From NCBI RefSeq assembly GCF_025837095.1, contig NZ_CP107551.1:2784668-2848667 (forward strand): a DNA stretch of 64,000 bases, written 5' to 3'. Positions 1 to 64,000 of this stretch are shown in pieces; within the stretch, counting starts at the first letter, position 1; every line of letters starts with the position of its first letter. The notes beneath the pieces were generated by a model. It was not told the origin of the DNA and did not search any database. It saw only the letters and a list, made by a program, of their open reading frames with translations. Position numbers and translations under genes: made by a program. Source of the stretch: Rhodococcus sp. Z13 (lineage in GTDB: Bacteria; Actinomycetota; Actinomycetes; Mycobacteriales; Mycobacteriaceae).

Positions 1-33
1 GGGCGCCGACGGCGGGCGCGCACCCTCGGGTCC

Positions 34-1000
34 TCACCGCGGCGGATCGGTCTCCGCCATCGCGGCGAGACGGTGCGCGAGACGTGCGGCGGACTCGCGC
101 AGTTCGGGTGGGTCCAGCAGCACCGATTCGAAACCCATTCGCGCGACGTGCATCACGACCCAGTCGGGATCCTGGGCGCCGACGACGAGGACGCACCAGC
201 CGTCGACGTCGTCCTCGACCCGTCCGATCTGCGGCGGCACCAGGTCGCGGACCTGCTCGGCGGAGGCGCGCAGCCGGATGCGGGCGACGTACCGGTAGGG
301 CGCCTCGGTCACGGCCCGCCGGACGTAGGCCACCGGGTCGGGGTGCGCGCGGGGCCGGAAACGCCGTGTGGTGGAGGCGAGTTCGCGGATCCGGTCGAGC
401 CGGAAGGTCCGCCAGTCGTCGCGGTCGACGTCCCAGGCCATGAGGTACCAGCGTTGCCCGGCGGCGACCATGCGGACCGGTTCCACCGTGCGTTCGCGGT
501 CGGGCTCGTCCCGCGTGGCGTACCGGAACCGCATGCGCGTCGCGTCGCGGCAGCCGCGCGCCAGGGCGGTCAGCACCTCGGCGTCGATCTCGGTCTCCGG
601 CCCGCCGAGGGTCTCCGTGGCCCCGTACACCGCGCACCTCGGCGCGCAGACGTGGGGACATGACCTGGTCCAGCTTGGCCAGCGCCCGCAGTGCGGCCTC
701 GGCGGCGCCGGTGATCGCACTGCCCGAAGCCAGTCGCAGTGCGACGGCCGTCGCGACGACCTCCTCGTCGTCGAGGAGCAACGGGGGAAGCCGGGTGCCC
801 GCGCCGAGCTGGTATCCGCCGCCGACACCGGCGGTCGCGCGCACGGGATAGCCGAGCGCCCGCAGCCGTTCGATGTCGCGCCGGACGGATCGGTCGGTGA
901 CGCCGAGTTCTTCGGCCAGGTCGGTGGCGGTCCAGGAGGGCCGGCTCTGCAGCAGTGCCAGCAGCCGCAGGACCCGTTCGGTCGTCGTCTCGACGGTCAC
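34..1000 (-). pseudogene. WYL-domain HTH transcriptional regulator (YafY type), frameshifted
   Basis: Read from a GTG at 1000, the N-terminal part is a winged HTH (VTVETTTERVLRLLALL, then TDLAEELGVTDRSVRRDI) followed by a linker ending MSPRLRAEV. The frame is then lost near 620-640. The WYL part continues in another frame (VYGATETLGG, FRYATRDEP, RWYLMAWDVDRDDWRTFRLD) to the stop at 34. The 967-nt span is 3n+1, so one extra base near 'gaggtgcgcggtgtac' on the minus strand explains it; corrected, the protein is about 321 aa, normal for the family. Such regulators bind DNA through the HTH and sense a ligand through WYL. The gene is divergent from the DinB-like gene at 1062, which is also frameshifted, so either both are decaying or the assembly has indels here. 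Confidence 0.75.
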
Positions 1001-1021
1001 GCGGTCATCGTCGCACGGATC

Positions 1022-1040
1022 ACGGACCGAATCTGTCCGC
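1022..1040. promoter_or_regulatory. Candidate operator between divergent WYL regulator and DinB-like gene
   Basis: An interrupted inverted repeat CGGAC-N7-GTCCG lies at 1023-1039, between the two divergent genes. It abuts a possible -10 (CAATAT, 1040-1045) for the plus-strand gene. The position fits an autoregulatory site for the WYL regulator. The assignment rests on symmetry and position only. Confidence 0.3.
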
Positions 1041-1061
1041 AATATGGCGCACCCTGAGGTC

Positions 1062-1635
1062 ATGACCGCACTCGACTGGAACGAACTGCTCCGCAACCAG
1101 CTCACCTACCCGGTGCGCCGCCGACTGCACGGACTCACCGACGACGAGTACTTCTGGGAACCCGCGCCCGGCTGCTGGAGCGTGCGCCCCCGGGGTACGG
1201 GCACCGCACCGGTACAGGCCGGAGCCGGGGGAATGACCATCGATTTCGCGTTCCCCCGAACCCGATCCGCCGCCGTTCACCACGATCGCCTGGCGGCTCG
1301 GCCACGTGATCGTCGGAGTACTGGCGATGCGCAACGCGAGCCACTTCGGACGACCCCCGACCGACTACACCTCGTTCGAATACGCGGCGACCGCCGACGA
1401 GGCCCTGGCCCAGCTCGACACCGAGCTGGCGATCTGGACCGAGGGGGTGGCCTCCCTGGGCGAGGCAGGCCTCGCCCGCCCGTGCGGAGAGGCCGAGGGA
1501 CCCTACGCGCAGTACCCGATGGCGGCGCTCGTGCTGCACATTCACCGCGAGCTGATCCATCATCTGTCGGAGGTCTGCCTCCTGCGGGACCTCCACCTGC
1601 ATTCGCACGCCCGGATCACCCAGGAGACGAACTGA
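1062..1635 (+). pseudogene. DinB-like (DfsB/YfiT superfamily) protein, frameshifted
   Basis: The start is ATG 1062 (MTALDWNELLRNQLTYPVR). The first part carries the family hallmarks ELLRNQL and ECXX-like GCWSVRPRG. The frame breaks in a run of five C at 1253-1257. Removing one C joins FAFP to EPDPPPFTTIAWRLGHVIVG and continues through NASHFG and VLHIHRELIHHLSEVCLLRDL to the stop at 1635. DinB-like proteins are four-helix bundles, often with a three-His metal site; His residues are visible in WRLGH, LHIHRELIHH. The corrected length of about 190 aa is normal. The break in a homopolymer makes a sequencing or assembly error as likely as real decay. Confidence 0.75.
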
Positions 1636-1636
1636 C

Positions 1637-2074
1637 ATGGCCCGCGACGTCCAGATCACCTTCGACTGCGCCGACCCCGCCGCCCTGGCGGCCTTCTGGG
1701 CCGAGGCACTCGGCTACCGGGTGCAAGGTCCGCCACCGGGATTCACGTCCTGGGACGAAGCACTCGACGCGATGGGGGTGCCGGCCGAGCGCCGGAACGA
1801 CGCGTCGGCGGTCGTCGATCCCGAGGGCACCGGCCCGCGCCTGTTCTTCCAGCGGGTTCCCGAGGGCAAGCAGGCGAAGAACCGGGTGCACCTCGACGTG
1901 CGGGCCGCCCCCGGCCTCGACGGTGCGGACCGGATGGCGGCGCTGGAGGCCGAGGCCGATCGCCTGGTCGCGCTCGGGGCCCGTCGCGTGGAGCGGCACG
2001 AACCCGCTCCCCCGCTCGGCGCCGGTCACATCGTGATGACCGATCCGGAGGGCAACGAATTCTGTCTGGACTGA
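1637..2074 (+). CDS. VOC family (glyoxalase-like) protein
   Basis: This 145-residue protein is a single-gene vicinal oxygen chelate protein. It begins MARDVQITFDCADPAALAAFW, the usual first beta-alpha unit of the 'glyoxalase-like' subgroup, and ends GHIVMTDPEGNEFCLD, the usual last strand with the metal-ligand Glu region. A ligand-type His is visible in KNRVHLDV. The substrate cannot be told from sequence. It starts one base after the DinB-like stop, so the two are probably cotranscribed. The frame is intact, unlike its two upstream neighbours. Confidence 0.8.
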   Translation: MARDVQITFDCADPAALAAFWAEALGYRVQGPPPGFTSWDEALDAMGVPAERRNDASAVVDPEGTGPRLFFQRVPEGKQAKNRVHLDVRAAPGLDGADRMAALEAEADRLVALGARRVERHEPAPPLGAGHIVMTDPEGNEFCLD

Positions 2075-2126
2075 ACCGGATTCGTCGGGGCCGAATCGTC
2101 GGGCCCGTGCCGTCGGGACCGGGTCG

Positions 2127-2531
2127 TCAGACCTGCACGTCGGCGGGCGGTTCCGACACCCACTGCACGAGCTGCCAGACGAGCCCGTTGGGATCGGCGA
2201 ACTGGCAGTACCGCTCGCCCCACGGTTCGGTCTCGGGTTCGGTGAGCACCGCCGCGCCGGCCGCCGCAATGCGCGCGAACTCGGCGTCGAGGTCGTCGAC
2301 CTCGAACACGATGAGCATCCCCTGCCCTGCGGAACCGGCGATCGACGCCGGCTTGAAGGTGCCGAGCCCGGTGCGCAGGAAGACGAGATGGAACCCGGCG
2401 TCGGGATGGGCGAGGGAGACGAATCCGTCCGCCGCCATCGCCTCCTCGAACCCGAAGTGACGGCGGGCGAAGTCGGCGGAGGCCGCCGTGTCGGGGACGT
2501 TCAGGGACAGTGCGGTCGCGGAAATCTTCAC
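2127..2531 (-). CDS. VOC family (glyoxalase/bleomycin-resistance-like) protein
   Basis: This 134-residue protein starts at GTG 2531 behind a GGAGG. It begins VKISATALSLNVPDTAASADF and has the tandem beta-alpha-beta-beta-beta layout of the vicinal oxygen chelate fold (GFEEAMAADGFVSLAHPDAGFHLVFL; then GMLIVFEVDDLDAEFARI; FADPNGLVWQLVQW at the end). It is of the YurT/bleomycin-binding-like subgroup; the substrate is unknown. It is divergent from the TetR gene at 2607 across a 75-bp intergenic region containing a GTAC-GTT-GTAC inverted repeat, so that regulator probably controls it. Confidence 0.8.
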   Translation of the reverse strand: MKISATALSLNVPDTAASADFARRHFGFEEAMAADGFVSLAHPDAGFHLVFLRTGLGTFKPASIAGSAGQGMLIVFEVDDLDAEFARIAAAGAAVLTEPETEPWGERYCQFADPNGLVWQLVQWVSEPPADVQV

Positions 2532-2549
2532 GGGGCGCCTCCGGGGGTA

Positions 2550-2573
2550 AACTTCGTACGTTGTACAGTGTAA
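2550..2573. promoter_or_regulatory. Candidate TetR operator
   Basis: The region between the divergent VOC and TetR genes contains ACTTCGTACGTTGTACAGTGT. Its core is an inverted repeat GTAC-GTT-GTAC with partly matching flanks. The location and symmetry suit binding by the regulator encoded at 2607. Confidence 0.4.
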
Positions 2574-2606
2574 GCGGGGAGGTCGGGATGCGCGAAGGTT
2601 TTCTCC

Positions 2607-3338
2607 ATGGCTCGTGAACTGATCGATCTGCTGTGGCGCGACCACCCCGACGCCCCCCGGGGCGGCAGCCGTGGCCCCCGCGCGAAGGTGACCACCTCCC
2701 GGGCCGTCGACACTGCCGTCGGCATCGCCGACGCCGAGGGCCTCGACGCGGTGACGATCCGCCGGCTCGCCGCCGACCTGGGGGTGTCCGCGATGGCGCT
2801 GTACACCCACGTCGGCTCCCGTGACGATCTGCTCGTCCTCATGGTCGACCGGGTGCACGCCCGGCAGCCACGCCCGCCCTACCCGTCGTCGTCCTGGCGG
2901 GAGCGGGTGCGGCAGGTCGCCGAGACCGAGCTCGCCCACTACGCGGCGCACGCGTGGCTCCTCGACGTCGACGACCAGCGCACCGCCCTCGGCCCCGGCA
3001 CCATCGCGAAGTACGACCACGAACTCCACGCCTTCGACGGCACCGGCCTGACCGACGTGCAGCGCGACGCGGCCCTGACCTTCGTCGCCGATTTCGTCCG
3101 GGCCGCCGCACGGGCCCGGCGCCCGGATCCGCACGCCGCCGATATGGCCGAGACGTGGGCGCGCTGGAACGAGAGACTGGCCCACTATCTCGGCGACGCG
3201 CATCCGCTCGCGCAGCGGGTCGGCGGCGCGGCGGGTGAGGCGATGAACGCCACCTACAGTCCCGACCACGCCTGGACGTTCGGGCTGCAGCGGGTCCTCG
3301 ACGGTCTCGACGCGCTCGTCGCGGCTTCGGTGGACTGA
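2607..3338 (+). CDS. TetR/AcrR family transcriptional regulator
   Basis: This is a 243-residue regulator. After a basic N-terminal tail (RGPRAKVTTSRAVDTAVGIADAEG) comes the TetR HTH: LDAVTIRRLAADLGVSAMALYTHVGSRDDLL, residues about 45-75. The C-terminal part resembles the TetR_C group seen in tetracycline-type repressors and contains the ligand pocket; its inducer is unknown. The gene is divergent from the VOC gene at 2127-2531, its likely target, and convergent with the NhaA gene, ending 7 bp from that gene's stop within a 40-bp repeated palindrome. Confidence 0.85.
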   Translation: MARELIDLLWRDHPDAPRGGSRGPRAKVTTSRAVDTAVGIADAEGLDAVTIRRLAADLGVSAMALYTHVGSRDDLLVLMVDRVHARQPRPPYPSSSWRERVRQVAETELAHYAAHAWLLDVDDQRTALGPGTIAKYDHELHAFDGTGLTDVQRDAALTFVADFVRAAARARRPDPHAADMAETWARWNERLAHYLGDAHPLAQRVGGAAGEAMNATYSPDHAWTFGLQRVLDGLDALVAASVD

Positions 3339-3366
3339 GCCCCGCTATGCGGGGTCGGATCCACCG
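3327..3366. repeat. 40-bp near-palindromic repeat, copy A
   Basis: This sequence matches 6896-6935 at 35 of 40 positions. It is an imperfect palindrome: GGTGGA at one end, TCCACC at the other, with an inner CCCCG/CGGGG stem. It spans the last codons of the TetR gene, the 6-bp gap and the last codons of the convergent nhaA gene. It can serve as a bidirectional terminator. Confidence 0.7.
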
Positions 3367-5207
3367 AACTCCTCGAGCCGCCGGATGAGGGTGGCCGCGT
3401 CGAAGGGCCCGGTGTGCCGGAGCAGGTCCGATCCGGTGGCACCGAGATAGAAGGTCGGGGTGCCGGAGACGTCGCCGGTCTCGGCGTCGAGTTCGTCGTC
3501 CTCGACCCGGTGCCGGTACCGCCCCACCCGCAGGTCCTCGTCGAACCGGTCCATGTCGAGCCCGAGGCGTTCGGCGTGCTCGTAGATCTCGTCGCGGGAC
3601 AGGGCGTCGCTGTGCGCGAACAGATGGTCGTGCATCTCCCAGAACCGGCCCTGCGCAGCGGCCGCCTCCGAGGCCTCGGCCGCGACGCGCGCGTGCGGGT
3701 GTTCATGGTCGAGCGGCAGGTGGCGGAAGACGTAGCGCAGGTCGTCGCCGAAGTGGTCGTGCACGTCGCGGATGCTGCCGGTGGCCCGGCTGCAGAAGGG
3801 ACACTCGAAGTCGCCGTACTCGACGAGGGTGAGCGGCGCGTCGTGCCGCCCGCGCACGTGGTCGCGGTCCGGGTCCACCGGGCGCAGCAACACGAGCCCG
3901 GCCGGCCCCTCGGGCGGGTGGCGGCGGTCGGCCAGCCGGAACAGCGCCCAGCCCAGCGCGGTGGCCAGCACCGCGGCGGCGAGCACACCGATGCGGGCGT
4001 CGTCGGCGGCGTCGGGTGACTCGATCGCCAGGTCCACGATGAACAGCGAGATCGTGAACCCGATACCGGCGAGCGCCGCGCCCCCACCGATCTGCGAGAG
4101 CGTCAATCCCGGCGGCAGACTTCCCGGACGCAGCCTGGCGAAGATCGCGGTGGCCGCCGTGATCCCGACCAGTTTGCCGACCACCAACCCGACGACGACG
4201 CCCCAGGTGATCGGCGACCGCACCGCGGCGGCGAGGGTCGCGGCGGTGATTTCCACCCCGGCGTTGGCCAGCGCGAAGATCGGCACCACGAGGAAGGCCG
4301 TGTAGGGGCGGTAGAGACGCAGCAGCCGCTCGTTGACGGACACCGCGCGCAGCACCCCGAGCTGAGCGGCCCGCGCGTAGTCGGAGTTGGGCGACTGCCG
4401 GAACGCGCGGGTGAGCTCGTGCGCGCGTTCCACCTCGGTGCGACGCGGCGGGTAGACGGGAAGGATCAGTGCGATCAGCACCCCGGCGAGGGTGGGGTGG
4501 ACGCCCGACTCGTAGAACGCCACCCAGGTCGCGGCCGCGACGACGAAGTAGACGACACCCCGCCACACCTCGAGTCGGCGGAACTGGAGGATCAGCAGCA
4601 GGCCGAGCGCGGCGGGGATCAGGAAGACCGGCCGCAGGTGGTCGGTGTAGACGAAGGCGATGATGCCGAGCGCACCGATGTCGTCGGCCACGGCGAGGGT
4701 CAGGACGAACACCCGGAGCCGCGCCGGGCAGCGGGGGCCGACCAGGGCGAGCGCGCCGAGCACGAATGCGGTGTCGGTGGAGACCACCACTCCCCATGCA
4801 CCCGCTTCCTCGCCACCGGGGTTGAACAGCAGGAAGAGCAGGGCGGGCAGCACCAGGCCGGCGACGGCCGCCACCAGCGGAACCGCGGCGCGGGTGCGGT
4901 CGGTGAGTTCCCCGAGGGTGAGTTCACGTTTGACCTCGAGGCCGACGACGAAGAAGAACAGGGTCATCAGCGCGTCGTTGACCCAGTGCTGCAGGTCGAG
5001 GTCGATGCCGTAGTCGCCGATGCGGATGCTCACCGGCGTGTGCCAGAACGCCTCGTAGGAGCCGCCGAGGTTGGCCCAGATCAGTGCCGTGAGGGTGGCG
5101 GCGAGCACGACCTCTGCGGCGAGGGTGTCGTCGTCGGTACCGCCGCGGACCCCGGCGAGGAGATCGCCCACGCGGCGCAGCTTCGTCGGATTCTCGTCGA
5201 CCGTCAT
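3345..5207 (-). CDS. nhaA: NhaA Na+/H+ antiporter fused to C-terminal DsbA-like thioredoxin domain
   Basis: This 620-residue fusion protein starts at ATG 5207 behind AGGGG. Residues about 20-430 are NhaA. The transport-site aspartates are present (STDTAF with Asp145; [15 protein letters not shown] with Asp175-Asp176), as are the many membrane helices and [13 protein letters not shown] near the end. Residues about 450-620 are a DsbA/thioredoxin domain with active site CPFC (469-472) and a cis-proline loop SGTPTF (581-586). NhaA exchanges sodium for protons at the plasma membrane. The appended oxidoreductase domain is known as an NhaA-thioredoxin fusion in actinobacteria, but its partner is not known. 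The protein is about 230 residues longer than E. coli NhaA because of this domain. Confidence 0.92.
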
Positions 5208-5577
5208 GGGTCCCCTCGTTCCGCTGTCCGTCCCCCGACGCCGGTGGGTGCGCCGACGACTGCTCACAACGCCGCGCCCGTCGTCGATTATTTCCGGCGG
5301 CCGATGTTCCCGGCAGGCCATTGCGTTCCCGTCCCGTTCTGCGGGCCGCCGCGCAAGGGTGAAAAATGAGGGCGAATTAATGGGGGCGGCATCCTCGTGA
5401 AATTGAGAATTCGGCACGCGAAGGCAGGTCAGATGAGCCTTCTCCGTGGGGATCTCGTGGAGATCGCAGCGTTTTCACCACCCGTCTGCCACCTTCGTGG
5501 ATAATGCCGAATCGGCCGATGCGGGACCACCCTGTCAAAGGCCTGCGTAATGACAATTTGCGGTATAACCAAAATCC
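5208..5577. other. 370-bp intergenic region between divergent nhaA and amidohydrolase genes
   Basis: No convincing coding frame was found. The sequence is less GC-rich than its surroundings (for example around 5360-5420 and 5545-5577), as expected for divergent promoters. The only element assigned is the -10 of the amidohydrolase gene at its right end. Confidence 0.5.
5564..5569 (+). promoter_or_regulatory. -10 element of a leaderless promoter for the amidohydrolase gene
   Basis: TATAAC ends 8 nt before ATG 5578, so transcription should begin at or next to the start codon. No Shine-Dalgarno sequence precedes the ATG, which supports a leaderless mRNA. No good -35 was seen. Confidence 0.55.
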
Positions 5578-6816
5578 ATGACGACTACCATCCTGCACAA
5601 TGCCCGGTTGATCGACGGCACGGGCGCGGATCCGGTTGCGGACGCGGTCGTGGTGATCGAGGACGACAAGATCACCTACGCGGGAGCGGCCGACGGCGCG
5701 CCACAGATCGACGACGCGACGAAGCCGGTGAGGGTGGACGTCGGCGGCAACACGATCTGCCCGGGATTCTTCGACTGCCACGTGCACCTGTCACTGCCGG
5801 GCACCAAGGGCTCCCCCATCATGGCAGCGATGGTTCCGCCGTCCTACCGCTACTTCGAACTCATCGATCGGCTGAAGACCACCATCGGCGCCGGCGTCAC
5901 CACGGTGCGCGACCTCATGGGCGTCGACGTCGGTGTCCGCGACGCCGTCGCGCACGGTCTGGTTTCCGGTCCGCGTCTGCTGGTCGCCGACAAGATGTTC
6001 AGCCAGACCGGCGGCCACGCCGATTTCCACATCCCCTCGGGCCTCGACGGCACCGGGCTCGTCGGTGGCCTGATCGTCGACACCGTCGACGAGGCACGCC
6101 GCGAGGTGCGTGCGCTGCTGCGCAACGGCATCGACGTCGTCAAGGTGGCCTCGAGCGGTGGTGTCACCTCCCCCAGCGACGACCCGGACTGGCTGGGTGC
6201 GCGCACCGAGATCGTCGCCGCGCTGGTCGAGGAGGCCGAGAACTACGGCGGGCGTAAGGTCGCCGCGCACGCGATCGGCTTCGCGGGCATCCGGGCCGCC
6301 GTCCAGGGCGGCGCCCACTCCATCGAGCACGGTTACGCCCTCACCGACGAGCTGCGCGCCGAGATGGTCGACCGGGGCCAGTTCCTCGTCCCCACCCTCA
6401 TCGAGACCCTCAAGCCCGACACCGCGACCCCTCAGGCGGTCGCCAAGAGCACCAAGTGGCACGCCCTGGCGCACGAGTCCATCGCCGCCTCCGTCGAGGC
6501 GGGCATCAAGGTCGCCGTCGGCACCGACGCCGGTCTCGTCCCCGATCACGGCGCGACCCTCGAGGAACTCGGCTGCCTGGTGAAGTTCGGCGGCATGACC
6601 CCGATGCAGGCCATCGTCGCCGGCACCCGCACCTCCGCCGAACTGTGCGGTGTGGAGGACAAGCTCGGCACCCTCGAGGCCGGCAAACTCGCCGACGTCG
6701 TCGTGGTCAAGGGCGATCCGCTGGCGAACATCGAGTCGCTGGCCAACCACGACAACATCCTCCTCGTACTCAAGGAGGGCAAGGCCGCCAGCAACCGCGG
6801 CGGATACGCCGTCTGA
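5578..6816 (+). CDS. Metal-dependent amidohydrolase (imidazolonepropionase/prolidase-like)
   Basis: This is a 412-residue TIM-barrel amidohydrolase with the full set of binuclear-site residues. His68 and His70 are in FFDCHVHL, Lys189 is in VVKVASSGG (the carbamylated bridging lysine), His231 is in AAHAIG, His251 is in SIEHGYALTD, and Asp317 is in VGTDAG. The N- and C-terminal parts (LHNARLIDGTG; AGKLADVVVVKGDPLANI) form the small beta-sandwich. Members of this subgroup hydrolyse Xaa-Pro or N-acyl amino acids, organophosphates or imidazolone rings; the actual substrate cannot be chosen. It is probably cytosolic, as no signal peptide is seen. It is monocistronic, ends in a strong hairpin at 6828-6872, and is apparently leaderless. 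Confidence 0.85.
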   Translation: MTTTILHNARLIDGTGADPVADAVVVIEDDKITYAGAADGAPQIDDATKPVRVDVGGNTICPGFFDCHVHLSLPGTKGSPIMAAMVPPSYRYFELIDRLKTTIGAGVTTVRDLMGVDVGVRDAVAHGLVSGPRLLVADKMFSQTGGHADFHIPSGLDGTGLVGGLIVDTVDEARREVRALLRNGIDVVKVASSGGVTSPSDDPDWLGARTEIVAALVEEAENYGGRKVAAHAIGFAGIRAAVQGGAHSIEHGYALTDELRAEMVDRGQFLVPTLIETLKPDTATPQAVAKSTKWHALAHESIAASVEAGIKVAVGTDAGLVPDHGATLEELGCLVKFGGMTPMQAIVAGTRTSAELCGVEDKLGTLEAGKLADVVVVKGDPLANIESLANHDNILLVLKEGKAASNRGGYAV

Positions 6817-6827
6817 CCCGGCACTCG

Positions 6828-6872
6828 AAGGCTCCGGGCCGCGCAGCCACCCGCTGCGCGACCCGGAGCCTT
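6828..6872. terminator. Bidirectional hairpin terminator
   Basis: A long stem is formed by AAGGCTCCGGG and CGCGCAGC pairing with GCTGCGCG and CCCGGAGCCTT across a 5-nt loop and one mismatch. It sits just after the amidohydrolase stop and faces the minus-strand tRNA gene. Confidence 0.75.
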
Positions 6873-6895
6873 CTGCTGTCGCACGGAAACCGATT

Positions 6896-6935
6896 TCGGT
6901 GGATCGAGCCCTGCTTTCCGGGGTCGGATCCACCG
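6896..6935. repeat. 40-bp near-palindromic repeat, copy B
   Basis: This copy is 35/40 identical to 3327-3366, with the same outer GGTGGA/TCCACC arms. It is non-coding here, between the amidohydrolase terminator and the CAU tRNA gene. The inner stem is weakened (CCCTG...CCGGGG). Confidence 0.7.
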
Positions 6936-6949
6936 TAATCGGATGAAGG

Positions 6950-7023
6950 TGGGGCGGGCGGGGCTCGAACCCGCGACCAGCGGATTATGAGTCCGCGGCT
7001 CTAACCGACTGAGCTACCGCCCC
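6950..7023 (-). tRNA. tRNA with CAU anticodon (Met or lysidine-modified Ile2)
   Basis: The 74-nt cloverleaf starts GGGGCGG and ends CCGCCCC plus discriminator A and an encoded CC. The anticodon loop is CTCATAA (anticodon CAU) on a GCGGA/TCCGC stem, and the T arm is GCGGG-TTCGAGC-CCCGC. Elongator tRNA-Met and tRNA-Ile2 share this anticodon and I cannot separate them by eye. It lacks the unpaired 5' base of initiator tRNA, so it is not tRNA-fMet. Confidence 0.93.
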
Positions 7024-7167
7024 GTCGCGACCACTCGTCGCATCGCCGCCCTCATCGGGCGGCGCGTTGGAATGCTACCCGGATACGACGGGCCGCACTC
7101 CCCAGGGTGCGACTTCGACGTGATCACACCGCTCTCGCGGGGCCGGATCTCCTACCCCACATACAAG

Positions 7168-7200
7168 GAATCCTCCCACCCGGATCGGGTGGGAGGATTC
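7168..7200 (-). terminator. Hairpin terminator downstream of tRNA-Asn
   Basis: This is a perfect 15-bp stem (GAATCCTCCCACCCG with its complement) around a 3-nt loop, immediately 3' of the tRNA-Asn gene on the minus strand. It is symmetrical and could also act on the plus strand. Confidence 0.75.
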
Positions 7201-7206
7201 TGTCCG

Positions 7207-7279
7207 CTCCCCCGGCTGGACTCGAACCAGCAACCGTTCGATTAACAGTCGAATGCTCTGCCAATTGAGCTACAGGGGA
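7207..7279 (-). tRNA. tRNA-Asn (GUU)
   Basis: The 73-nt cloverleaf begins TCCCCTG and its 3' arm is CGGGGGA plus discriminator G. The anticodon loop CTGTTAA gives GUU, on a TTCGA/TCGAA stem, and the T loop is TTCGAGT. A tRNA-Asn gene next to the Rv2342-like gene and dnaG matches the mycobacterial order. Confidence 0.96.
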
Positions 7280-7433
7280 TCGTCCTGCGGTGCTCCGCGG
7301 TTTCCCTCGGTGCGTGAAAAACCATAGCGTCCCACCCGCCTCAGCACCAAATCGCCTGCATATGGGCATGATGACTACAGTTCGGGCAGGATGGAGCACA
7401 CGCGCAAGCACAGGGTGGAAGGACAACACATTG

Positions 7434-7676
7434 ATGCGTTTGTTGATCGGCGTCGCCGCGGGGTACGTACTCGGCACCCGGGCGGGCCGGGCCCGCTACG
7501 AACAGATCAGCAAGACCGCCCGGGCGGTGGCGGCGAGCCCCGTCACGAAGAAGGCGATCGAGGTGGGGCGGCAGAAGCTCGCCGACAGTCTGAGTCCGCA
7601 GCCGAAGCTCGAACCGATGAAGCCGATCGACGAGACCACCACGATCATGGTCCCGCACGATCAGCTCAAGCGCTGA
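7434..7676 (+). CDS. Conserved small protein with YtxH-like N-terminus (Rv2342-like)
   Basis: This is an 80-residue protein starting at ATG 7434, 10 nt after GGAAGGA. The in-frame TTG at 7431 is better spaced (7 nt) and may be used. The N-terminus RLLIGVAAGYVLGTRAGRARYEQI has a hydrophobic/glycine segment followed by arginines, like YtxH-type membrane-associated proteins. The rest is basic and disordered-looking, ending in VPHDQLKR. It resembles the gene beside dnaG in M. tuberculosis (Rv2342), whose function is not known. It is convergent with dnaG, 16 bp apart. Confidence 0.75.
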   Translation: MRLLIGVAAGYVLGTRAGRARYEQISKTARAVAASPVTKKAIEVGRQKLADSLSPQPKLEPMKPIDETTTIMVPHDQLKR

Positions 7677-7692
7677 CGCGCGACGAGGGGCT

Positions 7693-9582
7693 CTAGCCGG
7701 CCAAGCCGTCGCCGATGGCCTGATCGAGCAGGCTCCGGCGGTACTGCTCGAGCGCCATGAGGTCGCCGAGGAGGGCGTGGAACTCCTCCGACTCGGTCGC
7801 CGGGGAGATGCGCTGGAGTTTGGACTTCAGTTCGGCGACCTGCTCCCCGACCCACACCTCCTGCAGCCGGGCCAGCACGCCCCCGACGTAGCGGGGCAGG
7901 CGGTCCTCCTCGGCGGGGATGGGTTCGACGGCGAGTTCCATCACGAGGGAGTGCGCGACCGGGTCGGTGGCGGCGCGTCCGACGGCGTCGACCCATTCGG
8001 CGCCCCCGAGTCCGACCGCGGTGCCGCCGGCGTCGGCGACGGCCTTGCGAACGGCGGCGTAGGCCGGGTCGGTGAACGTCTCCTCCGGCAGGGAGTCGAA
8101 CACGGTGCCCGCGATACCGGGGTACTGCAGTACGGCCTTCAGAGCGTCCCTCTGGGGCCACAGCGCCGGATCGTTGGGCCGGGGCCGCCGCAGCGCCGAC
8201 GCGGTCTCGCGGGCCGCCGGACGAGCCTTCGCCTCGGGGGCGCGGGTGCCGCGGCGGGCCTCCTCCTGGACGCGTCGCCGCACGGCGGGGATGTCGTCCC
8301 AACCGGTCCAGTGCGCGAGCTGCACGGCGTAGTTGTCGCGGATCGTGCGGTCCTTGATGCGCGCCACCACCGGCACACACCGTCGCAGTGCCTCGACCCG
8401 CCCCTCGACGGTGTCGAGATCATGCTCGGCGAGAATCGATTTCACGACGAACTCGAACATCGGGGTGCGCCGCGCGACGAGATCGCGCACGGCTCCGTCA
8501 CCGGAGGCCTGACGCAACTCGCACGGGTCCATGCCCTTCGGTGCGATCGCGACGTAGGTCTTCGCAGCGGTCTTCTGATCCCCCTCGAAGGCCTTCATCG
8601 CTGCGGCGCGACCGGCCTCGTCACCGTCGAAGGTGTAGATGACCTCGCCACGGAAGAAGCTGTCGTCCATGAGAAGTCGGCGCAGCAACGCAAGATGTTC
8701 GTCACCGAATGCCGTACCACACGCTGCCACAGCGGTTTTCACTCCCGCCAGATGCATGGCCATGACGTCGGTGTACCCCTCGACGATCACCGCCTGGTGC
8801 GACCGGGCGATCTCCCGCTTGGCGAGGTCGAGCCCGAACAGCACCTGAGATTTCTTGTACAACACCGTTTCCGGTGTGTTCATGTACTTCGCGGTGATCT
8901 GGTCGTCGTCGTAGAGCCGGCGGGCACCGAAGCCGATGACGTCGCCCGCGAGGTTGCGGATCGGCCACAGCAACCGGCGGTGGAAGCGGTCGATCGGTCC
9001 GCGCCGCCCCTGCCGCGACAGTCCGGCCGCCTCGAGTTCCGAGAACTCGAAGCCCCGGCCCAGCAGATGCTTGGTGAGCGCGTCCCAGCCGGCGGGCGCG
9101 TAGCCGCAGCCGAACATCTCGGCGGCGGCGGTGTCGAAGTTGCGTTCGGTGAGATAGTCGCGGGCGGCCTGCGCGTCGGGGGTGCGCAACTGCTCGGCGT
9201 AGAACTCCTGCGCCGCGGCGTTCGCGGCGACCAGCCGGGCGCGGGTGCCGCGGTCACGCTGGACGGACGGTCCCCCGCCCTCGTAGTTCAGGGTGTAGCC
9301 GACCCGCTCGGCGAGCTGCTCGACCGCCTCGACGAAGCTGATGTGTTCGATCTTCTGCAGGAACGAGTAGACGTCGCCGCCCTCGCCGCAACCGAAGCAG
9401 TGGAAGTGACCATGATTGGGCCGCACGTGGAAAGAGGGTGACTTCTCGTCGTGGAAGGGGCACAGCCCCTTGAGCGAATCGGCGCCGCCCCGCTTGAGGG
9501 CGACGTACTCGCCGACGATGTCCTCGATGCGCACGCGGTCGCGAACGGCCGCGATGTCCCTGTCTGAAATACGGCCCGCCAC
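7693..9582 (-). CDS. dnaG: DNA primase DnaG
   Basis: This 629-residue primase lays RNA primers for Okazaki fragments and binds the DnaB helicase. The zinc-binding domain has Cys41, His44, Cys62 and Cys65 (LCPFHDEK, HCFGC). The RNA-polymerase core contains GYAPAGW. The TOPRIM fold has VIVEGYTDVMAMH (Glu268) and TFDGDEAGR (Asp319, Asp321), the metal-binding acids. The C-terminal region (from about 470) is the helicase-interacting part typical of actinobacteria. Length and domain order are normal. It lies 28 bp downstream of dgt and may be cotranscribed with it, as in mycobacteria. Confidence 0.97.
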   Translation of the reverse strand: MAGRISDRDIAAVRDRVRIEDIVGEYVALKRGGADSLKGLCPFHDEKSPSFHVRPNHGHFHCFGCGEGGDVYSFLQKIEHISFVEAVEQLAERVGYTLNYEGGGPSVQRDRGTRARLVAANAAAQEFYAEQLRTPDAQAARDYLTERNFDTAAAEMFGCGYAPAGWDALTKHLLGRGFEFSELEAAGLSRQGRRGPIDRFHRRLLWPIRNLAGDVIGFGARRLYDDDQITAKYMNTPETVLYKKSQVLFGLDLAKREIARSHQAVIVEGYTDVMAMHLAGVKTAVAACGTAFGDEHLALLRRLLMDDSFFRGEVIYTFDGDEAGRAAAMKAFEGDQKTAAKTYVAIAPKGMDPCELRQASGDGAVRDLVARRTPMFEFVVKSILAEHDLDTVEGRVEALRRCVPVVARIKDRTIRDNYAVQLAHWTGWDDIPAVRRRVQEEARRGTRAPEAKARPAARETASALRRPRPNDPALWPQRDALKAVLQYPGIAGTVFDSLPEETFTDPAYAAVRKAVADAGGTAVGLGGAEWVDAVGRAATDPVAHSLVMELAVEPIPAEEDRLPRYVGGVLARLQEVWVGEQVAELKSKLQRISPATESEEFHALLGDLMALEQYRRSLLDQAIGDGLAG

Positions 9583-9609
9583 GCTGCGAGTCTAAGCCGC
9601 CGCGCCGAC

Positions 9610-10881
9610 CTACCCCCAGCTGGCCTGCGCAGCGAGACTGTCGCGGTCGATGCGTTCGAGCCGGGACTCGGTGCACGACGCGATCTGGTCCACCACGACC
9701 CGCACCTTCGCGGCGTCGTCCGGCGCCGCCTTCCACGCGGCGGCGAAGATCGGGTCGAGTCCCACCGGCGCGGTGCGCAGCAGCCACTCGGCGACGCGGT
9801 GGATGCGTTCGCGCTGCGCCTCCTGCCGCGCGCGGTGCGCCTGGTTCGACATGACGAACTGCAGCGCCATCGTCTTGAGCAGCGCGACCTCCGAGGCCAC
9901 CACCGCGGGCACCACCAGATCGGCGTCGTAGCGGGTGACGGACCGCCCCTCGGTGGCCTCCCGGGTGCCGAGGATCGCCGCGGTCGCGAACCGGCCGACC
10001 AGCTCGCTGGTGAGCCGCTTGAGCGCCACGGAACTGGCGAGGGTGCCGTCGTAGGTTCCGACGTCGAGGACCACCGGCATGGACGACAACCGGTCGGCCG
10101 CCTCGACGAGCTCGTCCGGGACGAGTCCGGAGAACTCGCGCATGCCGAGTTCGATGAGCGCGGCGACGGCGTCGGGGTCCTTCAGTACCCGCAGGTCGAT
10201 GCGGCCGTCGATGACCCCGTCCTCGAGGTCGTGCACGGAGTACGCGACGTCGTCGGACCAGTCCATGATCTGCGCCTCGAGGCACTTGCGCCGCTCGGGT
10301 GCACCCTCGCGGACCCAGTTCAACACGTCGACGTCGTCGTCGTAGGCCCCGAATTTCGCGCCCGGCGACGGGCGGGTCCAGGGGTACTTCAGGGTCGCGT
10401 CGAGGGAGGCGCGGGTGAGGTTCAGGCCCGCGCTCGATCCGTCCGGATACAGGACCTTCGGTTCGAGGCAGGACAGGATGCGCAGGTTCTGCGCGTTGCC
10501 CTCGAAACCACCGCAGGCGGCCGCGACCGCGTCGAGCGCCCGCTCACCGTTGTGGCCGTAGGGCGGGTGCCCGATGTCGTGGGCCAACCCGGCGAGTTCG
10601 ACGAGGTCCGGGTCGGCGCCGAGACCCTCGGCGATGCTGCGGCCGATCTGCGCGACCTCCATCGAGTGCGTCAGCCGGGTGCGAGGCGTGTCGCCGTCGC
10701 GGGGCCCGACCACCTGGGTCTTGTCGGCCAGCCGGCGCAGCGCGGCGCAGTGCTGCACGCGCGCACGGTCGCGCGCGAAGGCGGTGCGTTCGGAGGCCGC
10801 CACCTCCGCCCCGGCGAGCGCCGAGCGCTTGCGCGGCTCGGCGACCCGGCGTTCGAGATCGTGTTCGCTGTAACCCTGCAT
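9610..10881 (-). CDS. dgt: dGTP triphosphohydrolase-like HD protein
   Basis: This is a 423-residue HD-domain phosphohydrolase of the Dgt type, which removes triphosphate from deoxynucleotides. The metal ligands His72 ([12 protein letters not shown]), His101-Asp102 ([14 protein letters not shown]) and a later Asp ([15 protein letters not shown]) are present. The start chosen is ATG 10881 ([10 protein letters not shown]), preceded by GGAGGG; a longer reading to 10938 has no such site. In E. coli Dgt prefers dGTP; relatives accept all dNTPs, so the exact substrate is open. It is next to dnaG, consistent with a role in nucleotide-pool control during replication. Confidence 0.92.
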
Positions 10882-10928
10882 CCCACTGCCCTCCGTCACC
10901 GAAGACCCTACGTTCCCGTCACCGCCCC

Positions 10929-10972
10929 GTCGCGTCACTGCCCTGTCGCGTCACTGCCCTGTCGCGTCACTG
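10929..10972. repeat. 16-bp tandem repeat (2.75 copies) at the ydcF-like stop codon
   Basis: The unit GTCGCGTCACTGCCCT occurs twice exactly at 10929-10960 and then 12 more bases match. The third copy contains the stop codon (10967-10969) of the minus-strand YdcF-like gene, so the stop and its downstream bases have been duplicated. Confidence 0.85.
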
Positions 10973-11638
10973 CTCGGCGGTGTACGGGAAGTCCGCGGAG
11001 AAGTGGGTGAGCTGGTACCAGATCAACGCCCCCGTCTCGCGGGCGATCCCGTGCACCTGCGACTCGCGGGTGAACACCGCCGGTCCCTGACGGGTGGGGG
11101 CGGTCCACGCGTCGAGCCCGGCGTCGCGCGCCATGGTGCGGGTGCGCAGCGAGTGCCAGGGGTCGCTGACGAGCACCACCGACGACAGGCCCATCTCCCC
11201 CATCTCCCGGCTGACGGCCTCGACGCTGAGCAGGGTGTCCGAGCCCTCTTCGACCGCGACGATCGCGTCCTCGGGCACCCCACGGGAGACGAGATAGTTC
11301 TTGCCCGCGGCGGCCTCGGTGTACAGGTCGCCCTCCTGTTTGCCGCCCACCGTCACGATGCGGGGCGAGACGCCCGCCTCGTAGAGCTTGCGGGCCTGCT
11401 CGAGCCGCGCCTCGAACACCGACGACGGGGTGCCGGAGTACTGGGCGGCTCCGAGCACGACGATGGCGTCGGCGGGGGTGCGGTCGTCGATCCGCGCGAC
11501 CTGCCACACCCGCAGGGCCGTGCCGGCGACGAGCAGGAGCGCGGCGAGCAGGGCACCGACGATCAGTCGCCGGACCCAGCGCGCGGCGCGGGCGCCGAAG
11601 CCGAGTTCGTCCCCGGTGGGTGTCGATGCGGTACTCAC
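10967..11638 (-). CDS. YdcF/SanA-like (DUF218) membrane-anchored protein
   Basis: This is a 223-residue protein starting at GTG 11638. One membrane helix at about 24-46 (LIVGALLAALLLVAGTALRV) follows a short basic cytoplasmic tail. The rest is the DUF218 Rossmann-like domain: ADAIVVLGAAQYSGTPSSVFEARLEQA, VTVGGKQEGDLYTEAAAGKNYL, VLVSDPWHSLRTRTMARDAG. The E. coli relatives SanA and YdcF affect envelope permeability and bind S-adenosylmethionine, but no enzyme activity is established. It is divergent from the TPM-domain gene. Confidence 0.8.
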   Translation of the reverse strand: MSTASTPTGDELGFGARAARWVRRLIVGALLAALLLVAGTALRVWQVARIDDRTPADAIVVLGAAQYSGTPSSVFEARLEQARKLYEAGVSPRIVTVGGKQEGDLYTEAAAGKNYLVSRGVPEDAIVAVEEGSDTLLSVEAVSREMGEMGLSSVVLVSDPWHSLRTRTMARDAGLDAWTAPTRQGPAVFTRESQVHGIARETGALIWYQLTHFSADFPYTAEQ

Positions 11639-11711
11639 TCCCCGATTCTGCCAGTGTCCGCGACGGGCCCGTCCGGATGACGCGCCGATCACACTCGGGG
11701 CGGGCACGCAC

Positions 11712-11717
11712 TAGATT
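11712..11717 (+). promoter_or_regulatory. -10 element, leaderless promoter of the TPM-domain gene
   Basis: TAGATT ends 7 nt before ATG 11725 and there is no Shine-Dalgarno. Transcription would start at the A of ATG. Confidence 0.5.
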
Positions 11718-11724
11718 CGGTCCC

Positions 11725-13758
11725 ATGCCACACGTACCGGCCGCATCCTCTCGACGCGCTACGCGTTCCGTGCTCGCATTCGTCCCCGCCCTGCTGGCAG
11801 TGCTCGCGTGGTGGGCGCTCCCCGCGGTGGCCTCGGCCGAGCCGCCCTCACGGCTGCCGCAGCCGATCACCGACACCGCCGGGGTGCTCGACGCCGCGGA
11901 CCGCGCGCGGATCCAGGAGGCCACGGACGCGCTGTACGACGAACACGGTCTGCAGCTGTGGGTGGCGTACGTGTCCAGCTTCGACGGCCGCGACTACGAC
12001 AGCTGGGCGCAGGCCACGGCGAAGGCCAGCAACTTCGGTTCGGACACCGCGCTGCTGGCGGTGGCGACCGGCGACCGGGAGTTCGCGCTGTGGACGCCCG
12101 ACGGGTCGAAGATCTCCGAGCGCGAGCGCGACCGGATCAGCACGTCCGACATCGTGCCCGCGCTGCGGAAGGACGACTGGGCCGGCGCCGCGGTGGGTGC
12201 GGCGGACGGCCTGGGTGACGCGCTGTCGTCGTCGGGTGGGTCGGCGACGACGCTGCTCGTCGGGGGCGGTGTGATCGCGGCCGGCGGCGCCGGTGTCTAC
12301 GCCTACAGCCGGCGGTCGAAGCGCAAGCGGGCCGAGGCCGGCGCGGCGCAGGCCGCGCAGATCGACCCGTCCGACACCACCGCGCTGCGGGCCCTGCCCG
12401 TCGAGGGACTCGACCAGTACGCGCAGACCCTGCTGGTGGAGACCGACAACGCGGTCCGGTCCAGCGCCGAGGCGCTCGACCTCGCCCGCGGGGAGTTCGG
12501 GGACGCGGCGGTGGAACCGTTCGACCGCGCCTACCGGCAGGCGCAGGCCGCGCTGGCGCACGCCTTCGAGATCCGGCAGCGGCTCGACGACGACATCCCC
12601 GAGACCCCGGAGCAGCAGCGCGACATGCTCGTGCAGCTGGTCTCGTCGTGCGGGCAGGCGCACCGCGAGCTCGACGCGCAGATCGAGGCGTTCGACAAGA
12701 TGCGCAATCTGCTGCTCGACGCGCCCGCCCGGCTGGATGCACTGACCCAGCGGGTGATCACCCTGCAGGCGCGTCTGCCGCAGGCCGAGCAGACCCTCGC
12801 GCAGCTGCACACCGAGTTCCCCGCCGAGGCGCTGGCGCCGGTGGCCGACAACGTCACGCTCGCGAAGGAGGAGATCGCCTTCGCGGAGAACGCGATCGAT
12901 CAGGGCCGCACCGCTGCCGCCCGGCCGGTGGGACAGCAGGGCGACGCCGTCCGGGCCATCCGCGACGCCGAGCGCGCCCTCGGACACGCCACGACGCTGC
13001 TCGACGCCCTCGACCACGCCCAGCAGGACATCCGCCGGGCCATCGCGACGCTGCCCGCAGCGATGGAGGACGCCCAGCAGGGCGTCGTCGACGCCCGGCA
13101 GTTGCTCGGGGCGGGCGGTCCCGAGCTCGCCGAGGCGCTGCACGCGGTGGAGGAGGCGCTCGCCCAGGCCCGCGCCGGGCAGCACAGCGACCCGCTGGGC
13201 AGCTTCACCCGGGTGGTCGAGGCCGACGCCCGGCTCGACGAGCTGCGCGCGCGGACGCGTCAGGCGCAGCAGGAGGCCGCCGAGCTGCAGCGCCGGCTCG
13301 AGCAGGATCTGACCGCGGCCCGCTCGCAGGTCACCGCGGCGGCCGACTTCATCGGCACCCGCCGCGGGGTGGTGGGCGCGCAGGCCCGCACCCGCCTGTC
13401 GGAGGCCGAGCGCTACCTGCAGACCGCCCAGCAGACCGCGCAGACCGATCCCGCGGCCGCGATCCAGCACGCCCGGCAGGCGGCGTCGCTCGCCTCACAG
13501 GCGTTGCGGTCGGCGCAGAGCGACGTGCAGCGGTGGGATCGTCAGCAACGGCCGCCGCGCGGTGGGTCGTCCGGCGGCAACGTCGCCGGCGCGGTTCTCG
13601 GCGGCATCATCATCAACAGCATCCTCAGCGGCGGGGGCGGTCACCGCGGCGGGGGCGGCGGATTCGGCGGTGGTGGATTCGGCGGCGGTGGATTCGGCGG
13701 CGGTGGATTCGGCGGCGGTGGTGGCGGATTCGGCGGGTCGAGCGGCGGACGGTTCTAG
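11725..13758 (+). CDS. Secreted/membrane TPM-domain protein with coiled coil and Gly-Phe tail (Rv2345-like)
   Basis: This is a 677-residue protein. It has a signal peptide (about 1-36, ending ALPAVASAEPP), then a TPM domain at about 40-165 (ITDTAGVLDAADRARIQEATDAL, LQLWVAYVSSFDG, TALLAVATGDREFALWTP). A membrane helix (LLVGGGVIAAGGAGVYAY) follows, then basic residues, about 400 residues of Gln/Ala-rich helical coiled coil, and a second glycine/isoleucine hydrophobic patch (VAGAVLGGIIINSIL). It ends in a tail of GGGGF repeats. TPM domains face the outside and some have phosphatase activity. The order dnaG-dgt-this gene matches M. tuberculosis Rv2343c-Rv2345. It is followed 4 bp later by the gene at 13763. 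Its role is unknown; an envelope assembly role is a guess. Confidence 0.85.
   Translation: MPHVPAASSRRATRSVLAFVPALLAVLAWWALPAVASAEPPSRLPQPITDTAGVLDAADRARIQEATDALYDEHGLQLWVAYVSSFDGRDYDSWAQATAKASNFGSDTALLAVATGDREFALWTPDGSKISERERDRISTSDIVPALRKDDWAGAAVGAADGLGDALSSSGGSATTLLVGGGVIAAGGAGVYAYSRRSKRKRAEAGAAQAAQIDPSDTTALRALPVEGLDQYAQTLLVETDNAVRSSAEALDLARGEFGDAAVEPFDRAYRQAQAALAHAFEIRQRLDDDIPETPEQQRDMLVQLVSSCGQAHRELDAQIEAFDKMRNLLLDAPARLDALTQRVITLQARLPQAEQTLAQLHTEFPAEALAPVADNVTLAKEEIAFAENAIDQGRTAAARPVGQQGDAVRAIRDAERALGHATTLLDALDHAQQDIRRAIATLPAAMEDAQQGVVDARQLLGAGGPELAEALHAVEEALAQARAGQHSDPLGSFTRVVEADARLDELRARTRQAQQEAAELQRRLEQDLTAARSQVTAAADFIGTRRGVVGAQARTRLSEAERYLQTAQQTAQTDPAAAIQHARQAASLASQALRSAQSDVQRWDRQQRPPRGGSSGGNVAGAVLGGIIINSILSGGGGHRGGGGGFGGGGFGGGGFGGGGFGGGGGGFGGSSGGRF
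13660..13731 (+). repeat. Tandem GGATTCGGCGGCGGT repeats encoding the Gly-Phe tail
   Basis: About five near-identical 15-bp units with wobble differences (ggt/ggc) encode GGGGF repeats inside the 3' end of the TPM-domain gene. Such arrays change in length by slippage. Confidence 0.85.
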
Positions 13759-13762
13759 ACCG

Positions 13763-14830
13763 ATGCATCCGCTGGCAGCCCGCGCCCTGCGCACCGGTCT
13801 CGCCTCGGCGCGCCGGGTGTTCGACACCGCCGACCGGTCGGACGGAAAACCGTTCTCCGAACCCGACATCCTGCGGCCGCACGTCGACTCGCGGCGGTTC
13901 GGGTGGGTGCACTACGGGGTGATGATCCCGGATCTGCCCGAGCCGCACCGGTTCTTCTCGATGATGTCCCTCATCGGTGCCACCGGGTCGCTGGCCTTCG
14001 ACAACGACGACGCGCTCGTCGCCCCGCCCCGCCGCAACGCCTCGGTGGTGGCGGGGACGGCGGCGTCGCATCCGGCGCACGTCGGGAACTACGCGATCGG
14101 AGACGATTTCGTCTCCTCCCCCGACGGGTCGCTGGTGCGGTTCGGCGACGACCTGACGCTCACCGGACGCTATCCGCACTACGAGTTGGTGGGCCGGCTC
14201 GGCGAGGTGGACGTCGCACTGACGCTCACCAACACCGGCACGGTGTCGTGGTTCTTCCGCAGCCCGGTCTACAAGCACTTCGGGTTGCTCACCGAATACG
14301 CGGGGACCTTCACCCACGGCAGGACGAGCGTCTCGGCCGAGGGACTGTGTTCGTTCGAGTACGGCGCGATGCCGAGTCCGTATCTGGCGCGGTCCACTCC
14401 CCTGCCGCCCGCGGCGAAGGCACCGCTCGACCAGTTCGTCTACCAGATCGTCGATCTCGATCCGGACACGCAGATCCTGTTGAGCCGCTACGGAATCGGC
14501 GGCGCTCCGTTCATGACGACGGCGATCCTGCGCACCCGCGAGGGAGCCGGACGGCGGTTCGCCGACGTCGATTTCGAGGTGCTGGAGGTGCGGCCCGATC
14601 CGGAGCCGACGCCCTACGGCGTCCCGATGCCGGTGCCGCAGCGTACCCGTTTCCTCGTGCGGGACGACAGCGGCCGGCCCTGGCTGGACCTCGAGGCGGA
14701 CATGGACACGCCGTTCACCTACGGACTCGGTACCGGGTTCGTCACCGGCTTCGCGTTCTCGGCGACCTGGCGCGGCGAGACGATCTCCGGTCGCGGCTAC
14801 TGCGAATACATCGACCGCCGCGGGGGATAG
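13763..14830 (+). CDS. Conserved actinobacterial protein, probable DUF6670-type lipocalin-like fold
   Basis: This 355-residue protein starts at ATG 13763, 4 bp after the upstream stop, so it is probably cotranscribed with the TPM gene. It has no signal peptide and is rich in alternating beta-type segments: GWVHYGVMIPDLPEPHRFFSMMSLIG near the start, HYELVGRLGEVDVALTLT, FGLLTEYAGTFTHG, and SGRGYCEYIDRRG at the end. The pattern resembles large two-lobe calycin proteins (AttH/CrtC-like), in which a His/Tyr-lined barrel binds hydrophobic ligands. I recognise it only as a conserved family in Rhodococcus and mycobacteria, without known function. A 20-bp stem terminator follows. Confidence 0.7.
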   Translation: MHPLAARALRTGLASARRVFDTADRSDGKPFSEPDILRPHVDSRRFGWVHYGVMIPDLPEPHRFFSMMSLIGATGSLAFDNDDALVAPPRRNASVVAGTAASHPAHVGNYAIGDDFVSSPDGSLVRFGDDLTLTGRYPHYELVGRLGEVDVALTLTNTGTVSWFFRSPVYKHFGLLTEYAGTFTHGRTSVSAEGLCSFEYGAMPSPYLARSTPLPPAAKAPLDQFVYQIVDLDPDTQILLSRYGIGGAPFMTTAILRTREGAGRRFADVDFEVLEVRPDPEPTPYGVPMPVPQRTRFLVRDDSGRPWLDLEADMDTPFTYGLGTGFVTGFAFSATWRGETISGRGYCEYIDRRGG

Positions 14831-14840
14831 CCCCGACACA

Positions 14841-14882
14841 CGACGGTGCCCTCCGATCCGGACGGATCGGAGGGCACCGTCG
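14841..14882. terminator. Strong bidirectional terminator hairpin
   Basis: A perfect 20-bp inverted repeat (CGACGGTGCCCTCCGATCCG and its complement, 2 bases between) lies between the convergent DUF6670-like gene and glyS. Confidence 0.85.
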
Positions 14883-14893
14883 GAGAAGGATCG

Positions 14894-16285
14894 TCAGCAG
14901 CCGAGCAGACGCTGCGCGAGGTAGCCCTCGACCTGGTCGAGGCTCACGCGCTCCTGCGCCATGGTGTCGCGCTCGCGGATCGTGACGGCCTGGTCCTCGA
15001 GGGTGTCGAAGTCGACCGTGATGCAGAACGGGGTACCGATCTCGTCCTGGCGACGGTAGCGGCGGCCGATGGCGCCGGCGTCGTCGAACTCGATGTTCCA
15101 GTTCTGGCGCAGCTTCGCGGCGAGATCCTTGGCCTTGGGGCTCAGGTCGGCGTTGCGGCTCAGCGGCAGCACCGCGGCCTTGACCGGCGCGAGACGACGG
15201 TCGAGGCGCAGCACGGTGCGCTTGTCGACACCGCCCTTGGCGTTGGGGGCCTCGTCCTCGGAGTAGGCGTCGACGAGGAAGGCCATGAGCGAGCGGGTCA
15301 GGCCGGCCGCCGGCTCGATGACGTACGGGGTGTAGCGCTCGTTGGTGGCCTGGTCGAAGAAGCTCAGGTCGGTGCCGGAGTGCTTCGAGTGGGTGGACAG
15401 GTCGAAGTCGGTGCGGTTGGCGACGCCCTCGAGCTCACCCCACTCGCTGCCCTGGAAGTGGAAGCGGTACTCGATGTCGACGGTGCGCTTCGAGTAGTGG
15501 GACAGCTTCTCCTTCGGGTGCTCGTACAGCCGCAGGTTGTCCTTGTTGATACCGAGATCGATGTACCAGTTCATCCGGTAGTCGATCCAGTACTGGTGCC
15601 ACTGCTCGTCCTCGCCCGGCTTGACGAAGAACTCCATCTCCATCTGCTCGAACTCGCGGGTGCGGAAGATGAAGTTGCCGGGGGTGATCTCGTTGCGGAA
15701 GCTCTTGCCGATCTGGCCGATGCCGAAGGGCGGCTTCTTGCGCGAGGTGGTGAGCACGTTGGCGAAGTTCACGAAGATGCCCTGGGCGGTCTCGGGACGC
15801 AGGTAGTGCAGCCCCTCCTCGCTCTCGATCGGACCGAGATAGGTCTTGAGCATCATGTTGAAGTCGCGGGGCTCGGTCCACTGGCCCTTGGTGCCGCAGT
15901 CCGGGCAGACGATCTCGCTCATCGGCACGGAGTCGGGGTCGTCGACCTTGTTCTTCTCCGCGTAGGCCTCCTGCAGGTGGTCCTGCCGGTGCCGCTTGTG
16001 ACAGCTCAGGCACTCGACGAGCGGGTCGTTGAACACGCCCACGTGGCCGGACGCGACCCACACCTGACGCGGCAGGATCACCGACGAATCGAGGCCGACG
16101 ACGTCCTCGCGGCTGGTGACCATGTTGCGCCACCACTGCTTCTTGATGTTCTCCTTGAGCTCCACACCGAGCGGCCCGTAGTCCCAGGCCGACCTGGTGC
16201 CGCCGTAGATCTCGCCGCAGGGGTAGACCAGACCCCGGCGCTTGGCGAGGTTGGCGACGGTATCGATCTTGGATTTGGGTGCCAC
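14894..16285 (-). CDS. glyS: Glycyl-tRNA synthetase
   Basis: This is a 463-residue dimeric class II synthetase that charges tRNA-Gly. Landmarks are [19 protein letters not shown] near the N-terminus, the zinc-ribbon pairs CLSC and CPDC, motif 2 around [22 protein letters not shown], motif 3 around [14 protein letters not shown], and the anticodon-binding domain ending [10 protein letters not shown] chose GTG 16285 ([13 protein letters not shown]) because GGAGA lies at the right distance. ATG 16297 (MENRVAPK) is in frame but has a poor ribosome site. It is divergent from smtB-zur, the same arrangement as in M. tuberculosis. Confidence 0.96.
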
Positions 16286-16373
16286 TCGGTTCTCCATCTT
16301 CGATGCGGGTTTTCGCAGCATGCGTCGTCGTGTAAGCCTATCGCTCCGCGATCCGGGCCCGAATTCGCGCCGG

Positions 16374-16402
16374 TTGACATGCACATCTGCGCATATCAAA
16401 AT
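16374..16402 (+). promoter_or_regulatory. smtB-zur promoter with overlapping ArsR-type operator
   Basis: TTGACA (16374-16379), a 17-bp spacer and CAAAAT (16397-16402) form the promoter. The spacer holds ATGCACATCTGCGCAT (16379-16394), an imperfect inverted repeat of the kind bound by SmtB/ArsR repressors. SmtB bound there would block RNA polymerase, and zinc would release it. Confidence 0.55.
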
Positions 16403-16464
16403 GGAATCGGTTTGCAATAAGACGGTGGTTCCCGCCGTCCACCCATCCACAGCCGAGGAGCCTC

Positions 16465-16848
16465 GTGAGCGTCGACGCCGATCCACGCGATTGCAGCAGC
16501 ACGACGCCGACCGGCCGCCCTCCCGGGCCCGGAGAACTCCTGCCCGCCGCCCGGGTCTCCCCCGACACACTGGTCGCCGCCGGCGAACTGCTGCGGGCCC
16601 TGTCCGCACCGGTCCGCATCTCCATCGTGCTGGAGCTGCGCGAATCGGCCCGCTGCGTGCACGAACTCGTCGGAACCCTCGGGGTCACCCAACCCCTCAT
16701 CAGCCAGCACCTGCGGGTCCTCAAGTCCGCCGGGGTGGTCCGCGGCGAACGCGCAGGCCGCGAGGTGCTGTACCACCTGGCCGACGACCACCTCGCCCGG
16801 ATCGTCGTCGATGCCGTCGCTCACGCCCAGGAAGGACGTTCGCAGTGA
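16465..16848 (+). CDS. smtB: ArsR/SmtB family zinc-responsive repressor
   Basis: This is a 127-residue winged-helix repressor, with the start at GTG 16465 behind GAGGAG. The core is [21 protein letters not shown], then the recognition helix region [19 protein letters not shown] and the wing EVLYHL. The C-terminal helix carries [17 protein letters not shown], whose Asp/His residues match the alpha-5 zinc site of SmtB proteins. In mycobacteria SmtB represses smtB-zur until zinc binds and releases it. The stop overlaps the zur start (GTGA), so the two are translationally coupled. Confidence 0.9.
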
Positions 16849-17261
16849 CCTCCGCTCGCAAACCTCTCGTGGGGGTCCGCTCGACCCGTCAACGCAGCGC
16901 GATCGTGGATCTGCTCGAGAACACCGAGGAGTTCCGCTCCGCGCAGGACCTGCACGACGAGCTGCGCAAGCGGGGCGAAGGCATCGGCCTGACCACCGTC
17001 TATCGCACCCTGCAGTCCCTCGCCGAAGCCGGGGTCGTGGACGTGCTGCGCACCGACACCGGCGAGTCGCTGTTCCGGCACTGCTCGTCGGGACACCACC
17101 ATCATCTGGTGTGCCGGCACTGCGGCTTCACCGTGGAGGTCGACGGCCCCGAGGTGGAGAAGTGGGCGCACGAGGTCGCCGAGTCCAACGGGTTCGTCGA
17201 CGTCAGCCACACCGTCGAGATCTTCGGCAGCTGCCGGGACTGCGCCGTCGCGAGCAACTGA
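16845..17261 (+). CDS. zur: Zinc uptake regulator Zur (FurB)
   Basis: This is a 138-residue Fur-family repressor. The N-terminal winged helix has the motif GIGLTTVYRTLQSLAEAGVVD. The dimerisation domain has the four-Cys structural zinc site: Cys90 and Cys93 (LVCRHC), Cys130 and Cys133 (GSCRDC). It also has a HHHH run at 84-87 that contributes to the regulatory site. Zur with zinc represses zinc uptake and zinc-free ribosomal protein genes. The start GTG 16845 overlaps the smtB stop. Co-transcription with SmtB sets the zinc thresholds for import control. Confidence 0.93.
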   Translation: MTSARKPLVGVRSTRQRSAIVDLLENTEEFRSAQDLHDELRKRGEGIGLTTVYRTLQSLAEAGVVDVLRTDTGESLFRHCSSGHHHHLVCRHCGFTVEVDGPEVEKWAHEVAESNGFVDVSHTVEIFGSCRDCAVASN

Positions 17262-17265
17262 CGGC

Positions 17266-17733
17266 TCAGCCGCAGGTGCACTCCCCGCAGCCGCACCCGC
17301 CGGCCAACAGGTTCGGTGCGTCCACGCCGGTCTCCTCCTCGAACACGCACGCCGCCCCACCGAGGCGCGTCGCCAGGGTCTGCACCTGCGCGACGAGCGC
17401 GGGCAGGTCCCCCACCACCTGCTCGAGCAGGGACACCTCGAGGGGCGCGTCGACCTGCCGTTCGGCCAGGAGACGATCGCCGTCGACGACGAACGCGAAG
17501 CCCGGGAAGTCCCGGTGCAGGTCGGCGAGCACCGCGTCGGCGGGTTCGGTGACGCCCTCGACCAGATAGGTGGTGAACACCACACGGCTCGTCTCGGCAT
17601 CCGGGCTCGCGCAGGTCGGCACGTCCCCGACCCAGATCAGGACGTCGCCGTCCTCGTCGATCTCCGGCGGCTCGTCGAGCACCCCGATCGAGGCGGTGGC
17701 GATCACCTCCCGCAGGTCGTCCGCGACGGTCAC
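17266..17733 (-). CDS. YbjN-domain protein with C-terminal cysteine cluster
   Basis: This is a 155-residue protein with a YbjN/CesT-like chaperone-type domain (LADLHRDFPGFAFVVDGDRLLAERQVDAP) and a C-terminal tail GGCGCGECTCG holding four cysteines in its last eleven residues. The tail could bind a metal such as zinc. It lies convergent to and 4 bp from zur, and overlaps the next YbjN gene by ATGA (17730-17733), so it is in the uppS operon. Function is unknown; a metal-related role is inferred only from the tail and the neighbourhood. Confidence 0.75.
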   Translation of the reverse strand: MTVADDLREVIATASIGVLDEPPEIDEDGDVLIWVGDVPTCASPDAETSRVVFTTYLVEGVTEPADAVLADLHRDFPGFAFVVDGDRLLAERQVDAPLEVSLLEQVVGDLPALVAQVQTLATRLGGAACVFEEETGVDAPNLLAGGCGCGECTCG

Positions 17734-18155
17734 GGCGTCTCCTCCGAATCGGGTGTCCCGGCGACGGCGCCGCGCGCGTCGGCGGCGCCGTCGAGCACGA
17801 GCAGCAGCATCGTGGTCAGTGCGGTGTCGTTCAGGCCGGTCGCGGGGAACGAGTACCGCAGCACCACGTCGGCGTCGGCGTCGCGTTCGATCAGGTGCAC
17901 CGAGCCGAACTGCAGGGCGTCGGCGGCGGCCGCGACCCGCGACCGCACCTGCGCGTCGAGCGGGAGGTCCCAGGCAAGCACCCCGGTGACGGACACCACG
18001 TCGAGACCCTCGGTGAGGGTGACCACCTGCAGCGCGAACGGCACCGCGCCGTAGTCGAATCCGAACGAGCCGTCGCCGTTCTCCGGCGCCGTGGGGGTGC
18101 GGACGTCGACGAACGGCGCGAGGGCGGTGCCGATGCGTTCGCGCAGCGTGGTCAC
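17730..18155 (-). CDS. YbjN-domain protein
   Basis: This is a 141-residue protein starting at GTG 18155, which overlaps the uppS stop (GTGA). It begins [15 protein letters not shown] and shows the alternating sheet/helix layout of YbjN/type III chaperone-like domains ([52 protein letters not shown]). It is paired with the related gene at 17266, so the two may form a heterodimer. No enzymatic motif is seen. The function in actinobacteria is unknown. Confidence 0.75.
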
Positions 18156-18958
18156 TTCACGCCTCCGAACCGGCGGTCGCGGGAGGCGTACTCGACGCAG
18201 GCCGCCCACAGGTCGCGCCGGTCGAAGTCGGGGAACATCTTGTCCTGGAAGACGAACTCCGCGTAGGCCGACTGCCACAGCAGGAAGTTCGAGGTGCGCT
18301 GTTCACCGGACGGCCGCAGGAACAGGTCGACGTCGGGCATGTCGGGTTCGTCGAGATAGCGGGCGACGGTGGCCTCGGTGATCCGCTCGGGGTCGAGCTG
18401 TCCCGCGGCGACGCGACGCGCGATCTCCCTTGCGGCGTCGGCGATCTCGGCGCGCCCACCGTAGTTGACGCACATCGTCAGGGTGAGGACGTCGTTGTCC
18501 TTCGTCAGTTCCTCGGCGATCTCGAGTTCCTTGATGACGCTGCGCCACAGTCGCGGACGGCGACCGGCCCAGCGGACCCGCACGCCCATCTCGTGCATCT
18601 CGTCGCGGCGGCGGCGGATCACGTCGCGGTTGAAGCCCATGAGGAAGCGGACCTCGTCGGGGCTGCGCTTCCAGTTCTCGGTGGAGAAGGCGTAGGCCGA
18701 GAGCCACTTGACGCCCATCTCGATGCATCCGCACACGGTGTCCATGAGCACGGCCTCGCCGCGTTCGTGCCCGGCGGTGCGCGGCAGGCCGCGTTCCTGG
18801 GCCCAGCGTCCGTTGCCGTCCATCACCAGCGCGACGTGCTGCGGGATCAGCTCGGGCTGCAGCACGGGAGGCTTCGCCCCCGACGGGTGCGGGTCGGGCG
18901 GCCGGATCACCCGCTCAGACGATGGGGGCGTGGTACGTCGTCGAATCACGCTCCCCAT
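18152..18958 (-). CDS. uppS: Isoprenyl (decaprenyl) diphosphate synthase
   Basis: This is a cis-prenyltransferase that extends allylic diphosphates with isopentenyl diphosphate to make the lipid carrier used for peptidoglycan and arabinogalactan. The family motifs are clear: [13 protein letters not shown] (catalytic Asp47), [37 protein letters not shown] and ELV-like YAEFVFQD. In M. tuberculosis the orthologue Rv2361c makes decaprenyl diphosphate. I took ATG 18958 as the start. ATG 18985 and GTG 18910 are possible; the last would avoid overlap with recO. A proline-rich N-terminal extension is usual in this group. Confidence 0.93.
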
Positions 18959-19730
18959 CCTGCCGGACGCCTTCGGCGGCGTCATCAGCCCGGTTGGTGG
19001 TGCCGCGTTCGACGAGCGGCAACGAGCGCAGTTGCCGTTCGAGATGCCACTGCAGGTGCGCGGCGACCAGGCCGCTGGCCTGACGCCGCACCGCGGTGTC
19101 GGCGGTCTCGGCGTCGGCCCAGCGTCCCCGGTCGAGGGCGTCGAGCAGCGCGAACACCTCCGGGGAGGGGGTGGCCGCCCCGGGCGGGCGGCAGTGCACG
19201 CAGACCGCGCCGCCGGCGGCGACGTGGAAGGCGGTGTGCGGGCCGGGGCGGTCGCACCGCGCGCAGCGGGTGATCGCGGGCGCCCAGCCGGCGTAGGTCA
19301 TGGCGCGCAGCAGGTAGGCGTCGAGGATCAGCTCGGGTGGGCGGACCCGGTCGCACACCGCGCGCAGTGCCCCGACGGTGAGGGCGTGCAGCCGGGGCAC
19401 GGGGGCCCGCTCCTCGCCCGCGAGCCGTTCGGCGGTCTCGAGGATCGCACAGGCGGTGGTGTAGCGGGAGTAGTCGTCGACGATGCCGACGGCGAAGGCG
19501 TCGAGGGTCTGCACCTGGGTGACGACGTCGAGGCTGCGGCCGGGGTGGAGCTGGACGTCGATGTGGGCGAACGGCTCGAGGCGGGCACCGAACTTCGAGC
19601 GGGTGCGGCGCACCCCCTTGGCGACGGCGCGGACCAGACCGTGCCGGCGGGTGAGCAGGGTGACGATGCGGTCGGCCTCGCCGAGCTTGTGCTGGCGCAG
19701 CACCACCGCGTTGTCCCGATACAGCCTCAC
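18915..19730 (-). CDS. recO: DNA repair protein RecO
   Basis: This is a 271-residue RecFOR-pathway protein, which anneals single strands and loads RecA. The OB-fold N-terminus reads [31 protein letters not shown]. The helical C-terminal domain has a four-Cys zinc site (CARC, CVHC around residues 165-185). GTG 19730 was chosen because this is the conserved beginning of the protein and GGGGG lies upstream. It overlaps the start region of uppS and lies divergent from a small membrane protein gene. Confidence 0.93.
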
Positions 19731-19813
19731 GCCCCCGAGTCTGTCACGTGGCGGCGACACCGCGGCCGTCACCTGCTCCGGCGGCGGCGCACAATGGACG
19801 TCAGGAGGTCGTC

Positions 19814-20020
19814 ATGGGTGCCCTCAAAGGTCTGCTCGACGTGGTGGTGGGGCTCCTCACCGCGGTGCTCGGGACCGTGCTGGCGATCGTCGCGGGGGTG
19901 GTCGTGCTCGTCGGTGCGGTGCTGTGCGTGACGATCCTGCTGATCCCGCTGGGTCTGCCGGTTATCCGGCTCGGACGCCGGTTGTTCACCCTGGCCCGCA
20001 AGCTGATGCACGTGCCCTGA
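19814..20020 (+). CDS. Small two-helix membrane protein
   Basis: This is a 68-residue protein starting at ATG 19814, 5 nt after a perfect AGGAGG. Almost the whole length from residue 5 to 50 is hydrophobic (LLTAVLGTVLAIVAGVVVLVGAVLCVTILLIPLGLPVI), enough for two membrane helices. It ends in a basic tail RLGRRLFTLARKLMHVP. It belongs to a widespread actinobacterial small membrane protein type without known role. Confidence 0.75.
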   Translation: MGALKGLLDVVVGLLTAVLGTVLAIVAGVVVLVGAVLCVTILLIPLGLPVIRLGRRLFTLARKLMHVP

Positions 20021-20069
20021 TCTGCGCTCTTCCCGTCGGAGTCTCGACAGGAAGAACGAGAACACGTTA

Positions 20070-20089
20070 CTGTTCGTTCGAACGAACAG
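20070..20089. promoter_or_regulatory. Perfect 20-bp palindromic operator of the amidase-TetR operon
   Basis: CTGTTCGTTCGAACGAACAG is its own reverse complement and lies 12 bp before the amidase start. The second gene of the operon encodes a TetR repressor, the obvious candidate to bind it and close an autoregulatory loop. Confidence 0.75.
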
Positions 20090-20101
20090 AGGGGGACTTC
20101 C

Positions 20102-21511
20102 ATGGACGCGCGCACCGACCTTCCCGACCTCACCTCGACCGTCGAGGCCCTCGACCGGGGCGAGACCACCTCGGTCGAGCTGGTGACGACTTGCCTGGAC
20201 CGCATCGAGGAGGCCCAGCCGGCGCTCAACGCCTTCCGGGCCGTCCGCCGCGCCGCTGCACTCGCCGAGGCCCGCGAGGCGGACCGGCGCCGCGTCGCCG
20301 GGGAACTCCGCCCCCTGCTGGGTGTGCCGATCGCGATCAAGGACGACACCGACATCGTGGGCGAGACGACGATGTTCGGCTGCGCCGGCGACTTCGAACC
20401 GAAGACGGCCGACGCGGAGGTGGTGCGCCGCCTGCGCGAGGCCGGGGCGGTGATCGTCGGCAAGACCCACACCCCCGAACTCGGTCAGTGGCCCCTCACG
20501 AGCGGCGACGCCTTCGGGCACACCCGCAGCCCGTGGTCGCGCGAGCACTCCCCCGGCGGCTCGTCGGGCGGCAGCGCCGCGGCCGTCGCCGCACGTCTCG
20601 TCCCGGCCGCACTCGGTTCCGACGGCGCCGGTTCGGTGCGCATCCCCGCCTCGTGGTCCAATCTCGTCGGCATCAAACCGCAGCGGGGCCGGGTGTCGAT
20701 GTGGCCCGATCCCGAGGCCTTCTTCGGGATCACCACCCACGGCCCGCTCGCCCGCACCGTCGCCGATGCGGCGCTGCTGCTCGACGTCGTCTCCGGCAAC
20801 CACCCCGACGATCTGCACACCCGTCCCCCGCTCACCGTGTCCGACGCGGTCGGCCGCGATCCGGGACAGCTGAAAATTGCTCTGTCACTGAAGATTCCGT
20901 TCTCCGGCACCCCCGCGAAGCTCGATCCCCGGGTGCGCACCCGCATCGCCGCCCTCGCCACGGTGCTGCGGGATCTCGGGCACGAGGTGACGCTGGCGGA
21001 TCCCGAATACGGTCTGCAGTTCGGGCTGGCCTTCCTGCCGCGGTCGATGGCCGGGATCGAGCAGTGGCTGAACCGGCTGCCCGATCCGGCCCTCGCCGAC
21101 GCCCGCACCCGCAGCAACGCCCGGCTCGGCCGGCTGCTGCGGGGCCTGCCCTTGCAGGCGTCGCGCGCCGCCGAACCGCGGCTGCAGCGGCGGGTGGGCC
21201 GGATCTTCGAGGAGTTCGACGTGGTGCTCGCCCCCACCACCGCGACACCGCCGCTGCCGGTGACCGCCATCGACGGGATCGGCGGCTGGGCGACCGACAA
21301 GGTCGTCACCGGGGCGTGCCCCTACGCGTGGCCGTGGAACGTGCTGGGCTGGCCCGCGGTGAACGTGCCGGCGGGGTTCGTCGACGGGCACCTGCCGGTG
21401 GGTGCCCAGCTCCTCGGTCCGCAGGACTCCGAACCGCTGCTGATCTCCCTCGCCTCCCAGCTCGAATCGGTGCTGCGGTGGCACGAGCAGGCCCCGGAGC
21501 GCTGGTGGTGA
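20102..21511 (+). CDS. Amidase signature family amidase (AmiA2-like)
   Basis: This is a 469-residue amidase with the Ser-cisSer-Lys triad of the family. The lysine is in VPIAIKDDTD (about residue 80). The Gly/Ser-rich signature is SPGGSSGGSAAAVAARLVPAALGSDGAGSVRIPASWSNL, split here into SPGGSSGGSAAAVAA with the cis-serine, and GSDGAGSVRIP with the nucleophile. Such enzymes hydrolyse aliphatic or aromatic amides or aryl carbamates; the substrate cannot be chosen. The gene sits where amiA2 (Rv2363) lies in M. tuberculosis, between recO and era. It is cotranscribed with a TetR gene (GTGA overlap) and preceded by a 20-bp palindrome. Confidence 0.9.
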   Translation: MDARTDLPDLTSTVEALDRGETTSVELVTTCLDRIEEAQPALNAFRAVRRAAALAEAREADRRRVAGELRPLLGVPIAIKDDTDIVGETTMFGCAGDFEPKTADAEVVRRLREAGAVIVGKTHTPELGQWPLTSGDAFGHTRSPWSREHSPGGSSGGSAAAVAARLVPAALGSDGAGSVRIPASWSNLVGIKPQRGRVSMWPDPEAFFGITTHGPLARTVADAALLLDVVSGNHPDDLHTRPPLTVSDAVGRDPGQLKIALSLKIPFSGTPAKLDPRVRTRIAALATVLRDLGHEVTLADPEYGLQFGLAFLPRSMAGIEQWLNRLPDPALADARTRSNARLGRLLRGLPLQASRAAEPRLQRRVGRIFEEFDVVLAPTTATPPLPVTAIDGIGGWATDKVVTGACPYAWPWNVLGWPAVNVPAGFVDGHLPVGAQLLGPQDSEPLLISLASQLESVLRWHEQAPERWW

Positions 21512-22074
21512 CCACCGGCGACGACGCGCGCTCGAAGATCCTGCGCGCCACCCTGCAGCTCGTCGGCACGCACGGGGTGCCGGAGGTGACCAACCGGCGC
21601 ATCGCCGCGTGCGCCGGGGTGTCGCTCGGGTCGATCACCTACCACTTCCCCACGCAGGCCGACCTGCTGCGCGCCGCGCTGGTGTCGTTCGTCGACGACG
21701 AGACCGCGCGGCTGCGCGAGCTGGCCGAGCAGTACCGCTCGCAGGCGCTGTCGCTGGCCGAGGCCGCCGATCTCACCGAGCGGATCGCCCACGACCTGGC
21801 GTTCACCGCCGAACGGATCGCCCCGTTCGAGCTGTACGTGCAGGCCGGGCGCGATCCGGATCTGCGGCCCGCCGCGGATCGCTGCTGGCGCGCCTACGAC
21901 GCGTTGACGGTCGCGGTGCTCATCGCGCTGGGGGTGCAGGCACCCGAGGCGATCGCCCCGACCCTGGTGGCGACCGTCGCGGGCATGCAGCTGCGCCGCC
22001 TGTCGACGGGGGCGCAGACCGACGTGGCCGCGGCGGTGCTCACGCTCCTGCGGGGAGCCGCAGGAACCGGGTGA
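21508..22074 (+). CDS. TetR family regulator of the amidase operon
   Basis: This is a 188-residue repressor. The N-terminal HTH is KILRATLQLVGTHGVPEVTN, then RRIAACAGVSLGSITYHFPTQADLLRAAL. The C-terminal domain is helical with the ligand pocket. GTG 21508 overlaps the amidase TGA; the adjacent GTG 21505 is also possible. It is likely to bind the palindrome at 20070-20089 and be released by the amide substrate or a product. Its stop codon lies in a 17-bp tandem duplication that also contains the stop of convergent era. Confidence 0.88.
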   Translation: MTTGDDARSKILRATLQLVGTHGVPEVTNRRIAACAGVSLGSITYHFPTQADLLRAALVSFVDDETARLRELAEQYRSQALSLAEAADLTERIAHDLAFTAERIAPFELYVQAGRDPDLRPAADRCWRAYDALTVAVLIALGVQAPEAIAPTLVATVAGMQLRRLSTGAQTDVAAAVLTLLRGAAGTG

Positions 22075-22094
22075 TCACAGGAGCCGGGTGATCA
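22061..22094. repeat. 17-bp tandem duplication at the convergent tetR and era stop codons
   Basis: CAGGAACCGGGTGATCA (22061-22077) is followed directly by CAGGAGCCGGGTGATCA (22078-22094), 16/17 identical. The first copy carries the TetR stop, the second ends in the era stop on the other strand. Confidence 0.85.
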
Positions 22095-23009
22095 GAAGCC
22101 GAGGCGGCCGAGCTGCTTGGGATCGCGCTGCCAGTCCTTGGCGACCTTCACGTGCAGATCGAGGTAGATCTTCACGCCGAGCAGCTTCTCCATCTGCCGG
22201 CGCGCGGCGGTGCCCACCTCGCGCAGCCGGGCGCCGCCCTTACCGATGACGATGCCCTTCTGGCTGGGTCGTTCGACGTAGAGCAGGGCGTGGACGTCGA
22301 GCATCGGGCCCTGCTTCTCGGTGCGGCCCTCGCGTTCGGTGACCTCCTCGATGACCACGGCGAGGGAGTGCGGCAGCTCGTCGCCGAGTCCTTCGAGTGC
22401 GGCCTCGCGGATGAGCTCGGCCATGAGGGTCTCCTCCGGCTCGTCGGTGAGCTCCCCGTCGGGATAGAAGGCCGGGCCGGGTTCCATGTGGGAGGCGATC
22501 ACGTCGACGAGGACCTCCACCTGTTCGCCGGACGCCGCGGAGACCGGCACCACGTCGCAGTCCTCGCCGAGGAGGCGGGAGACCGCGAGCAATTGGGCCG
22601 CGACCTGCTCCTTGCCCACCTTGTCGATCTTCGTCACGATACCGACGAGCGGGGTCTTCGGCGCCACGTGCCGCACCTGCTCGAGGATCCAGCGGTCGCC
22701 GGGACCGATCTTCTCGTCGGCAGGGAAGCACATGCCGATCGCGTCGACCTCGGAGTAGGTGTCGCGCACGAGATCGTTCAGGCGCTGCCCGAGGAGGGTG
22801 CGCGGCCGGTGCAGACCGGGGGTGTCCACCAGCACGAGCTGCGCGTGGTCGCGGTGGACGATGCCGCGGATGGTGTGCCGGGTGGTCTGGGGGCGCGACG
22901 AGGTGATGGCGATCTTGCTGCCGACCAGCGCGTTCGTCAGCGTCGACTTACCCGTGTTGGGTCGTCCGACGAAACAGATGAATCCGGAACGGAATTCGGG
23001 GTCGGTCAT
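22092..23009 (-). CDS. era: GTPase Era
   Basis: This is a 305-residue GTPase that binds 16S rRNA and assists 30S assembly. G1 is GRPNTGKST (about 15-23), the switch region contains [15 protein letters not shown]3 is [13 protein letters not shown] and G4 is TKIDKV. The C-terminal KH domain is intact: [20 protein letters not shown], then [24 protein letters not shown]. The length is normal. It overlaps the corC-like gene upstream by 4 nt, in the conserved phoH-ybeY-corC-era gene order. Confidence 0.96.
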
Positions 23010-24319
23010 GCGTGCTCCTCGGTCGTGTCCTGGTCGATGTCGGTCTCCTTCTCCTCGGGTATCCGGCTCACGTGGACGGTGCTCACCCGCACCCGCCCAC
23101 GCACGTCGGGTCCACCCTCGCCGCGCAGCAGCAACCCGTGGCTCCGCACCTCCGAGCCCGGCAGCGGGACGCGGCCGAGTTCGTGGCCGAGCAGGCCACC
23201 CACGGTGTCCACCTCGTCGTCGTCGATGTCGATGTCGAACAGCTCACCGAGATCCTCGACGGCGAGGCGGGCCGAGACCCGGTAGGTCCCGTCGCCGAGA
23301 TCCTCCACGTCGGGGATCTCGGCAATGTCGTACTCGTCGGCGATCTCGCCGACGATCTCCTCGATGATGTCCTCGATCGTCACCAGCCCGGCGATACCGC
23401 CGTACTCGTCGACGAGCACCGCCATGTGGTTGCGGTCGCGCTGCATGTCGGCGAGCAGGTCGCCGAGCCGCTTCGAATCGGGCACGAACACCGCCGGCCG
23501 CATGACGTCGGCGACGGCGACGCTGCGTCCGCCGTCGCGGTGGTAGTAGGTCTGCCGGACGAGATCCTTGAGGTAGACGACGCCGCGGATGTCGTCGACG
23601 TTCTCGCCGATCACCGGGATGCGGGAGTGACCGCTGCGCACGGCCAGGGAGGTGGCCTGCCCGGCGGTCTTGTCCTGTTCGATCCACACCATCTCGGGGC
23701 GGGGCACCATCACCTCACGGGCGGTCGTGTCGCCGAAGTCGAAGACGGACTGGATCATCCGGCGTTCCTCGTCGGCGACGACACCGCGCTCCTGGGCGAG
23801 GTCGACGAGTTCCCGCAGTTCGATCTCGTTGGCGAACGGGCCGTTCCGGAATCCCTTACCGGGAGTGACGGCGTTGCCGACGCTGATGAGGATGCGGCTT
23901 ATCGGGCCGAGGAGCACACCGAGGATCCGCAGCGGACCGGTCGCGGCGAACGCGATCGGATAGGCGTGCTGACGTCCGAGCGTGCGCGGGCCGACACCGA
24001 TGACGACGTAGTCGACGATCACCATCACGGTGGCACCGACGATCAGCGCCCACGTCCGGTCGAGCACCGCGAGGAGCGCACCGACGAGCACCACCGTCGC
24101 GGTGATCTCGCACAGGATGCGCAGCAGGACGGTGAGATTGACGTAGCGCGGGCGGTCGTCGAGCAGGCCGAGCAACCGGCGGGCGGCGGCACGGCCGTCC
24201 TTCGCGAGTTCCTCCGCACGCGCGGTGGAGACGGTGTTGAGGGCCGAGTCGACCGCGGCGAACAGTCCTCCGAGCACCACCAGGACGACGGCGAGGACGA
24301 CGAGGGACACGGTGTTCAC
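23006..24319 (-). CDS. CNNM/CorC family membrane protein (hemolysin C-like, CBS pair)
   Basis: This is a 437-residue protein. The N-terminal CNNM (DUF21) domain has three to four membrane helices ([63 protein letters not shown]). Then come two CBS motifs ([34 protein letters not shown] with [27 protein letters not shown]) and the CorC_HlyC domain. Relatives transport or sense Mg2+ and bind ATP-Mg. It is Rv2366c-like, in the era/ybeY operon. Confidence 0.9.
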
Positions 24320-24374
24320 GCAGCCGCTCCTCCCCTACCGGGTCCGGGCGCGGCGCTGTCGTCGACGGGGCCGC

Positions 24375-24917
24375 TCATGATTCGGGGTTGTCGACGAAAC
24401 CGGCCTTGCCGAGCAGTTTCCGATCACGTTCGGCGAGCAGCGCCTCGTGTTCGGCGCGGCGCAGTTCCTCGTACCACTCGGCGAGGAGCTGGTTCTGCAG
24501 GCCGAACATCTCCTTCTCCTCCTCGGGCTCGGCGTGGTCGTAGCCGAGCAGGTGCAGCATGCCGTGCACGGTGAGCAGCGCGAGTTCGTGTCCGACCGAA
24601 TGTCCGGCCTTGGCCGCCTGATCCGCGGCGAACTGCGGGCACAGCACGATGTCGCCCAGCATCGACGGTCCCGGTTCGGGTGCGTCGGGACGGCCACCCG
24701 GTTCGAGTTCGTCCATGGGGAAGGACATCACATCGGTGGGGCCGGGCAGATCCATCCACCGCACGTGGAGATCGGCCATGGTGTCGAGGTCGACGAGCAC
24801 CATCGACAGCTCGGCGGCCGGATGCACGTCCATCCGGGCGATGACGAAACGAGCGACGTCGAGGAGGTCCTCCTCCGCGACGTCCATACCCGATTCGTTC
24901 GAGATCTCGATGCTCAT
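24375..24917 (-). CDS. ybeY: Endoribonuclease/rRNA maturation factor YbeY
   Basis: This is a 180-residue zinc metalloprotein required for 16S rRNA 3'-end maturation and ribosome quality control. The zinc motif [11 protein letters not shown] is complete and lies at about 116-126. [10 protein letters not shown] is the conserved loop. The C-terminal tail of about 45 residues ([11 protein letters not shown]...KLLGKAGF) is longer than in E. coli but usual in actinobacteria. It lies between phoH and corC, the standard order. Confidence 0.95.
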
Positions 24918-24966
24918 GACTGGCGTTCCTTCTGCACGACGGGGTGGGGACGAGAGGGGTTGGTGC

Positions 24967-26028
24967 TCACCGGCGCTGCGCCCTGTGCTGGGTGGCGCGG
25001 CGCTGCGCGCGGTTTCCGCCGGCGCCGTCGTCGCGGGTCGCCTCGAAGCGGTTGTACGCGTCGACGATGTCGGAGACCAGGCGGTGGCGGACGACGTCGC
25101 TGCTGTCGAGGCGGGCGATGTGGATGTCGTCGATGCCGTCGAGGATCTCGGTGGCGGCGGCCAGGCCCGAGCGGGCCCCGCCCGGCAGGTCGATCTGGGT
25201 GATGTCGCCGGTGACGACGATCTTCGACCCGAAGCCGAGGCGGGTGAGGAACATCTTCATCTGCTCGGCGGTGGTGTTCTGCGCCTCGTCGAGGATGATG
25301 AACGCATCGTTCAACGTGCGGCCACGCATGAATGCCAGGGGTGCGACCTCGATGACGCCGGCCTGCATGAGCTTCGGGATGGCCTCGGGATCCATCATGT
25401 CGTGCAGCGCATCGTGCAGCGGACGCAGATAGGGGTCGATCTTCTCGTACAGGGTGCCCGGCAGGAAGCCGAGCCGCTCGCCGGCCTCGACGGCGGGCCG
25501 GGTGAGGATGATGCGGTTGACCTGCTTGGTCTGCAGCGCCTGGACGGCCTTCGCCATCGCGAGGTAGGTCTTGCCGGTGCCTGCGGGGCCGATACCGAAG
25601 ACGATGGTGTGCGCGTCGATCGCGTCGACGTAGCGCTTCTGGTTCAGGGTCTTGGGCCGGATCGTCTTGCCGCGCCGCGACAGGATGTCGAGGCTGAGGA
25701 CGTCGGCCGGGGACTCCGACAGGCCCTGGGTGAGCATGCCCACGGTGCGGCGCACGGCGTCGGGTCCGAGGGGCTGGCCGCGGCGTACCAGGGTGACGAG
25801 TTCGGCGAGGGCGCGTTCGGCGAGGGCGACGTCGGCCGGGGCTCCGGTGAGGGTGACGGCGTTGCCGCGCACGTGGATGTCCGCCGCAAGGAGGCCCTCG
25901 AGGGCGATCAGGTTCTGGTCGGCCGCTCCGAGCAGGGCCGCTGCGGCCTCCGGGGGGAGGTCCAGGCTGGACCTGACCGTGGTCGGTTCGAATTCGGCGG
26001 GCCCGTTGGGTCGGTCTGGTTCGCTCAC
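24967..26028 (-). CDS. phoH: PhoH family ATPase (PhoH1)
   Basis: This is a 353-residue cytosolic P-loop protein starting at GTG 26028. An N-terminal KH-like segment (about 35-90) is followed by the PhoH ATPase: Walker [31 protein letters not shown], Walker [13 protein letters not shown], and GDITQIDLP. The C-terminus is basic and Arg/Gln rich ([14 protein letters not shown]), a likely RNA-binding tail. PhoH proteins cooperate with YbeY in RNA processing in the conserved neighbourhood; the biochemical substrate in this organism is inferred. Confidence 0.92.
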
Positions 26029-26131
26029 GTGGACGGTACGTCCTGCTTTCGGGTCGGCTCCGGCACGACGGCTGTCGTGTCCGTGCCAGTCTAGCGCCGC
26101 GACGACCCCCGCCTCCGCGCTATAGCGTGCG

Positions 26132-26782
26132 TCACCGCAGTTCGGTGGGTGCGTCCCCGGCCGGGATCCGCGCCGTCCACGTCCGCGCGCCGGCGAGGAC
26201 CTCCCGCGCGCGCTCCGGGGGCATGCCCGCCAGCACCAGGTTGCCGAGCACGACGGTGTCGCCGGCGTCGTTCACCAGACCGAGATTGGCCTGTTCGAGA
26301 GTGGCCATCGTCAGGCCCTCCATCATCCCGACGAGCACGGGCACCGGGAGGTAGTCGGAGAACTGACCGGTGGCGCGGCCCCGCTCCACGTGGGCCAGGG
26401 CGCGGGAGCGGACCGGGGCGACGAGATCGGCGATGCGCTGCTCCCCCAGTTCCTTGCGGGCGAAGGACAGCAGCACGCGGTAGCGGTCACCGACGGGCCA
26501 GGTGCGCAGGACCTCCACGGCCAGCGCGACGGCCGGGTCGTCGGGTTCGGGATGGTCGAGGGCGGCGGCGAGGGCGGTGGAGGCATCGTCGGCGAGACCT
26601 TCGACGAGGGCGTCACGGTTAGGGAAGTGCGCGTAGACGGTGCGGCGCACCACTCCGGCGGCCTTGGCGACGTCGTCCATGCTCGCATCGGGATCCGCGG
26701 CGAAACAGGCCATCGCTGCTTCGAGGATCCGGGCGCGGTTCGCGTTGAATCGGGTGCGCGATCGGGCGACCGGGTGCTCCAC
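26132..26782 (-). CDS. TetR family repressor of the adjacent MFS exporter
   Basis: This is a 216-residue regulator with HTH ARILEAAMACFAADPDASMDD followed by VAKAAGVVRRTVYAHFPNRDALV. The C-terminal ligand domain has no recognised specificity. It is divergent from the MFS gene at 26925. The intergenic region contains two 18-bp palindromes, TTGCACACGAATGTGCAA and TTGCACATCGATGTGCAA, so it very likely represses the exporter and itself. Confidence 0.88.
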   Translation of the reverse strand: MEHPVARSRTRFNANRARILEAAMACFAADPDASMDDVAKAAGVVRRTVYAHFPNRDALVEGLADDASTALAAALDHPEPDDPAVALAVEVLRTWPVGDRYRVLLSFARKELGEQRIADLVAPVRSRALAHVERGRATGQFSDYLPVPVLVGMMEGLTMATLEQANLGLVNDAGDTVVLGNLVLAGMPPERAREVLAGARTWTARIPAGDAPTELR

Positions 26783-26828
26783 GCTGTACTACCTCTTCCA
26801 CCGAGATGTGATCTGGATTCCATTCTAG

Positions 26829-26846
26829 TTGCACACGAATGTGCAA
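26829..26846. promoter_or_regulatory. Operator 1 between tetR and the MFS gene
   Basis: TTGCACACGAATGTGCAA is an imperfect 18-bp palindrome sharing the TTGCACA/TGTGCAA arms of operator 2. The centres of the two are 27 bp apart. Confidence 0.75.
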
Positions 26847-26855
26847 AGAATTAAT

Positions 26856-26873
26856 TTGCACATCGATGTGCAA
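26856..26873. promoter_or_regulatory. Operator 2 between tetR and the MFS gene
   Basis: TTGCACATCGATGTGCAA is a perfect 18-bp palindrome. Together with operator 1 it allows two dimers to sit on nearly the same face of the helix upstream of the exporter. Confidence 0.8.
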
Positions 26874-26924
26874 GTTGGGCTCGTCGCCCGTTCCAGCGTT
26901 CCACGCCGCATCCCAGGAGGACCG

Positions 26925-28538
26925 ATGACCACGACCGTCACCCCGGCGGGCAGAACCGCGGAGGCCGAACCCTATCGGCGACGCTGGGCCGGCCTGCTCG
27001 TGCTGTGCCTGAGCCTGCTCATCGTCGTCATGGCGAACACTTCGCTGATCGTTGCGGCCCCGAGCATGCTCCGCGAACTGCAGCTCACCAGCACCGACAT
27101 GCAGTGGATCATCGACGGCTACACCGTCCCGTACGCCGCACTGATGCTGCTGTGCGGCGTGCTCGGCGACCGGTACGGCCGTCGCGGCGCCCTCCTCGCC
27201 GGGCTCGCGACCTTCGCGGCGGGCGCGATCCACGGCTCCCTGGCCGACAGCGCCGTCGACGTCGTCGTCGCCCGCATCGTGATGGGGGTCGGCGCCGCGG
27301 TGATCATGCCCGCGACGCTGTCGCTGCTCGTCGCGATGTTCCCCTCCCACGAACGCGCCCGCGCGATCGCGGCGTGGGCCGCCACCTCGGGGCTCGCGAT
27401 CGCCCTCGGGCCGCTGCTCGCCGGCTGGCTCCTCGAGTGGAACTCGTGGGGTTCGACCTTCCTCATCAACGTGCCGATCGCCGCGCTCGCGGCCGTCGCC
27501 TCGCTCGTCCTCGTCCCCGCATCCAGGGCCGAGGGACTCACCCGCATCGACTGGATCGGCGGCGCGCTGTCGGTCGCCGCGGTCGGCGGCATCGTCTACG
27601 CGATCATCGAGGGCTTCCACTTCGGTTGGGCCGGAAGCGCTCTCGTCGCACTGGTCGGTTCGGTCGTCGCGGCGGCGGTGTTCGTCGCGTGGGAACTGCG
27701 GTGTCCGCGACCGCTCCTGGACCTGCGGCGGGTCGCCGACCGGACCGTCGGCAGCGCCTGCCTCGCCGTGCTGCTGCTGTTCCTCGTCACCTTCGGAGTG
27801 ATCTACTTCGTCGCCCAGCAGTTCCAGTTCGTGCTCGGCTACGCCCCGCTCGAGACCGGCCTGCGGCTGCTGCCCCTCGCCGTGACCGTCTCGCTCGGCG
27901 CCGCGCTGAGCGGACGGCTCGCCCCACGCTTCGGTGCGCGCCTCGCGGTGGCGGGCGGCACGATCGCCGCCGCGGCCGGGGTGCTCGTGCTCGCGATCCT
28001 CGACCTGTCGGCCGGTTATCCGCCGTTCCTGACCTCGTTGCTGCTGGTCGGTTTCGGCATCGGCCTGGCCACGCCCCCGTCCACGGATCTGATCATGGGC
28101 GGTTTCCCCGAGGACGATCTCGGTGCGGCGGGCGGCCTCAACGACACTGCGGTCGAGTTCGGCGGCTCCCTGGGCATCGCCCTGCTCGGCTCCGTGCTCG
28201 CGACCACCTACCACCGGGAGATCTCCGTGTTCCTCGACGGGCTGCCGCTGGACACGGTGAGCGGGCCGATGGCCGAGCAGGCCTCCACCGCGATCGAGGC
28301 GGCGGGCGACTCGGTCGGCGGCGCGGCGATCGTCGCGGAGGAACTCGCCGCCCACCCGTTCGCGAAGACCTACGCGCAGCCCCTGCTCGACGCGTCGTCG
28401 GCGGCGTTCGGGCAGGCCATCTCGTCGGCGAGCCTGGTGGCGGGCATCGTGCTGCTCGTCGGTACGGTGGCCGTGGCGGTGCTACTCCCCCGCCGAGCGG
28501 GCCTGCAGATCCGCGACGAAGCCGAGGTCCGCGGCTGA
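26925..28538 (+). CDS. MFS multidrug exporter, DHA2 (EmrB/QacA, 14-helix) family
   Basis: This is a 537-residue proton-coupled exporter starting at ATG 26925, 4 nt after AGGAGG. The first helix is LLVLCLSLLIVVMANTSLIV. The motif-A loop is GVLGDRYGRRGALLAGL and motif C-like GLAIALGPLLAGWLL follows. Fourteen hydrophobic segments can be counted, which places it in the QacA-type group that expels cations and hydrophobic drugs. The large loop near residues 440-490 between the last two helices is usual. Expression should be controlled by the divergent TetR protein. Its 3' end overlaps the convergent hydrolase gene by 57 bp. Confidence 0.92.
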   Translation: MTTTVTPAGRTAEAEPYRRRWAGLLVLCLSLLIVVMANTSLIVAAPSMLRELQLTSTDMQWIIDGYTVPYAALMLLCGVLGDRYGRRGALLAGLATFAAGAIHGSLADSAVDVVVARIVMGVGAAVIMPATLSLLVAMFPSHERARAIAAWAATSGLAIALGPLLAGWLLEWNSWGSTFLINVPIAALAAVASLVLVPASRAEGLTRIDWIGGALSVAAVGGIVYAIIEGFHFGWAGSALVALVGSVVAAAVFVAWELRCPRPLLDLRRVADRTVGSACLAVLLLFLVTFGVIYFVAQQFQFVLGYAPLETGLRLLPLAVTVSLGAALSGRLAPRFGARLAVAGGTIAAAAGVLVLAILDLSAGYPPFLTSLLLVGFGIGLATPPSTDLIMGGFPEDDLGAAGGLNDTAVEFGGSLGIALLGSVLATTYHREISVFLDGLPLDTVSGPMAEQASTAIEAAGDSVGGAAIVAEELAAHPFAKTYAQPLLDASSAAFGQAISSASLVAGIVLLVGTVAVAVLLPRRAGLQIRDEAEVRG

Positions 28539-29294
28539 ATCCACGGTGAGCAGCTCGAGCGAGCGGGCCCACGCACGGGTTGTCCGGTTCAGGAAGGCGA
28601 CGTGGTCCTCACCGTCGAACTCCTCGTCGGACACCGGATCCCCCGCCGCGCGCGCGGCCTCGGCGTAGCGGCGGGCCACGCTCACCGGCACCTGCTCGTC
28701 GGCGTCACCGTGCAGCACGACGACCGGCACGCCTATCGGGACCCGGTGCATCGGGGACGCCGACCGGTAGGTCTCGGGAGCCCCGTCGTACGGGGCACCG
28801 AAGAGCAGTTCGAACTGCTCCACCCGGCGGCCCCGTTCACCCGCCGACACGAGGTCGAGCGCCCCGGCCTGCGAGACGACGAATTCCGGTCGCCGCGAGG
28901 TGGTCTCGCCGGCCAGCCACACCGCGAGCTGGCCACCGGCGGAATGCCCCACCAGCCGGATCCGGTCGAGGTCGACGTCGATGCCGGCCTGCCGCGCGTG
29001 CGGCGCGACCAGCGTGGTGATCGCCTCGAACGCCGCGACGATGTCGGCGGACATCTCCGGCCACGCCCCGCCGGCCCCGAGGCGCCGGTACTCGACGTTC
29101 CAGACCACCAGGCCGCGCCGGGCGAGTTCGGCGGCCAGGGCCGTGCCGAGGGTGAGTCCGTAACGGGCGTGCCACGATCCGCCGTGGACGACCATCACGA
29201 CCGGGACGGGTCCGGTGACCGCCGCGGTGTCGGGGAGGAAGACGTGCCCGAACTGCTGCGAGTGCGGGCCGTAGGCGATCTTCGTGCGAGCCAA
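28482..29294 (-). CDS. Alpha/beta hydrolase (BD-FAE/esterase-like)
   Basis: This is a 270-residue esterase-type enzyme starting at TTG 29294 (LARTKIAYG), with GAAGGA 6 nt upstream; no ATG or GTG fits better. The oxyanion motif VVHGGSW, nucleophile GHSAGGQLAVW, acid VVLHGDADEQVP and histidine GEDHVAFL complete the catalytic triad. It resembles feruloyl-esterase/peptidase-type hydrolases; the substrate is unknown. It lies 50 bp downstream of rsmE and may share its transcript. Its 3' end runs 57 bp into the convergent MFS gene. Confidence 0.85.
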   Translation of the reverse strand: MARTKIAYGPHSQQFGHVFLPDTAAVTGPVPVVMVVHGGSWHARYGLTLGTALAAELARRGLVVWNVEYRRLGAGGAWPEMSADIVAAFEAITTLVAPHARQAGIDVDLDRIRLVGHSAGGQLAVWLAGETTSRRPEFVVSQAGALDLVSAGERGRRVEQFELLFGAPYDGAPETYRSASPMHRVPIGVPVVVLHGDADEQVPVSVARRYAEAARAAGDPVSDEEFDGEDHVAFLNRTTRAWARSLELLTVDSAADLGFVADLQARSAGE

Positions 29295-29344
29295 GAGGAA
29301 TCCTTCGGTACGGGGATCGGGGCCCGTGAGGGTCCCTCGCTCCC

Positions 29345-30103
29345 TCAGTGCGGGGGCCGGGTCCGCCAGCGGTCGGTCAGCACCCCGATGGCGCCGAGGG
29401 CGACCGCGGCGGCGGTGGAGGTGCGCAGCACCGTCGGACCGAGGGAGACCGCGACGGCCCCGGCCTCGGTCAGCGCCTGCACCTCGCTGTCGTCGAGCCC
29501 ACCCTCCGGGCCGACCACCAGGGTGAGCGCCTCGACGTCCCGCAGCGGCAGGTCGGCGAAGGGCACGGTGGCGGACTCGTGGAGCACGAGCACCGACTCG
29601 CCGCGGTCGGCGGCCTGCCGGACGCGGGCGACGACGTCGGCGGTGCGGTGCAGCGGCGACACGCTCGGCACGTACGGCCGGCGCGACTGCTTCGCCGCGG
29701 CGGTCGCGACCGCCTGCCAGCGGGCAACACCCTTGTCCGCCTTGGCGTCCCACCGGGCCACGCAGCGCGCCGACTGCCACGGCACGAACTCGTCGGCGCC
29801 CGCCTCGGTGGCGAGTTCGACGGCGAGCTCGGACCGGTCGGACTTCGGCAGCGCCTGCACGACCGTCACCTTCGGGTGCGGCGGGTCCACGACGCGGCGG
29901 GCGAGCACGAGGGCCTCGAGCCGGTCCTTGGCCACCGCGGTGACCTCGACGTCGGCGACGGCGCCGGCACCGTCGGCGAGTACGAGACGCTCACCGACAG
30001 CGATGCGGCGCACCGTCGCGGCGTGCCGCCCCTCCTTGCCGTCGAGTACGGCGGTGCCACCCTCCTCGGGCAGCGGATCGAGGTAGAACAGCGTCGCGGC
30101 CAC
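29345..30103 (-). CDS. rsmE: 16S rRNA (uracil(1498)-N(3))-methyltransferase RsmE
   Basis: This is a 252-residue SPOUT methyltransferase. The N-terminal PUA-like part is [26 protein letters not shown]. The knotted SAM site is at [15 protein letters not shown] and [18 protein letters not shown], and [18 protein letters not shown] is the family's conserved mid region. It methylates U1498 of 16S rRNA. The start is GTG 30103. It is 8 bp from dnaJ and follows it, as in M. tuberculosis (Rv2372c-Rv2373c). Confidence 0.95.
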
Positions 30104-30111
30104 CGGGCGGC

Positions 30112-31260
30112 CTAGCGGGCGCTGAACGCGTCGCGCAGACGCGAGAACAGACCACCGGAGTTCTGCGAGCCGGTGGTGACGACCTCGGCGCGCTCACGGT
30201 CGCTGTGCCGGCGCAGATCCTCGAGCAGCTTGGTCTGCTTGTGGTCCAGGCGCGTCGGGACGACGACCTCGAGGTGGGCGTGCAGGTCGCCGCGGTTGCC
30301 CGAGCGCAGCTTGGGCATGCCGTGGCCGCGCAGCACCGTCACCGAACCGGGCTGGGTGCCGGGGTCGACGGTGATGTCCATGGGGCCGTCGAGGATCGTC
30401 TCGACCGTCACCTTGGTGCCGAGCGCAGCGTCGAACATGGGCACACGGATGGTGCAGTGCAGGTCGTCGCCGTCGCGGACGAAGACGTCGTGCTGCTGCT
30501 CGATGACCTCGACGTACAGGTCGCCGGCCGGACCGCCGCCGGGCCCGACCTCGCCCTGCGCGGCGAGCCGGATACGCATGCCGTTGCCGACACCCGCGGG
30601 CACCTTGACGGTGATGTCGCGGCGGGCGCGGACACGGCCGTCGCCACCGCACTTGCGGCAGGGATCCGGGATGGTCTCGCCGACACCGCGGCAGGTGGGG
30701 CACGGCCGCGAGGTCATGACCTGGCCGAGGAACGACCGCTGGATGGACTGCACCTCGCCGGCACCGCCACAGGTCTCGCACCGCACCGGCTTCGAATCAC
30801 CGTGCGTGCCCGAACCGGTGCACGCGTCACACAGGATCGCGGTGTCGACGGTGACCGTCTTGGTGACGCCGCGCGCGCACTCCTCGAGGGTGAGCTTGGT
30901 GCGCAACAGTGAGTCGGCGCCCGGCTGGACGCGGCCGCGCGGGCCACGGCTGCCGCCGGCGCCGCCACCGAAGAACGCCTCGAAGACGTCCCCGAGGCCG
31001 CCGCCGAACCCGCCGAAGCCACCGGCTCCGGCGCCACCGCCCGACTCGAGCGGGTCGCCGCCCATGTCGACGATGCGGCGCTTCTCCGGATCGGACAGCA
31101 CCTCGTAGGCGGCCGAGATCTCCTGGAAGCGCTTCTGCGCGTCCTCGCTCGGGTTCACATCGGGGTGGTGCTCGCGCGCCAGCCTGCGGTACGCCCGTTT
31201 GATCTCCTGGTCGGTCGCGTTCTTGGACACGCCGAGCGTCCCGTAGTAGTCCCGTGCCAC
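30112..31260 (-). CDS. dnaJ: Chaperone DnaJ (DnaJ2)
   Basis: This is a 382-residue type I J-protein, co-chaperone of DnaK. The J domain has HPD in [11 protein letters not shown]. The Gly/Phe linker is rich in [16 protein letters not shown]. The zinc domain has four CxxCxGxG units ([32 protein letters not shown]), and the C-terminal substrate-binding domains follow. The start is GTG 31260. It is the hrcA-linked dnaJ rather than the dnaK-operon copy, matching the mycobacterial dnaJ2. Confidence 0.95.
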
Positions 31261-31319
31261 GTCAGGTTTCGTCCTTACTTGGTTTTCTACTCAGTCGATG
31301 GACAACGGCACCCGGCGTT

Positions 31320-31342
31320 CACCGAGCGCCCCACGCTCGGTG
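31320..31342. terminator. Hairpin in the hrcA-dnaJ intergenic region
   Basis: CACCGAGCG pairs perfectly with CGCTCGGTG around a CCCCA loop. CACCGAGCG is repeated a few bases later (31346-31354), so alternative stems are possible. It may attenuate transcription from hrcA into dnaJ. Confidence 0.55.
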
Positions 31343-31360
31343 TTCACCGAGCGCCCCCGC

Positions 31361-32404
31361 TCAGCGCTCACCGAGCACCTCGCCGATATATCTCGCAACG
31401 GTCGCGACCGATGCGATGGTTCCCGGATAGTCCATCCGGGTGGGGCCGAGCACACCCAGCCCACCGAAGACCGCACCCGCGGCACCGTAGCCGGTGGACA
31501 CGACGGAGGTGGTCCGCATCTCCTCGAACTGGGTCTCCTCGCCGATCCGGACGGTCACCCGGCCGGGGTCGGTGCTGCTGGCGAGCAGCTTGAGCACGAC
31601 CACCTGTTCCTCGAGCGCCTCGAGCACCGTGCGCAGCGAGCCCGGCACGTCCCCGTGCCCGTCGAAATCCGCCGCGTTGCGGGTGAGGTTGGCGGTGCCG
31701 CCGAGCACGAGGCGTTCCTCCGGGTGCTCCACGAGCGTCTCCACCAGCACCGTGGTGCAGCGGATGACCGCGTCGCGGACCTCCTCGGGGGCGTTGTCGG
31801 CGAGTTCCGTCACCGCGATGGACGCGGCCGCCAGGCGCTTGCCGGTGAGGGCGGCGCCGAGCAGTTCGCGCAGGCGGGACAGGTTCTCGTCGGTGATCAC
31901 GTCGCCGAGTTCGACGATGCGCTGGTCGACGCGACCGGAATCGGTGATGAGCACGAGCAGCAGCCGTGCCGGTGTCAGGGCGACGACCTCGAGGTGGCGC
32001 ACCGACGACGCCGACAGCGTCGGGTACTGCACGATCGCGACCTGCCGGGTGAGCTGCGCGAGCAGGCGCACCGCGCGCCGCAGCACGTCGTCGAGGTCGA
32101 CGCCGGATTCGAGGAACTTCAGGATCGCGCGGCGTTCGGCCGCCGACAGCGGCTTGACCTCCGCGATCCGGTCCACGAACTGCCGGTAGCCCTTGTCGGT
32201 GGGCACGCGCCCGGAGCTCGTGTGCGTCTGCGTGATGTATCCCTCGGCCTCGAGCACGGCCATGTCGTTGCGGACGGTGGCGCTGGAGACGCCGAGGTTG
32301 TGCCGGTCGACGAGAGTCTTGGATCCGATGGGCTCCTTGGTGGATACGTAATCCGCCACGATGGCGCGCAAGACCTTGAATCTCCGCTCCTCGGTACTCG
32401 ACAA
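31361..32404 (-). CDS. hrcA: Heat-inducible transcription repressor HrcA
   Basis: This is a 347-residue repressor of class I heat-shock genes that binds CIRCE operators. The N-terminal winged helix reads [51 protein letters not shown], with [17 protein letters not shown] just after. The GAF-like core and the C-terminal [25 protein letters not shown] are present. The start is TTG 32404 with GGAGGTGG upstream; no ATG or GTG is available nearby. I see no CIRCE element in this window, so its targets (groEL loci) lie elsewhere. Confidence 0.95.
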
Positions 32405-32537
32405 CCCGCCACCTCCGTTTCCACCGACTGCAGGGCCTACCGATCGGGGCCGTACCCTGCCAGTCTAGTCGTGTGACGACGGTGCAGCCGCCGGGCACAG
32501 GTCCGACACGGCTCGTCGGGCCCGGCCACCGTCGCCG

Positions 32538-32543
32538 TAGGGT
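32538..32543 (+). promoter_or_regulatory. -10 element, leaderless promoter of the Rv2375-like gene
   Basis: TAGGGT ends 6 nt before ATG 32550 and no ribosome binding site lies between. The mRNA would begin at or next to the ATG. Confidence 0.45.
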
Positions 32544-32549
32544 GTTCGC

Positions 32550-32888
32550 ATGATCTTCAAGGGCGTCCGGGACGGCAAGCCGTATCCCGATCACGGACTG
32601 TCTCTGCGTGACTGGTCGCGGATCCCACCGCGTCAGGTGCGCCTCGACGAGATCGTCACCACGACCAAGGTCCTCGAACTGGACCGGCTGCTGTCCGAGG
32701 ACTCCACCTTCTACGGCGATCTGTTCCCGCACGCCGTGCAGTGGCAGGGCGTGCTCTATCTCGAGGACGGGCTGCACCGGGCGGTGCAGTCGGCGCTGCG
32801 CAACCGGCCGGTCATGCACGTGCGGGTGTTCGAGTACGACGCGCTGACCCCCACGCCCGGCCGGGCCGAGGCCGACCACCACGACTGA
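32550..32888 (+). CDS. Rv2375-like small protein, possible ParB/sulfiredoxin-type fold
   Basis: This is a 112-residue protein, MIFKGVRDGKPYPDHGLSLRDW at the N-terminus. The core IPPRQVRLDEIVTTTKVLELDRLL, followed by LYLEDGLHRAVQSALRNRPVMHVRVFE, resembles the ParB/Srx fold. In that fold a short helix pair precedes an 'xDGxHRxxA' nucleotide-binding loop; here EDGLHRAV occupies that place. It is conserved in mycobacteria as Rv2375, where the function is unknown; databases sometimes label relatives VapB-like, which I do not see support for. It is apparently leaderless and lies convergent to hemW, 14 bp apart. Confidence 0.75.
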   Translation: MIFKGVRDGKPYPDHGLSLRDWSRIPPRQVRLDEIVTTTKVLELDRLLSEDSTFYGDLFPHAVQWQGVLYLEDGLHRAVQSALRNRPVMHVRVFEYDALTPTPGRAEADHHD

Positions 32889-32901
32889 GACCGGCCGAGG
32901 T

Positions 32902-34152
32902 TCAGTCCTCGCCGCCGAGCAGGATCGTGCGGACCACGGCGTCGGCGAGCAGGCGGCCCCGGTCGGTCAGCACGAGATGCTCGTCACGTTCCACCGCCAG
33001 ACCGTCGGCGACGACGGTGCGGGCCGCCGCGCGCTCCCCCTCGTCGAGGGCGGACAGCGGCAGGCCGGTGCGCAGCCGCACGGTGAGCATCACCAGTTCG
33101 GTGTGCCGGTCCTCGGCAGTGAGCTGTTCGCTGCCGGCCACCGGCAGCTTCCCGTCGGCGAGGGTGGCGCTGTAGCGGGCGGGATGCTTGACGTTCCACC
33201 AGCGCACCCCGCCGACGTGGCTGTGCGCGCCGGGGCCGGCACCCCACCAGTCGCCGCCGTCCCAGTAGCCGAGGTTGTGGGTGCAGCGCGCCGACGGGTC
33301 GTCGGCCTTCGCCCAGTTGGACACCTCGTACCAGGTCATCCCGGCCTCGGCCAGGCGCGCGTCGATCCGTTCGTAGCGGGCGGCGAGGACATCGTCGTCC
33401 GGGGCGGGCAGTTCGCCGCGGCGGACGCGGCGGGCGAGGGCGGTGCCGTCTTCGACGATGAGCGCGTAGGCGGAGACGTGGTCGACGCCCGCGGCGAGCA
33501 CGGCGTCGAGGGAGGCGTCGAGATCGGCGTCGCGTTCGCCGGGGGTGCCGTAGATGAGGTCGAGGTTGACGTGTTCGAAACCGGCGGCGCGGGCCTCCTC
33601 CGCCGCCGCGACGGGTCGGCCCGGGGTGTGGGTACGGTCGAGCACCGCGAGCACGTGCGGGGCGGCGGACTGCATGCCCAGCGACACCCGGGTGTAGCCG
33701 GCCTCGCGGATGCCGGCGAAGAACTGCGGAGACGTCGATTCGGGGTTCGACTCGGTGGTGACCTCGGCGCCCGCGGCGAGACCGAAGGAGTCGCGGACCG
33801 CGTCGAGCACCCGCGCGAGTCCGTCGGCGCCGAGCAGCGAGGGCGTGCCGCCGCCGACGAAGACGGTCTCCGCGGCGGGCACGGTGCGGCCGTCGCGGGC
33901 CAGCAGCCGGGCCCCGGCGTCGAGTTCGCGGCGCAACCCGTCGAGCCAGGACTGCGCGGACGCGGCGCTGCCGAGTTCCCCGGCGGTGTAGGTGTTGAAG
34001 TCGCAGTAGCCGCAGCGGGTCGCGCAGAACGGGACGTGCACGTACACCCCGAACGGACGGGTCCCCACGCCTGCGAGGGCCGAGTCGGGCAGGTCGAGGC
34101 CGGCCGGGCAGGTCTCCTGTGCGGTCCGAGGACCGATCCGGGTGTCGTTCAC
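32902..34152 (-). CDS. hemW: HemW-type radical SAM heme chaperone
   Basis: This is a 416-residue radical SAM protein. The cluster motif CATRCGYCDF (CxxxCxxC) follows GVYVHVPF. GGGTPSLLG, TTESNPES and LGMQSAAPHVL are SAM-binding segments, and the HemN C-terminal domain is at the end. HemW proteins carry heme and insert it into targets; they lack the extra Cys (CxxxCxxCxC) of true coproporphyrinogen oxidase HemN, and here Phe-Asn follows CDF. The start GTG 34152 is tentative: GGAGG is only 2 nt away, so the mRNA may be leaderless. In M. tuberculosis this gene (Rv2388c) borders the mycobactin cluster, absent here. Confidence 0.9.
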   Translation of the reverse strand: MNDTRIGPRTAQETCPAGLDLPDSALAGVGTRPFGVYVHVPFCATRCGYCDFNTYTAGELGSAASAQSWLDGLRRELDAGARLLARDGRTVPAAETVFVGGGTPSLLGADGLARVLDAVRDSFGLAAGAEVTTESNPESTSPQFFAGIREAGYTRVSLGMQSAAPHVLAVLDRTHTPGRPVAAAEEARAAGFEHVNLDLIYGTPGERDADLDASLDAVLAAGVDHVSAYALIVEDGTALARRVRRGELPAPDDDVLAARYERIDARLAEAGMTWYEVSNWAKADDPSARCTHNLGYWDGGDWWGAGPGAHSHVGGVRWWNVKHPARYSATLADGKLPVAGSEQLTAEDRHTELVMLTVRLRTGLPLSALDEGERAAARTVVADGLAVERDEHLVLTDRGRLLADAVVRTILLGGED

Positions 34153-34270
34153 GCCCTCCAGTGTTCCAGAGACGCAGGGGGACGAATCCCCCACGAGGCG
34201 CCTACCTCGACATTTCCCGCGATTTCGGTGGAAATGCCGCCCACGATTCGGAATCGTCCGTGTGACGTGG

Positions 34271-34276
34271 CACAAT
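34271..34276 (+). promoter_or_regulatory. -10 element of the nirA-cys operon promoter
   Basis: CACAAT ends 7 nt before the ATG of the cysteine-rich leader ORF (34284), so transcription should start at that ATG and the leader is translated without a 5' UTR. Confidence 0.55.
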
Positions 34277-34283
34277 GGGCCGC

Positions 34284-34394
34284 ATGACAGGATCCGGAGT
34301 GCGACTGGTGGCGCGACGCCACGTCGACTTCAAGCGCGTCTGCGCGTCCTGTTGTCTGCCGTGCGCCGCATGTCTGTGCGCCGACTGTTCGTAG
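34284..34394 (+). CDS. Polycysteine leader peptide of the nirA-cysHDN operon
   Basis: This is a 36-codon leaderless ORF. It begins MTGSGVRLVARRHVDFKR and ends VCASCCLPCAACLCADCS: seven cysteines in the last 17 codons. The in-frame ATG 34275 lies within the -10 and cannot be the start if the promoter is right. The stop is 117 nt before nirA. Polycysteine leaderless ORFs are known in mycobacteria as cysteine-responsive attenuators of sulfur genes: ribosomes stall at Cys codons when Cys-tRNA is scarce and this opens expression of the downstream genes. The VARRHVDFKRV-type segment is also a recurrent feature of actinobacterial sulfur leaders. The peptide itself is probably not functional. Confidence 0.8.
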   Translation: MTGSGVRLVARRHVDFKRVCASCCLPCAACLCADCS

Positions 34395-34404
34395 TCGGCA
34401 CTCT

Positions 34405-34504
34405 CCCGGCATAGTCCAGATCCCTGCCGGGTCGAACCATGCGTGCACGAGGATCAGCCCCCTCCTGCGCCCGTCGACCCGGTTCTCCCCGCGAACATCA
34501 GGAG
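34405..34504 (+). promoter_or_regulatory. Candidate attenuator structures between leader ORF and nirA
   Basis: CCCGGCA (34405-34411) can pair with TGCCGGG (34425-34431), starting 10 nt after the leader stop. Further down CTCCTG (34462-34467) is complementary to CAGGAG (34499-34504), which contains the nirA ribosome binding site. AGGA (34449-34453 region) could compete for the TCCT. A ribosome stalled on the last Cys codons would cover the first hairpin. This layout suits translational attenuation; the pairing is by eye. Confidence 0.45.
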
Positions 34505-34511
34505 CACCTGC

Positions 34512-36230
34512 ATGTCGTCGACCACCGACGCCACTCCCGCCGCCGAGCCGGCCCAGCCCGCACGGCGTGCTGCGCGCCCCGCCAAGCGGCGCGCCGAAGG
34601 ACAGTGGGCCCTCGGCTACCGCGAACCGCTCAACGCCAACGAGCAGACGAAGAAGGACGACAACCCCCTCAACGTCCGCAAGCGTATCGAGAACATCTAC
34701 GCCCACACCGGTTTCGACGGCATCGACAAGGCAGACCTCCGCGGCCGGTTCCGCTGGTGGGGCCTGTACACCCAGCGTGAGCAGGGCTACGACGGCACAT
34801 ACACCGGCGACGAGAACATCGACCTGCTCGAGGCCAAGTACTTCATGATGCGGGTGCGCTGCGACGCCGGCGCCCTGAACCTGGCCCAGCTGCGCACCAT
34901 CGCCGGGATCTCCACCGAGTTCGCCCGCGACACCGCGGATCTGTCCGACCGCGAGAACGTCCAGTACCACTGGATCGAGGTCGAGAACGTCCCGGAGATC
35001 TGGCGCCGGCTCGAGTCCGTCGGTCTGAAGACCACCGAGGCGTGCGGCGACTGCCCGCGTGTCGTGCTCGGTTCGCCGCTCGCCGGCGAGTCGCTCGACG
35101 AGGTCATCGACGGCACCCCGGCGATCGACGAGATCGTGCGCCGCTACATCGGCGACCCTCAGTACTCGAACCTGCCGCGCAAGTTCAAGACCGCCATCTC
35201 CGGTCAGCAGGACGTCGTGCACGAGATCAACGACGTCGCCTTCATCGGTGTCGAGCATCCCGAGCACGGCCCCGGTTTCGACCTGTGGGTCGGCGGCGGC
35301 CTGTCCACCAACCCGATGCTCGCCCAGCGCGTCGGCGCATGGGTGCCGCTCGACGAGGTGCCCGACGTGTGGGAGGCGGTCGTCGCGATCTTCCGCGACT
35401 ACGGCTACCGCCGCCTGCGTTCGAAGGCGCGCCTGAAGTTCCTCGTCAAGGACTGGGGCATCGAGAAGTTCCGCGAGGTCCTCGAGACCGAGTACCTGAA
35501 GCGCCCGCTGATCGACGGCCCCGCGCCGGAGGCCCCGGTGCGGCCCATCGACCACGTCGGGGTGCAGAAGCTGCGCAACGGCCTCAACGCCGTGGGTGTC
35601 GCACCGATCGCCGGCCGTGTGTCGGGCACGATCCTGTCGAAGGTCGCCGACGCCGCCGAGCGGGCCGGTTCGGACCGCATCCGGTTCACGCCGTACCAGA
35701 AGCTGATCGTCCTCGACGTGGCCGACGACAAGGTCGAGCATCTCGTCGCGGAACTCGAGGAGCTGGGACTGCCGGCCTCGCCGTCGCCGTGGCGCAAGAA
35801 CCTGATGGCCTGCACGGGCATCGAGTTCTGCAAGCTGTCGTTCGTCGAGACGCGCAAGCGGTCGCAGTCGCTCGTGCCGGAGCTCGAGGAACGCCTCGCC
35901 GACATCAACGCGCAGCTCGACGTGCCGATCACGGTGAACATCAACGGCTGCCCGAACTCGTGCGCGCGGTCGCAGATCGCCGACATCGGCTTCAAGGGCC
36001 AGCTCGTCGACGACGGTGAGGGCAACCAGGTCGAGGGCTTCCAGGTACACCTCGGCGGCGCGCTCGGTTTCGATGCGAGGTTCGGCCGCAAGCTGCGTCA
36101 GCACAAGGTCTCCAGCGCCGAGCTGGGCGACTATATCGAGCGGGTGGTGCGCAACTTCGTCAAGCAGCGCACCGAGGGCGAGCGGTTCGGCGAGTGGGTC
36201 CTGCGGGCCGAGGAGGCGGACCTGCGATGA
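34512..36230 (+). CDS. nirA: Ferredoxin-dependent sulfite reductase (NirA/SirA)
   Basis: This 572-residue enzyme reduces sulfite to sulfide with six electrons from ferredoxin. The siroheme/[4Fe-4S] cysteines are Cys434 and Cys440 (ACTGIEFCK), Cys480 and Cys484 (NGCPNSCARS). Tyr86 (WWGLYTQR) and Cys178/Cys181 (EACGDCPR) correspond to the region that forms the covalent Tyr-Cys link near the active site in M. tuberculosis NirA. The start is ATG 34512 behind AGGAG. Sulfite reductase is preferred to nitrite reductase because cysH, cysD and cysN follow. The stop overlaps a 17-codon mini-ORF. Confidence 0.94.
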   Translation: MSSTTDATPAAEPAQPARRAARPAKRRAEGQWALGYREPLNANEQTKKDDNPLNVRKRIENIYAHTGFDGIDKADLRGRFRWWGLYTQREQGYDGTYTGDENIDLLEAKYFMMRVRCDAGALNLAQLRTIAGISTEFARDTADLSDRENVQYHWIEVENVPEIWRRLESVGLKTTEACGDCPRVVLGSPLAGESLDEVIDGTPAIDEIVRRYIGDPQYSNLPRKFKTAISGQQDVVHEINDVAFIGVEHPEHGPGFDLWVGGGLSTNPMLAQRVGAWVPLDEVPDVWEAVVAIFRDYGYRRLRSKARLKFLVKDWGIEKFREVLETEYLKRPLIDGPAPEAPVRPIDHVGVQKLRNGLNAVGVAPIAGRVSGTILSKVADAAERAGSDRIRFTPYQKLIVLDVADDKVEHLVAELEELGLPASPSPWRKNLMACTGIEFCKLSFVETRKRSQSLVPELEERLADINAQLDVPITVNINGCPNSCARSQIADIGFKGQLVDDGEGNQVEGFQVHLGGALGFDARFGRKLRQHKVSSAELGDYIERVVRNFVKQRTEGERFGEWVLRAEEADLR

Positions 36231-36280
36231 GCGATTCGGGCAACAGCGACACGATCAGGGAGCAGGAACCGATTCGATGA
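36227..36280 (+). CDS. 17-codon coupling ORF between nirA and cysH
   Basis: ATG 36227 overlaps the nirA stop (ATGA), and its own stop TGA 36278-36280 overlaps the cysH start ATG 36277 (ATGA). The product would be MSDSGNSDTIREQEPIR. A site AGGGAGCAGGA lies within it, 7-15 nt before the cysH ATG. The perfect overlap at both ends suggests a ribosome-delivery link that keeps translation coupled across the gap. Confidence 0.5.
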   Translation: MSDSGNSDTIREQEPIR

Positions 36281-37002
36281 CGATCGACACGAACACCGAC
36301 GAACTTCGACGCATTGCCGCGCAGGGGGCAGCAGAGCTCGAAGGCGCGTCGGCACAGGAGCTCCTGCGGTGGACCGACGAGACGTTCGGTACCGCCACGG
36401 AGCACGGACGCAGCGGGTACGTGGTCGCGTCCAACATGCAGGACGGGGTTCTCGTCCACCTGGCGGCGCAGCAGCGCCCGGGTGTGGACGTGCTGTTCCT
36501 CGACACCGGTTACCACTTCGCCGAGACCCTCGGCACGCGGGACGCGGTGGCGCAGGTGTACGGCGTGAACATCGTCACCGCCGAGGCGGAACAGTCCGTT
36601 GCCGAGCAGGACGCCCTGCTCGGCAAGGATCTGTTCGCCCGCGACCCGAACGAGTGCTGTCGTCTGCGGAAGGTGGTGCCCCTGAAGAACATGCTGAAGG
36701 GGTACCGCGCCTGGGTGACGGGCATTCGCCGCGTGGAGGCACCCACGCGTGCGAATGCCCCGCTCATCTCCTTCGACGAGGCGTTCGGACTCGTGAAGAT
36801 CAATCCGATCGCGGCATGGACCGACGAGGACATGCAGAACTACATCGACGAGCACGGGATCCTCGTCAATCCCCTCGTCGACGAGGGCTATCCGTCCATC
36901 GGATGTGCCCCGTGCACCACCAAACCACTTCCAGGGGCCGATCCGCGCAGTGGACGCTGGGCCGGCCGCGCCAAGACCGAATGCGGGTTGCACGCCTCAT
37001 GA
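36277..37002 (+). CDS. cysH: Adenylyl-sulfate (APS) reductase
   Basis: This 241-residue reductase converts APS to sulfite and AMP with thioredoxin. The iron-sulfur cysteines that mark APS rather than PAPS reductases are present: Cys127-Cys128 (NECCRLRK), Cys210 and Cys213 (GCAPCT). The catalytic Cys236 is in ECGLHAS at the C-terminus. FLDTGYHFAET is the substrate-binding loop. The use of APS agrees with CysN here lacking an APS kinase domain. It is coupled to cysD by ATGA. Confidence 0.95.
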   Translation: MTIDTNTDELRRIAAQGAAELEGASAQELLRWTDETFGTATEHGRSGYVVASNMQDGVLVHLAAQQRPGVDVLFLDTGYHFAETLGTRDAVAQVYGVNIVTAEAEQSVAEQDALLGKDLFARDPNECCRLRKVVPLKNMLKGYRAWVTGIRRVEAPTRANAPLISFDEAFGLVKINPIAAWTDEDMQNYIDEHGILVNPLVDEGYPSIGCAPCTTKPLPGADPRSGRWAGRAKTECGLHAS

Positions 37003-37943
37003 CACTCATCGATTCGAATCCCACCGGAACCCGGACCACCTTGGACGGCAGCAAGTTCGACACGCTCGATGCCCTCGAGTCGGAGGCGATCCACGTCTTC
37101 CGCGAGGTCGCGGGCGAGTTCGAGCGTCCCGTCATCCTCTTCTCGGGTGGCAAGGACTCGACGGTCCTGCTGCACCTGGCGATCAAGGCGTTCTGGCCGG
37201 CGCCGCTGCCGTTCGCGCTGCTGCACGTCGACACCGGGCACAACCTGCCCGAGGTGCTCGAGTTCCGCGACCACGTGGTCGAGAAGTACAACCTGCGCCT
37301 GCACGTCGCGAGCGTCGAGGAGTACCTCGCCGACGGTCGCCTCACCGAGCGTCCCGACGGGATCCGCAATCCGCTGCAGACCGTTCCGCTGCTCGACGCC
37401 ATCTCGGAGAACCGCTTCGACGCGGTCTTCGGCGGCGGCCGCCGCGACGAGGAACGCTCCCGCGCGAAGGAGCGGATCTTCTCGCTGCGCAATGCCTTCG
37501 GCCAGTGGGACCCGAAGCGTCAGCGACCCGAGCTGTGGAATCTCTACAACGGCCGGCACGCACCGGGTGAGCACGTGCGCGTGTTCCCGCTGAGCAACTT
37601 CACCGAGCTCGACATCTGGCGCTACATCGCCCGCGAGAACGTCGAACTGGCGAGCATCTACTACGCCCACGAGCGTCCCGTCTACCGCCGCGACGGCATG
37701 TGGATGACGCCGGGCGTGTGGGGCGGACCGGCCGACGGCGAGGAACTCGAGGTCCGCTCGGTGCGCTACCGCACCGTCGGCGACGGGTCCACCACCGGCG
37801 CGATCCTGTCCGAGGCCGCCACCAACGAGGAGATCCTCGCCGAGGTCGCCGCGTCGCGGCTGACCGAGCGCGGCGCCACCCGCGGCGACGACCGTGTTTC
37901 CGAAGCGGCCATGGAAGACCGCAAGCGAGAGGGCTATTTCTGA
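36999..37943 (+). CDS. cysD: Sulfate adenylyltransferase subunit 2
   Basis: This is a 314-residue N-type ATP-pyrophosphatase that makes APS from sulfate and ATP together with CysN. The PP-loop is LFSGGKDSTVLLHL (about 48-61); FGGGRRDEERSRAKERIFS and the C-terminal RYRTVGDGSTTGA match the family. The start overlaps the cysH stop (ATGA). In M. tuberculosis cysDN is at a separate locus, whereas here it sits between cysH and the chelatase gene. Confidence 0.96.
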   Translation: MTLIDSNPTGTRTTLDGSKFDTLDALESEAIHVFREVAGEFERPVILFSGGKDSTVLLHLAIKAFWPAPLPFALLHVDTGHNLPEVLEFRDHVVEKYNLRLHVASVEEYLADGRLTERPDGIRNPLQTVPLLDAISENRFDAVFGGGRRDEERSRAKERIFSLRNAFGQWDPKRQRPELWNLYNGRHAPGEHVRVFPLSNFTELDIWRYIARENVELASIYYAHERPVYRRDGMWMTPGVWGGPADGEELEVRSVRYRTVGDGSTTGAILSEAATNEEILAEVAASRLTERGATRGDDRVSEAAMEDRKREGYF

Positions 37944-37945
37944 TC

Positions 37946-39271
37946 ATGAGCGACTTCCACGAGCGCACCGACACGCAGCTGCTGCGTCTGGCCACCGCGG
38001 GGTCGGTCGACGACGGCAAGTCCACCCTGGTGGGCCGGCTGCTGTACGACACCAAGTCGGTGCTCGCCGATCAGATCGACGCCGTCACGCGCGCCTCGGT
38101 CGACCGCGGTCTCGACACCCCCGACCTGTCGCTGCTCGTCGACGGCCTGCGCGCCGAGCGGGAGCAGGGCATCACCATCGACGTGGCCTACCGCTACTTC
38201 GCGACGCCGAAGCGCAGCTTCGTGCTGGCCGACACCCCCGGTCACGTCCAGTACACCCGCAACACCGTCTCCGGTGCGTCCACCGCGCAGCTCGTCGTGC
38301 TGCTCGTCGACGCCCGCAAGGGTGTGGTCGCGCAGACCCGCAAGCACGCGGCCGTGCTCGCCCTGCTGGGTGTGCCGAAGCTGGTCCTCGCCGTCAACAA
38401 GATCGACCTCGTCGAGGACCCGGCGACCGTGTTCGCCCAGATCTCCGCGGAGTTCGGGGAGCTGACCTCCTCGCTCGGCTGGGCGCCCGAGGACGTCCAG
38501 GAGATCCCGGTGTCCGCGCTGCACGGCGACAACGTCGCCGTCCGCAGCGAGAACACCCCCTACTACGACGGCCCCACCCTCATCGAGTACCTCGAGTCGG
38601 TGCCGGTGGACGCCGACGTGCACGGCCGTCACGAGACGGGCCTGCGGTTCCCGGTGCAGTACGTCATCCGTCCCCGCACCGCCGAGTACCCCGACTACCG
38701 GGGTTACGCCGGTCAGATCGCGGCCGGCTCGGTGCGGCCCGGCGACGAGGTCGTCGTGCTGCCCTCGGGTGTCCGCACCACCGTCGAGCGCATCGACTCC
38801 CCGGACGGCGAGTTCGACGTCGCCCACGCCGGCCGCTCGGTGACCCTGATCCTCGCCGACGACGTCGACGTCTCGCGCGGCGACATCATCGCGTCGCCGC
38901 AGGACGCCCCGGAGTCGTTGTCGGAGTTCGAGGCCACCGTGTGCTGGCTGGCGGAGAAGCCGCTGCGCCCCGGCGCCCGGCTGCTGCTCAAGCACGGCAC
39001 CCGCGTCACCCAGGCGATCGTGGGCACCATCGAGGAGCGGTTCGACGAGCAGAACCTCACCTCCGTGCCCACCCCGGACAGCATCGAGCTGAACGAGATC
39101 GCGCGGATCACCGTGCGGGTCGCCGAGCCGATCGCCGCAGACGACTACCGCGTCAACCGCCGCTCCGGCAGCTTCCTGCTCATAGATCCGGCCGGGGGCA
39201 ACACCCTCGCCGCGGGTCTGATCGGCAACGGTCTGGCCGCCATCGATCTCGGGGACAGCGTCCCGGCATGA
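37946..39271 (+). CDS. cysN: Sulfate adenylyltransferase subunit 1 (GTPase), without APS kinase domain
   Basis: This is a 441-residue elongation-factor-like GTPase that drives CysD. G1 is GSVDDGKSTLVG (19-30), G2 region REQGITIDVAYRYF, G3 ADTPGHVQYTRN, G4 AVNKIDLV, and beta-barrel domains 2 and 3 follow. In mycobacteria CysN is fused to the APS kinase CysC; here the protein ends after domain 3 and no kinase follows, which fits an APS-reductase pathway. It starts at ATG 37946, 2 bp after cysD, and its stop overlaps the next gene by ATGA. Confidence 0.96.
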   Translation: MSDFHERTDTQLLRLATAGSVDDGKSTLVGRLLYDTKSVLADQIDAVTRASVDRGLDTPDLSLLVDGLRAEREQGITIDVAYRYFATPKRSFVLADTPGHVQYTRNTVSGASTAQLVVLLVDARKGVVAQTRKHAAVLALLGVPKLVLAVNKIDLVEDPATVFAQISAEFGELTSSLGWAPEDVQEIPVSALHGDNVAVRSENTPYYDGPTLIEYLESVPVDADVHGRHETGLRFPVQYVIRPRTAEYPDYRGYAGQIAAGSVRPGDEVVVLPSGVRTTVERIDSPDGEFDVAHAGRSVTLILADDVDVSRGDIIASPQDAPESLSEFEATVCWLAEKPLRPGARLLLKHGTRVTQAIVGTIEERFDEQNLTSVPTPDSIELNEIARITVRVAEPIAADDYRVNRRSGSFLLIDPAGGNTLAAGLIGNGLAAIDLGDSVPA

Positions 39272-40011
39272 CGCCGCTCGTCGCCGTCGCGCACGGCAGC
39301 CGCGACCCGCGGTCCGCGCGGGCCGTGGCCGCCGTGCTCGCGGCGCTGCGGGCCGAACACCCGGGCCGCGACGTGCGATTGGCGTTCCTGGACCTGAACA
39401 CCCCGTCGGTCCCCCAGGTGCTCGGCGCGCTCGCCGCCGAGGGGCACCGGCGGGTGGTGGTCGTGCCGCTGCTGCTCGGCAGCGCCTTCCACGCCCGCGT
39501 CGATCTGCCGGCCCTGCTGCGGGAGGCGCAGCAGCGTCACCCGCTCCTCGAGATCCTGTGCTCGGACATCCTCGGCGACGACGACCTGCTCGTCGCCGCG
39601 GCCCGCGACCGCATCACGGCCACGGGCGTGTCGGTGGACGATCCCTCGGTCGGGGTCGCGCTGTGCGCCGTGGGATCGCGGCGCCCCGAGGCCAACCGCG
39701 CCACCGAGTCGATCGCGCCGCGGATCCTCGCCGGCACGGCGTGGACACGGGAGGCCACCTGCTTCGCCACCACCGACCTGTCCGTCGAGGCGGCGATCGC
39801 CGATCTCACCACCCGCGGTGCCCGCACCGTGGTGCTCACCCCGTGGATCCTCGCGCCCGGGCTGTTGTGGGACCGGGCCTGTGCCGCAGCGGAATCGATG
39901 CCGCAGGTGCGGACCGCGGCGACTCTCGCCGGTCACGGCGCCCTCGCCCGGGTGATCGACGCACGCTACACCGAGGCCCTCTCGCGGGCCCGCGCGCTGC
40001 GGGCGGCCTGA
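39268..40011 (+). CDS. Sirohydrochlorin chelatase (CbiX/SirB-like)
   Basis: This is a 247-residue chelatase with two CbiX repeats. The first begins VAVAHGSRDPRSARAVAAVL (metal-binding His9), with VVVVPLLLGSAFHARVDLP holding the second His. The second repeat ends TVVLTPWILAPGLLWDRA. The gene closes the sulfur operon, so it very likely inserts iron into sirohydrochlorin to form the siroheme of NirA. It is the position of che1 (Rv2393). Cobalt insertion for cobalamin cannot be excluded. Confidence 0.85.
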   Translation: MTPLVAVAHGSRDPRSARAVAAVLAALRAEHPGRDVRLAFLDLNTPSVPQVLGALAAEGHRRVVVVPLLLGSAFHARVDLPALLREAQQRHPLLEILCSDILGDDDLLVAAARDRITATGVSVDDPSVGVALCAVGSRRPEANRATESIAPRILAGTAWTREATCFATTDLSVEAAIADLTTRGARTVVLTPWILAPGLLWDRACAAAESMPQVRTAATLAGHGALARVIDARYTEALSRARALRAA

Positions 40012-40099
40012 ACCGGTCTTCTTCCCGGTCGGGTTCGCCCGATCGGTCCTCCTCGGCTACAACGGAATGCACAACCGTCGCTTCCGGGGAGGGCCTGGC

Positions 40100-40990
40100 G
40101 TGCAGAACGAACTTCGCCGTTACATCGATCGGCTCCGCACCGAGGGATACTCGGTCCGCGACGATCACGGCGAGGACCCGGATCTGATCGACATCGAGGG
40201 CCGGGCCGTCGACACCTGGCGGGAGAACTACCCCTACGACACCCGCATGGACCGCGCCACCTACGAGGTGGAGAAGTACCTGCTGCAGATCGAACTGTTG
40301 AAGTTCCAGTCGTGGGCGAAGGACAACGGCACCAAGCACATCATCGTGTTCGAGGGCCGCGACGCCGCGGGCAAGGGCGGCACGATCAAACGGTTCCAGG
40401 AGTACATCAACGTCCGGCACGCCCGCACCGTCGCGCTGAACAAGCCGTCCGACCGTGAACACGGCCAGTGGTACATGCAGCGCTACGTCCAGCACTTCCC
40501 CACCGCCGGTGAGCTCGTCATGTTCGACCGCTCCTGGTACAACCGTGCCGGTGTGGAACGGGTCATGGGCTTCTGCACCGACGAGGAATACGAACTGTTC
40601 ATGCAGCACGTGCCGCTGTTCGAACAGCTCGTCGTCGAATCCGGGATCTCGCTGACAAAGTTCTGGTTCTCGGTCACCCGCAACGAGCAGCGCACCCGCT
40701 TCGCGATCCGCCAGCTCGATCCGGTGCGCCGCTGGAAGCTGTCGGAGATGGACCTCGAGTCGCTCGACAAGTGGGACAAGTACACCGAGGCCAAGGAGGA
40801 GATGTTCCGGCGCACCGACACCGACTGGGCGCCGTGGACGACCATCAAGTCCAACGACAAGAAGCGGGCGCGGATCAACGCGATGCGGTTCTTCCTCAAC
40901 CAGTTCGACTACGACGACAAGGACCCGCAGATCGTCTTCCCCGCCGACCCGAAGATCGTGCAGCGCGGCAAGGACGCCGTCGGGGACTGA
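40100..40990 (+). CDS. ppk2: Polyphosphate kinase 2
   Basis: This is a 296-residue PPK2 family enzyme that moves phosphate between polyphosphate and nucleotides. Walker A is FEGRDAAGKGGTIKRF (86-94 core), the lid region NKPSDREHGQWYMQRYVQHFP, and the Walker B-like FDRSWYNRAGVERVMGF. A -10 hexamer TACAAC at 40058-40063 puts the transcript start near 40071. That excludes the ATG at 40067 and supports GTG 40100, which has GGGGAGGG 6 nt upstream. It lies between the sulfur operon and a stress protein, transcribed alone or with the latter. Confidence 0.92.
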   Translation: MQNELRRYIDRLRTEGYSVRDDHGEDPDLIDIEGRAVDTWRENYPYDTRMDRATYEVEKYLLQIELLKFQSWAKDNGTKHIIVFEGRDAAGKGGTIKRFQEYINVRHARTVALNKPSDREHGQWYMQRYVQHFPTAGELVMFDRSWYNRAGVERVMGFCTDEEYELFMQHVPLFEQLVVESGISLTKFWFSVTRNEQRTRFAIRQLDPVRRWKLSEMDLESLDKWDKYTEAKEEMFRRTDTDWAPWTTIKSNDKKRARINAMRFFLNQFDYDDKDPQIVFPADPKIVQRGKDAVGD

Positions 40991-41075
40991 CGGCACCGCC
41001 GTCGCAACGAATCGACGGAAACTGGCCAAATCTCCGTGATCCGTACCACACTGGACGGTGGAGCGAGGAGGTCAC

Positions 41076-41966
41076 ATGGACACATCGCAACCCCGTCGCG
41101 GCATCGTGGTCGGCGTCGACGGCTCGGACAGCGCCGTCGATGCGGCCCGATGGGCGGCGTGCATCGCCCGGCGTCTCGGTGAACCGGTCGAACTGGTCCA
41201 CGCGCATCCTCATTCGTCCGACTCGACCACCGAGCCCGCCGAGGCGGTGCTCTCCGCCGCGGAGAACGCCGCGCGGGCGGTCGTCGACGGTGTCGAGATC
41301 ACCCGGTCCACGCCCTCCGGCAGGCCCGACCGGGTGCTCACGGAGATGTCGCACACGGCCCGGATGGTGGTGCTCGGTCACACCACCACCACCGAGTGGG
41401 AGTCGATGATCAAGCGTTCCGACGTCGTCTCGATCGCCAACCACGCCGAGTGCCCGGTGGTGACCTGGCGCAGCGTCGACGGGTTCCGGGTGCCCGACAG
41501 CCGGCCCGTGGTCGTCGGGGTCGACGGCACCGAGCTCAGCGCGGCGGCGGTGGAGCACTCCTATGCGCTGGCAGCGGCGCTCGAGGCCCCGCTGATCGCC
41601 GTCCACACCTGGACCGAGCAGTCCACCCTCACCTACGGCGAGGGCTCCCGGTTCCGGGATTGGACCGACTATGTGGAGTTCCGCCGGAACGAGATGACCG
41701 AGCACATGGCCGGGCACGCCGAGAAGCACCCGGACGTGGAGGTCACCTATCGCGTCGAACGCGGCAAGCCGGACATCGTGCTGCAGGAGGAGTCGAAAAC
41801 CGCGCAGCTGGTGGTGGTGGGCAGCCATGGCCGCAGTCCGCTGGCCGCGGCGGTGGTCGGGTCGAGCAGCCAGGGGCTGATCCACCACAGCCGCTGCCCG
41901 GTCATGGTGTGCCGGACCCCCGCGCACGACCGCACCGCCGAACGCGAACGCTCCGACGAGCAGTAG
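41076..41966 (+). CDS. Tandem universal stress protein
   Basis: This is a 296-residue protein of two Usp domains. The first runs RGIVVGVDGSDSAVDAARWAA to MVVLGHTTTT and appears degenerate in the ATP loop. The second runs RPVVVGVDGTELSAAAVEHSY to QLVVVGSHGRSPLAAAVVGSSSQGLIHHSRCPVMVCR in pieces, with the full G-x2-G-x9-G-S/T ATP-binding signature. ATG 41076 has GAGGAGG upstream. Such proteins respond to hypoxia or starvation in actinobacteria. It is convergent with cysA. Confidence 0.9.
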   Translation: MDTSQPRRGIVVGVDGSDSAVDAARWAACIARRLGEPVELVHAHPHSSDSTTEPAEAVLSAAENAARAVVDGVEITRSTPSGRPDRVLTEMSHTARMVVLGHTTTTEWESMIKRSDVVSIANHAECPVVTWRSVDGFRVPDSRPVVVGVDGTELSAAAVEHSYALAAALEAPLIAVHTWTEQSTLTYGEGSRFRDWTDYVEFRRNEMTEHMAGHAEKHPDVEVTYRVERGKPDIVLQEESKTAQLVVVGSHGRSPLAAAVVGSSSQGLIHHSRCPVMVCRTPAHDRTAERERSDEQ

Positions 41967-41994
41967 CGGCCGGTGGTGGTGGGGCCGGTGATGG

Positions 41995-42993
41995 TCAGGC
42001 CGGCGTGTCGGCCCCGTCGCGCACTCCGATCGGGGCGTGCGCGTAGACGGTGTCGCCGGCGACGAGACCGAGATCCTGCGCCTCCCCCCGCGTGATCTGG
42101 GTGGTGAACAGCTCCCCCGTCGCGTCGTTGCGCAGTTCCACGCGCACCTCGAAGCCGAGCCTCACCACCCGCTCGACGGTCGACCGGATCACGCCGGTCC
42201 CGGCCTCGCCCTGCTCCGCGGCCGGCAGCTCGGGCTGCCGCGCCAGCCGGATGTCGTGCGGACGCACCAGCACACCGTTGAGCTTCGACACCGTGCCGAG
42301 GAAGGACATCACGAAGGTGTTCGCGGGCCGGTCGTAGAGCTCGTCGGGCGCGCCGATCTGCTCGATGCGACCGGCGTTCATCACCGCGATGCGGTCGGCG
42401 ACGTCGAGCGCCTCCTCCTGGTCGTGGGTGACGAGCACGGTGGTCACGTGCACCTCGTCGTGGAGGCGGCGCAGCCAGGTGCGCAGGTCGGCGCGGACCT
42501 TGGCGTCGAGGGCACCGAACGGTTCGTCGAGCAGCAGCACCTGCGGGTCGACGGCGAGGGCGCGCGCCAGGGCCATGCGCTGGCGCTGACCGCCGGACAG
42601 CTGGGCCGGATAGCGGTTCTGGAAACCACCGAGTCCGACGATCTCGAGCAGGTCGTCGACGCGCTTGGTGATCTCCGCCTTGGGCCGCTTGCGGATCTTC
42701 AGGCCGAACGCGACGTTCTCGCGGACGGTCATGTGCTTGAAGGCCGCGTAGTGCTGGAACACGAAGCCGATGTCGCGTTTCTGCGGGGTCACGTCGGTGA
42801 CGTCCTTGCCGGCGATGCGGACCGTGCCGTGGTCGAGGGTCTCGAGACCGGCGATGGACCGCAGCAGGGTGGACTTCCCCGAGCCCGAGGGGCCGAGCAG
42901 AGCGGTGAGCGACCCCGAGGGGATCTCGATGTCGACGTCGTCGAGTGCGGCGAAGTCGCCGTAGTTCTTCCGCGCCCCGGTGACGGTGATCAT
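41995..42993 (-). CDS. cysA: Sulfate/thiosulfate ABC transporter ATP-binding protein
   Basis: This is a 332-residue ATPase of the sulfate importer. Walker [10 protein letters not shown] (34-42), Q-loop FVFQHYAAF, signature [15 protein letters not shown], Walker [13 protein letters not shown] and the switch His in [10 protein letters not shown] are present, followed by a regulatory TOBE-type domain ([11 protein letters not shown]). Last gene of subI-cysT-cysW-cysA; its start overlaps the cysW stop. Confidence 0.95.
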
Positions 42994-43796
42994 TCGGTGC
43001 TCCTCTTGCGGTCGAGCAGGGTCATCAGCAACAGCACGATCACTGCGATGGCCATGAGCAGGGTGGCGGCGCTGTAGGCGCCGAAGGTGTTGTGGTCGTC
43101 GATGTACCGGGCGTGCACGAGCAGGGTCAGGGTCTGCGAGACGCCGGGGAATCCGGACGAGACCATGATGACGGCGCCGAACTCGCCGAGCGCGCGGGCC
43201 ACGGTGAGGACGATGCCGTAGGTCAGGCCCCAGCGGATCGCGGGTAGGGTTATGCGCCAGAAGGTCTGCCAGGCGTCGGCGCCGAGGGTCGCGGCGGCCT
43301 GTTCCTGTTCCTCCCCGATCTCGCGCAGCACCGGTTCGACCTCACGGACGACGAACGGCAGGGTCACGAAGATGGTGGCGAGGACCATGCCGGGCAGTCC
43401 GAAGATCACCTTGAAGCCGAGATTCTCGATCGCACCGAACCAGCCGTTGGCGCCCCACAGCATGATCAGGGCGACACCCACGACGATCGGGGACACGGCG
43501 AAGGGCAGGTCCACGACGGCCTGCAGGAGACCGCGTCCCGGGAAGCGGCCGCGCACGAGGGCGAGCGCGACGACGATGCCGAAGATCACGTTCACCGGCA
43601 CGACGATCGCGACGATCAGCAGCGACAGGTTCAGCGCCGAGATCGCCGCGGGGGTGCTGATCGACTCGACGAACGCCATGACGCCGTTCTCGAAGGTGCG
43701 GTAGAGGATCACGCCGATGGGCACGATCAGCAGCACGAGCAGGTAGGCCAGGGCGACGAAGCGCAGCGACAGGCGCGAAGCGAGGGACGGTTTCAC
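42990..43796 (-). CDS. cysW: Sulfate ABC transporter permease CysW
   Basis: This is a 268-residue inner-membrane permease with six hydrophobic segments ([24 protein letters not shown] first). The EAA loop is present around [24 protein letters not shown], which docks on Cys[18 protein letters not shown] is characteristic of CysW. GTG 43796 overlaps the cysT stop. It pairs with CysT. Confidence 0.94.
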
Positions 43797-44692
43797 CGGT
43801 CGTCCTCCTCCCGGCGCTGACCGCGGTGCGCGACCACGCGCAGCACGAACAGCACGGCGAACGCGATGAGCAGCAGCACCACCGACACGGCGGCGGCGTT
43901 GACGGACCGGTCGATCTCGATCTGCTGCTGGATGTACTGCGAGGCGACCTGCGTCCGGTAGGGGATGTTGCCGCCGATGAGCACGATCGATCCGTACTCG
44001 CCGATGGCGCGGGCGAACGCCAGGCCGGTTCCGGACAGGATCGCCGGGGCCAGTACCGGCAGCACGACGCGGCGGAAGATCGTGACGTTGCCGGCGCCGA
44101 GGGAGGCGGCGGCCTCCTCGACCTCGTGGTCGGTCTCGATCAGCACGGGCTGCACCGACCGCACCACGAACGGCAGGGTCACGAACGCGAGGGCGATCCC
44201 GAGGCCGAAGGTGGTGGCGTTGAGCTGCACCCCGATCGGGCTCTGCGGTCCGTAGAGCGAGAGCAGCACGATGCTCGCGACGATGGTGGGCAGCGCGAAC
44301 GGCAGGTCGATCAGGGCGTTGACGACCTTCTTGCCGGGGAACTCGTCGCGCACGAGCACCCACGCGATGAGGGTGCCCATGACGGCGTTGATCGCCGCGA
44401 CGACGAGCGAGACCAGGACGGTGATCCGCAGGGTCGCCAGGGCGGCGGGGGCGGTGACCGCGTTCCAGAAGCCGGCGGGGCCGTCGGACACCGAGTGCAC
44501 GGCCAGCGCCGCCAACGGCAGCAGCACGATCACGCTCAGCCACAGGGTGGCGATGCCGATGCCCAGCGGCCCCACGGCGCCGGAGAAGATCCGGCGGCGT
44601 GGGCGGCGACGGTCGGGGATGCGACGCGGGACCGCGGACCCGGGAGCGGTGGCTCCCCGGTCCGCGGTGTCCTCGGAGACGGTCACGCTCAT
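43793..44692 (-). CDS. cysT: Sulfate ABC transporter permease CysT
   Basis: This is a 299-residue permease. It has a long basic N-terminal tail (RRIPDRRRPRRRIF), then membrane helices beginning GIGIATLWLSVIVLLPLAALAV. The EAA loop is in EVEEAAASLGAGNVTIFRRVVLP, followed by FARAIGEYGSIVLIGGNIP, the CysT hallmark. It lies 4 bp downstream of subI and overlaps cysW. Confidence 0.94.
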   Translation of the reverse strand: MSVTVSEDTADRGATAPGSAVPRRIPDRRRPRRRIFSGAVGPLGIGIATLWLSVIVLLPLAALAVHSVSDGPAGFWNAVTAPAALATLRITVLVSLVVAAINAVMGTLIAWVLVRDEFPGKKVVNALIDLPFALPTIVASIVLLSLYGPQSPIGVQLNATTFGLGIALAFVTLPFVVRSVQPVLIETDHEVEEAAASLGAGNVTIFRRVVLPVLAPAILSGTGLAFARAIGEYGSIVLIGGNIPYRTQVASQYIQQQIEIDRSVNAAAVSVVLLLIAFAVLFVLRVVAHRGQRREEDDR

Positions 44693-44696
44693 GGTC

Positions 44697-45725
44697 CTAC
44701 TTCGTGGCGTTGTCGTAGATCACCGCGATGGTGCCGGTGCCGTCCGCGAACAGTTCCTCGTTCACGGTGTCCCAGCCGCCGAGATCGGCGACGGTCCACA
44801 GCTTCTCCGGCTGCGGGAACTCGGCGGCGAACTCCTCGGCAACGGCCGGGTCGACGGGCCGGAAACCGGCCTCGGCCCACAGGCGCTGCGCCTCGGGGGT
44901 GTACAGGAAGTCGTTGAACGCCTGCGCGACCTCGGCGTCCTGCGCGTTCTTCAGCACCGCCGCCGGATTCTCGATCTTGAAGGTGGCGGGCGGGGTGACG
45001 TGCTCGACGGGATCGCCGTTGCGTTCGATGAACAGCGCCTCGTTCTCGTAGCTCAGCAGCACGTCGCCGGTGCCCTGCAGGAAGGTCTCGGTGGCCTCGC
45101 GGCCCGACTTCGGCTGCACCTTCACGTGCTCGGTGACCAGCTCGGTGACGTAGTCGATGCCGGCCTGCGGGTCGGCGCCGCCGTTGCTCTTCGCCGCGTA
45201 CGGTGCGAGCAGGTTCCACTTCGCCGAGCCGGAGCTGAACGGATTGGGGGTGACGACCTCGACGCCGGGCTGCAGCAGGTCGTCCCAGTCCCGGATGTTC
45301 TTCGGGTTGCCCTCGCGGACGACGATGGTCACGACGGACCCGAAGGGGATCCCGTTGTAGGCGTTGGCGTTCCAGTCCTCGTCGACGAGTCCGGCGTCGA
45401 CGAGACGGGTGATGTCGGGTTCGACGGAGAAGTTGACGAAGTTGGCCTCGGCACCGTCGCGGACCTTGCGGGACTGGTCGCCGGAGGCGCCGTAGGACTG
45501 CTGGAAGGCGACGTCCTCCCCGGCCTCGGTCTCCTGGAAGGCGGGGATGACGAGGTCGAAACCGACCTTCGGCACGGCGTAGGCGTAGAGGTTGACCGTC
45601 CCGCCGGAGCCGTCGGCACCGGCCTCGGAGCCGACGGTGTCGCTGGAACCACCCGAGCACGCGGTCAGTGCGGTGACGGCTACGGCGGCGACCGCGGCGG
45701 CGAGGAATCTGGAACGTGTGAACAT
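44697..45725 (-). CDS. subI: Sulfate-binding lipoprotein SubI (Sbp)
   Basis: This is a 342-residue lipoprotein that delivers sulfate to CysTWA. The signal peptide ends with lipobox LTAC (Cys23). The mature part has the sulfate-binding landmarks FQQSYGASGDQSRKVRDG, FVNFSVEPDITRLVDAG, VTPNPFSSGSAKWNLLAPY and FLQGTGDVLLSYENEA. ATG 45725 has AGGAAGG upstream. It is preceded by a 25-codon leader ORF ending Cys-Cys-Arg at 45871-45948, suggesting control by cysteine supply like the nirA operon. Confidence 0.95.
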   Translation of the reverse strand: MFTRSRFLAAAVAAVAVTALTACSGGSSDTVGSEAGADGSGGTVNLYAYAVPKVGFDLVIPAFQETEAGEDVAFQQSYGASGDQSRKVRDGAEANFVNFSVEPDITRLVDAGLVDEDWNANAYNGIPFGSVVTIVVREGNPKNIRDWDDLLQPGVEVVTPNPFSSGSAKWNLLAPYAAKSNGGADPQAGIDYVTELVTEHVKVQPKSGREATETFLQGTGDVLLSYENEALFIERNGDPVEHVTPPATFKIENPAAVLKNAQDAEVAQAFNDFLYTPEAQRLWAEAGFRPVDPAVAEEFAAEFPQPEKLWTVADLGGWDTVNEELFADGTGTIAVIYDNATK

Positions 45726-45870
45726 GGCGCGAGCCTTCCTGAGGGGCTGATTCAGGGATGGAATGCGAACCGGCCCACGGCTGTGTCCGGAGGACTGTCC
45801 CGGGGAGGGGCCCGAATTCGCGAAGGCGGCACCGGCGGAGGGCCGGACGACACCGCGGAGAAAGAAGGAT

Positions 45871-45948
45871 TCAGCGACAACAGTCGATGTCGGCGACCGA
45901 CGGCATGCCGACAGCGATCAACGCCAGCTCGTGGCGGATTCGAGGCAT
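45871..45948 (-). CDS. Cys-Cys-containing leader peptide of the subI-cysTWA operon
   Basis: This is a 25-codon ORF, MPRIRHELALIAVGMPSVAD then IDCCR and stop, 145 nt upstream of subI on the same strand. Two consecutive Cys codons just before the stop make it a natural sensor of Cys-tRNA, and it resembles the leader before nirA in having basic and hydrophobic codons first and cysteines last. A possible -10 TAATCT lies about 23 nt upstream of its ATG. CCTTC directly after the stop can pair with GAAGG in the subI ribosome site. No homology search could be made. Confidence 0.6.
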   Translation of the reverse strand: MPRIRHELALIAVGMPSVADIDCCR

Positions 45949-46061
45949 CGCGGTCGCGGACACGCGCCGAGATTAGCAGAGGTTCCGGTTCGCCCGAAAT
46001 CGGCGGGAGCGGCAGGGCGGGCCCGTCGCGGGCAGTTTTCACCGGGCGACGAGCGGGGTGA

Positions 46062-46139
46062 TCACCGGGTGACGAGCCAGGCGACGACGACGATGAGCAG
46101 CAGCGCGACGAGCGCCAGGGTCACGCGCGAACGCGGCAT
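46062..46139 (-). CDS. 25-residue single-helix membrane peptide
   Basis: This ORF starts at ATG 46139, one base after the stop of the gene at 46141-46347. It encodes MPRSRVTLALVALLLIVVVA then WLVTR: positive ends around one membrane helix of about 17 residues. The tight link to the upstream membrane protein argues for a real product. Too short to assign. Confidence 0.5.
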   Translation of the reverse strand: MPRSRVTLALVALLLIVVVAWLVTR

Positions 46140-46140
46140 G

Positions 46141-46347
46141 TCAGCAGTCCTCCGTCCTGTCGGCAGGTGAGTCGTCCTCGCCCCGCCCGACCAATGCGAA
46201 GGCGACGGCCATCGCTCTGTCGAGCAACCAGGCGATTCCCGCGCAGGCCGGCACCAGTACCACCATCACCAGCGCGACCTGGGGAACGAAGGACAGGCCG
46301 GCGAGCCACAGCTCGAATCCGTCCCACCACGATGCCACCCGATCCAT
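46141..46347 (-). CDS. Small membrane protein (Rv2401A-like)
   Basis: This is a 68-residue protein, ATG 46347 behind GGGAG. It has an amphipathic N-terminus (MDRVASWWDGFELWLAGLSF), a central helix (VPQVALVMVVLVPACAGIAWLL) and an acidic tail (GRGEDDSPADRTEDC). A small conserved membrane protein lies at the same place, between subI and the GH15 gene, in M. tuberculosis. Divergent from the GH15 gene. Function unknown. Confidence 0.7.
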   Translation of the reverse strand: MDRVASWWDGFELWLAGLSFVPQVALVMVVLVPACAGIAWLLDRAMAVAFALVGRGEDDSPADRTEDC

Positions 46348-46413
46348 CTCCCTTACCCTATCGGCTTCGCGATCCCGGCTGCGAACCGCCCGGTACGAAG
46401 CGATCATGGACGG

Positions 46414-48354
46414 ATGGACCCCGTCGCATCGCACCTGTCGAGAACTCCGTTCCGCCGTAGCCCGTTCCCACCCATCGACGACTACGCGTTCCTGTCGGAC
46501 TGCGAGACGACCTGCCTGATCGCCCGCGACGGCACCGTGGAGTGGATGTGCGTGCCCCGGCCCGACTCCCCGAGCGTGTTCGGGGCGCTGCTGGACCGCA
46601 GCGCCGGGCACTTCCGTCTGTCCCCGCACGACCGCACCGTCCCCGCGGCACGCCGCTACCTTCCCGGCGGGGTCGTGCTCGAGACGACCTGGCAGACGGA
46701 CACCGGCTGGATGATCGTGCGCGACGCCCTGGTCATGGCGCCCTGGTACGACGTCGACGAGCGGTCCACGAACCATCGGCGCACGCCCTCGGACTGGGAG
46801 GCCGAGCACATGCTGTTGCGCACGGTGCGGTGCGTGAACGGCACGGTGGACCTGTACGTGACGTGCGAGCCGGCCTTCGACTACCACCGCGGCCGCACCG
46901 AGTGGCGCTACACCGGCAAGGTCTACGAAGAGGCCACCGCCTACTGCCGCAACGCCCCCGACCAGCACCCGGCGCTGCGGATCACCACGGACCTGCGGCT
47001 GGGGATCGAGGACCGCGAGGTGCGCGCCCGCCGCCGGTTGCACAAGGGCGACGTAGCGTTCGTCGCCTTGTCCTGGGGGGATCGGCCGATGCCGCGCACC
47101 TTCGAGGAGGCCGCCGCCAAGATGACCTCCACGCAGGACTTCTGGCGCGAGTGGATCACCACGGGGCACTTCCCCGACCATCCCTGGCGCACCTACCTGC
47201 AACGCAGCGCCCTGACCCTCAAGGGCCTGACCTACAGCCCGACCGGGGCGCTGCTCGCCGCGTCGACGACCTCGCTGCCCGAGACCCCGGGTGGGGAACG
47301 GAACTGGGACTACCGCTACGCCTGGGTGCGCGACTCGACGTTCGCCCTGTGGGGTCTGTACACGCTGGGCTTCGATCGTGAGGCCGACGACTTCTTCTCG
47401 TTCATCCTCGACGTCTCCCGCAGTGAGGACGGGGTCAAGCGGCCGCTGCAGGTGATGTACGGGGTGGGCGGCGAACGTGAACTGCCCGAGGCGACCCTCG
47501 ACCATCTCAGCGGCTACGACGGCGCCACCCCCGTGCGCATCGGCAACGACGCCTTCCACCAGCGGCAGCACGACATCTGGGGCACGCTCCTCGACTCGGT
47601 GTACCTGCACGTGAAGTCGCGCGGGCACATCCCGCAGACCCTGTTGTCGACGCTGCGGCGGCAGGTGGAGGAGGCCGCCACGCACTGGAAGGAACCGGAC
47701 CGGGGCATCTGGGAGGTGCGCGGCGAGCCGCAGCACTTCGTGTCGTCGAAGGTCATGTGCTGGGTGGCGCTCGACCGCGGCGCGAAACTCGCCGAACTGC
47801 AGGGCCGCCCCGACTACGCCCGCCGGTGGTCCGCGATCGCCGACGAGATCAAGGCCGACATCCTCGAACACGGGGTCGACGAGCGCGGGGTGTTCACCCA
47901 GCGCTACGGGCATCCCTCCCTCGACGCCTCCGCCCTGCTGATCCCGCTGCTGCGCTTCCTGCCGGCGGACGATCCGCGGGTGCGGGCCACGGTCCTGGCG
48001 ATCGCCGACGAGCTCACCGAGGACGGCCTGGTGCTGCGTTACCGCGTGGAGACCACCGACGACGGCCTGTCCGGCAAGGAGGGCGCGTTCACCATCTGCT
48101 CGTTCTGGCTGGTGTCGGCGCTCGTCGAGATCGGGGAGGTCGACCGCGCGGCGGCGCTGTGCCAGCACCTGCTGGACTACGCGAGCCCGCTGAAGCTGTA
48201 CGCCGAGGAGATCGACCCGGAGACGGGCCGGCATCTCGGCAACTTCCCGCAGGCGTTCACCCATCTGGCGCTGATCAACGCCGTGGTGCACGTCATCCGG
48301 GCCGAACGCGACATCACCGCGGGCGACTTCCGGCCCGCGCACCACGGGCCGTGA
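46414..48354 (+). CDS. Glycoside hydrolase family 15 protein, probable trehalase
   Basis: This is a 646-residue cytosolic enzyme (no signal peptide). It has an N-terminal beta-sandwich (IDDYAFLSDCETTCLIARDGTVEWMCVPRPDSPSVF in segments) and a C-terminal (alpha/alpha)6 barrel. The GH15 signatures are ERNWDYRYAWVRDSTFALWGL, with DRGIWEVRGEPQHFVSSKVMCW carrying one catalytic Glu and EEGAFTICSFW-like KEGAFTICSFWLVSAL, LYAEEIDP the other. The mycobacterial orthologue (Rv2402/MSMEG_4535 type) is a trehalase needing phosphate and Mg2+, so trehalose is the preferred substrate by synteny and similarity. Confidence 0.88.
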   Translation: MDPVASHLSRTPFRRSPFPPIDDYAFLSDCETTCLIARDGTVEWMCVPRPDSPSVFGALLDRSAGHFRLSPHDRTVPAARRYLPGGVVLETTWQTDTGWMIVRDALVMAPWYDVDERSTNHRRTPSDWEAEHMLLRTVRCVNGTVDLYVTCEPAFDYHRGRTEWRYTGKVYEEATAYCRNAPDQHPALRITTDLRLGIEDREVRARRRLHKGDVAFVALSWGDRPMPRTFEEAAAKMTSTQDFWREWITTGHFPDHPWRTYLQRSALTLKGLTYSPTGALLAASTTSLPETPGGERNWDYRYAWVRDSTFALWGLYTLGFDREADDFFSFILDVSRSEDGVKRPLQVMYGVGGERELPEATLDHLSGYDGATPVRIGNDAFHQRQHDIWGTLLDSVYLHVKSRGHIPQTLLSTLRRQVEEAATHWKEPDRGIWEVRGEPQHFVSSKVMCWVALDRGAKLAELQGRPDYARRWSAIADEIKADILEHGVDERGVFTQRYGHPSLDASALLIPLLRFLPADDPRVRATVLAIADELTEDGLVLRYRVETTDDGLSGKEGAFTICSFWLVSALVEIGEVDRAAALCQHLLDYASPLKLYAEEIDPETGRHLGNFPQAFTHLALINAVVHVIRAERDITAGDFRPAHHGP

Positions 48355-48360
48355 TCGGCG

Positions 48361-49344
48361 TCAGGCGCCGCCGACCGTCTCGAGCTGCGGCCGGATCGCG
48401 TCGAGGGCGTAGCCGATCGACAGCGACGACGGGGTGTTGAACGCGACCACGGTGGGATAATCGACGACGGCGAGGCCCCCGCCGGTCACGGCGGGCAGCA
48501 GGTCGAAGCCGGGCAGGGCCATCAGGTCCTGCTCGGTACCGCCGTTGGGAAGGATCACCAACAGGTCGGCGGCCAGCGCGTCGACGCGTTCGGGGGCGAG
48601 CATCACGCGGCCGAAGGGCTTGCCCTCCCCCTCCGCGACGAGTTCCGGCGGCATGACCATGCCGAGCTGCGAGAACAGCAGCGCGGCACCGTCGTCCGGG
48701 TTCGCGACGACGACGAACTGCTGGTCGCTCATGAGGTACTGGGCGAGCACAGCGGTGCGGCCCTCGAGACCGGGCAGCGCGGCCTCCTCGATGTCGGCGT
48801 TGCGATCGGCGATGATCCCCTCGGCCTCGTCGGTGCGGCCGAAGATCTCGCCGAGCACCCGCACCTGCTCGTCCCAGCGGTCGACGCCGGTCTCGCCGAG
48901 CGGACCGACGGTCGGGGCGACCTGCGAGATCCGGTCGTAGACGCCCTGCGAGGTGATCTGCCACGCGCCGAGCACGAGGTCCGGTTCGAGCGCGGCGATC
49001 TCCTCGACGGGCATCTGTCCCGCCTCGATGGCCGGGCCGAGCGCCACGGCGTCGGGGTCGACGTCGGTCTGCCACGGATAGAGACCGCGGTCGTCGCCGT
49101 AGGAGCCGGCGCTGTAGTAGCCCACGGGCTGGATTCCGAGTTCGAGCAGCGCGTCGAGCCACTGGCTGGACGTCGCGACGATCCGTTCGGGAGTGCCCTC
49201 GATCGTCGTCGTGCCGTAGGAGTGCTCCACGGTGACGGCCTCACCGCTGGTGGCGGACGCCTCCTCGGTGTCGCCGGAGCAGGCGGTGAGGGCGGGAACC
49301 GCGAGCAGGACGAGTGCGCACGCGGACAGCAGGGCTCGACGCAT
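48361..49344 (-). CDS. Iron-siderophore ABC transporter substrate-binding lipoprotein (FecB/FhuD type)
   Basis: This is a 327-residue lipoprotein with lipobox LTAC (Cys22). The mature part has the class III binding-protein layout: TTTIEGTPERIVATSSQWLDALLELGIQPVGY at the N-terminal lobe, LEPDLVLGAWQIT, and VVAFNTPSSLSIGYALDAIRPQL at the end, with a long connecting helix. It should bind a ferric siderophore; no permease gene is adjacent. An IdeR/DtxR-type iron box lies 15 bp upstream of its ATG, so it should be induced by iron starvation. Confidence 0.87.
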   Translation of the reverse strand: MRRALLSACALVLLAVPALTACSGDTEEASATSGEAVTVEHSYGTTTIEGTPERIVATSSQWLDALLELGIQPVGYYSAGSYGDDRGLYPWQTDVDPDAVALGPAIEAGQMPVEEIAALEPDLVLGAWQITSQGVYDRISQVAPTVGPLGETGVDRWDEQVRVLGEIFGRTDEAEGIIADRNADIEEAALPGLEGRTAVLAQYLMSDQQFVVVANPDDGAALLFSQLGMVMPPELVAEGEGKPFGRVMLAPERVDALAADLLVILPNGGTEQDLMALPGFDLLPAVTGGGLAVVDYPTVVAFNTPSSLSIGYALDAIRPQLETVGGA

Positions 49345-49358
49345 GGGCGACCTCCGTG

Positions 49359-49377
49359 TCAGGTGAGGCTCACCTTA
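49359..49377 (-). promoter_or_regulatory. IdeR/DtxR-type iron box
   Basis: TCAGGTGAGGCTCACCTTA matches the consensus TTAGGTTAGGCTAACCTAA at 15 of 19 positions and is nearly palindromic. It lies just upstream of the siderophore-binding lipoprotein gene, where bound repressor would block transcription. Confidence 0.8.
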
Positions 49378-49441
49378 ACGCCCGGGCGCAGTTCGTGGGG
49401 CCCGCTCGGGATCGATCACAATCGGCGGAAGCGGACGTCAC

Positions 49442-50374
49442 TCAACGAAAGCGCGACAGCAGGCTCTCGGCCTGCTCGGCGATGTCCCGGATCACCTCAC
49501 CGGCGGGCCGTTCGGACCGCACCAGCCCCGCGGCCTCCCCGGCGTAGACGACGCCGATCTCGGGGTCATCGCCCGTGTACGCCGCGGCAAGGGTGTCCTC
49601 GTCGGCGCCGCGACCGTGCCATTCCTCGGTGAACGCGTTGCGCAGGGCCCGGCCACCCCAGCGAGCGGGCCAGGGCTGGTGCCGGGCCTTGTCGAAGACG
49701 TCGGTGTAGACGGTGTCGGCGCTGCCCGCGGCGACGAGCCGGCCGCGCGCATAGTCGGGGCCGACGGTCTCCGGGCTGGCCAGCAGCGCGGTGCCGACGA
49801 AGGCGCCCGCGCCACCGGCGGCGAGCACCGCGGCCAGGCCGCGGCCGGAGGCGATGCCCCCGGCGGCGAGCACCGGCAGGGAGGTCGACTCGAGGACCTC
49901 CTGCAGCAGCGGCAGGGTCCCGATCCGGCCGGTGTGGCCACCGGCCTCGTGGCCCTGGGCGACGACGGCGTCGACCCCCGCGGCCTCGGCGATCCGCAGG
50001 TCCTCGATGGTGTTGATCTGCGAGATCGCCAGCGACCCGGCGTCGTGCACGCGCGGCACGTAGGGCGCCGGATCGCCGAAGGACAGCGACACCACGCGGG
50101 GCCGGTGCGCGAGCACCGCGGTGAGCAGGCTGTCGTCGGTGTCCAGCGACCAGGTCATGAGCCCGAAGCCGAGCAGCCCCCCGCCGATCTCCCGGGCGGT
50201 GCGGACCTCCCCCTCGATCCACTCGGGGGTGTTGTAACGTGCCGCGCCGATCAGGCCGAGGCCACCGGCGCGGGTGACCTCCCCGGCGAGGCGTCCACCG
50301 GCGCGGCCACCCATGGGCGCACCCAGGAGGGGAACGGAGATTCCGAGTTCACGGGTGAGCCAGGTGTCGAGCAC
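49442..50374 (-). CDS. FMN-dependent nitronate monooxygenase-like oxidoreductase
   Basis: This is an about 310-residue TIM-barrel flavoprotein of the NMO/2-nitropropane dioxygenase family. Landmarks are PLLGAPMGGRAGGRLAGEV, GVDAVVAQGHEAGGHTGR (catalytic His region) and LAAGGIASGRGLAAVLAAGGAGAFVGTALL (FMN phosphate loop). GGAAGG directly abuts ATG 50380, so GTG 50374, 6 nt from it, is the more likely start. Substrate (nitroalkane or an alternative such as an enoyl reductase step) is not decided. Monocistronic. Confidence 0.85.
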   Translation of the reverse strand: MLDTWLTRELGISVPLLGAPMGGRAGGRLAGEVTRAGGLGLIGAARYNTPEWIEGEVRTAREIGGGLLGFGLMTWSLDTDDSLLTAVLAHRPRVVSLSFGDPAPYVPRVHDAGSLAISQINTIEDLRIAEAAGVDAVVAQGHEAGGHTGRIGTLPLLQEVLESTSLPVLAAGGIASGRGLAAVLAAGGAGAFVGTALLASPETVGPDYARGRLVAAGSADTVYTDVFDKARHQPWPARWGGRALRNAFTEEWHGRGADEDTLAAAYTGDDPEIGVVYAGEAAGLVRSERPAGEVIRDIAEQAESLLSRFR

Positions 50375-50422
50375 ACGCATCCTTCCGGTGGGCGCCACGA
50401 CCGGGGATCGGTCGGTGGGCGG

Positions 50423-52264
<1,842 letters not shown>

Positions 52265-52369
52265 GTCGTGCTCCTGACTCGGACTCGGCAGCGGTCTCGA
52301 AGACCACGGTCACCTCGAAGGATATCCAAGTCGCACGGCGCCCGGCATTCCGGCCGGGGCCGTCCCCGT

Positions 52370-52375
52370 TAAGCT
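52370..52375 (+). promoter_or_regulatory. -10 element, leaderless promoter of the PemK/MazF-like gene
   Basis: TAAGCT ends 8 nt before GTG 52384 with no ribosome site between, so the mRNA probably starts at the GTG. Confidence 0.4.
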
Positions 52376-52383
52376 CGTTTCCC

Positions 52384-53055
52384 GTGGCTGGCACATGGAA
52401 GAAGTTGGGCAGGCAGCTGGGGCGCTTCGCGGTCGAACAGGGCCCGAAGATCTATCAGCAGTTGCAGCAGTCGGGGGCCCTGGACAAGGCACGCGCCGCA
52501 CTGAACGGCGCCGCGCCCGGCCCCGCCCCGAGCCCGGCCTCCGAGAAGCCGCGCTCGTCCGATGAACCGCGCTCGTCCCAGAAGCCGCGCTCGTCGAAGC
52601 CGTCCGACGCCGCTCCGCGTCCCGGTGGCACCAAGCGGCCGACACCGGGGCGCCCGGTGGCCTCGCGCACGACTCCCACCGGGGACCGCGCCCGCCGCCT
52701 CGAGTACTCCCCCGATCTGGACGGCCGCGCCGATCCCGGCGAGATCGTGTGGACCTGGGTCGCCTACGAGGAGGACCCCTCCCAGGGCAAGGACCGCCCG
52801 GTGATCGTGGTGGGCCGCGACGATTCGACCCTGCTCGGGCTGATGCTGTCGTCGAACAGCGAGCGCGAGGGCCAGCGCGGCTGGCTCGGGATCGGCTCCG
52901 GGCCGTGGGACTCGGCGAACCGGCCGAGCTGGGTGCGGCTCGACCGCGTCCTCGACGTTCCCGAGGACGGGATCCGCCGGGAGGGCGCGATCGTTCCGCG
53001 GGACCGTTTCGATCGGATCGCCGCGCGCCTGCGCGACGACTACGGCTGGAGCTGA
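52384..53055 (+). CDS. PemK/MazF-fold protein with long N-terminal extension (Rv2405-like)
   Basis: This is a 223-residue protein. Residues 1-40 are basic and helical (WKKLGRQLGRFAVEQG). Residues 50-100 are low-complexity with three PRSS repeats (KPRSSDEPRSSQKPRSSKP). Residues about 105-220 are a PemK/MazF barrel: DPGEIVWTWVAYEEDPSQGKDRPVIVVGRD, then WVRLDRVLDVPEDGIRREGAIV and a closing helix. MazF-type toxins cut mRNA, with GEI/WxxxF and RP(V/I) as key elements. No antitoxin gene is adjacent and the family is conserved and syntenic in mycobacteria, so a housekeeping role is more likely than a toxin. Confidence 0.8.
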   Translation: MAGTWKKLGRQLGRFAVEQGPKIYQQLQQSGALDKARAALNGAAPGPAPSPASEKPRSSDEPRSSQKPRSSKPSDAAPRPGGTKRPTPGRPVASRTTPTGDRARRLEYSPDLDGRADPGEIVWTWVAYEEDPSQGKDRPVIVVGRDDSTLLGLMLSSNSEREGQRGWLGIGSGPWDSANRPSWVRLDRVLDVPEDGIRREGAIVPRDRFDRIAARLRDDYGWS

Positions 53056-53096
53056 GACACCTCCCCGATCGGAACGACCCGTGCGGGACGCCCCGA

Positions 53097-53918
53097 TCAG
53101 GACGGCCGCAGGCCCTCGCGGCGGCCGAACAGGAAGGTGTAGACGAGCGCGCCGAGGGCGCCGCCGATGAGCGGGAACACGATGAACGCCCACACCTGCC
53201 CGAGTGCACCGTCCTGATAGAAGGCGACGGCGAGGCTGCGGGCCGGGTTGACCGAGGTGTTGTCGATCGGGATCGAGATCAGGTGGATCACCGCCAGGGT
53301 GAAGCCGATCGCGATGCCGGCGATGGGTGCATCGGCGATCTGGTCGGTCGCGCCGAGCACCACGAACACCAGCACCGCGGTGAGCAGGACCTCGACGACG
53401 ATCATGGCACCGATGCCGTAGCCGTTCTGGAGCACCCCGCCGAGCGGGCCGTGCACGGCCGAGGGGCTGTGGGCGCCCCAGCCGTTGGCGCCGAGCCCGT
53501 CGGCGGCGCGGTCGTAACTCGGCAGCGACGACGCCACCGCGTAGAGCGTCAGACCGGCGAGCAGGCCGCCGACTACCTGCGCGATCCAGTAGCCCACGGC
53601 CCGCACCGGGGTGACGTGGCCGACGACGAGCTGCCCGAGCGTCACCGCCGGATTCACGTGGCAGCCGGAGATCGGGCCGATGGTGTAGACGAGGAACAGC
53701 AGGGTCAGGCCGAACGCCAGCGCGACACCGAGCTGGCCGACGTAGGTGCCGGCGAACACCGCGGTACCCACCGCGGAGAACACCAGCAGGAACGTCCCGA
53801 TGGCTTCCGCCACGTACTTGCGGAGGTCGGAGAACTCACCCGGGTCACGGATTTCCAGGGACGTCTCGCGCGCGAGATCTTCGTCGAGTCGGGATTCGGG
53901 ATCGCGCTGGGGTTCCAT
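53097..53918 (-). CDS. aqpZ: MIP family aquaporin (AqpZ-like)
   Basis: This is a 273-residue channel of six membrane helices and two NPA half-helices: ISGCHVNPAVTLGQ and SIPIDNTSVNPARSLAVAF. The second closely follows E. coli AqpZ (NTSVNPARS), with the selectivity-filter Arg. It has a 34-residue charged N-terminal extension (MEPQRDPESRLDEDLARE) not found in E. coli. Water is the likely substrate; the Cys for Gly/His neighbour in the first NPA loop is a small difference. ATG 53918 follows GAGGTG. Monocistronic. Confidence 0.9.
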   Translation of the reverse strand: MEPQRDPESRLDEDLARETSLEIRDPGEFSDLRKYVAEAIGTFLLVFSAVGTAVFAGTYVGQLGVALAFGLTLLFLVYTIGPISGCHVNPAVTLGQLVVGHVTPVRAVGYWIAQVVGGLLAGLTLYAVASSLPSYDRAADGLGANGWGAHSPSAVHGPLGGVLQNGYGIGAMIVVEVLLTAVLVFVVLGATDQIADAPIAGIAIGFTLAVIHLISIPIDNTSVNPARSLAVAFYQDGALGQVWAFIVFPLIGGALGALVYTFLFGRREGLRPS

Positions 53919-54036
53919 GGGTCACCTCGATCATCGCGGCCCCGTCGGAGGCCGGGACCTGGTGGACGAACACTGCGAATCGATGTACCGCTACGGCGGA
54001 TTCCGGATCGGCACCCGGAATTCGCTGTGACGGAGA

Positions 54037-54879
54037 TTACGCAAGCCTGGTGACCTCGACAACGACATCGTGCGCCGTGGCGTGTCCACCCATGTAGATG
54101 CCCTTGAGCGGCGGCACGTCGGCGTAGTCCCGCCCGATGGCGACGGAGGTGTGCTGTTCGCTCACGAATTTCGCGTTCGTCGGGTCGTAGCCCCACCACG
54201 ATCCCGTCCACGCCTGGATCCACGCGTGGGACTGGCCCGCGACGGTCTCCCCGATCGCCGCATCCGGCACGGGGTGCAGGTAGCCGGAGACGTAGCGTGC
54301 GGGGATGCCCATGCGCCGCAACAGCAGCAGCGTCAGGTGGGCGTAGTCCTGGCACACGCCCTGCCGTTCCTGGAAGGCCTGCAGGGCGGAGGTGTGCACG
54401 CCGGTGGTGCCGGGGACGTAGTCCATCTTGTCGTAGACCCACTGCGCGGCCGCGACGACCGCGTCGACCGGTTCGAGTCCGGCGGCGAGATCCCGCGCGG
54501 TCGCCTCGAGTTCGGGGTCGACCGGCACGTACGCGCTGGGTGCGAGCACCTCGTCGTAGCGGTCCCGGGTGTCCTCGGCGGTGATCACGTCCCAGCCCGC
54601 CGGTTCGTCGGGCGGGCGCACGGGGTCGGTCTCCACCACCGACAGGCCGACCACCTCGAGGGAGGTGTGCGGGGCGTGCAGGTCGAAGGCCGTCACGGCG
54701 CTGCCCCAGTAGTCGGTGTACCGGTAGCCACGCGTGGCCGGGGTGGTCTCCACCCGGTTGAGGACCACGGTCTGCCGGGCATCCGAGCGCGGGGTGAGTC
54801 GGGCTTCGTTGTACGACGCGGTGACCGGACCGGCGTACTCGTATCCGGTCTTGTGCACCACGCGCATCCGCCAGCTCAC
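54037..54879 (-). CDS. Transglutaminase-like cysteine protease family protein (Rv2409c-like)
   Basis: This is a 280-residue protein. The N-terminal bacterial transglutaminase-like domain (MRVVHKTGYEYAGPVTASYNEARLTPR in part) is followed by the catalytic domain with Cys in GVCQDYAHLTLLLLRRMGIPARYVSGYL, His in QSHAWIQAW and Asp in WGYDPTN. It has no signal peptide, so it acts in the cytosol, as a peptidase or amide-forming enzyme. Third gene of an operon with the ATP-grasp and alpha-E genes, joined by GTGA overlap. Confidence 0.9.
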   Translation of the reverse strand: MSWRMRVVHKTGYEYAGPVTASYNEARLTPRSDARQTVVLNRVETTPATRGYRYTDYWGSAVTAFDLHAPHTSLEVVGLSVVETDPVRPPDEPAGWDVITAEDTRDRYDEVLAPSAYVPVDPELEATARDLAAGLEPVDAVVAAAQWVYDKMDYVPGTTGVHTSALQAFQERQGVCQDYAHLTLLLLRRMGIPARYVSGYLHPVPDAAIGETVAGQSHAWIQAWTGSWWGYDPTNAKFVSEQHTSVAIGRDYADVPPLKGIYMGGHATAHDVVVEVTRLA

Positions 54880-55850
54880 AGTTCTCCCTCCAGGATCGAC
54901 ACGTCCGCGCCGGATTCCCGTGCGGAGACCCACGCAACCCACGGGGCGGCGTGGAAGTACTGCATCGCGATCGCCTCGCCGGCCTTGCGGCACAGCTCCT
55001 GCAACGACGCCAGGCGAGTGGCGAGTTCGTCGAGCAGCACACCGGGGCCGATGAACTCGAGTTCGCTGCGGGCGCGGCCGAGGAGCCGCTGCGCCTCGTC
55101 CCGCGCGCCGAACCGGTAGTCGGTGTGGTCGTCGAGTTCGGCGAGGCACTCCTCGGCCTGCCGGATCGCGAAGAAGACGGACCGCGGGAACAGCCGGTCG
55201 AGCATCATGAACTCGACGATGCGGCCCGCGTCGAGCGCACCGCGGTAGGTGCGCAGATAGGTGTCGTAGCCGCCGGCGGAACGCAACACGGTGGCCCAGG
55301 TGGGCGAGGTCGGCAGGTCCCCCGCGCGCGAGAGCAGCAGCCGCACGGTCATGTCGACACGTTCGATCGACCGGCCCAGTAGCAGGAAGCGGTAGCCGTC
55401 GTCGCGGCACATGGTGCTGTCGGCCAGGCCCGCGAACATCGCGGCGCGGTGCTCGACGTATCGGAAGAACTCGTGCGGGCCCAGGCGTTTGGCGGCGCGT
55501 TCTCGTTCGGCGAGCCCGTTGTAGGTGGTGTTGAGGCACTCCCACATCTCGGTGGAGGTGACCTCCCGTGCGCCGCGCGCGTTCTCCCGCGCATAGGCGA
55601 TGGTGTCGAGGATCGAGCCGGCGCCGTCCCGGCCGAAGGCCACGATGTCGGTGACGCCGCGCACGTCGAGCCGGCCCTCGGGTTCGGCGAAGCCGAGCAC
55701 GCGCAGCAGCCGGCGGCAGGTGCGGTCGGGATCGACGGTGGAGTCCTCGAGCAGCTGGTGCACCGCCACGTCCATGATCCGGGCGGTGTCGTCGGCGCGC
55801 TCGACGTATCTGCCGATCCAGAACAAGGACTCCGCGTTCCGTGCGAGCAT
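54876..55850 (-). CDS. Alpha-E domain protein (Rv2410c-like)
   Basis: This is a 324-residue all-helical protein, MLARNAESLFWIGRYVERADDTARIMDV at the N-terminus, the alpha-E hallmark with conserved Glu/Arg residues. It continues through ENARGAREVTSTEMWECLNTTY, RVDMTVRLLLSRAG and RLFPRSVFFAIRQAEECL. Members always accompany the circularly permuted ATP-grasp protein and the transglutaminase, so it is probably a partner or scaffold of that ligase. Its ATG overlaps the upstream stop by one base (TGATG) and its stop overlaps the next start. Confidence 0.9.
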   Translation of the reverse strand: MLARNAESLFWIGRYVERADDTARIMDVAVHQLLEDSTVDPDRTCRRLLRVLGFAEPEGRLDVRGVTDIVAFGRDGAGSILDTIAYARENARGAREVTSTEMWECLNTTYNGLAERERAAKRLGPHEFFRYVEHRAAMFAGLADSTMCRDDGYRFLLLGRSIERVDMTVRLLLSRAGDLPTSPTWATVLRSAGGYDTYLRTYRGALDAGRIVEFMMLDRLFPRSVFFAIRQAEECLAELDDHTDYRFGARDEAQRLLGRARSELEFIGPGVLLDELATRLASLQELCRKAGEAIAMQYFHAAPWVAWVSARESGADVSILEGEL

Positions 55851-57496
55851 CACAGATCCCTCCCGCTCTGTTGCTGCTGTTGCTGCTGTTGTTGTGAGGT
55901 GGTCAGTTCCGGACCGTGCTCGGAGTGGTTCACGTCGTCCCGCTCCTCGACGATCCCCTCCCCGCCGAGCTCGCGGTCGGTGTCCGACGTCTCGGTGGCG
56001 AGCACCCAGGTGTCCTTGCTGCCGCCACCCTGGCTGGAGTTGACGACGAGCGATCCCTCGGGCAGCGCCACGCGGGTGAGCCCGCCGGGCAGCACCCACA
56101 CGTCGTCGCCGTCGTTGACGGCGAACGGACGCAGGTCGACGTGGCGGGGTGCGAGCGCGTTGCCCGCCCGGGTGGGGACGGTGGACAGCTGTACGACCGG
56201 TTGCGCGATCCAGCTGCGCGGATCCTCGCGGATCTTGCGGGCCATCTCGTCCAGTTCGACGGTGGAGGCGTCGGGGCCGAAGACGATGCCGTAGCCGCCG
56301 GAGCCCTCGACGGGTTTGAGGACGAGTTCGTCGATGCGGTCGAGGACCTCCTCGCGTTCGTCGTCCAGCCAGCAGCGCAGGGTGTCGACGTTGGGTAGCA
56401 GCGGTTCCTCGCCGAGGTAGTAGTCGATGATCTCGGGCACGTAGGTGTAGACGAGCTTGTCGTCGCCGACCCCGTTGCCCACGGCGCTCGAGATGACCAC
56501 GTTGCCCGCGCGGGCGGCGTTGACCAGGCCGGCGACGCCGAGCACCGAGTCGGGCCGGAAGTGCAGCGGGTCGAGATAGTCGTCGTCGATGCGCCGGTAG
56601 ATGACGTCGACCTGACGTTCGCCTTCGGTGGTGCGCATGTAGACGACGTTGTCGCGGCAGAACAGGTCGCGGCCCTCGACGAGTTCGACGCCCATCTGGC
56701 GGGCCAGCAGCGAGTGCTCGAAGTAGGCGGAGTTGGCGATGCCCGGGGTGAGCACGACCACGGTGGGGTCGGCGGCGTTCGGTGCTGCGGAGGCGCGCAG
56801 CGCGCGCAGCAGGTGCAGGGCGTAGTCCCCGACGGGCCGCACCTTGTGCTGGGCGAACAGATCGGGGGCGACGCGGGCCATGGCGCGGCGGTTCTCCATG
56901 ACGTAGGAGACCCCGGACGGCGAGCGCAGGTTGTCCTCGAGGACGCGGAAGGTGCCCTTCTCGTCGCGGATCAGGTCGATGCCCGCGACGTGGATGCGCA
57001 CGCCGTTGGGCGGGACGATGCCCGAGGCCTGCCGGTGGAAGTGCGGGCACGAGGTGACCAGGCGACGCGGCAGTACGCGGTCGCGGAGGATGTGCTGCTC
57101 GCCGTAGACGTCGGCGAGGAACAGCTCCAGGGCGCGCACCCGCTGCCGGATGCCGCGTTCGAGTTCGGACCATTCCGCGGCGGCGATGACGCGCGGGACC
57201 ATGTCCAGCGGGAAAGGACGCTCCTGACCGGACAGCGAGAAGGTCACGCCCTGGTCGGTGAACGCACGACCCAGGGCCTCGGTGCGCGCGGCGAGATCGT
57301 CGGCACCCTTCGCGGTGAGGGTGTCGAACAGCCGGCGGTAGGGCTCGCGCACGGCACCGTCGGCATCGAACATCTCGTCGTAGGCGACGGGCACGTCGGG
57401 CCGGCCCGAGCCGGTGCCCGGGTAGCCTGCGAAGACGTCCGAGACGGCGCGGCCGGGCGCGGGTCCGGCCTGTTCGGGAGAGATCGTGCGGCTCAT
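55850..57496 (-). CDS. Circularly permuted ATP-grasp type 2 ligase (Rv2411c-like)
   Basis: This is a 548-residue predicted ATP-dependent amine/carboxylate ligase. Landmarks are FPLDMVPRVIAAAEW, GIDLIRDEKGTFRVLEDNLRSPSGVSYV, VVVLTPGIANSAYFEHSLLARQMGVELVEG in segments, and LVLKPVEGSGGYGIVFGP, the glycine-rich ATP loop. It probably joins amino acids or peptides; the transglutaminase and alpha-E proteins would act on the same product. The last 18 residues include a run of nine Gln (55868-55894). ATG 57496 is taken; ATG 57505 is also possible. Confidence 0.9.
   Translation of the reverse strand: MSRTISPEQAGPAPGRAVSDVFAGYPGTGSGRPDVPVAYDEMFDADGAVREPYRRLFDTLTAKGADDLAARTEALGRAFTDQGVTFSLSGQERPFPLDMVPRVIAAAEWSELERGIRQRVRALELFLADVYGEQHILRDRVLPRRLVTSCPHFHRQASGIVPPNGVRIHVAGIDLIRDEKGTFRVLEDNLRSPSGVSYVMENRRAMARVAPDLFAQHKVRPVGDYALHLLRALRASAAPNAADPTVVVLTPGIANSAYFEHSLLARQMGVELVEGRDLFCRDNVVYMRTTEGERQVDVIYRRIDDDYLDPLHFRPDSVLGVAGLVNAARAGNVVISSAVGNGVGDDKLVYTYVPEIIDYYLGEEPLLPNVDTLRCWLDDEREEVLDRIDELVLKPVEGSGGYGIVFGPDASTVELDEMARKIREDPRSWIAQPVVQLSTVPTRAGNALAPRHVDLRPFAVNDGDDVWVLPGGLTRVALPEGSLVVNSSQGGGSKDTWVLATETSDTDRELGGEGIVEERDDVNHSEHGPELTTSQQQQQQQQQSGRDL
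55868..55894 (-). repeat. CAG/CAA triplet run encoding nine glutamines
   Basis: Nine consecutive CAA/CAG codons lie close to the C-terminus of the ATP-grasp gene, 15 codon positions from the alpha-E start. The run is uncommon in actinobacterial proteins and can vary in length. Confidence 0.85.
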
Positions 57497-57697
57497 GCCC
57501 AGCATCGTTCTACACGCGTGAGCAGGTGACCTCAGATGAAACAGAGTCGTTTCATGCACGAAACATCAGGGTCGGTGACGAGGGTGATCCACACCGGTTT
57601 GGGCTTTGCGAACCGTTCTTGGTAGTCTTGTCCATCGGTGCCCGTGCGCACCCAGAGCTTTCCTACCAGCTACCAGCAAGACGACAGGATTTTACGC

Positions 57698-57958
57698 GTG
57701 GCCAACATCAAGTCCCAGGTGAAGCGGATTCGCACCAACGAGCGCAACCGGCTCCGGAACCAGTCGGTGAAGTCGTCGCTGCGTACGGCGATCCGTTCGT
57801 TCCGCGAGGCTGCGGCCGCGGGCGACAAGGACAAGGTCAACGAGCTCCTCGTCGCCACGAGCCGCCAGCTCGACAAGGCTGCCAGCAAGGGCATCATCCA
57901 CAAGAACCAGGCCGCCAACAAGAAGTCTGCTCTCGCGAAGCTTGCCAACAAGCTCTGA
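57698..57958 (+). CDS. rpsT: 30S ribosomal protein S20
   Basis: This is an 86-residue basic protein, starting [33 protein letters not shown] at GTG 57698 and ending in the typical [26 protein letters not shown]. It binds the 5' domain of 16S rRNA. It is monocistronic, flanked by two strong terminators. The 200-bp region upstream holds the promoter and a weak ribosome site (ACAGGA), usual for rpsT. Confidence 0.97.
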
Positions 57959-57995
57959 GTTCATCGCTCCGAGCTAGTAGACACAGGCTCTGCTT

Positions 57996-58034
57996 CACGA
58001 CGGCCGTCCCTCTTCGTGAGGGGAGGCCGTCGTG
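57996..58034 (+). terminator. Terminator 1 after rpsT
   Basis: CACGACGGCC pairs with GGCCGTCGTG, and an inner CCCTC/GAGGG stem closes with a TTCG-containing loop. It starts 38 nt after the rpsT stop. Confidence 0.75.
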
Positions 58035-58050
58035 GCTTCGCATGCACCCG

Positions 58051-58086
58051 AAAGGGGGCGTACCGGACATCCGGTACGCCCCCTTT
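58051..58086. terminator. Terminator 2 between rpsT and holA
   Basis: A perfect 17-bp inverted repeat (AAAGGGGGCGTACCGGA with its complement TCCGGTACGCCCCCTTT) lies 19 bp before the holA stop. Symmetrical, so it serves both convergent genes. Confidence 0.85.
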
Positions 58087-58104
58087 CCGCATGTGGGCGG
58101 TTGA

Positions 58105-59076
58105 TCAGGACACGAGCTGGGCGATCTGCCGCACGGCGTGTTCGAGGGCGTAGTCCGCGTCGGCGGCCGCGCCCTTGACGTCGGCGTTGAGGGCCGCGAC
58201 CACCCCGAGCGCGGTGCCGATCGAGGCCGGCGCCCACGTGCGGGCCTGTCCTTGGGCCTTCTTGACCTTCCACGGCGGCATCCCCAGCGACGACGCGAGC
58301 GCGAACGGGTCGCCACGACCGGCCGAACCGACCCGGGCGATGGTGTGCACCGCGTCGGCGAGCGCATCGGCGAGCAGCACGTGGGGCACGCCGCGCAGCA
58401 TGGCCCACCGCAGTGCTTCGAGAGCACCCGCGGTATCTCCGGTGACGGCCTTCTCCGCCACGTCGAAGCCGGAGATCTCGGCCTTGCCGGAGTAGTAGCG
58501 CCGCACCGCGGCGGCGTCGATCTTACCGCCGGTGTCGGCGACGAGCTGGCTGCACGCCGCGGCGAGCTCGCGCAGATCGGAGCCGACGGCCTCGATGACG
58601 AGCTGCTCGACCTCCCCCGACACCCGCACCCCGGCCGCCTGGAACTCCTTGTGGACGAAGCCGCGGACCCAGCTCGCCCGTTCCCCCGCCTTGGCCGGCA
58701 CCATGCAGTCGTGCTCCTCGGCGCCGCACTTGCGCAGCGCCGGCACCATCGCCTTGGCGCGGCCCGCGCCGTTGTGGACGACGACGAGGGTCACACCGGG
58801 CGGCAGGTCCCCGGCCACCTCGAGGATCAGGGCCGAGGCGTCCTTGCCGGCCTCGGCGGCCGCTTCGAGGATCACCACCCGTTCCTCGGCGAACAGCGAC
58901 GGGCTCAGCAGCTCGGCGAGTTCGGACACCCCGGCATCACCGGCACGCAGGCGCGAGACGGGCAGGTCCGTCGGGTCGCCGCTGCGGGCGCGGACGTCGG
59001 CGACGATCCTCGCGACGGCCCGCTCGACGAGCAACTCTTCTTCACCGAGAACCAGATGCAGGGACGTGTCGCTCAC
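58105..59076 (-). CDS. holA: DNA polymerase III delta subunit
   Basis: This is a 323-residue clamp-loader subunit that opens the beta clamp. The N-terminus [40 protein letters not shown], and the helical C-terminal [42 protein letters not shown] are typical. GTG 59076 overlaps the comEC stop (GTGA). The comEA-comEC-holA order is widespread among actinobacteria. Confidence 0.95.
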
Positions 59077-61469
59077 GGCTCGATCGTCCCACGCGCAGCC
59101 GACACCACCGCCAGTGCCCCGGATCCCGCGCGGATCACCGCGACGTCGCCGTGCAGGTCGGTGCGCCACACCCGTGCGCCCGACTCGCGCAGGGCGGTGA
59201 CGATCTCGGGATGCGGATGCCCGAACAGGTTGTCGGCACCGGCGCTGACCACCGCGACCCGCGGCCGCACCGCGGTGAGGAATCCTGCGGGGGTGGTGCG
59301 CGACCCGTGGTGCGGCAGCTTCAGCACGTCGGCGCGCACGTCGGCACCGGAACGCACGAGGGCGTCGAGGGCCGCGGCCTCGGCGTCGCCGGGCAGCAGG
59401 ATCCGTCCCACGACGGTGTCCACGGCCAGGATCAGCGACGCGTCGTTCTCCGGGCTGCCGGACACCGGCCGGGCCGCGGGATCCGCGGCGGGCGCCAGCA
59501 CCCGGATCGCCGTGTCCCCGGCCCGCAGCCCGGCACCGGCGGCGATCTCCCGCACCGGGATCCCCGCGTCCGCGGCGAGGCGCAGCACGTCCACGCCGCC
59601 CTCCCGCGCTGCGGCGCCCGGGCCGAGCACCAGTGTTTCGACGGTCCGCCCGGCCAGCACCCCGGTGGCGCCGCCGGTGTGATCGGCGTGCAGATGGGTC
59701 AGCACGAGCGCGGTGACGGTGCGGATCCGCAGGCGGCGCAGGCACCGATCGACGGGTGCGGGTTCCGGTCCGGTGTCGACGACGACGGCGCGGCCCTCCC
59801 CCGCCGCGAGCACCAGGGCGTCGCCCTGCCCGACATCGCAGGCGACGAAGAGCCATTCGGCCGCGGGCCAGCCGGGGCGTACCAGCCGCACCGGCAGCCA
59901 CACGGCCGCCGCGGCGATCGCGGCCACGAGTGCCGCCACCCGTATCCGCCGATGCCGCACGATCGTCCATCCGACGGCGACGAACACGAGGACGGTGGCG
60001 GCACCCGCGGGACCTCCGGGTACCGACACCTGCGCCGACGGCAACGCGGCGGCGCGGTCGGCGACCGTGACCAGCCACCACACCATCGGATCCGTGCCGC
60101 GCGCGAGCAGTCCCCCCACACCGGGGGCGAGCGGGGCCACCACCGCGAGCGCCGATCCGAGCACGGTCAGCGGCGCGAGCACGGGGGCGACGAGGACGTT
60201 GGCGCCGATCGACACGAGGCTGACGGTGCCGCTGATCGCCGCGACGATCGGTGCCGTCACCACGGACGCGACCGCCGCCATCGCGGTCGTCTCCGCGACC
60301 GGCCGGGGCCAGCCGCGGCGTTCGAGCCCCGCCACCACCGGTGGGGCGGCGACGATCAGCGCGGCCGTCGCCGAGACCGACAGGGCGAAACCGACGTCGA
60401 CGGCGAGGTCCGGCATCGCGATCAGCAGCGCCCCCACCGCCGCGCACAACGCCGGCAGGGCCTGCCGTTCCCGTCCGGTGACGAAGGCGAGCAGCCCGAT
60501 CGAACCCATCGCGGCGGCGCGCACCACGCTCGCCGAGGGCCGCACCAGTACGACGAAGAACGCCAGAGCCGTTGCCGCGAGCAGTGTTCCGATGCGAGGC
60601 CCGAGGCCGACCGCGCGGACCACGAGCAGTACCGCGCCGAGCACGATGCTCACGTTGGCACCCGACACGGCGGTGAGATGGGTCAGACCGGCCACACGGA
60701 AGTCCTCACGCACCTCGTCGGTCAGTGCCGAGGTGTCCCCCACGATCAGGCCCGGCAGCAGGCCCGCACGGTCGGCGGGGAGCACCGCCGCGGCCGCGTC
60801 CGCGAGCCGGTGGCGCATCGCACCGGCCCAGCGCTGCCAAGCCGGCGGCGGGTCGATCCGCCGGGGAGGGTCGTCGGCGCGAAGGACCGCGACGACGGTG
60901 CCGGACCCCTCGTACACGGCGACCTTCACCCGCGCGGTGATCCGTTGCCCCGGAAGTACATCCGTCCACGATGCAGCCGGGGCGAAGACGACCACCGCGC
61001 CACCCGCCTCGACGGATCGTCCGGCCACGGTGAGGTGTTCGAGCCGCGCGGGGATCCGCACCCGCGGGCTGCCGTCGAACGCCGCGGCCCGGATGTGGCG
61101 CGGGTCGTCGGTGGGGACGAGCACGACCGTTGCCCGCGAACCCTTCTCGGCCGCGTCGGCGAGGGGATGGTGGTCGGCCGCCCACATCCGGACACCGGCC
61201 GCCGTCCCGAAACCGGCGACCACGACCAGCACCGCGAGGATCGTCCGCGCGCCCGTCCGGCGCCGGAACCGGCGGACACACACCAGGGTTGCCGCGGCGA
61301 CCCCGGCCACGAGCACGAGTCCGGCGGCGACCCGCCAGCCGGCGGCCAGCCCGAGCAGGGTCGCCGCCCAGGCCGCGGCCGCGCACGGCACCAGTCGCGC
61401 GTCGGGGCGGAGCGATTCCGGCGCATCGGCGCGGACGTCGCATACCGTGCCGGTGCCGTCGCCGCTCAC
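59073..61469 (-). CDS. comEC: ComEC/Rec2 DNA internalisation channel protein
   Basis: This is a 798-residue membrane protein. It has N-terminal helices with a DUF4131 outer domain (residues about 30-190), then the ComEC competence domain ([43 protein letters not shown] in parts) with several helices. The C-terminal metallo-beta-lactamase domain has [19 protein letters not shown] and [16 protein letters not shown], suggesting nuclease activity. It would take single-stranded DNA across the membrane. It overlaps comEA and holA by GTGA. Confidence 0.94.
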
Positions 61470-62269
61470 ACCGTCACCAACGGTCGTAGCCGCGCGAGCC
61501 GGGCCGGGCCGATCCCGTCGACCTCACCGAGTTGTTCGATGTCGGTGAACGGTCCGTGTGTGGTGCGCCACGCCACGATCGCGGCGGCGGTGACGGGCCC
61601 GACGCCGGGCAGCGCGTCGAGTGCCGCTTCGTCGGCGGTGTTGAGATCGAGCAGGCCGCCGCCGGTGTCGGCGCCTGACGCCTCGCCGCCTCCGTCGAGG
61701 ATTCCACTGGAGGGTGGAACCGGTTGGAGTGGAACGACTCCCACGACGATCTGGTCGCCGTCCGCGACCCGCCGGGCGAGGTTGAGGCCGATCAGGTCGG
61801 CACCGTCGAGGGCGCCCCCGGCGGCGTCGAGGGCGTCGGCGACGCGCGCTCCGGGGGCGAGACGGACGAGTCCGGGTCGCGCCACGGCACCGACGACACT
61901 GACCACCTGTTCGCCGGACTCCTCCGGTTCACCCGTCTCGGATGTCGCGGTGGGCGCGGCGATCTCGACGGACGGCAGCGGCGGCACCGGTTCGGCGACG
62001 GGCCGGTCGCGCCACAGCACGACGAGGGTCACCACAGCGGCGAGCACCCCGACGGCGGCGAGCGCCGCGGTGCCCCGCCGTCCGGTGTCCCACCGTGCGG
62101 CGGCGAGACGGTCGAGGATGCCGACGCGGGAAGGGGATTCGTCCGGATCGTCCTCGGCGTCCGGCCACCTGTCGTCATCGGTCCAAGGCGGGATGTCCGG
62201 CATCTCCGCGGAGCGCGCGATCGCCCCGAGCCGGGTGCGCACCAGGTCGCGAGGGTCACTGCTGGCCAT
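61466..62269 (-). CDS. comEA: ComEA family DNA-binding protein
   Basis: This is a 267-residue protein. It has a cytoplasmic N-terminal tail of about 65 residues, one membrane helix (TAALAAVGVLAAVVTLVVLW), an acidic linker, an SLBB domain (VVGAVARPGLVRLAPGARVADALDAAGG in part), and a helix-hairpin-helix DNA-binding pair (LDLNTADEAALDALPGVGPVTAAAIVAWR, then FTDIEQLGEVDGIGPARLARL). It would receive DNA outside and hand it to ComEC. Competence in this organism is not shown; no pilin genes are in the window. Confidence 0.93.
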   Translation of the reverse strand: MASSDPRDLVRTRLGAIARSAEMPDIPPWTDDDRWPDAEDDPDESPSRVGILDRLAAARWDTGRRGTAALAAVGVLAAVVTLVVLWRDRPVAEPVPPLPSVEIAAPTATSETGEPEESGEQVVSVVGAVARPGLVRLAPGARVADALDAAGGALDGADLIGLNLARRVADGDQIVVGVVPLQPVPPSSGILDGGGEASGADTGGGLLDLNTADEAALDALPGVGPVTAAAIVAWRTTHGPFTDIEQLGEVDGIGPARLARLRPLVTV

Positions 62270-62416
62270 GCCGCGACGCTAACGGCCGCGTCGACCGGGA
62301 CCGGGCCGGAAAACGGCGGATCGGGTGGATCTGTGGATGGATCGTCAGCCTGTGGACGAACCGGCGGATTCCGGCGCCGGAGCGCGTCTCCGGTGCGGCG
62401 GATGGTGTAGGAGGAT

Positions 62417-63247
62417 TCAGTCGCCGGTCGCGGCGGAGGCCACCACGACCCCGACCGCGCCCGGGCCCACATGCGCGCCGAGCACGGCGTCGAGCTCGGA
62501 GACACCGACCTCCGTGCCGTCGGGAAGCCGCTCGGACAGCTGCTCGGCGAGGGTGCGTGCCCGGTCCGGTGCCTGCCGGTGGTGCACTGCGACGAGCGGG
62601 TCCTCCCCCGCCTCCGCGACCACTCCGTCGACGAGCTTGGCCATCGCCTTGGTCATGGTGCGGGTCTTCTCGCGGAGCACGAGTTTGCCGTCGACGATGT
62701 GCAGGACCGGTTTCATCGCGAGCGCGGTGCCGAGCAGTGCGGTGGCCGTGCCGATCCGGCCGCCCCGCCGCAGGTGGTCGAGGCGGTCGACGACGAGCAA
62801 CGTCTTCGCGGTCGCCGCGACCCGCACCGCCCGCTCGTAGACCTGCGCCGGGGAGGCGCCGGCGCGGGCGGCCCGCGCCGCTTCGACGACCGCGAATCCC
62901 AATCCCATCGCGGTGCTCTGCGAGTCGACGAGACGGATGCGGTCACCGAACGCCTCGGCGGCGTGGCGGGCGGCGTCCCAAGTGCCCGACAGAAGCCGCG
63001 ACAGGTGCACGGCGACGACACCGTCGCCGTCGCTGGCGTCGAGCGCCTCCGCGTAGACGTCGGTGAGTTCGGCCGGGGACGGACCGGAGGTGGTCACCCC
63101 CGACAGGTCGTCGGGCAACTCGTCGACTCCCTCACGCAGGTCGCGTCCGTCCGCGACGACGTGCAGAGGCACGACCCGGATGTCGAACCGGTCGATCACC
63201 TCCGGGTCGATGCAACACGACGAATCGGTAACCACGACGACGGACAC
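62417..63247 (-). CDS. DegV family fatty-acid-binding protein
   Basis: This is a 276-residue protein, VSVVVVTDSSCCIDPEVIDRFDIRVVPLHVVADG at the N-terminus (GTG 63247), TTSGPSPAELTDVYAEAL, VAVHLSRLLSGTWDAAR, VDSQSTAMGLGFAV and TLLVVDRLDHLRRGGRIGTATALLG. DegV proteins bind long-chain fatty acids; in Firmicutes FakB hands them to the kinase FakA. It lies 5 bp downstream of octT, an acyltransferase gene, so a role in acyl supply is possible. In M. tuberculosis eis separates comEA from this gene; here it is absent. Confidence 0.92.
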   Translation of the reverse strand: MSVVVVTDSSCCIDPEVIDRFDIRVVPLHVVADGRDLREGVDELPDDLSGVTTSGPSPAELTDVYAEALDASDGDGVVAVHLSRLLSGTWDAARHAAEAFGDRIRLVDSQSTAMGLGFAVVEAARAARAGASPAQVYERAVRVAATAKTLLVVDRLDHLRRGGRIGTATALLGTALAMKPVLHIVDGKLVLREKTRTMTKAMAKLVDGVVAEAGEDPLVAVHHRQAPDRARTLAEQLSERLPDGTEVGVSELDAVLGAHVGPGAVGVVVASAATGD

Positions 63248-63252
63248 GAGGC

Positions 63253-64000
63253 CTACCGTATGCCCTCCACCGGGGACTGCGCATCCCGGTGCACCATGCG
63301 GACGGCTTCGCCGACGGCCTCGGCGACCCGCCGATGGCCTTCCCAGCCCCAGTGGATACCGTCGGGGTTCGCGTCGTCGGAGAAGACGTTCTCGCGCACC
63401 GCCTCACCGAGATCGACCAGGGGAACGGACTTCTCGCGGGCCCACGCGACGATCGCGCGGACGGCGGGGAGCCGGCCGCGGTGCACGCTGCGGTACTGCT
63501 CGCTGCGGTGCACGGACGGCAGGGTCGCGATCACCGGCAGATCCGGTCGCATGTACGCCAGTGAGTCCCTGATCGTTTCGAGGTACTCGACGCTCACCCG
63601 CGGCGGCAGCGCGACGGGCCGGCCGAGCGGCGACAGGCGCGGCTGCAGCCAGCCGTAGGCGGTGCGGGCGACGCGGCGCAGCGCCGGCGGCCGGATGTAC
63701 CGCAGGCCCTCGCGCAGCGCGGTGGGCAGCGGCGACGGCAGGGTGTCCATGCCGCCGACGGCGAGGACCACGGCGCCGGCGCGGGGGATCGCCGCCCACA
63801 CCCGGGGGTCCTGGGTCATGGCCCACCAGGCGTCGCGGGTGGTCCAGCCGATGCGGGCCACGAGTTCGACGTCCCAGCCGAGTTCGGCCGCCACGAGATT
63901 CGGCCAGATCCGCGGATGGTCGGCGGGCAGGCCGCCCTTCGGGCCGTAGTAGCTGAGGGAGTCGCCGATGACGAGCAGGGTCGGGCGCTGCGGCGCCGCG
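63253..64000 (-). CDS. octT: Diglucosylglycerate octanoyltransferase OctT (partial, 5' end beyond window)
   Basis: This is an SGNH-hydrolase fold protein that reads through the right edge, with at least 248 residues visible. Near the edge is [15 protein letters not shown] (catalytic Ser in GDS), then [18 protein letters not shown] and, at the C-terminus, the Asp/His pair in [17 protein letters not shown]. The M. tuberculosis homologue Rv2418c, next to a DegV gene as here, transfers octanoate to diglucosylglycerate in methylglucose lipopolysaccharide synthesis. Assignment is by synteny and motif. Confidence 0.82.

Follow-up and report, generated by a model that had tools for sequence, protein, structure and literature searches.

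The nirA-cysHDN operon in the 64,000-nucleotide stretch of Rhodococcus sp. Z13 DNA analysed here (the window) is preceded by a short cysteine-rich reading frame that most probably (at roughly 0.83) represents a leaderless leader of the Ms4527A type, acting in cis as a ribosome-mediated, cysteine-responsive attenuator. Homology, target gene and conservation together make cysteine-responsive control of nirA-cysHDN the most likely reading. The comparison of loci supports this reading through a conserved peptide, the promoter spacing, a bias toward UGU codons, a hairpin with coordinated changes inside the reading frame and a further hairpin in the spacer. Counting against it are a family score below the curated cut-off, the lack of a conserved Shine-Dalgarno (SD) switch in Rhodococcus and Nocardia, and the lack of a terminator in the spacer.

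In the mechanism envisaged, the first transcribed nucleotide would be the A of the start codon (AUG, 34284), and ribosomes would load onto the 5' end of the transcript. With Cys-tRNA scarce, a ribosome would pause in the Cys tract, the UGU codons helping and the conserved nascent LVARRHVD block perhaps aiding the pause; folding of the stop region and the spacer would thereby be altered and nirA expression would rise. With ample cysteine the ribosome would run through and expression would be low.

A conserved leader and its predicted promoter

The leader, its RNA elements and the nirA-cysHDN genes lie on the forward strand of the window, which comes from a genome consisting of a single 4.53 Mb contig. 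The leader ORF (34284..34394; ORF list and family match) has 36 codons (34284-34391) and a stop at 34392-34394, and its translation is MTGSGVRLVARRHVDFKRVCASCCLPCAACLCADCS. Its presumed sensor, the Cys tract at 34341..34391, holds seven Cys codons (four UGU and three UGC) in the last 17 codons; a hand calculation with a background of 175 Cys in 15,235 codons puts the chance of at least seven at about 5e-10. A gap of 117 nt separates the stop from the nirA ATG at 34512. These coordinates and this gap are as originally predicted, as is the gene order downstream: nirA (34512..36230; a member of the sulfite/nitrite reductase family whose start was set by its SD), cysH (36277..37002), cysD (36999..37943) and cysN (37946..39271), the last three with starts placed by eye. 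The nirA ribosome-binding site, identified from the sequence, is CAGGAG at 34499..34504. The nirA product reaches no NCBIfam equivalog cut-off, and hemW lies upstream of the leader in divergent orientation.

Presence in relatives had been set beforehand as a test of the ORF. Among the best 80 of 572 loci from a NirA search, which come from Rhodococcus, Nocardia and near genera and in which the nearest NirA relatives are those of Rhodococcus gordoniae and Rhodococcus sp. CH91, a homologous leader with an RRHVD core stands upstream of nirA in 79; the exception is L064, where the contig begins 25 nt before the NirA match. The 80 leaders analysed below are that of the window and those of these 79 fetched loci. 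By this comparison the leader ORF is real and conserved, and the idea that it is an accidental, functionless frame is scarcely credible, contradicted as it is by conservation across loci and by selection at the peptide level (below).

The peptide matches the NCBIfam model NF042936 (Ms4527A family Cys-rich leader) over its full length (1-21 of 21, E 8.5e-12), with a score of 44.4 bits, which falls 0.6 short of the curated cut-off (45). The same model is matched at E<=0.001 by all 55 distinct nirA leader peptides. Of 200 genomes sampled within the order, 149 contain a match at this threshold, versus none of 14 control genomes, with the limit that only part of the loci in the 149 genomes were read and not all of them adjoin nirA; leaders of other kinds may account for many of the weaker matches. 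Matches above the cut-off occur in 21 of the 200 genomes, and the window's own genome has none. On the strength of the NF042936 match, the same gene downstream and the same -10 element, the window leader is the rhodococcal counterpart of the known mycobacterial nirA leader, a predicted leaderless polycysteine leader of the Ms4527A type, as the original prediction had held.

The promoter is predicted from an extended -10, TGG-CACAAT, at 34268..34276 (CACAAT 34271-34276), 7 nt before the leader start. The original prediction placed the start of the ORF exactly at the transcription start expected from CACAAT, and this geometry is kept throughout: TGn followed by a -10 hexamer is present in 80 of 80 loci (CACAAT in 70, CAGAAT in 9, CACACT in 1). 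The hexamer precedes the start codon (68 ATG, 12 GTG) by 7 nt in 76 leaders and 6 nt in four, a spacing that is partly a matter of choice, as the start with the -10 geometry was taken where several in-frame starts exist; a suitable start near the -10 exists in every one of the 80 loci, independent of that choice. Leaderless initiation is predicted because a start codon follows the extended -10 by 6-7 nt in every locus. Since a consensus scan of the window region found no -35/-10 promoter pair, the promoter is placed by the extended -10 only.

Further upstream, an inverted repeat ATTTCC-N12-GGAAAT (34212..34235) is centred 60 nt before the leader start and is a candidate operator. Allowing one mismatch, it occurs at a single place in the genome, and a permissive pattern picks up a similar repeat in 72 of 80 loci, its centre lying between -59 and -61. 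The pattern misses L027, L034, L051, L052, L062, L069, L070 and L077; judged by eye, the repeat is truly absent in L051, L052, L062 and L069, and some loci carry a symmetric ATTTACC/GGTAAAT variant.

Other leaders of the wider family are present in the same genome, with 13 matches at E<=1, of which two exceed the cut-off and the weakest are probably due to chance; one match lies at C1:3691398. Six of these leaders were read, and the first genes behind them encode a cysteine dioxygenase (PF05995), a DUF4395 protein followed by a rhodanese, a pyridine nucleotide-disulphide oxidoreductase, a winged-helix regulator (PF00486), an SCO4226-like protein (PF14026) and a protein without a Pfam match. 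The leaders before the cysteine dioxygenase gene, the DUF4395-rhodanese pair and the FprA-like oxidoreductase gene count in favor of the attenuator reading, while genes without an evident sulfur role stand behind two of the six and count against it. The leader-like ORF at L089 (C1:3702906-3705941), MATTQLVRRLAVDLCRLCAHMCCR, lies about 100 nt before the oxidoreductase gene, whose product looks FprA-like and is a possible electron donor for NirA. Two neighbouring RRHVDLCR leaders are found on opposite strands, at C1:424483 (-) and C1:423032 (+); one adjoins the winged-helix regulator gene and the other a gene without a Pfam match.

Conservation of peptide, codons and RNA structure

Eight residues are invariant among the 55 distinct peptides. 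For the LVxRRHVDxxRVC core, 65 distinct 12-codon blocks give a pN/pS of 0.13 (pS 0.46, pN 0.060), and a comparison of 12 blocks of mycobacterial type with 53 of Rhodococcus/Nocardia type gives a pS of 0.60 and a pN of 0.050, the latter being slightly too low as only HVD forms, and no RRHID forms, were included on the mycobacterial side. By this measure the core is selected as a peptide. The mycobacterial-type sets used here and below were taken from 29 loci (L110-L138), 17 with HVD and 12 with RRHID, and comprise 12 loci with RRHVD and nine with RRHID; L120, L124, L135, L136 and L137 carry HVD and were left out as not mycobacterial-type. RRHID replaces RRHVD in the leaders of L110, L111, L116, L117, L119, L121, L125, L126, L132 and L133.

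The number of Cys codons varies among the 80 leaders: one in a single locus, two in 10, three in 38, four in two, five in 16, six in seven and seven in six. Because 11 of the 80 leaders have just one or two, a sensor that counts codons would be thin there. One or two Cys codons accompany an intact LVARRHVD core in L051, L052, L060, L062, L066, L069 and L077.

This combination of a fixed peptide and a variable Cys number raises the possibility, somewhat doubtful at present, that arrest by the nascent peptide contributes, in which case LVARRHVDxxRV in the exit tunnel would stall the ribosome in addition to the Cys codons. The eight invariant residues, set beside one to seven Cys, speak for such an arrest, as does the fact that the block is largely kept in mycobacteria with other codons; however, the V of RRHVD is I in nine of 21 mycobacterial-type loci, and a hairpin in the coding sequence, P1, accounts for part of the codon conservation.

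P1 (34296..34331; GGAGT-CGAC-GTGGC / GCCAC-GTCG-ACTTC) has 14 pairs. Among 63 distinct sequences 94.1% of its cells are paired, compared with 26-59% for slid versions, a comparison that favours P1 as its structure was drawn from the same sequences. Both sides are changed in 35 cells, and none of 500 shuffles reaches the observed paired share, both-side cells or covariation score; the count of pairs changed on both sides (3) is equalled by 208 of 500, however, and that of additional pair types (12) by 212, and related sequences can beat shuffles without any structure. Codon choice agrees with P1: both Arg CGA at position -6 (58 of 61; 3.1 expected from nirA usage) and Val GTG at -4 (70 of 70; 28.7 expected) exceed nirA usage.

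The Cys codons themselves are strongly biased. UGU makes up 174 of 284 Cys codons in 72 distinct leader sequences, whereas the nirA genes belonging to these loci use it for nine of 561 and 33 long ORFs in the window for 20 of 175; at position +11 all 64 Cys are encoded by UGU. A single tRNA-Cys with anticodon GCA reads both UGU and UGC. The six other family leaders of the genome have UGU at 14 of 21 Cys codons and the 21 mycobacterial-type nirA leaders at 60 of 81. As the bias is common to leaders that differ in RNA context, selection for the UGU codon itself is likely.

The spacer holds a conserved stem-loop, hairpin B (34443..34470; GTGCACGAGG-ATCAGCCC-CCTCCTGCGC), which has the loop CAGCCC and holds CTCCTG in its 3' arm; across loci the arms vary in sequence yet stay complementary. 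At a distance of 25-115 nt from nirA, 72 of 80 spacers contain the CAGCCC motif where 11.8 were expected; it is missing in L006, L018, L019, L025, L028, L029, L040 and L070. The perfect stem around it averages 5.51 pairs, while shuffles average 2.63 and none of 200 control means exceeds 3.07, and at least five pairs form in 43 of the 72 (5.9 expected), as counted with ungapped scripts that optimised loop size in data and control alike; several loci bearing CAGCCC have stems of at most three pairs, and in the window the stem has nine pairs with one mismatch and four without. When arms were swapped between 57 distinct loci, the observed mean of 5.21 stood against 3.75 in the controls (highest of 1000, 4.44); for the 22 loci without the Nocardia-type arm the values were 4.14 and 3.18 (highest control 4.09). 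A MAFFT alignment gapped the arms of hairpin B and its 19 loci were picked by best stem, and it was thus not used as evidence. Rfam returned nothing at gathering score in six loci, the chrB-a match of the window (E 3.4) being far below it.

Hairpin B is weaker outside Rhodococcus and Nocardia. Among mycobacterial-type loci, CAGCCC occurs 35-130 nt after the stop in five of 12 with RRHVD (all 12 have ACAGC with C or T as the next base) and anywhere in the spacer in two of nine with RRHID, where the stem-loop is largely absent. By eye, the motif is absent from the 170 nt after the six other family leaders of the genome. Inspection by eye also suggested that the CAGCCC loop might kiss with Cys codons or, in Nocardia, with GCTGA, but these pairings are too short to claim.

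The hairpin CCCGGCA/TGCCGGG of the original prediction (hairpin A, 34405..34431; arms 34405-34411 and 34425-34431) is present at its predicted place, but shuffling the 228-nt region produces some perfect 7-bp hairpin 37.5% of the time, and hairpin A shows no covariation. Alignment across relatives bore out the conservation expected of the peptide but not that expected of the two predicted stems: the 6-bp core CCCGGC/GCCGGG of hairpin A is kept in 10 of 10 sequences of the nearest clade, which is our own grouping, with the seventh pair in three, and the CTCCTG of the other stem is found in six of 80 spacers. A putative hairpin over the leader stop codon (34380..34399; GCCGACT/AGTCGGC) was seen in the minimum free energy (MFE) fold and by inspection. 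Inspection and the MFE fold of the window also yield an alternative helix, A' (34426..34483), which pairs GCCGGGTCGA (34426-34435), overlapping the 3' arm of hairpin A, with TCGACCCGGT (34474-34483), enclosing hairpin B and excluding hairpin A. Its pairing is kept in the nearest clade by one-sided G-U changes only, and its standing as a conserved alternative is suggestive only.

Possible routes from the leader to nirA

The original prediction proposed that CTCCTG (34462-34467) pairs with the CAGGAG of nirA and so hides the ribosome site. Canestrari et al. (2020) reportedly dissected one of the polycysteine leaders, Ms5788A; that study reportedly describes ribosomes that stall in the polycysteine tract and so prevent mRNA structures from sequestering the ribosome site of the gene that follows. 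Applied to the present locus, CTCCTG or another segment would hide the nirA SD and a stalled ribosome would free it. The window itself offers a 7-of-8 pairing, found by inspection, of GGTTCTCC (34481-34488) with GGAGCACC (34501-34508), which would compete with helix A'. Predicted SD openness in the 12 RRHVD mycobacterial-type loci also favors such hiding: it is 0.204 compared with 0.347 in shuffled spacers (0.341 in a repeat), i.e., the SD is more hidden, and a GGCTCC/GGAGCC-like local hairpin is found at the SD.

The Rhodococcus and Nocardia loci point the other way. The CTCCTG-CAGGAG switch finds no support, CTCCTG being confined to the six spacers mentioned above, occurring in 12.6% of shuffles of the 228-nt region and forming part of the 3' arm of hairpin B. 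In 79 Rhodococcus/Nocardia-type loci (L019 left out) the nirA SD is predicted to be slightly more open than in shuffled spacers (0.344 versus 0.299), above all 20 control means (0.275-0.321). Ribosome position gives no opening: over 80 loci, L019 being included with a wrong nirA start, predicted openness averages 0.34 when no ribosome is placed on the leader, 0.35 when one sits at the stop, and 0.32 or 0.34 when it sits at the first or second Cys. A shift from the stop to the first Cys raises the value by more than 0.1 in nine of 80 loci and lowers it by as much in 24. Synonymous recoding of the Cys tract has no effect, either here (0.285 versus 0.276, again without L019) or in the mycobacterial RRHVD loci (0.180 versus 0.162). 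The nine RRHID loci fall within their controls (0.281 versus 0.330; controls 0.242-0.454), and for all 21 mycobacterial-type loci openness is 0.237 versus 0.336 (control means 0.294-0.401). Hiding of the nirA SD thus seems fairly unlikely as the route, and on present evidence the SD-sequestering version is the less likely one in Rhodococcus. Since these values are equilibrium predictions, a kinetic SD switch would still be compatible with them.

A classical transcription attenuator with an intrinsic terminator was rejected: a terminator scan found none in the spacer between leader and nirA, which holds no terminator-like site, and the single such site lies inside the ORF (34334-34347; 0.1 expected). 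A spacer without an intrinsic terminator would suit Rho-dependent premature termination controlled by the ribosome on the leader, as was suggested in 2005 for mycobacterial cys leaders (PMC1262725). However, that paper itself grades its prediction as weak, and a bare Rho-loading site would not need hairpin B, which is conserved near nirA; Rho-dependent termination is therefore judged distinctly unlikely.

The preferred reading remains that of a cysteine-responsive, ribosome-mediated attenuator. It is a more speculative thought, and a rather improbable one, that in Rhodococcus and Nocardia the peptide block, the rare UGU codons, the coding hairpin and the CAGCCC stem-loop (absent from Rfam 15) would together make up a peptide-assisted cysteine switch acting on nirA by some means other than hiding of the SD, instead of a plain codon-counting attenuator.

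Comparison with known systems

The type of leader found here is already known before nirA in mycobacteria. For M. tuberculosis and M. smegmatis, Shell et al. (2015, PMC4633059; Fig. 7C legend) show small ORFs of leaderless mRNAs ahead of nirA/Msmeg_4527; attenuation by such ORFs is reported for M. smegmatis in PMC9031893 and PMC13236596, and six such ORFs of M. tuberculosis are treated as regulatory in PMC9094748. Runs of Cys codons in leaders before mycobacterial cys operons had been noted earlier (Seliverstov 2005, PMC1262725). A literature search for the rhodococcal leader element in a restricted collection returned no paper on it. New here are the selection on the peptide core as against a variable Cys number, the UGU bias, the hairpin in the coding sequence and the CAGCCC stem-loop.

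Among other known systems, the uORFC-8-2 cysS attenuator of Rhodobacterales (PMC8632094) likewise has a Cys-codon uORF as the presumed sensor, but differs in its own apparent intrinsic terminator, its tandem Cys and the dominance of UGC. The cys leaders of Mycobacterium, P. acnes and B. longum, as described in PMC1262725, share Cys-codon runs near the stop and the absence of a conserved terminator; that paper reports no conserved hairpin fit to be a terminator, whereas the nirA spacer has a conserved CAGCCC stem-loop that is also no terminator. The putative cis_reg_atten leader peptides (NF042934) are matched by 47 of 55 nirA leaders at E<=0.001, although with 15.8 bits (E 0.0079) the peptide from the window stays below that model's cut-off (27). 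The Ms5788A polycysteine leader (NF042933) is likewise rich in Cys, but its model is matched by only four of the 55 at the same threshold.

The closest system is the Ms4527A leader (NF042936), which shares nirA downstream, an LVxRRHVDxxRVC-type core followed by Cys, and the same extended -10. The window differs from it in having seven Cys over 17 codons rather than ends of the CSCCCLP type, as in those mycobacterial-type loci that were read. The SD hairpin seen in mycobacterial loci with RRHVD is not found in the Rhodococcus/Nocardia predictions and, by inspection, mycobacterial codons do not form the inner stem of P1. The 12 RRHVD mycobacterial-type loci (L112-L131) also carry another inverted repeat, approximately TTTGCTCAC-GTGAGCGCAAA as judged by eye, at a similar place upstream of the -10. 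The comparison shows that a cysteine leader described from mycobacteria extends to Rhodococcus and Nocardia, its target gene unchanged, and sets apart what is conserved (peptide core, UGU codons and CAGCCC stem-loop) from what varies (Cys number and SD hairpin). It thereby raises the testable question of whether the signal is carried by the peptide, the codon or an RNA element.
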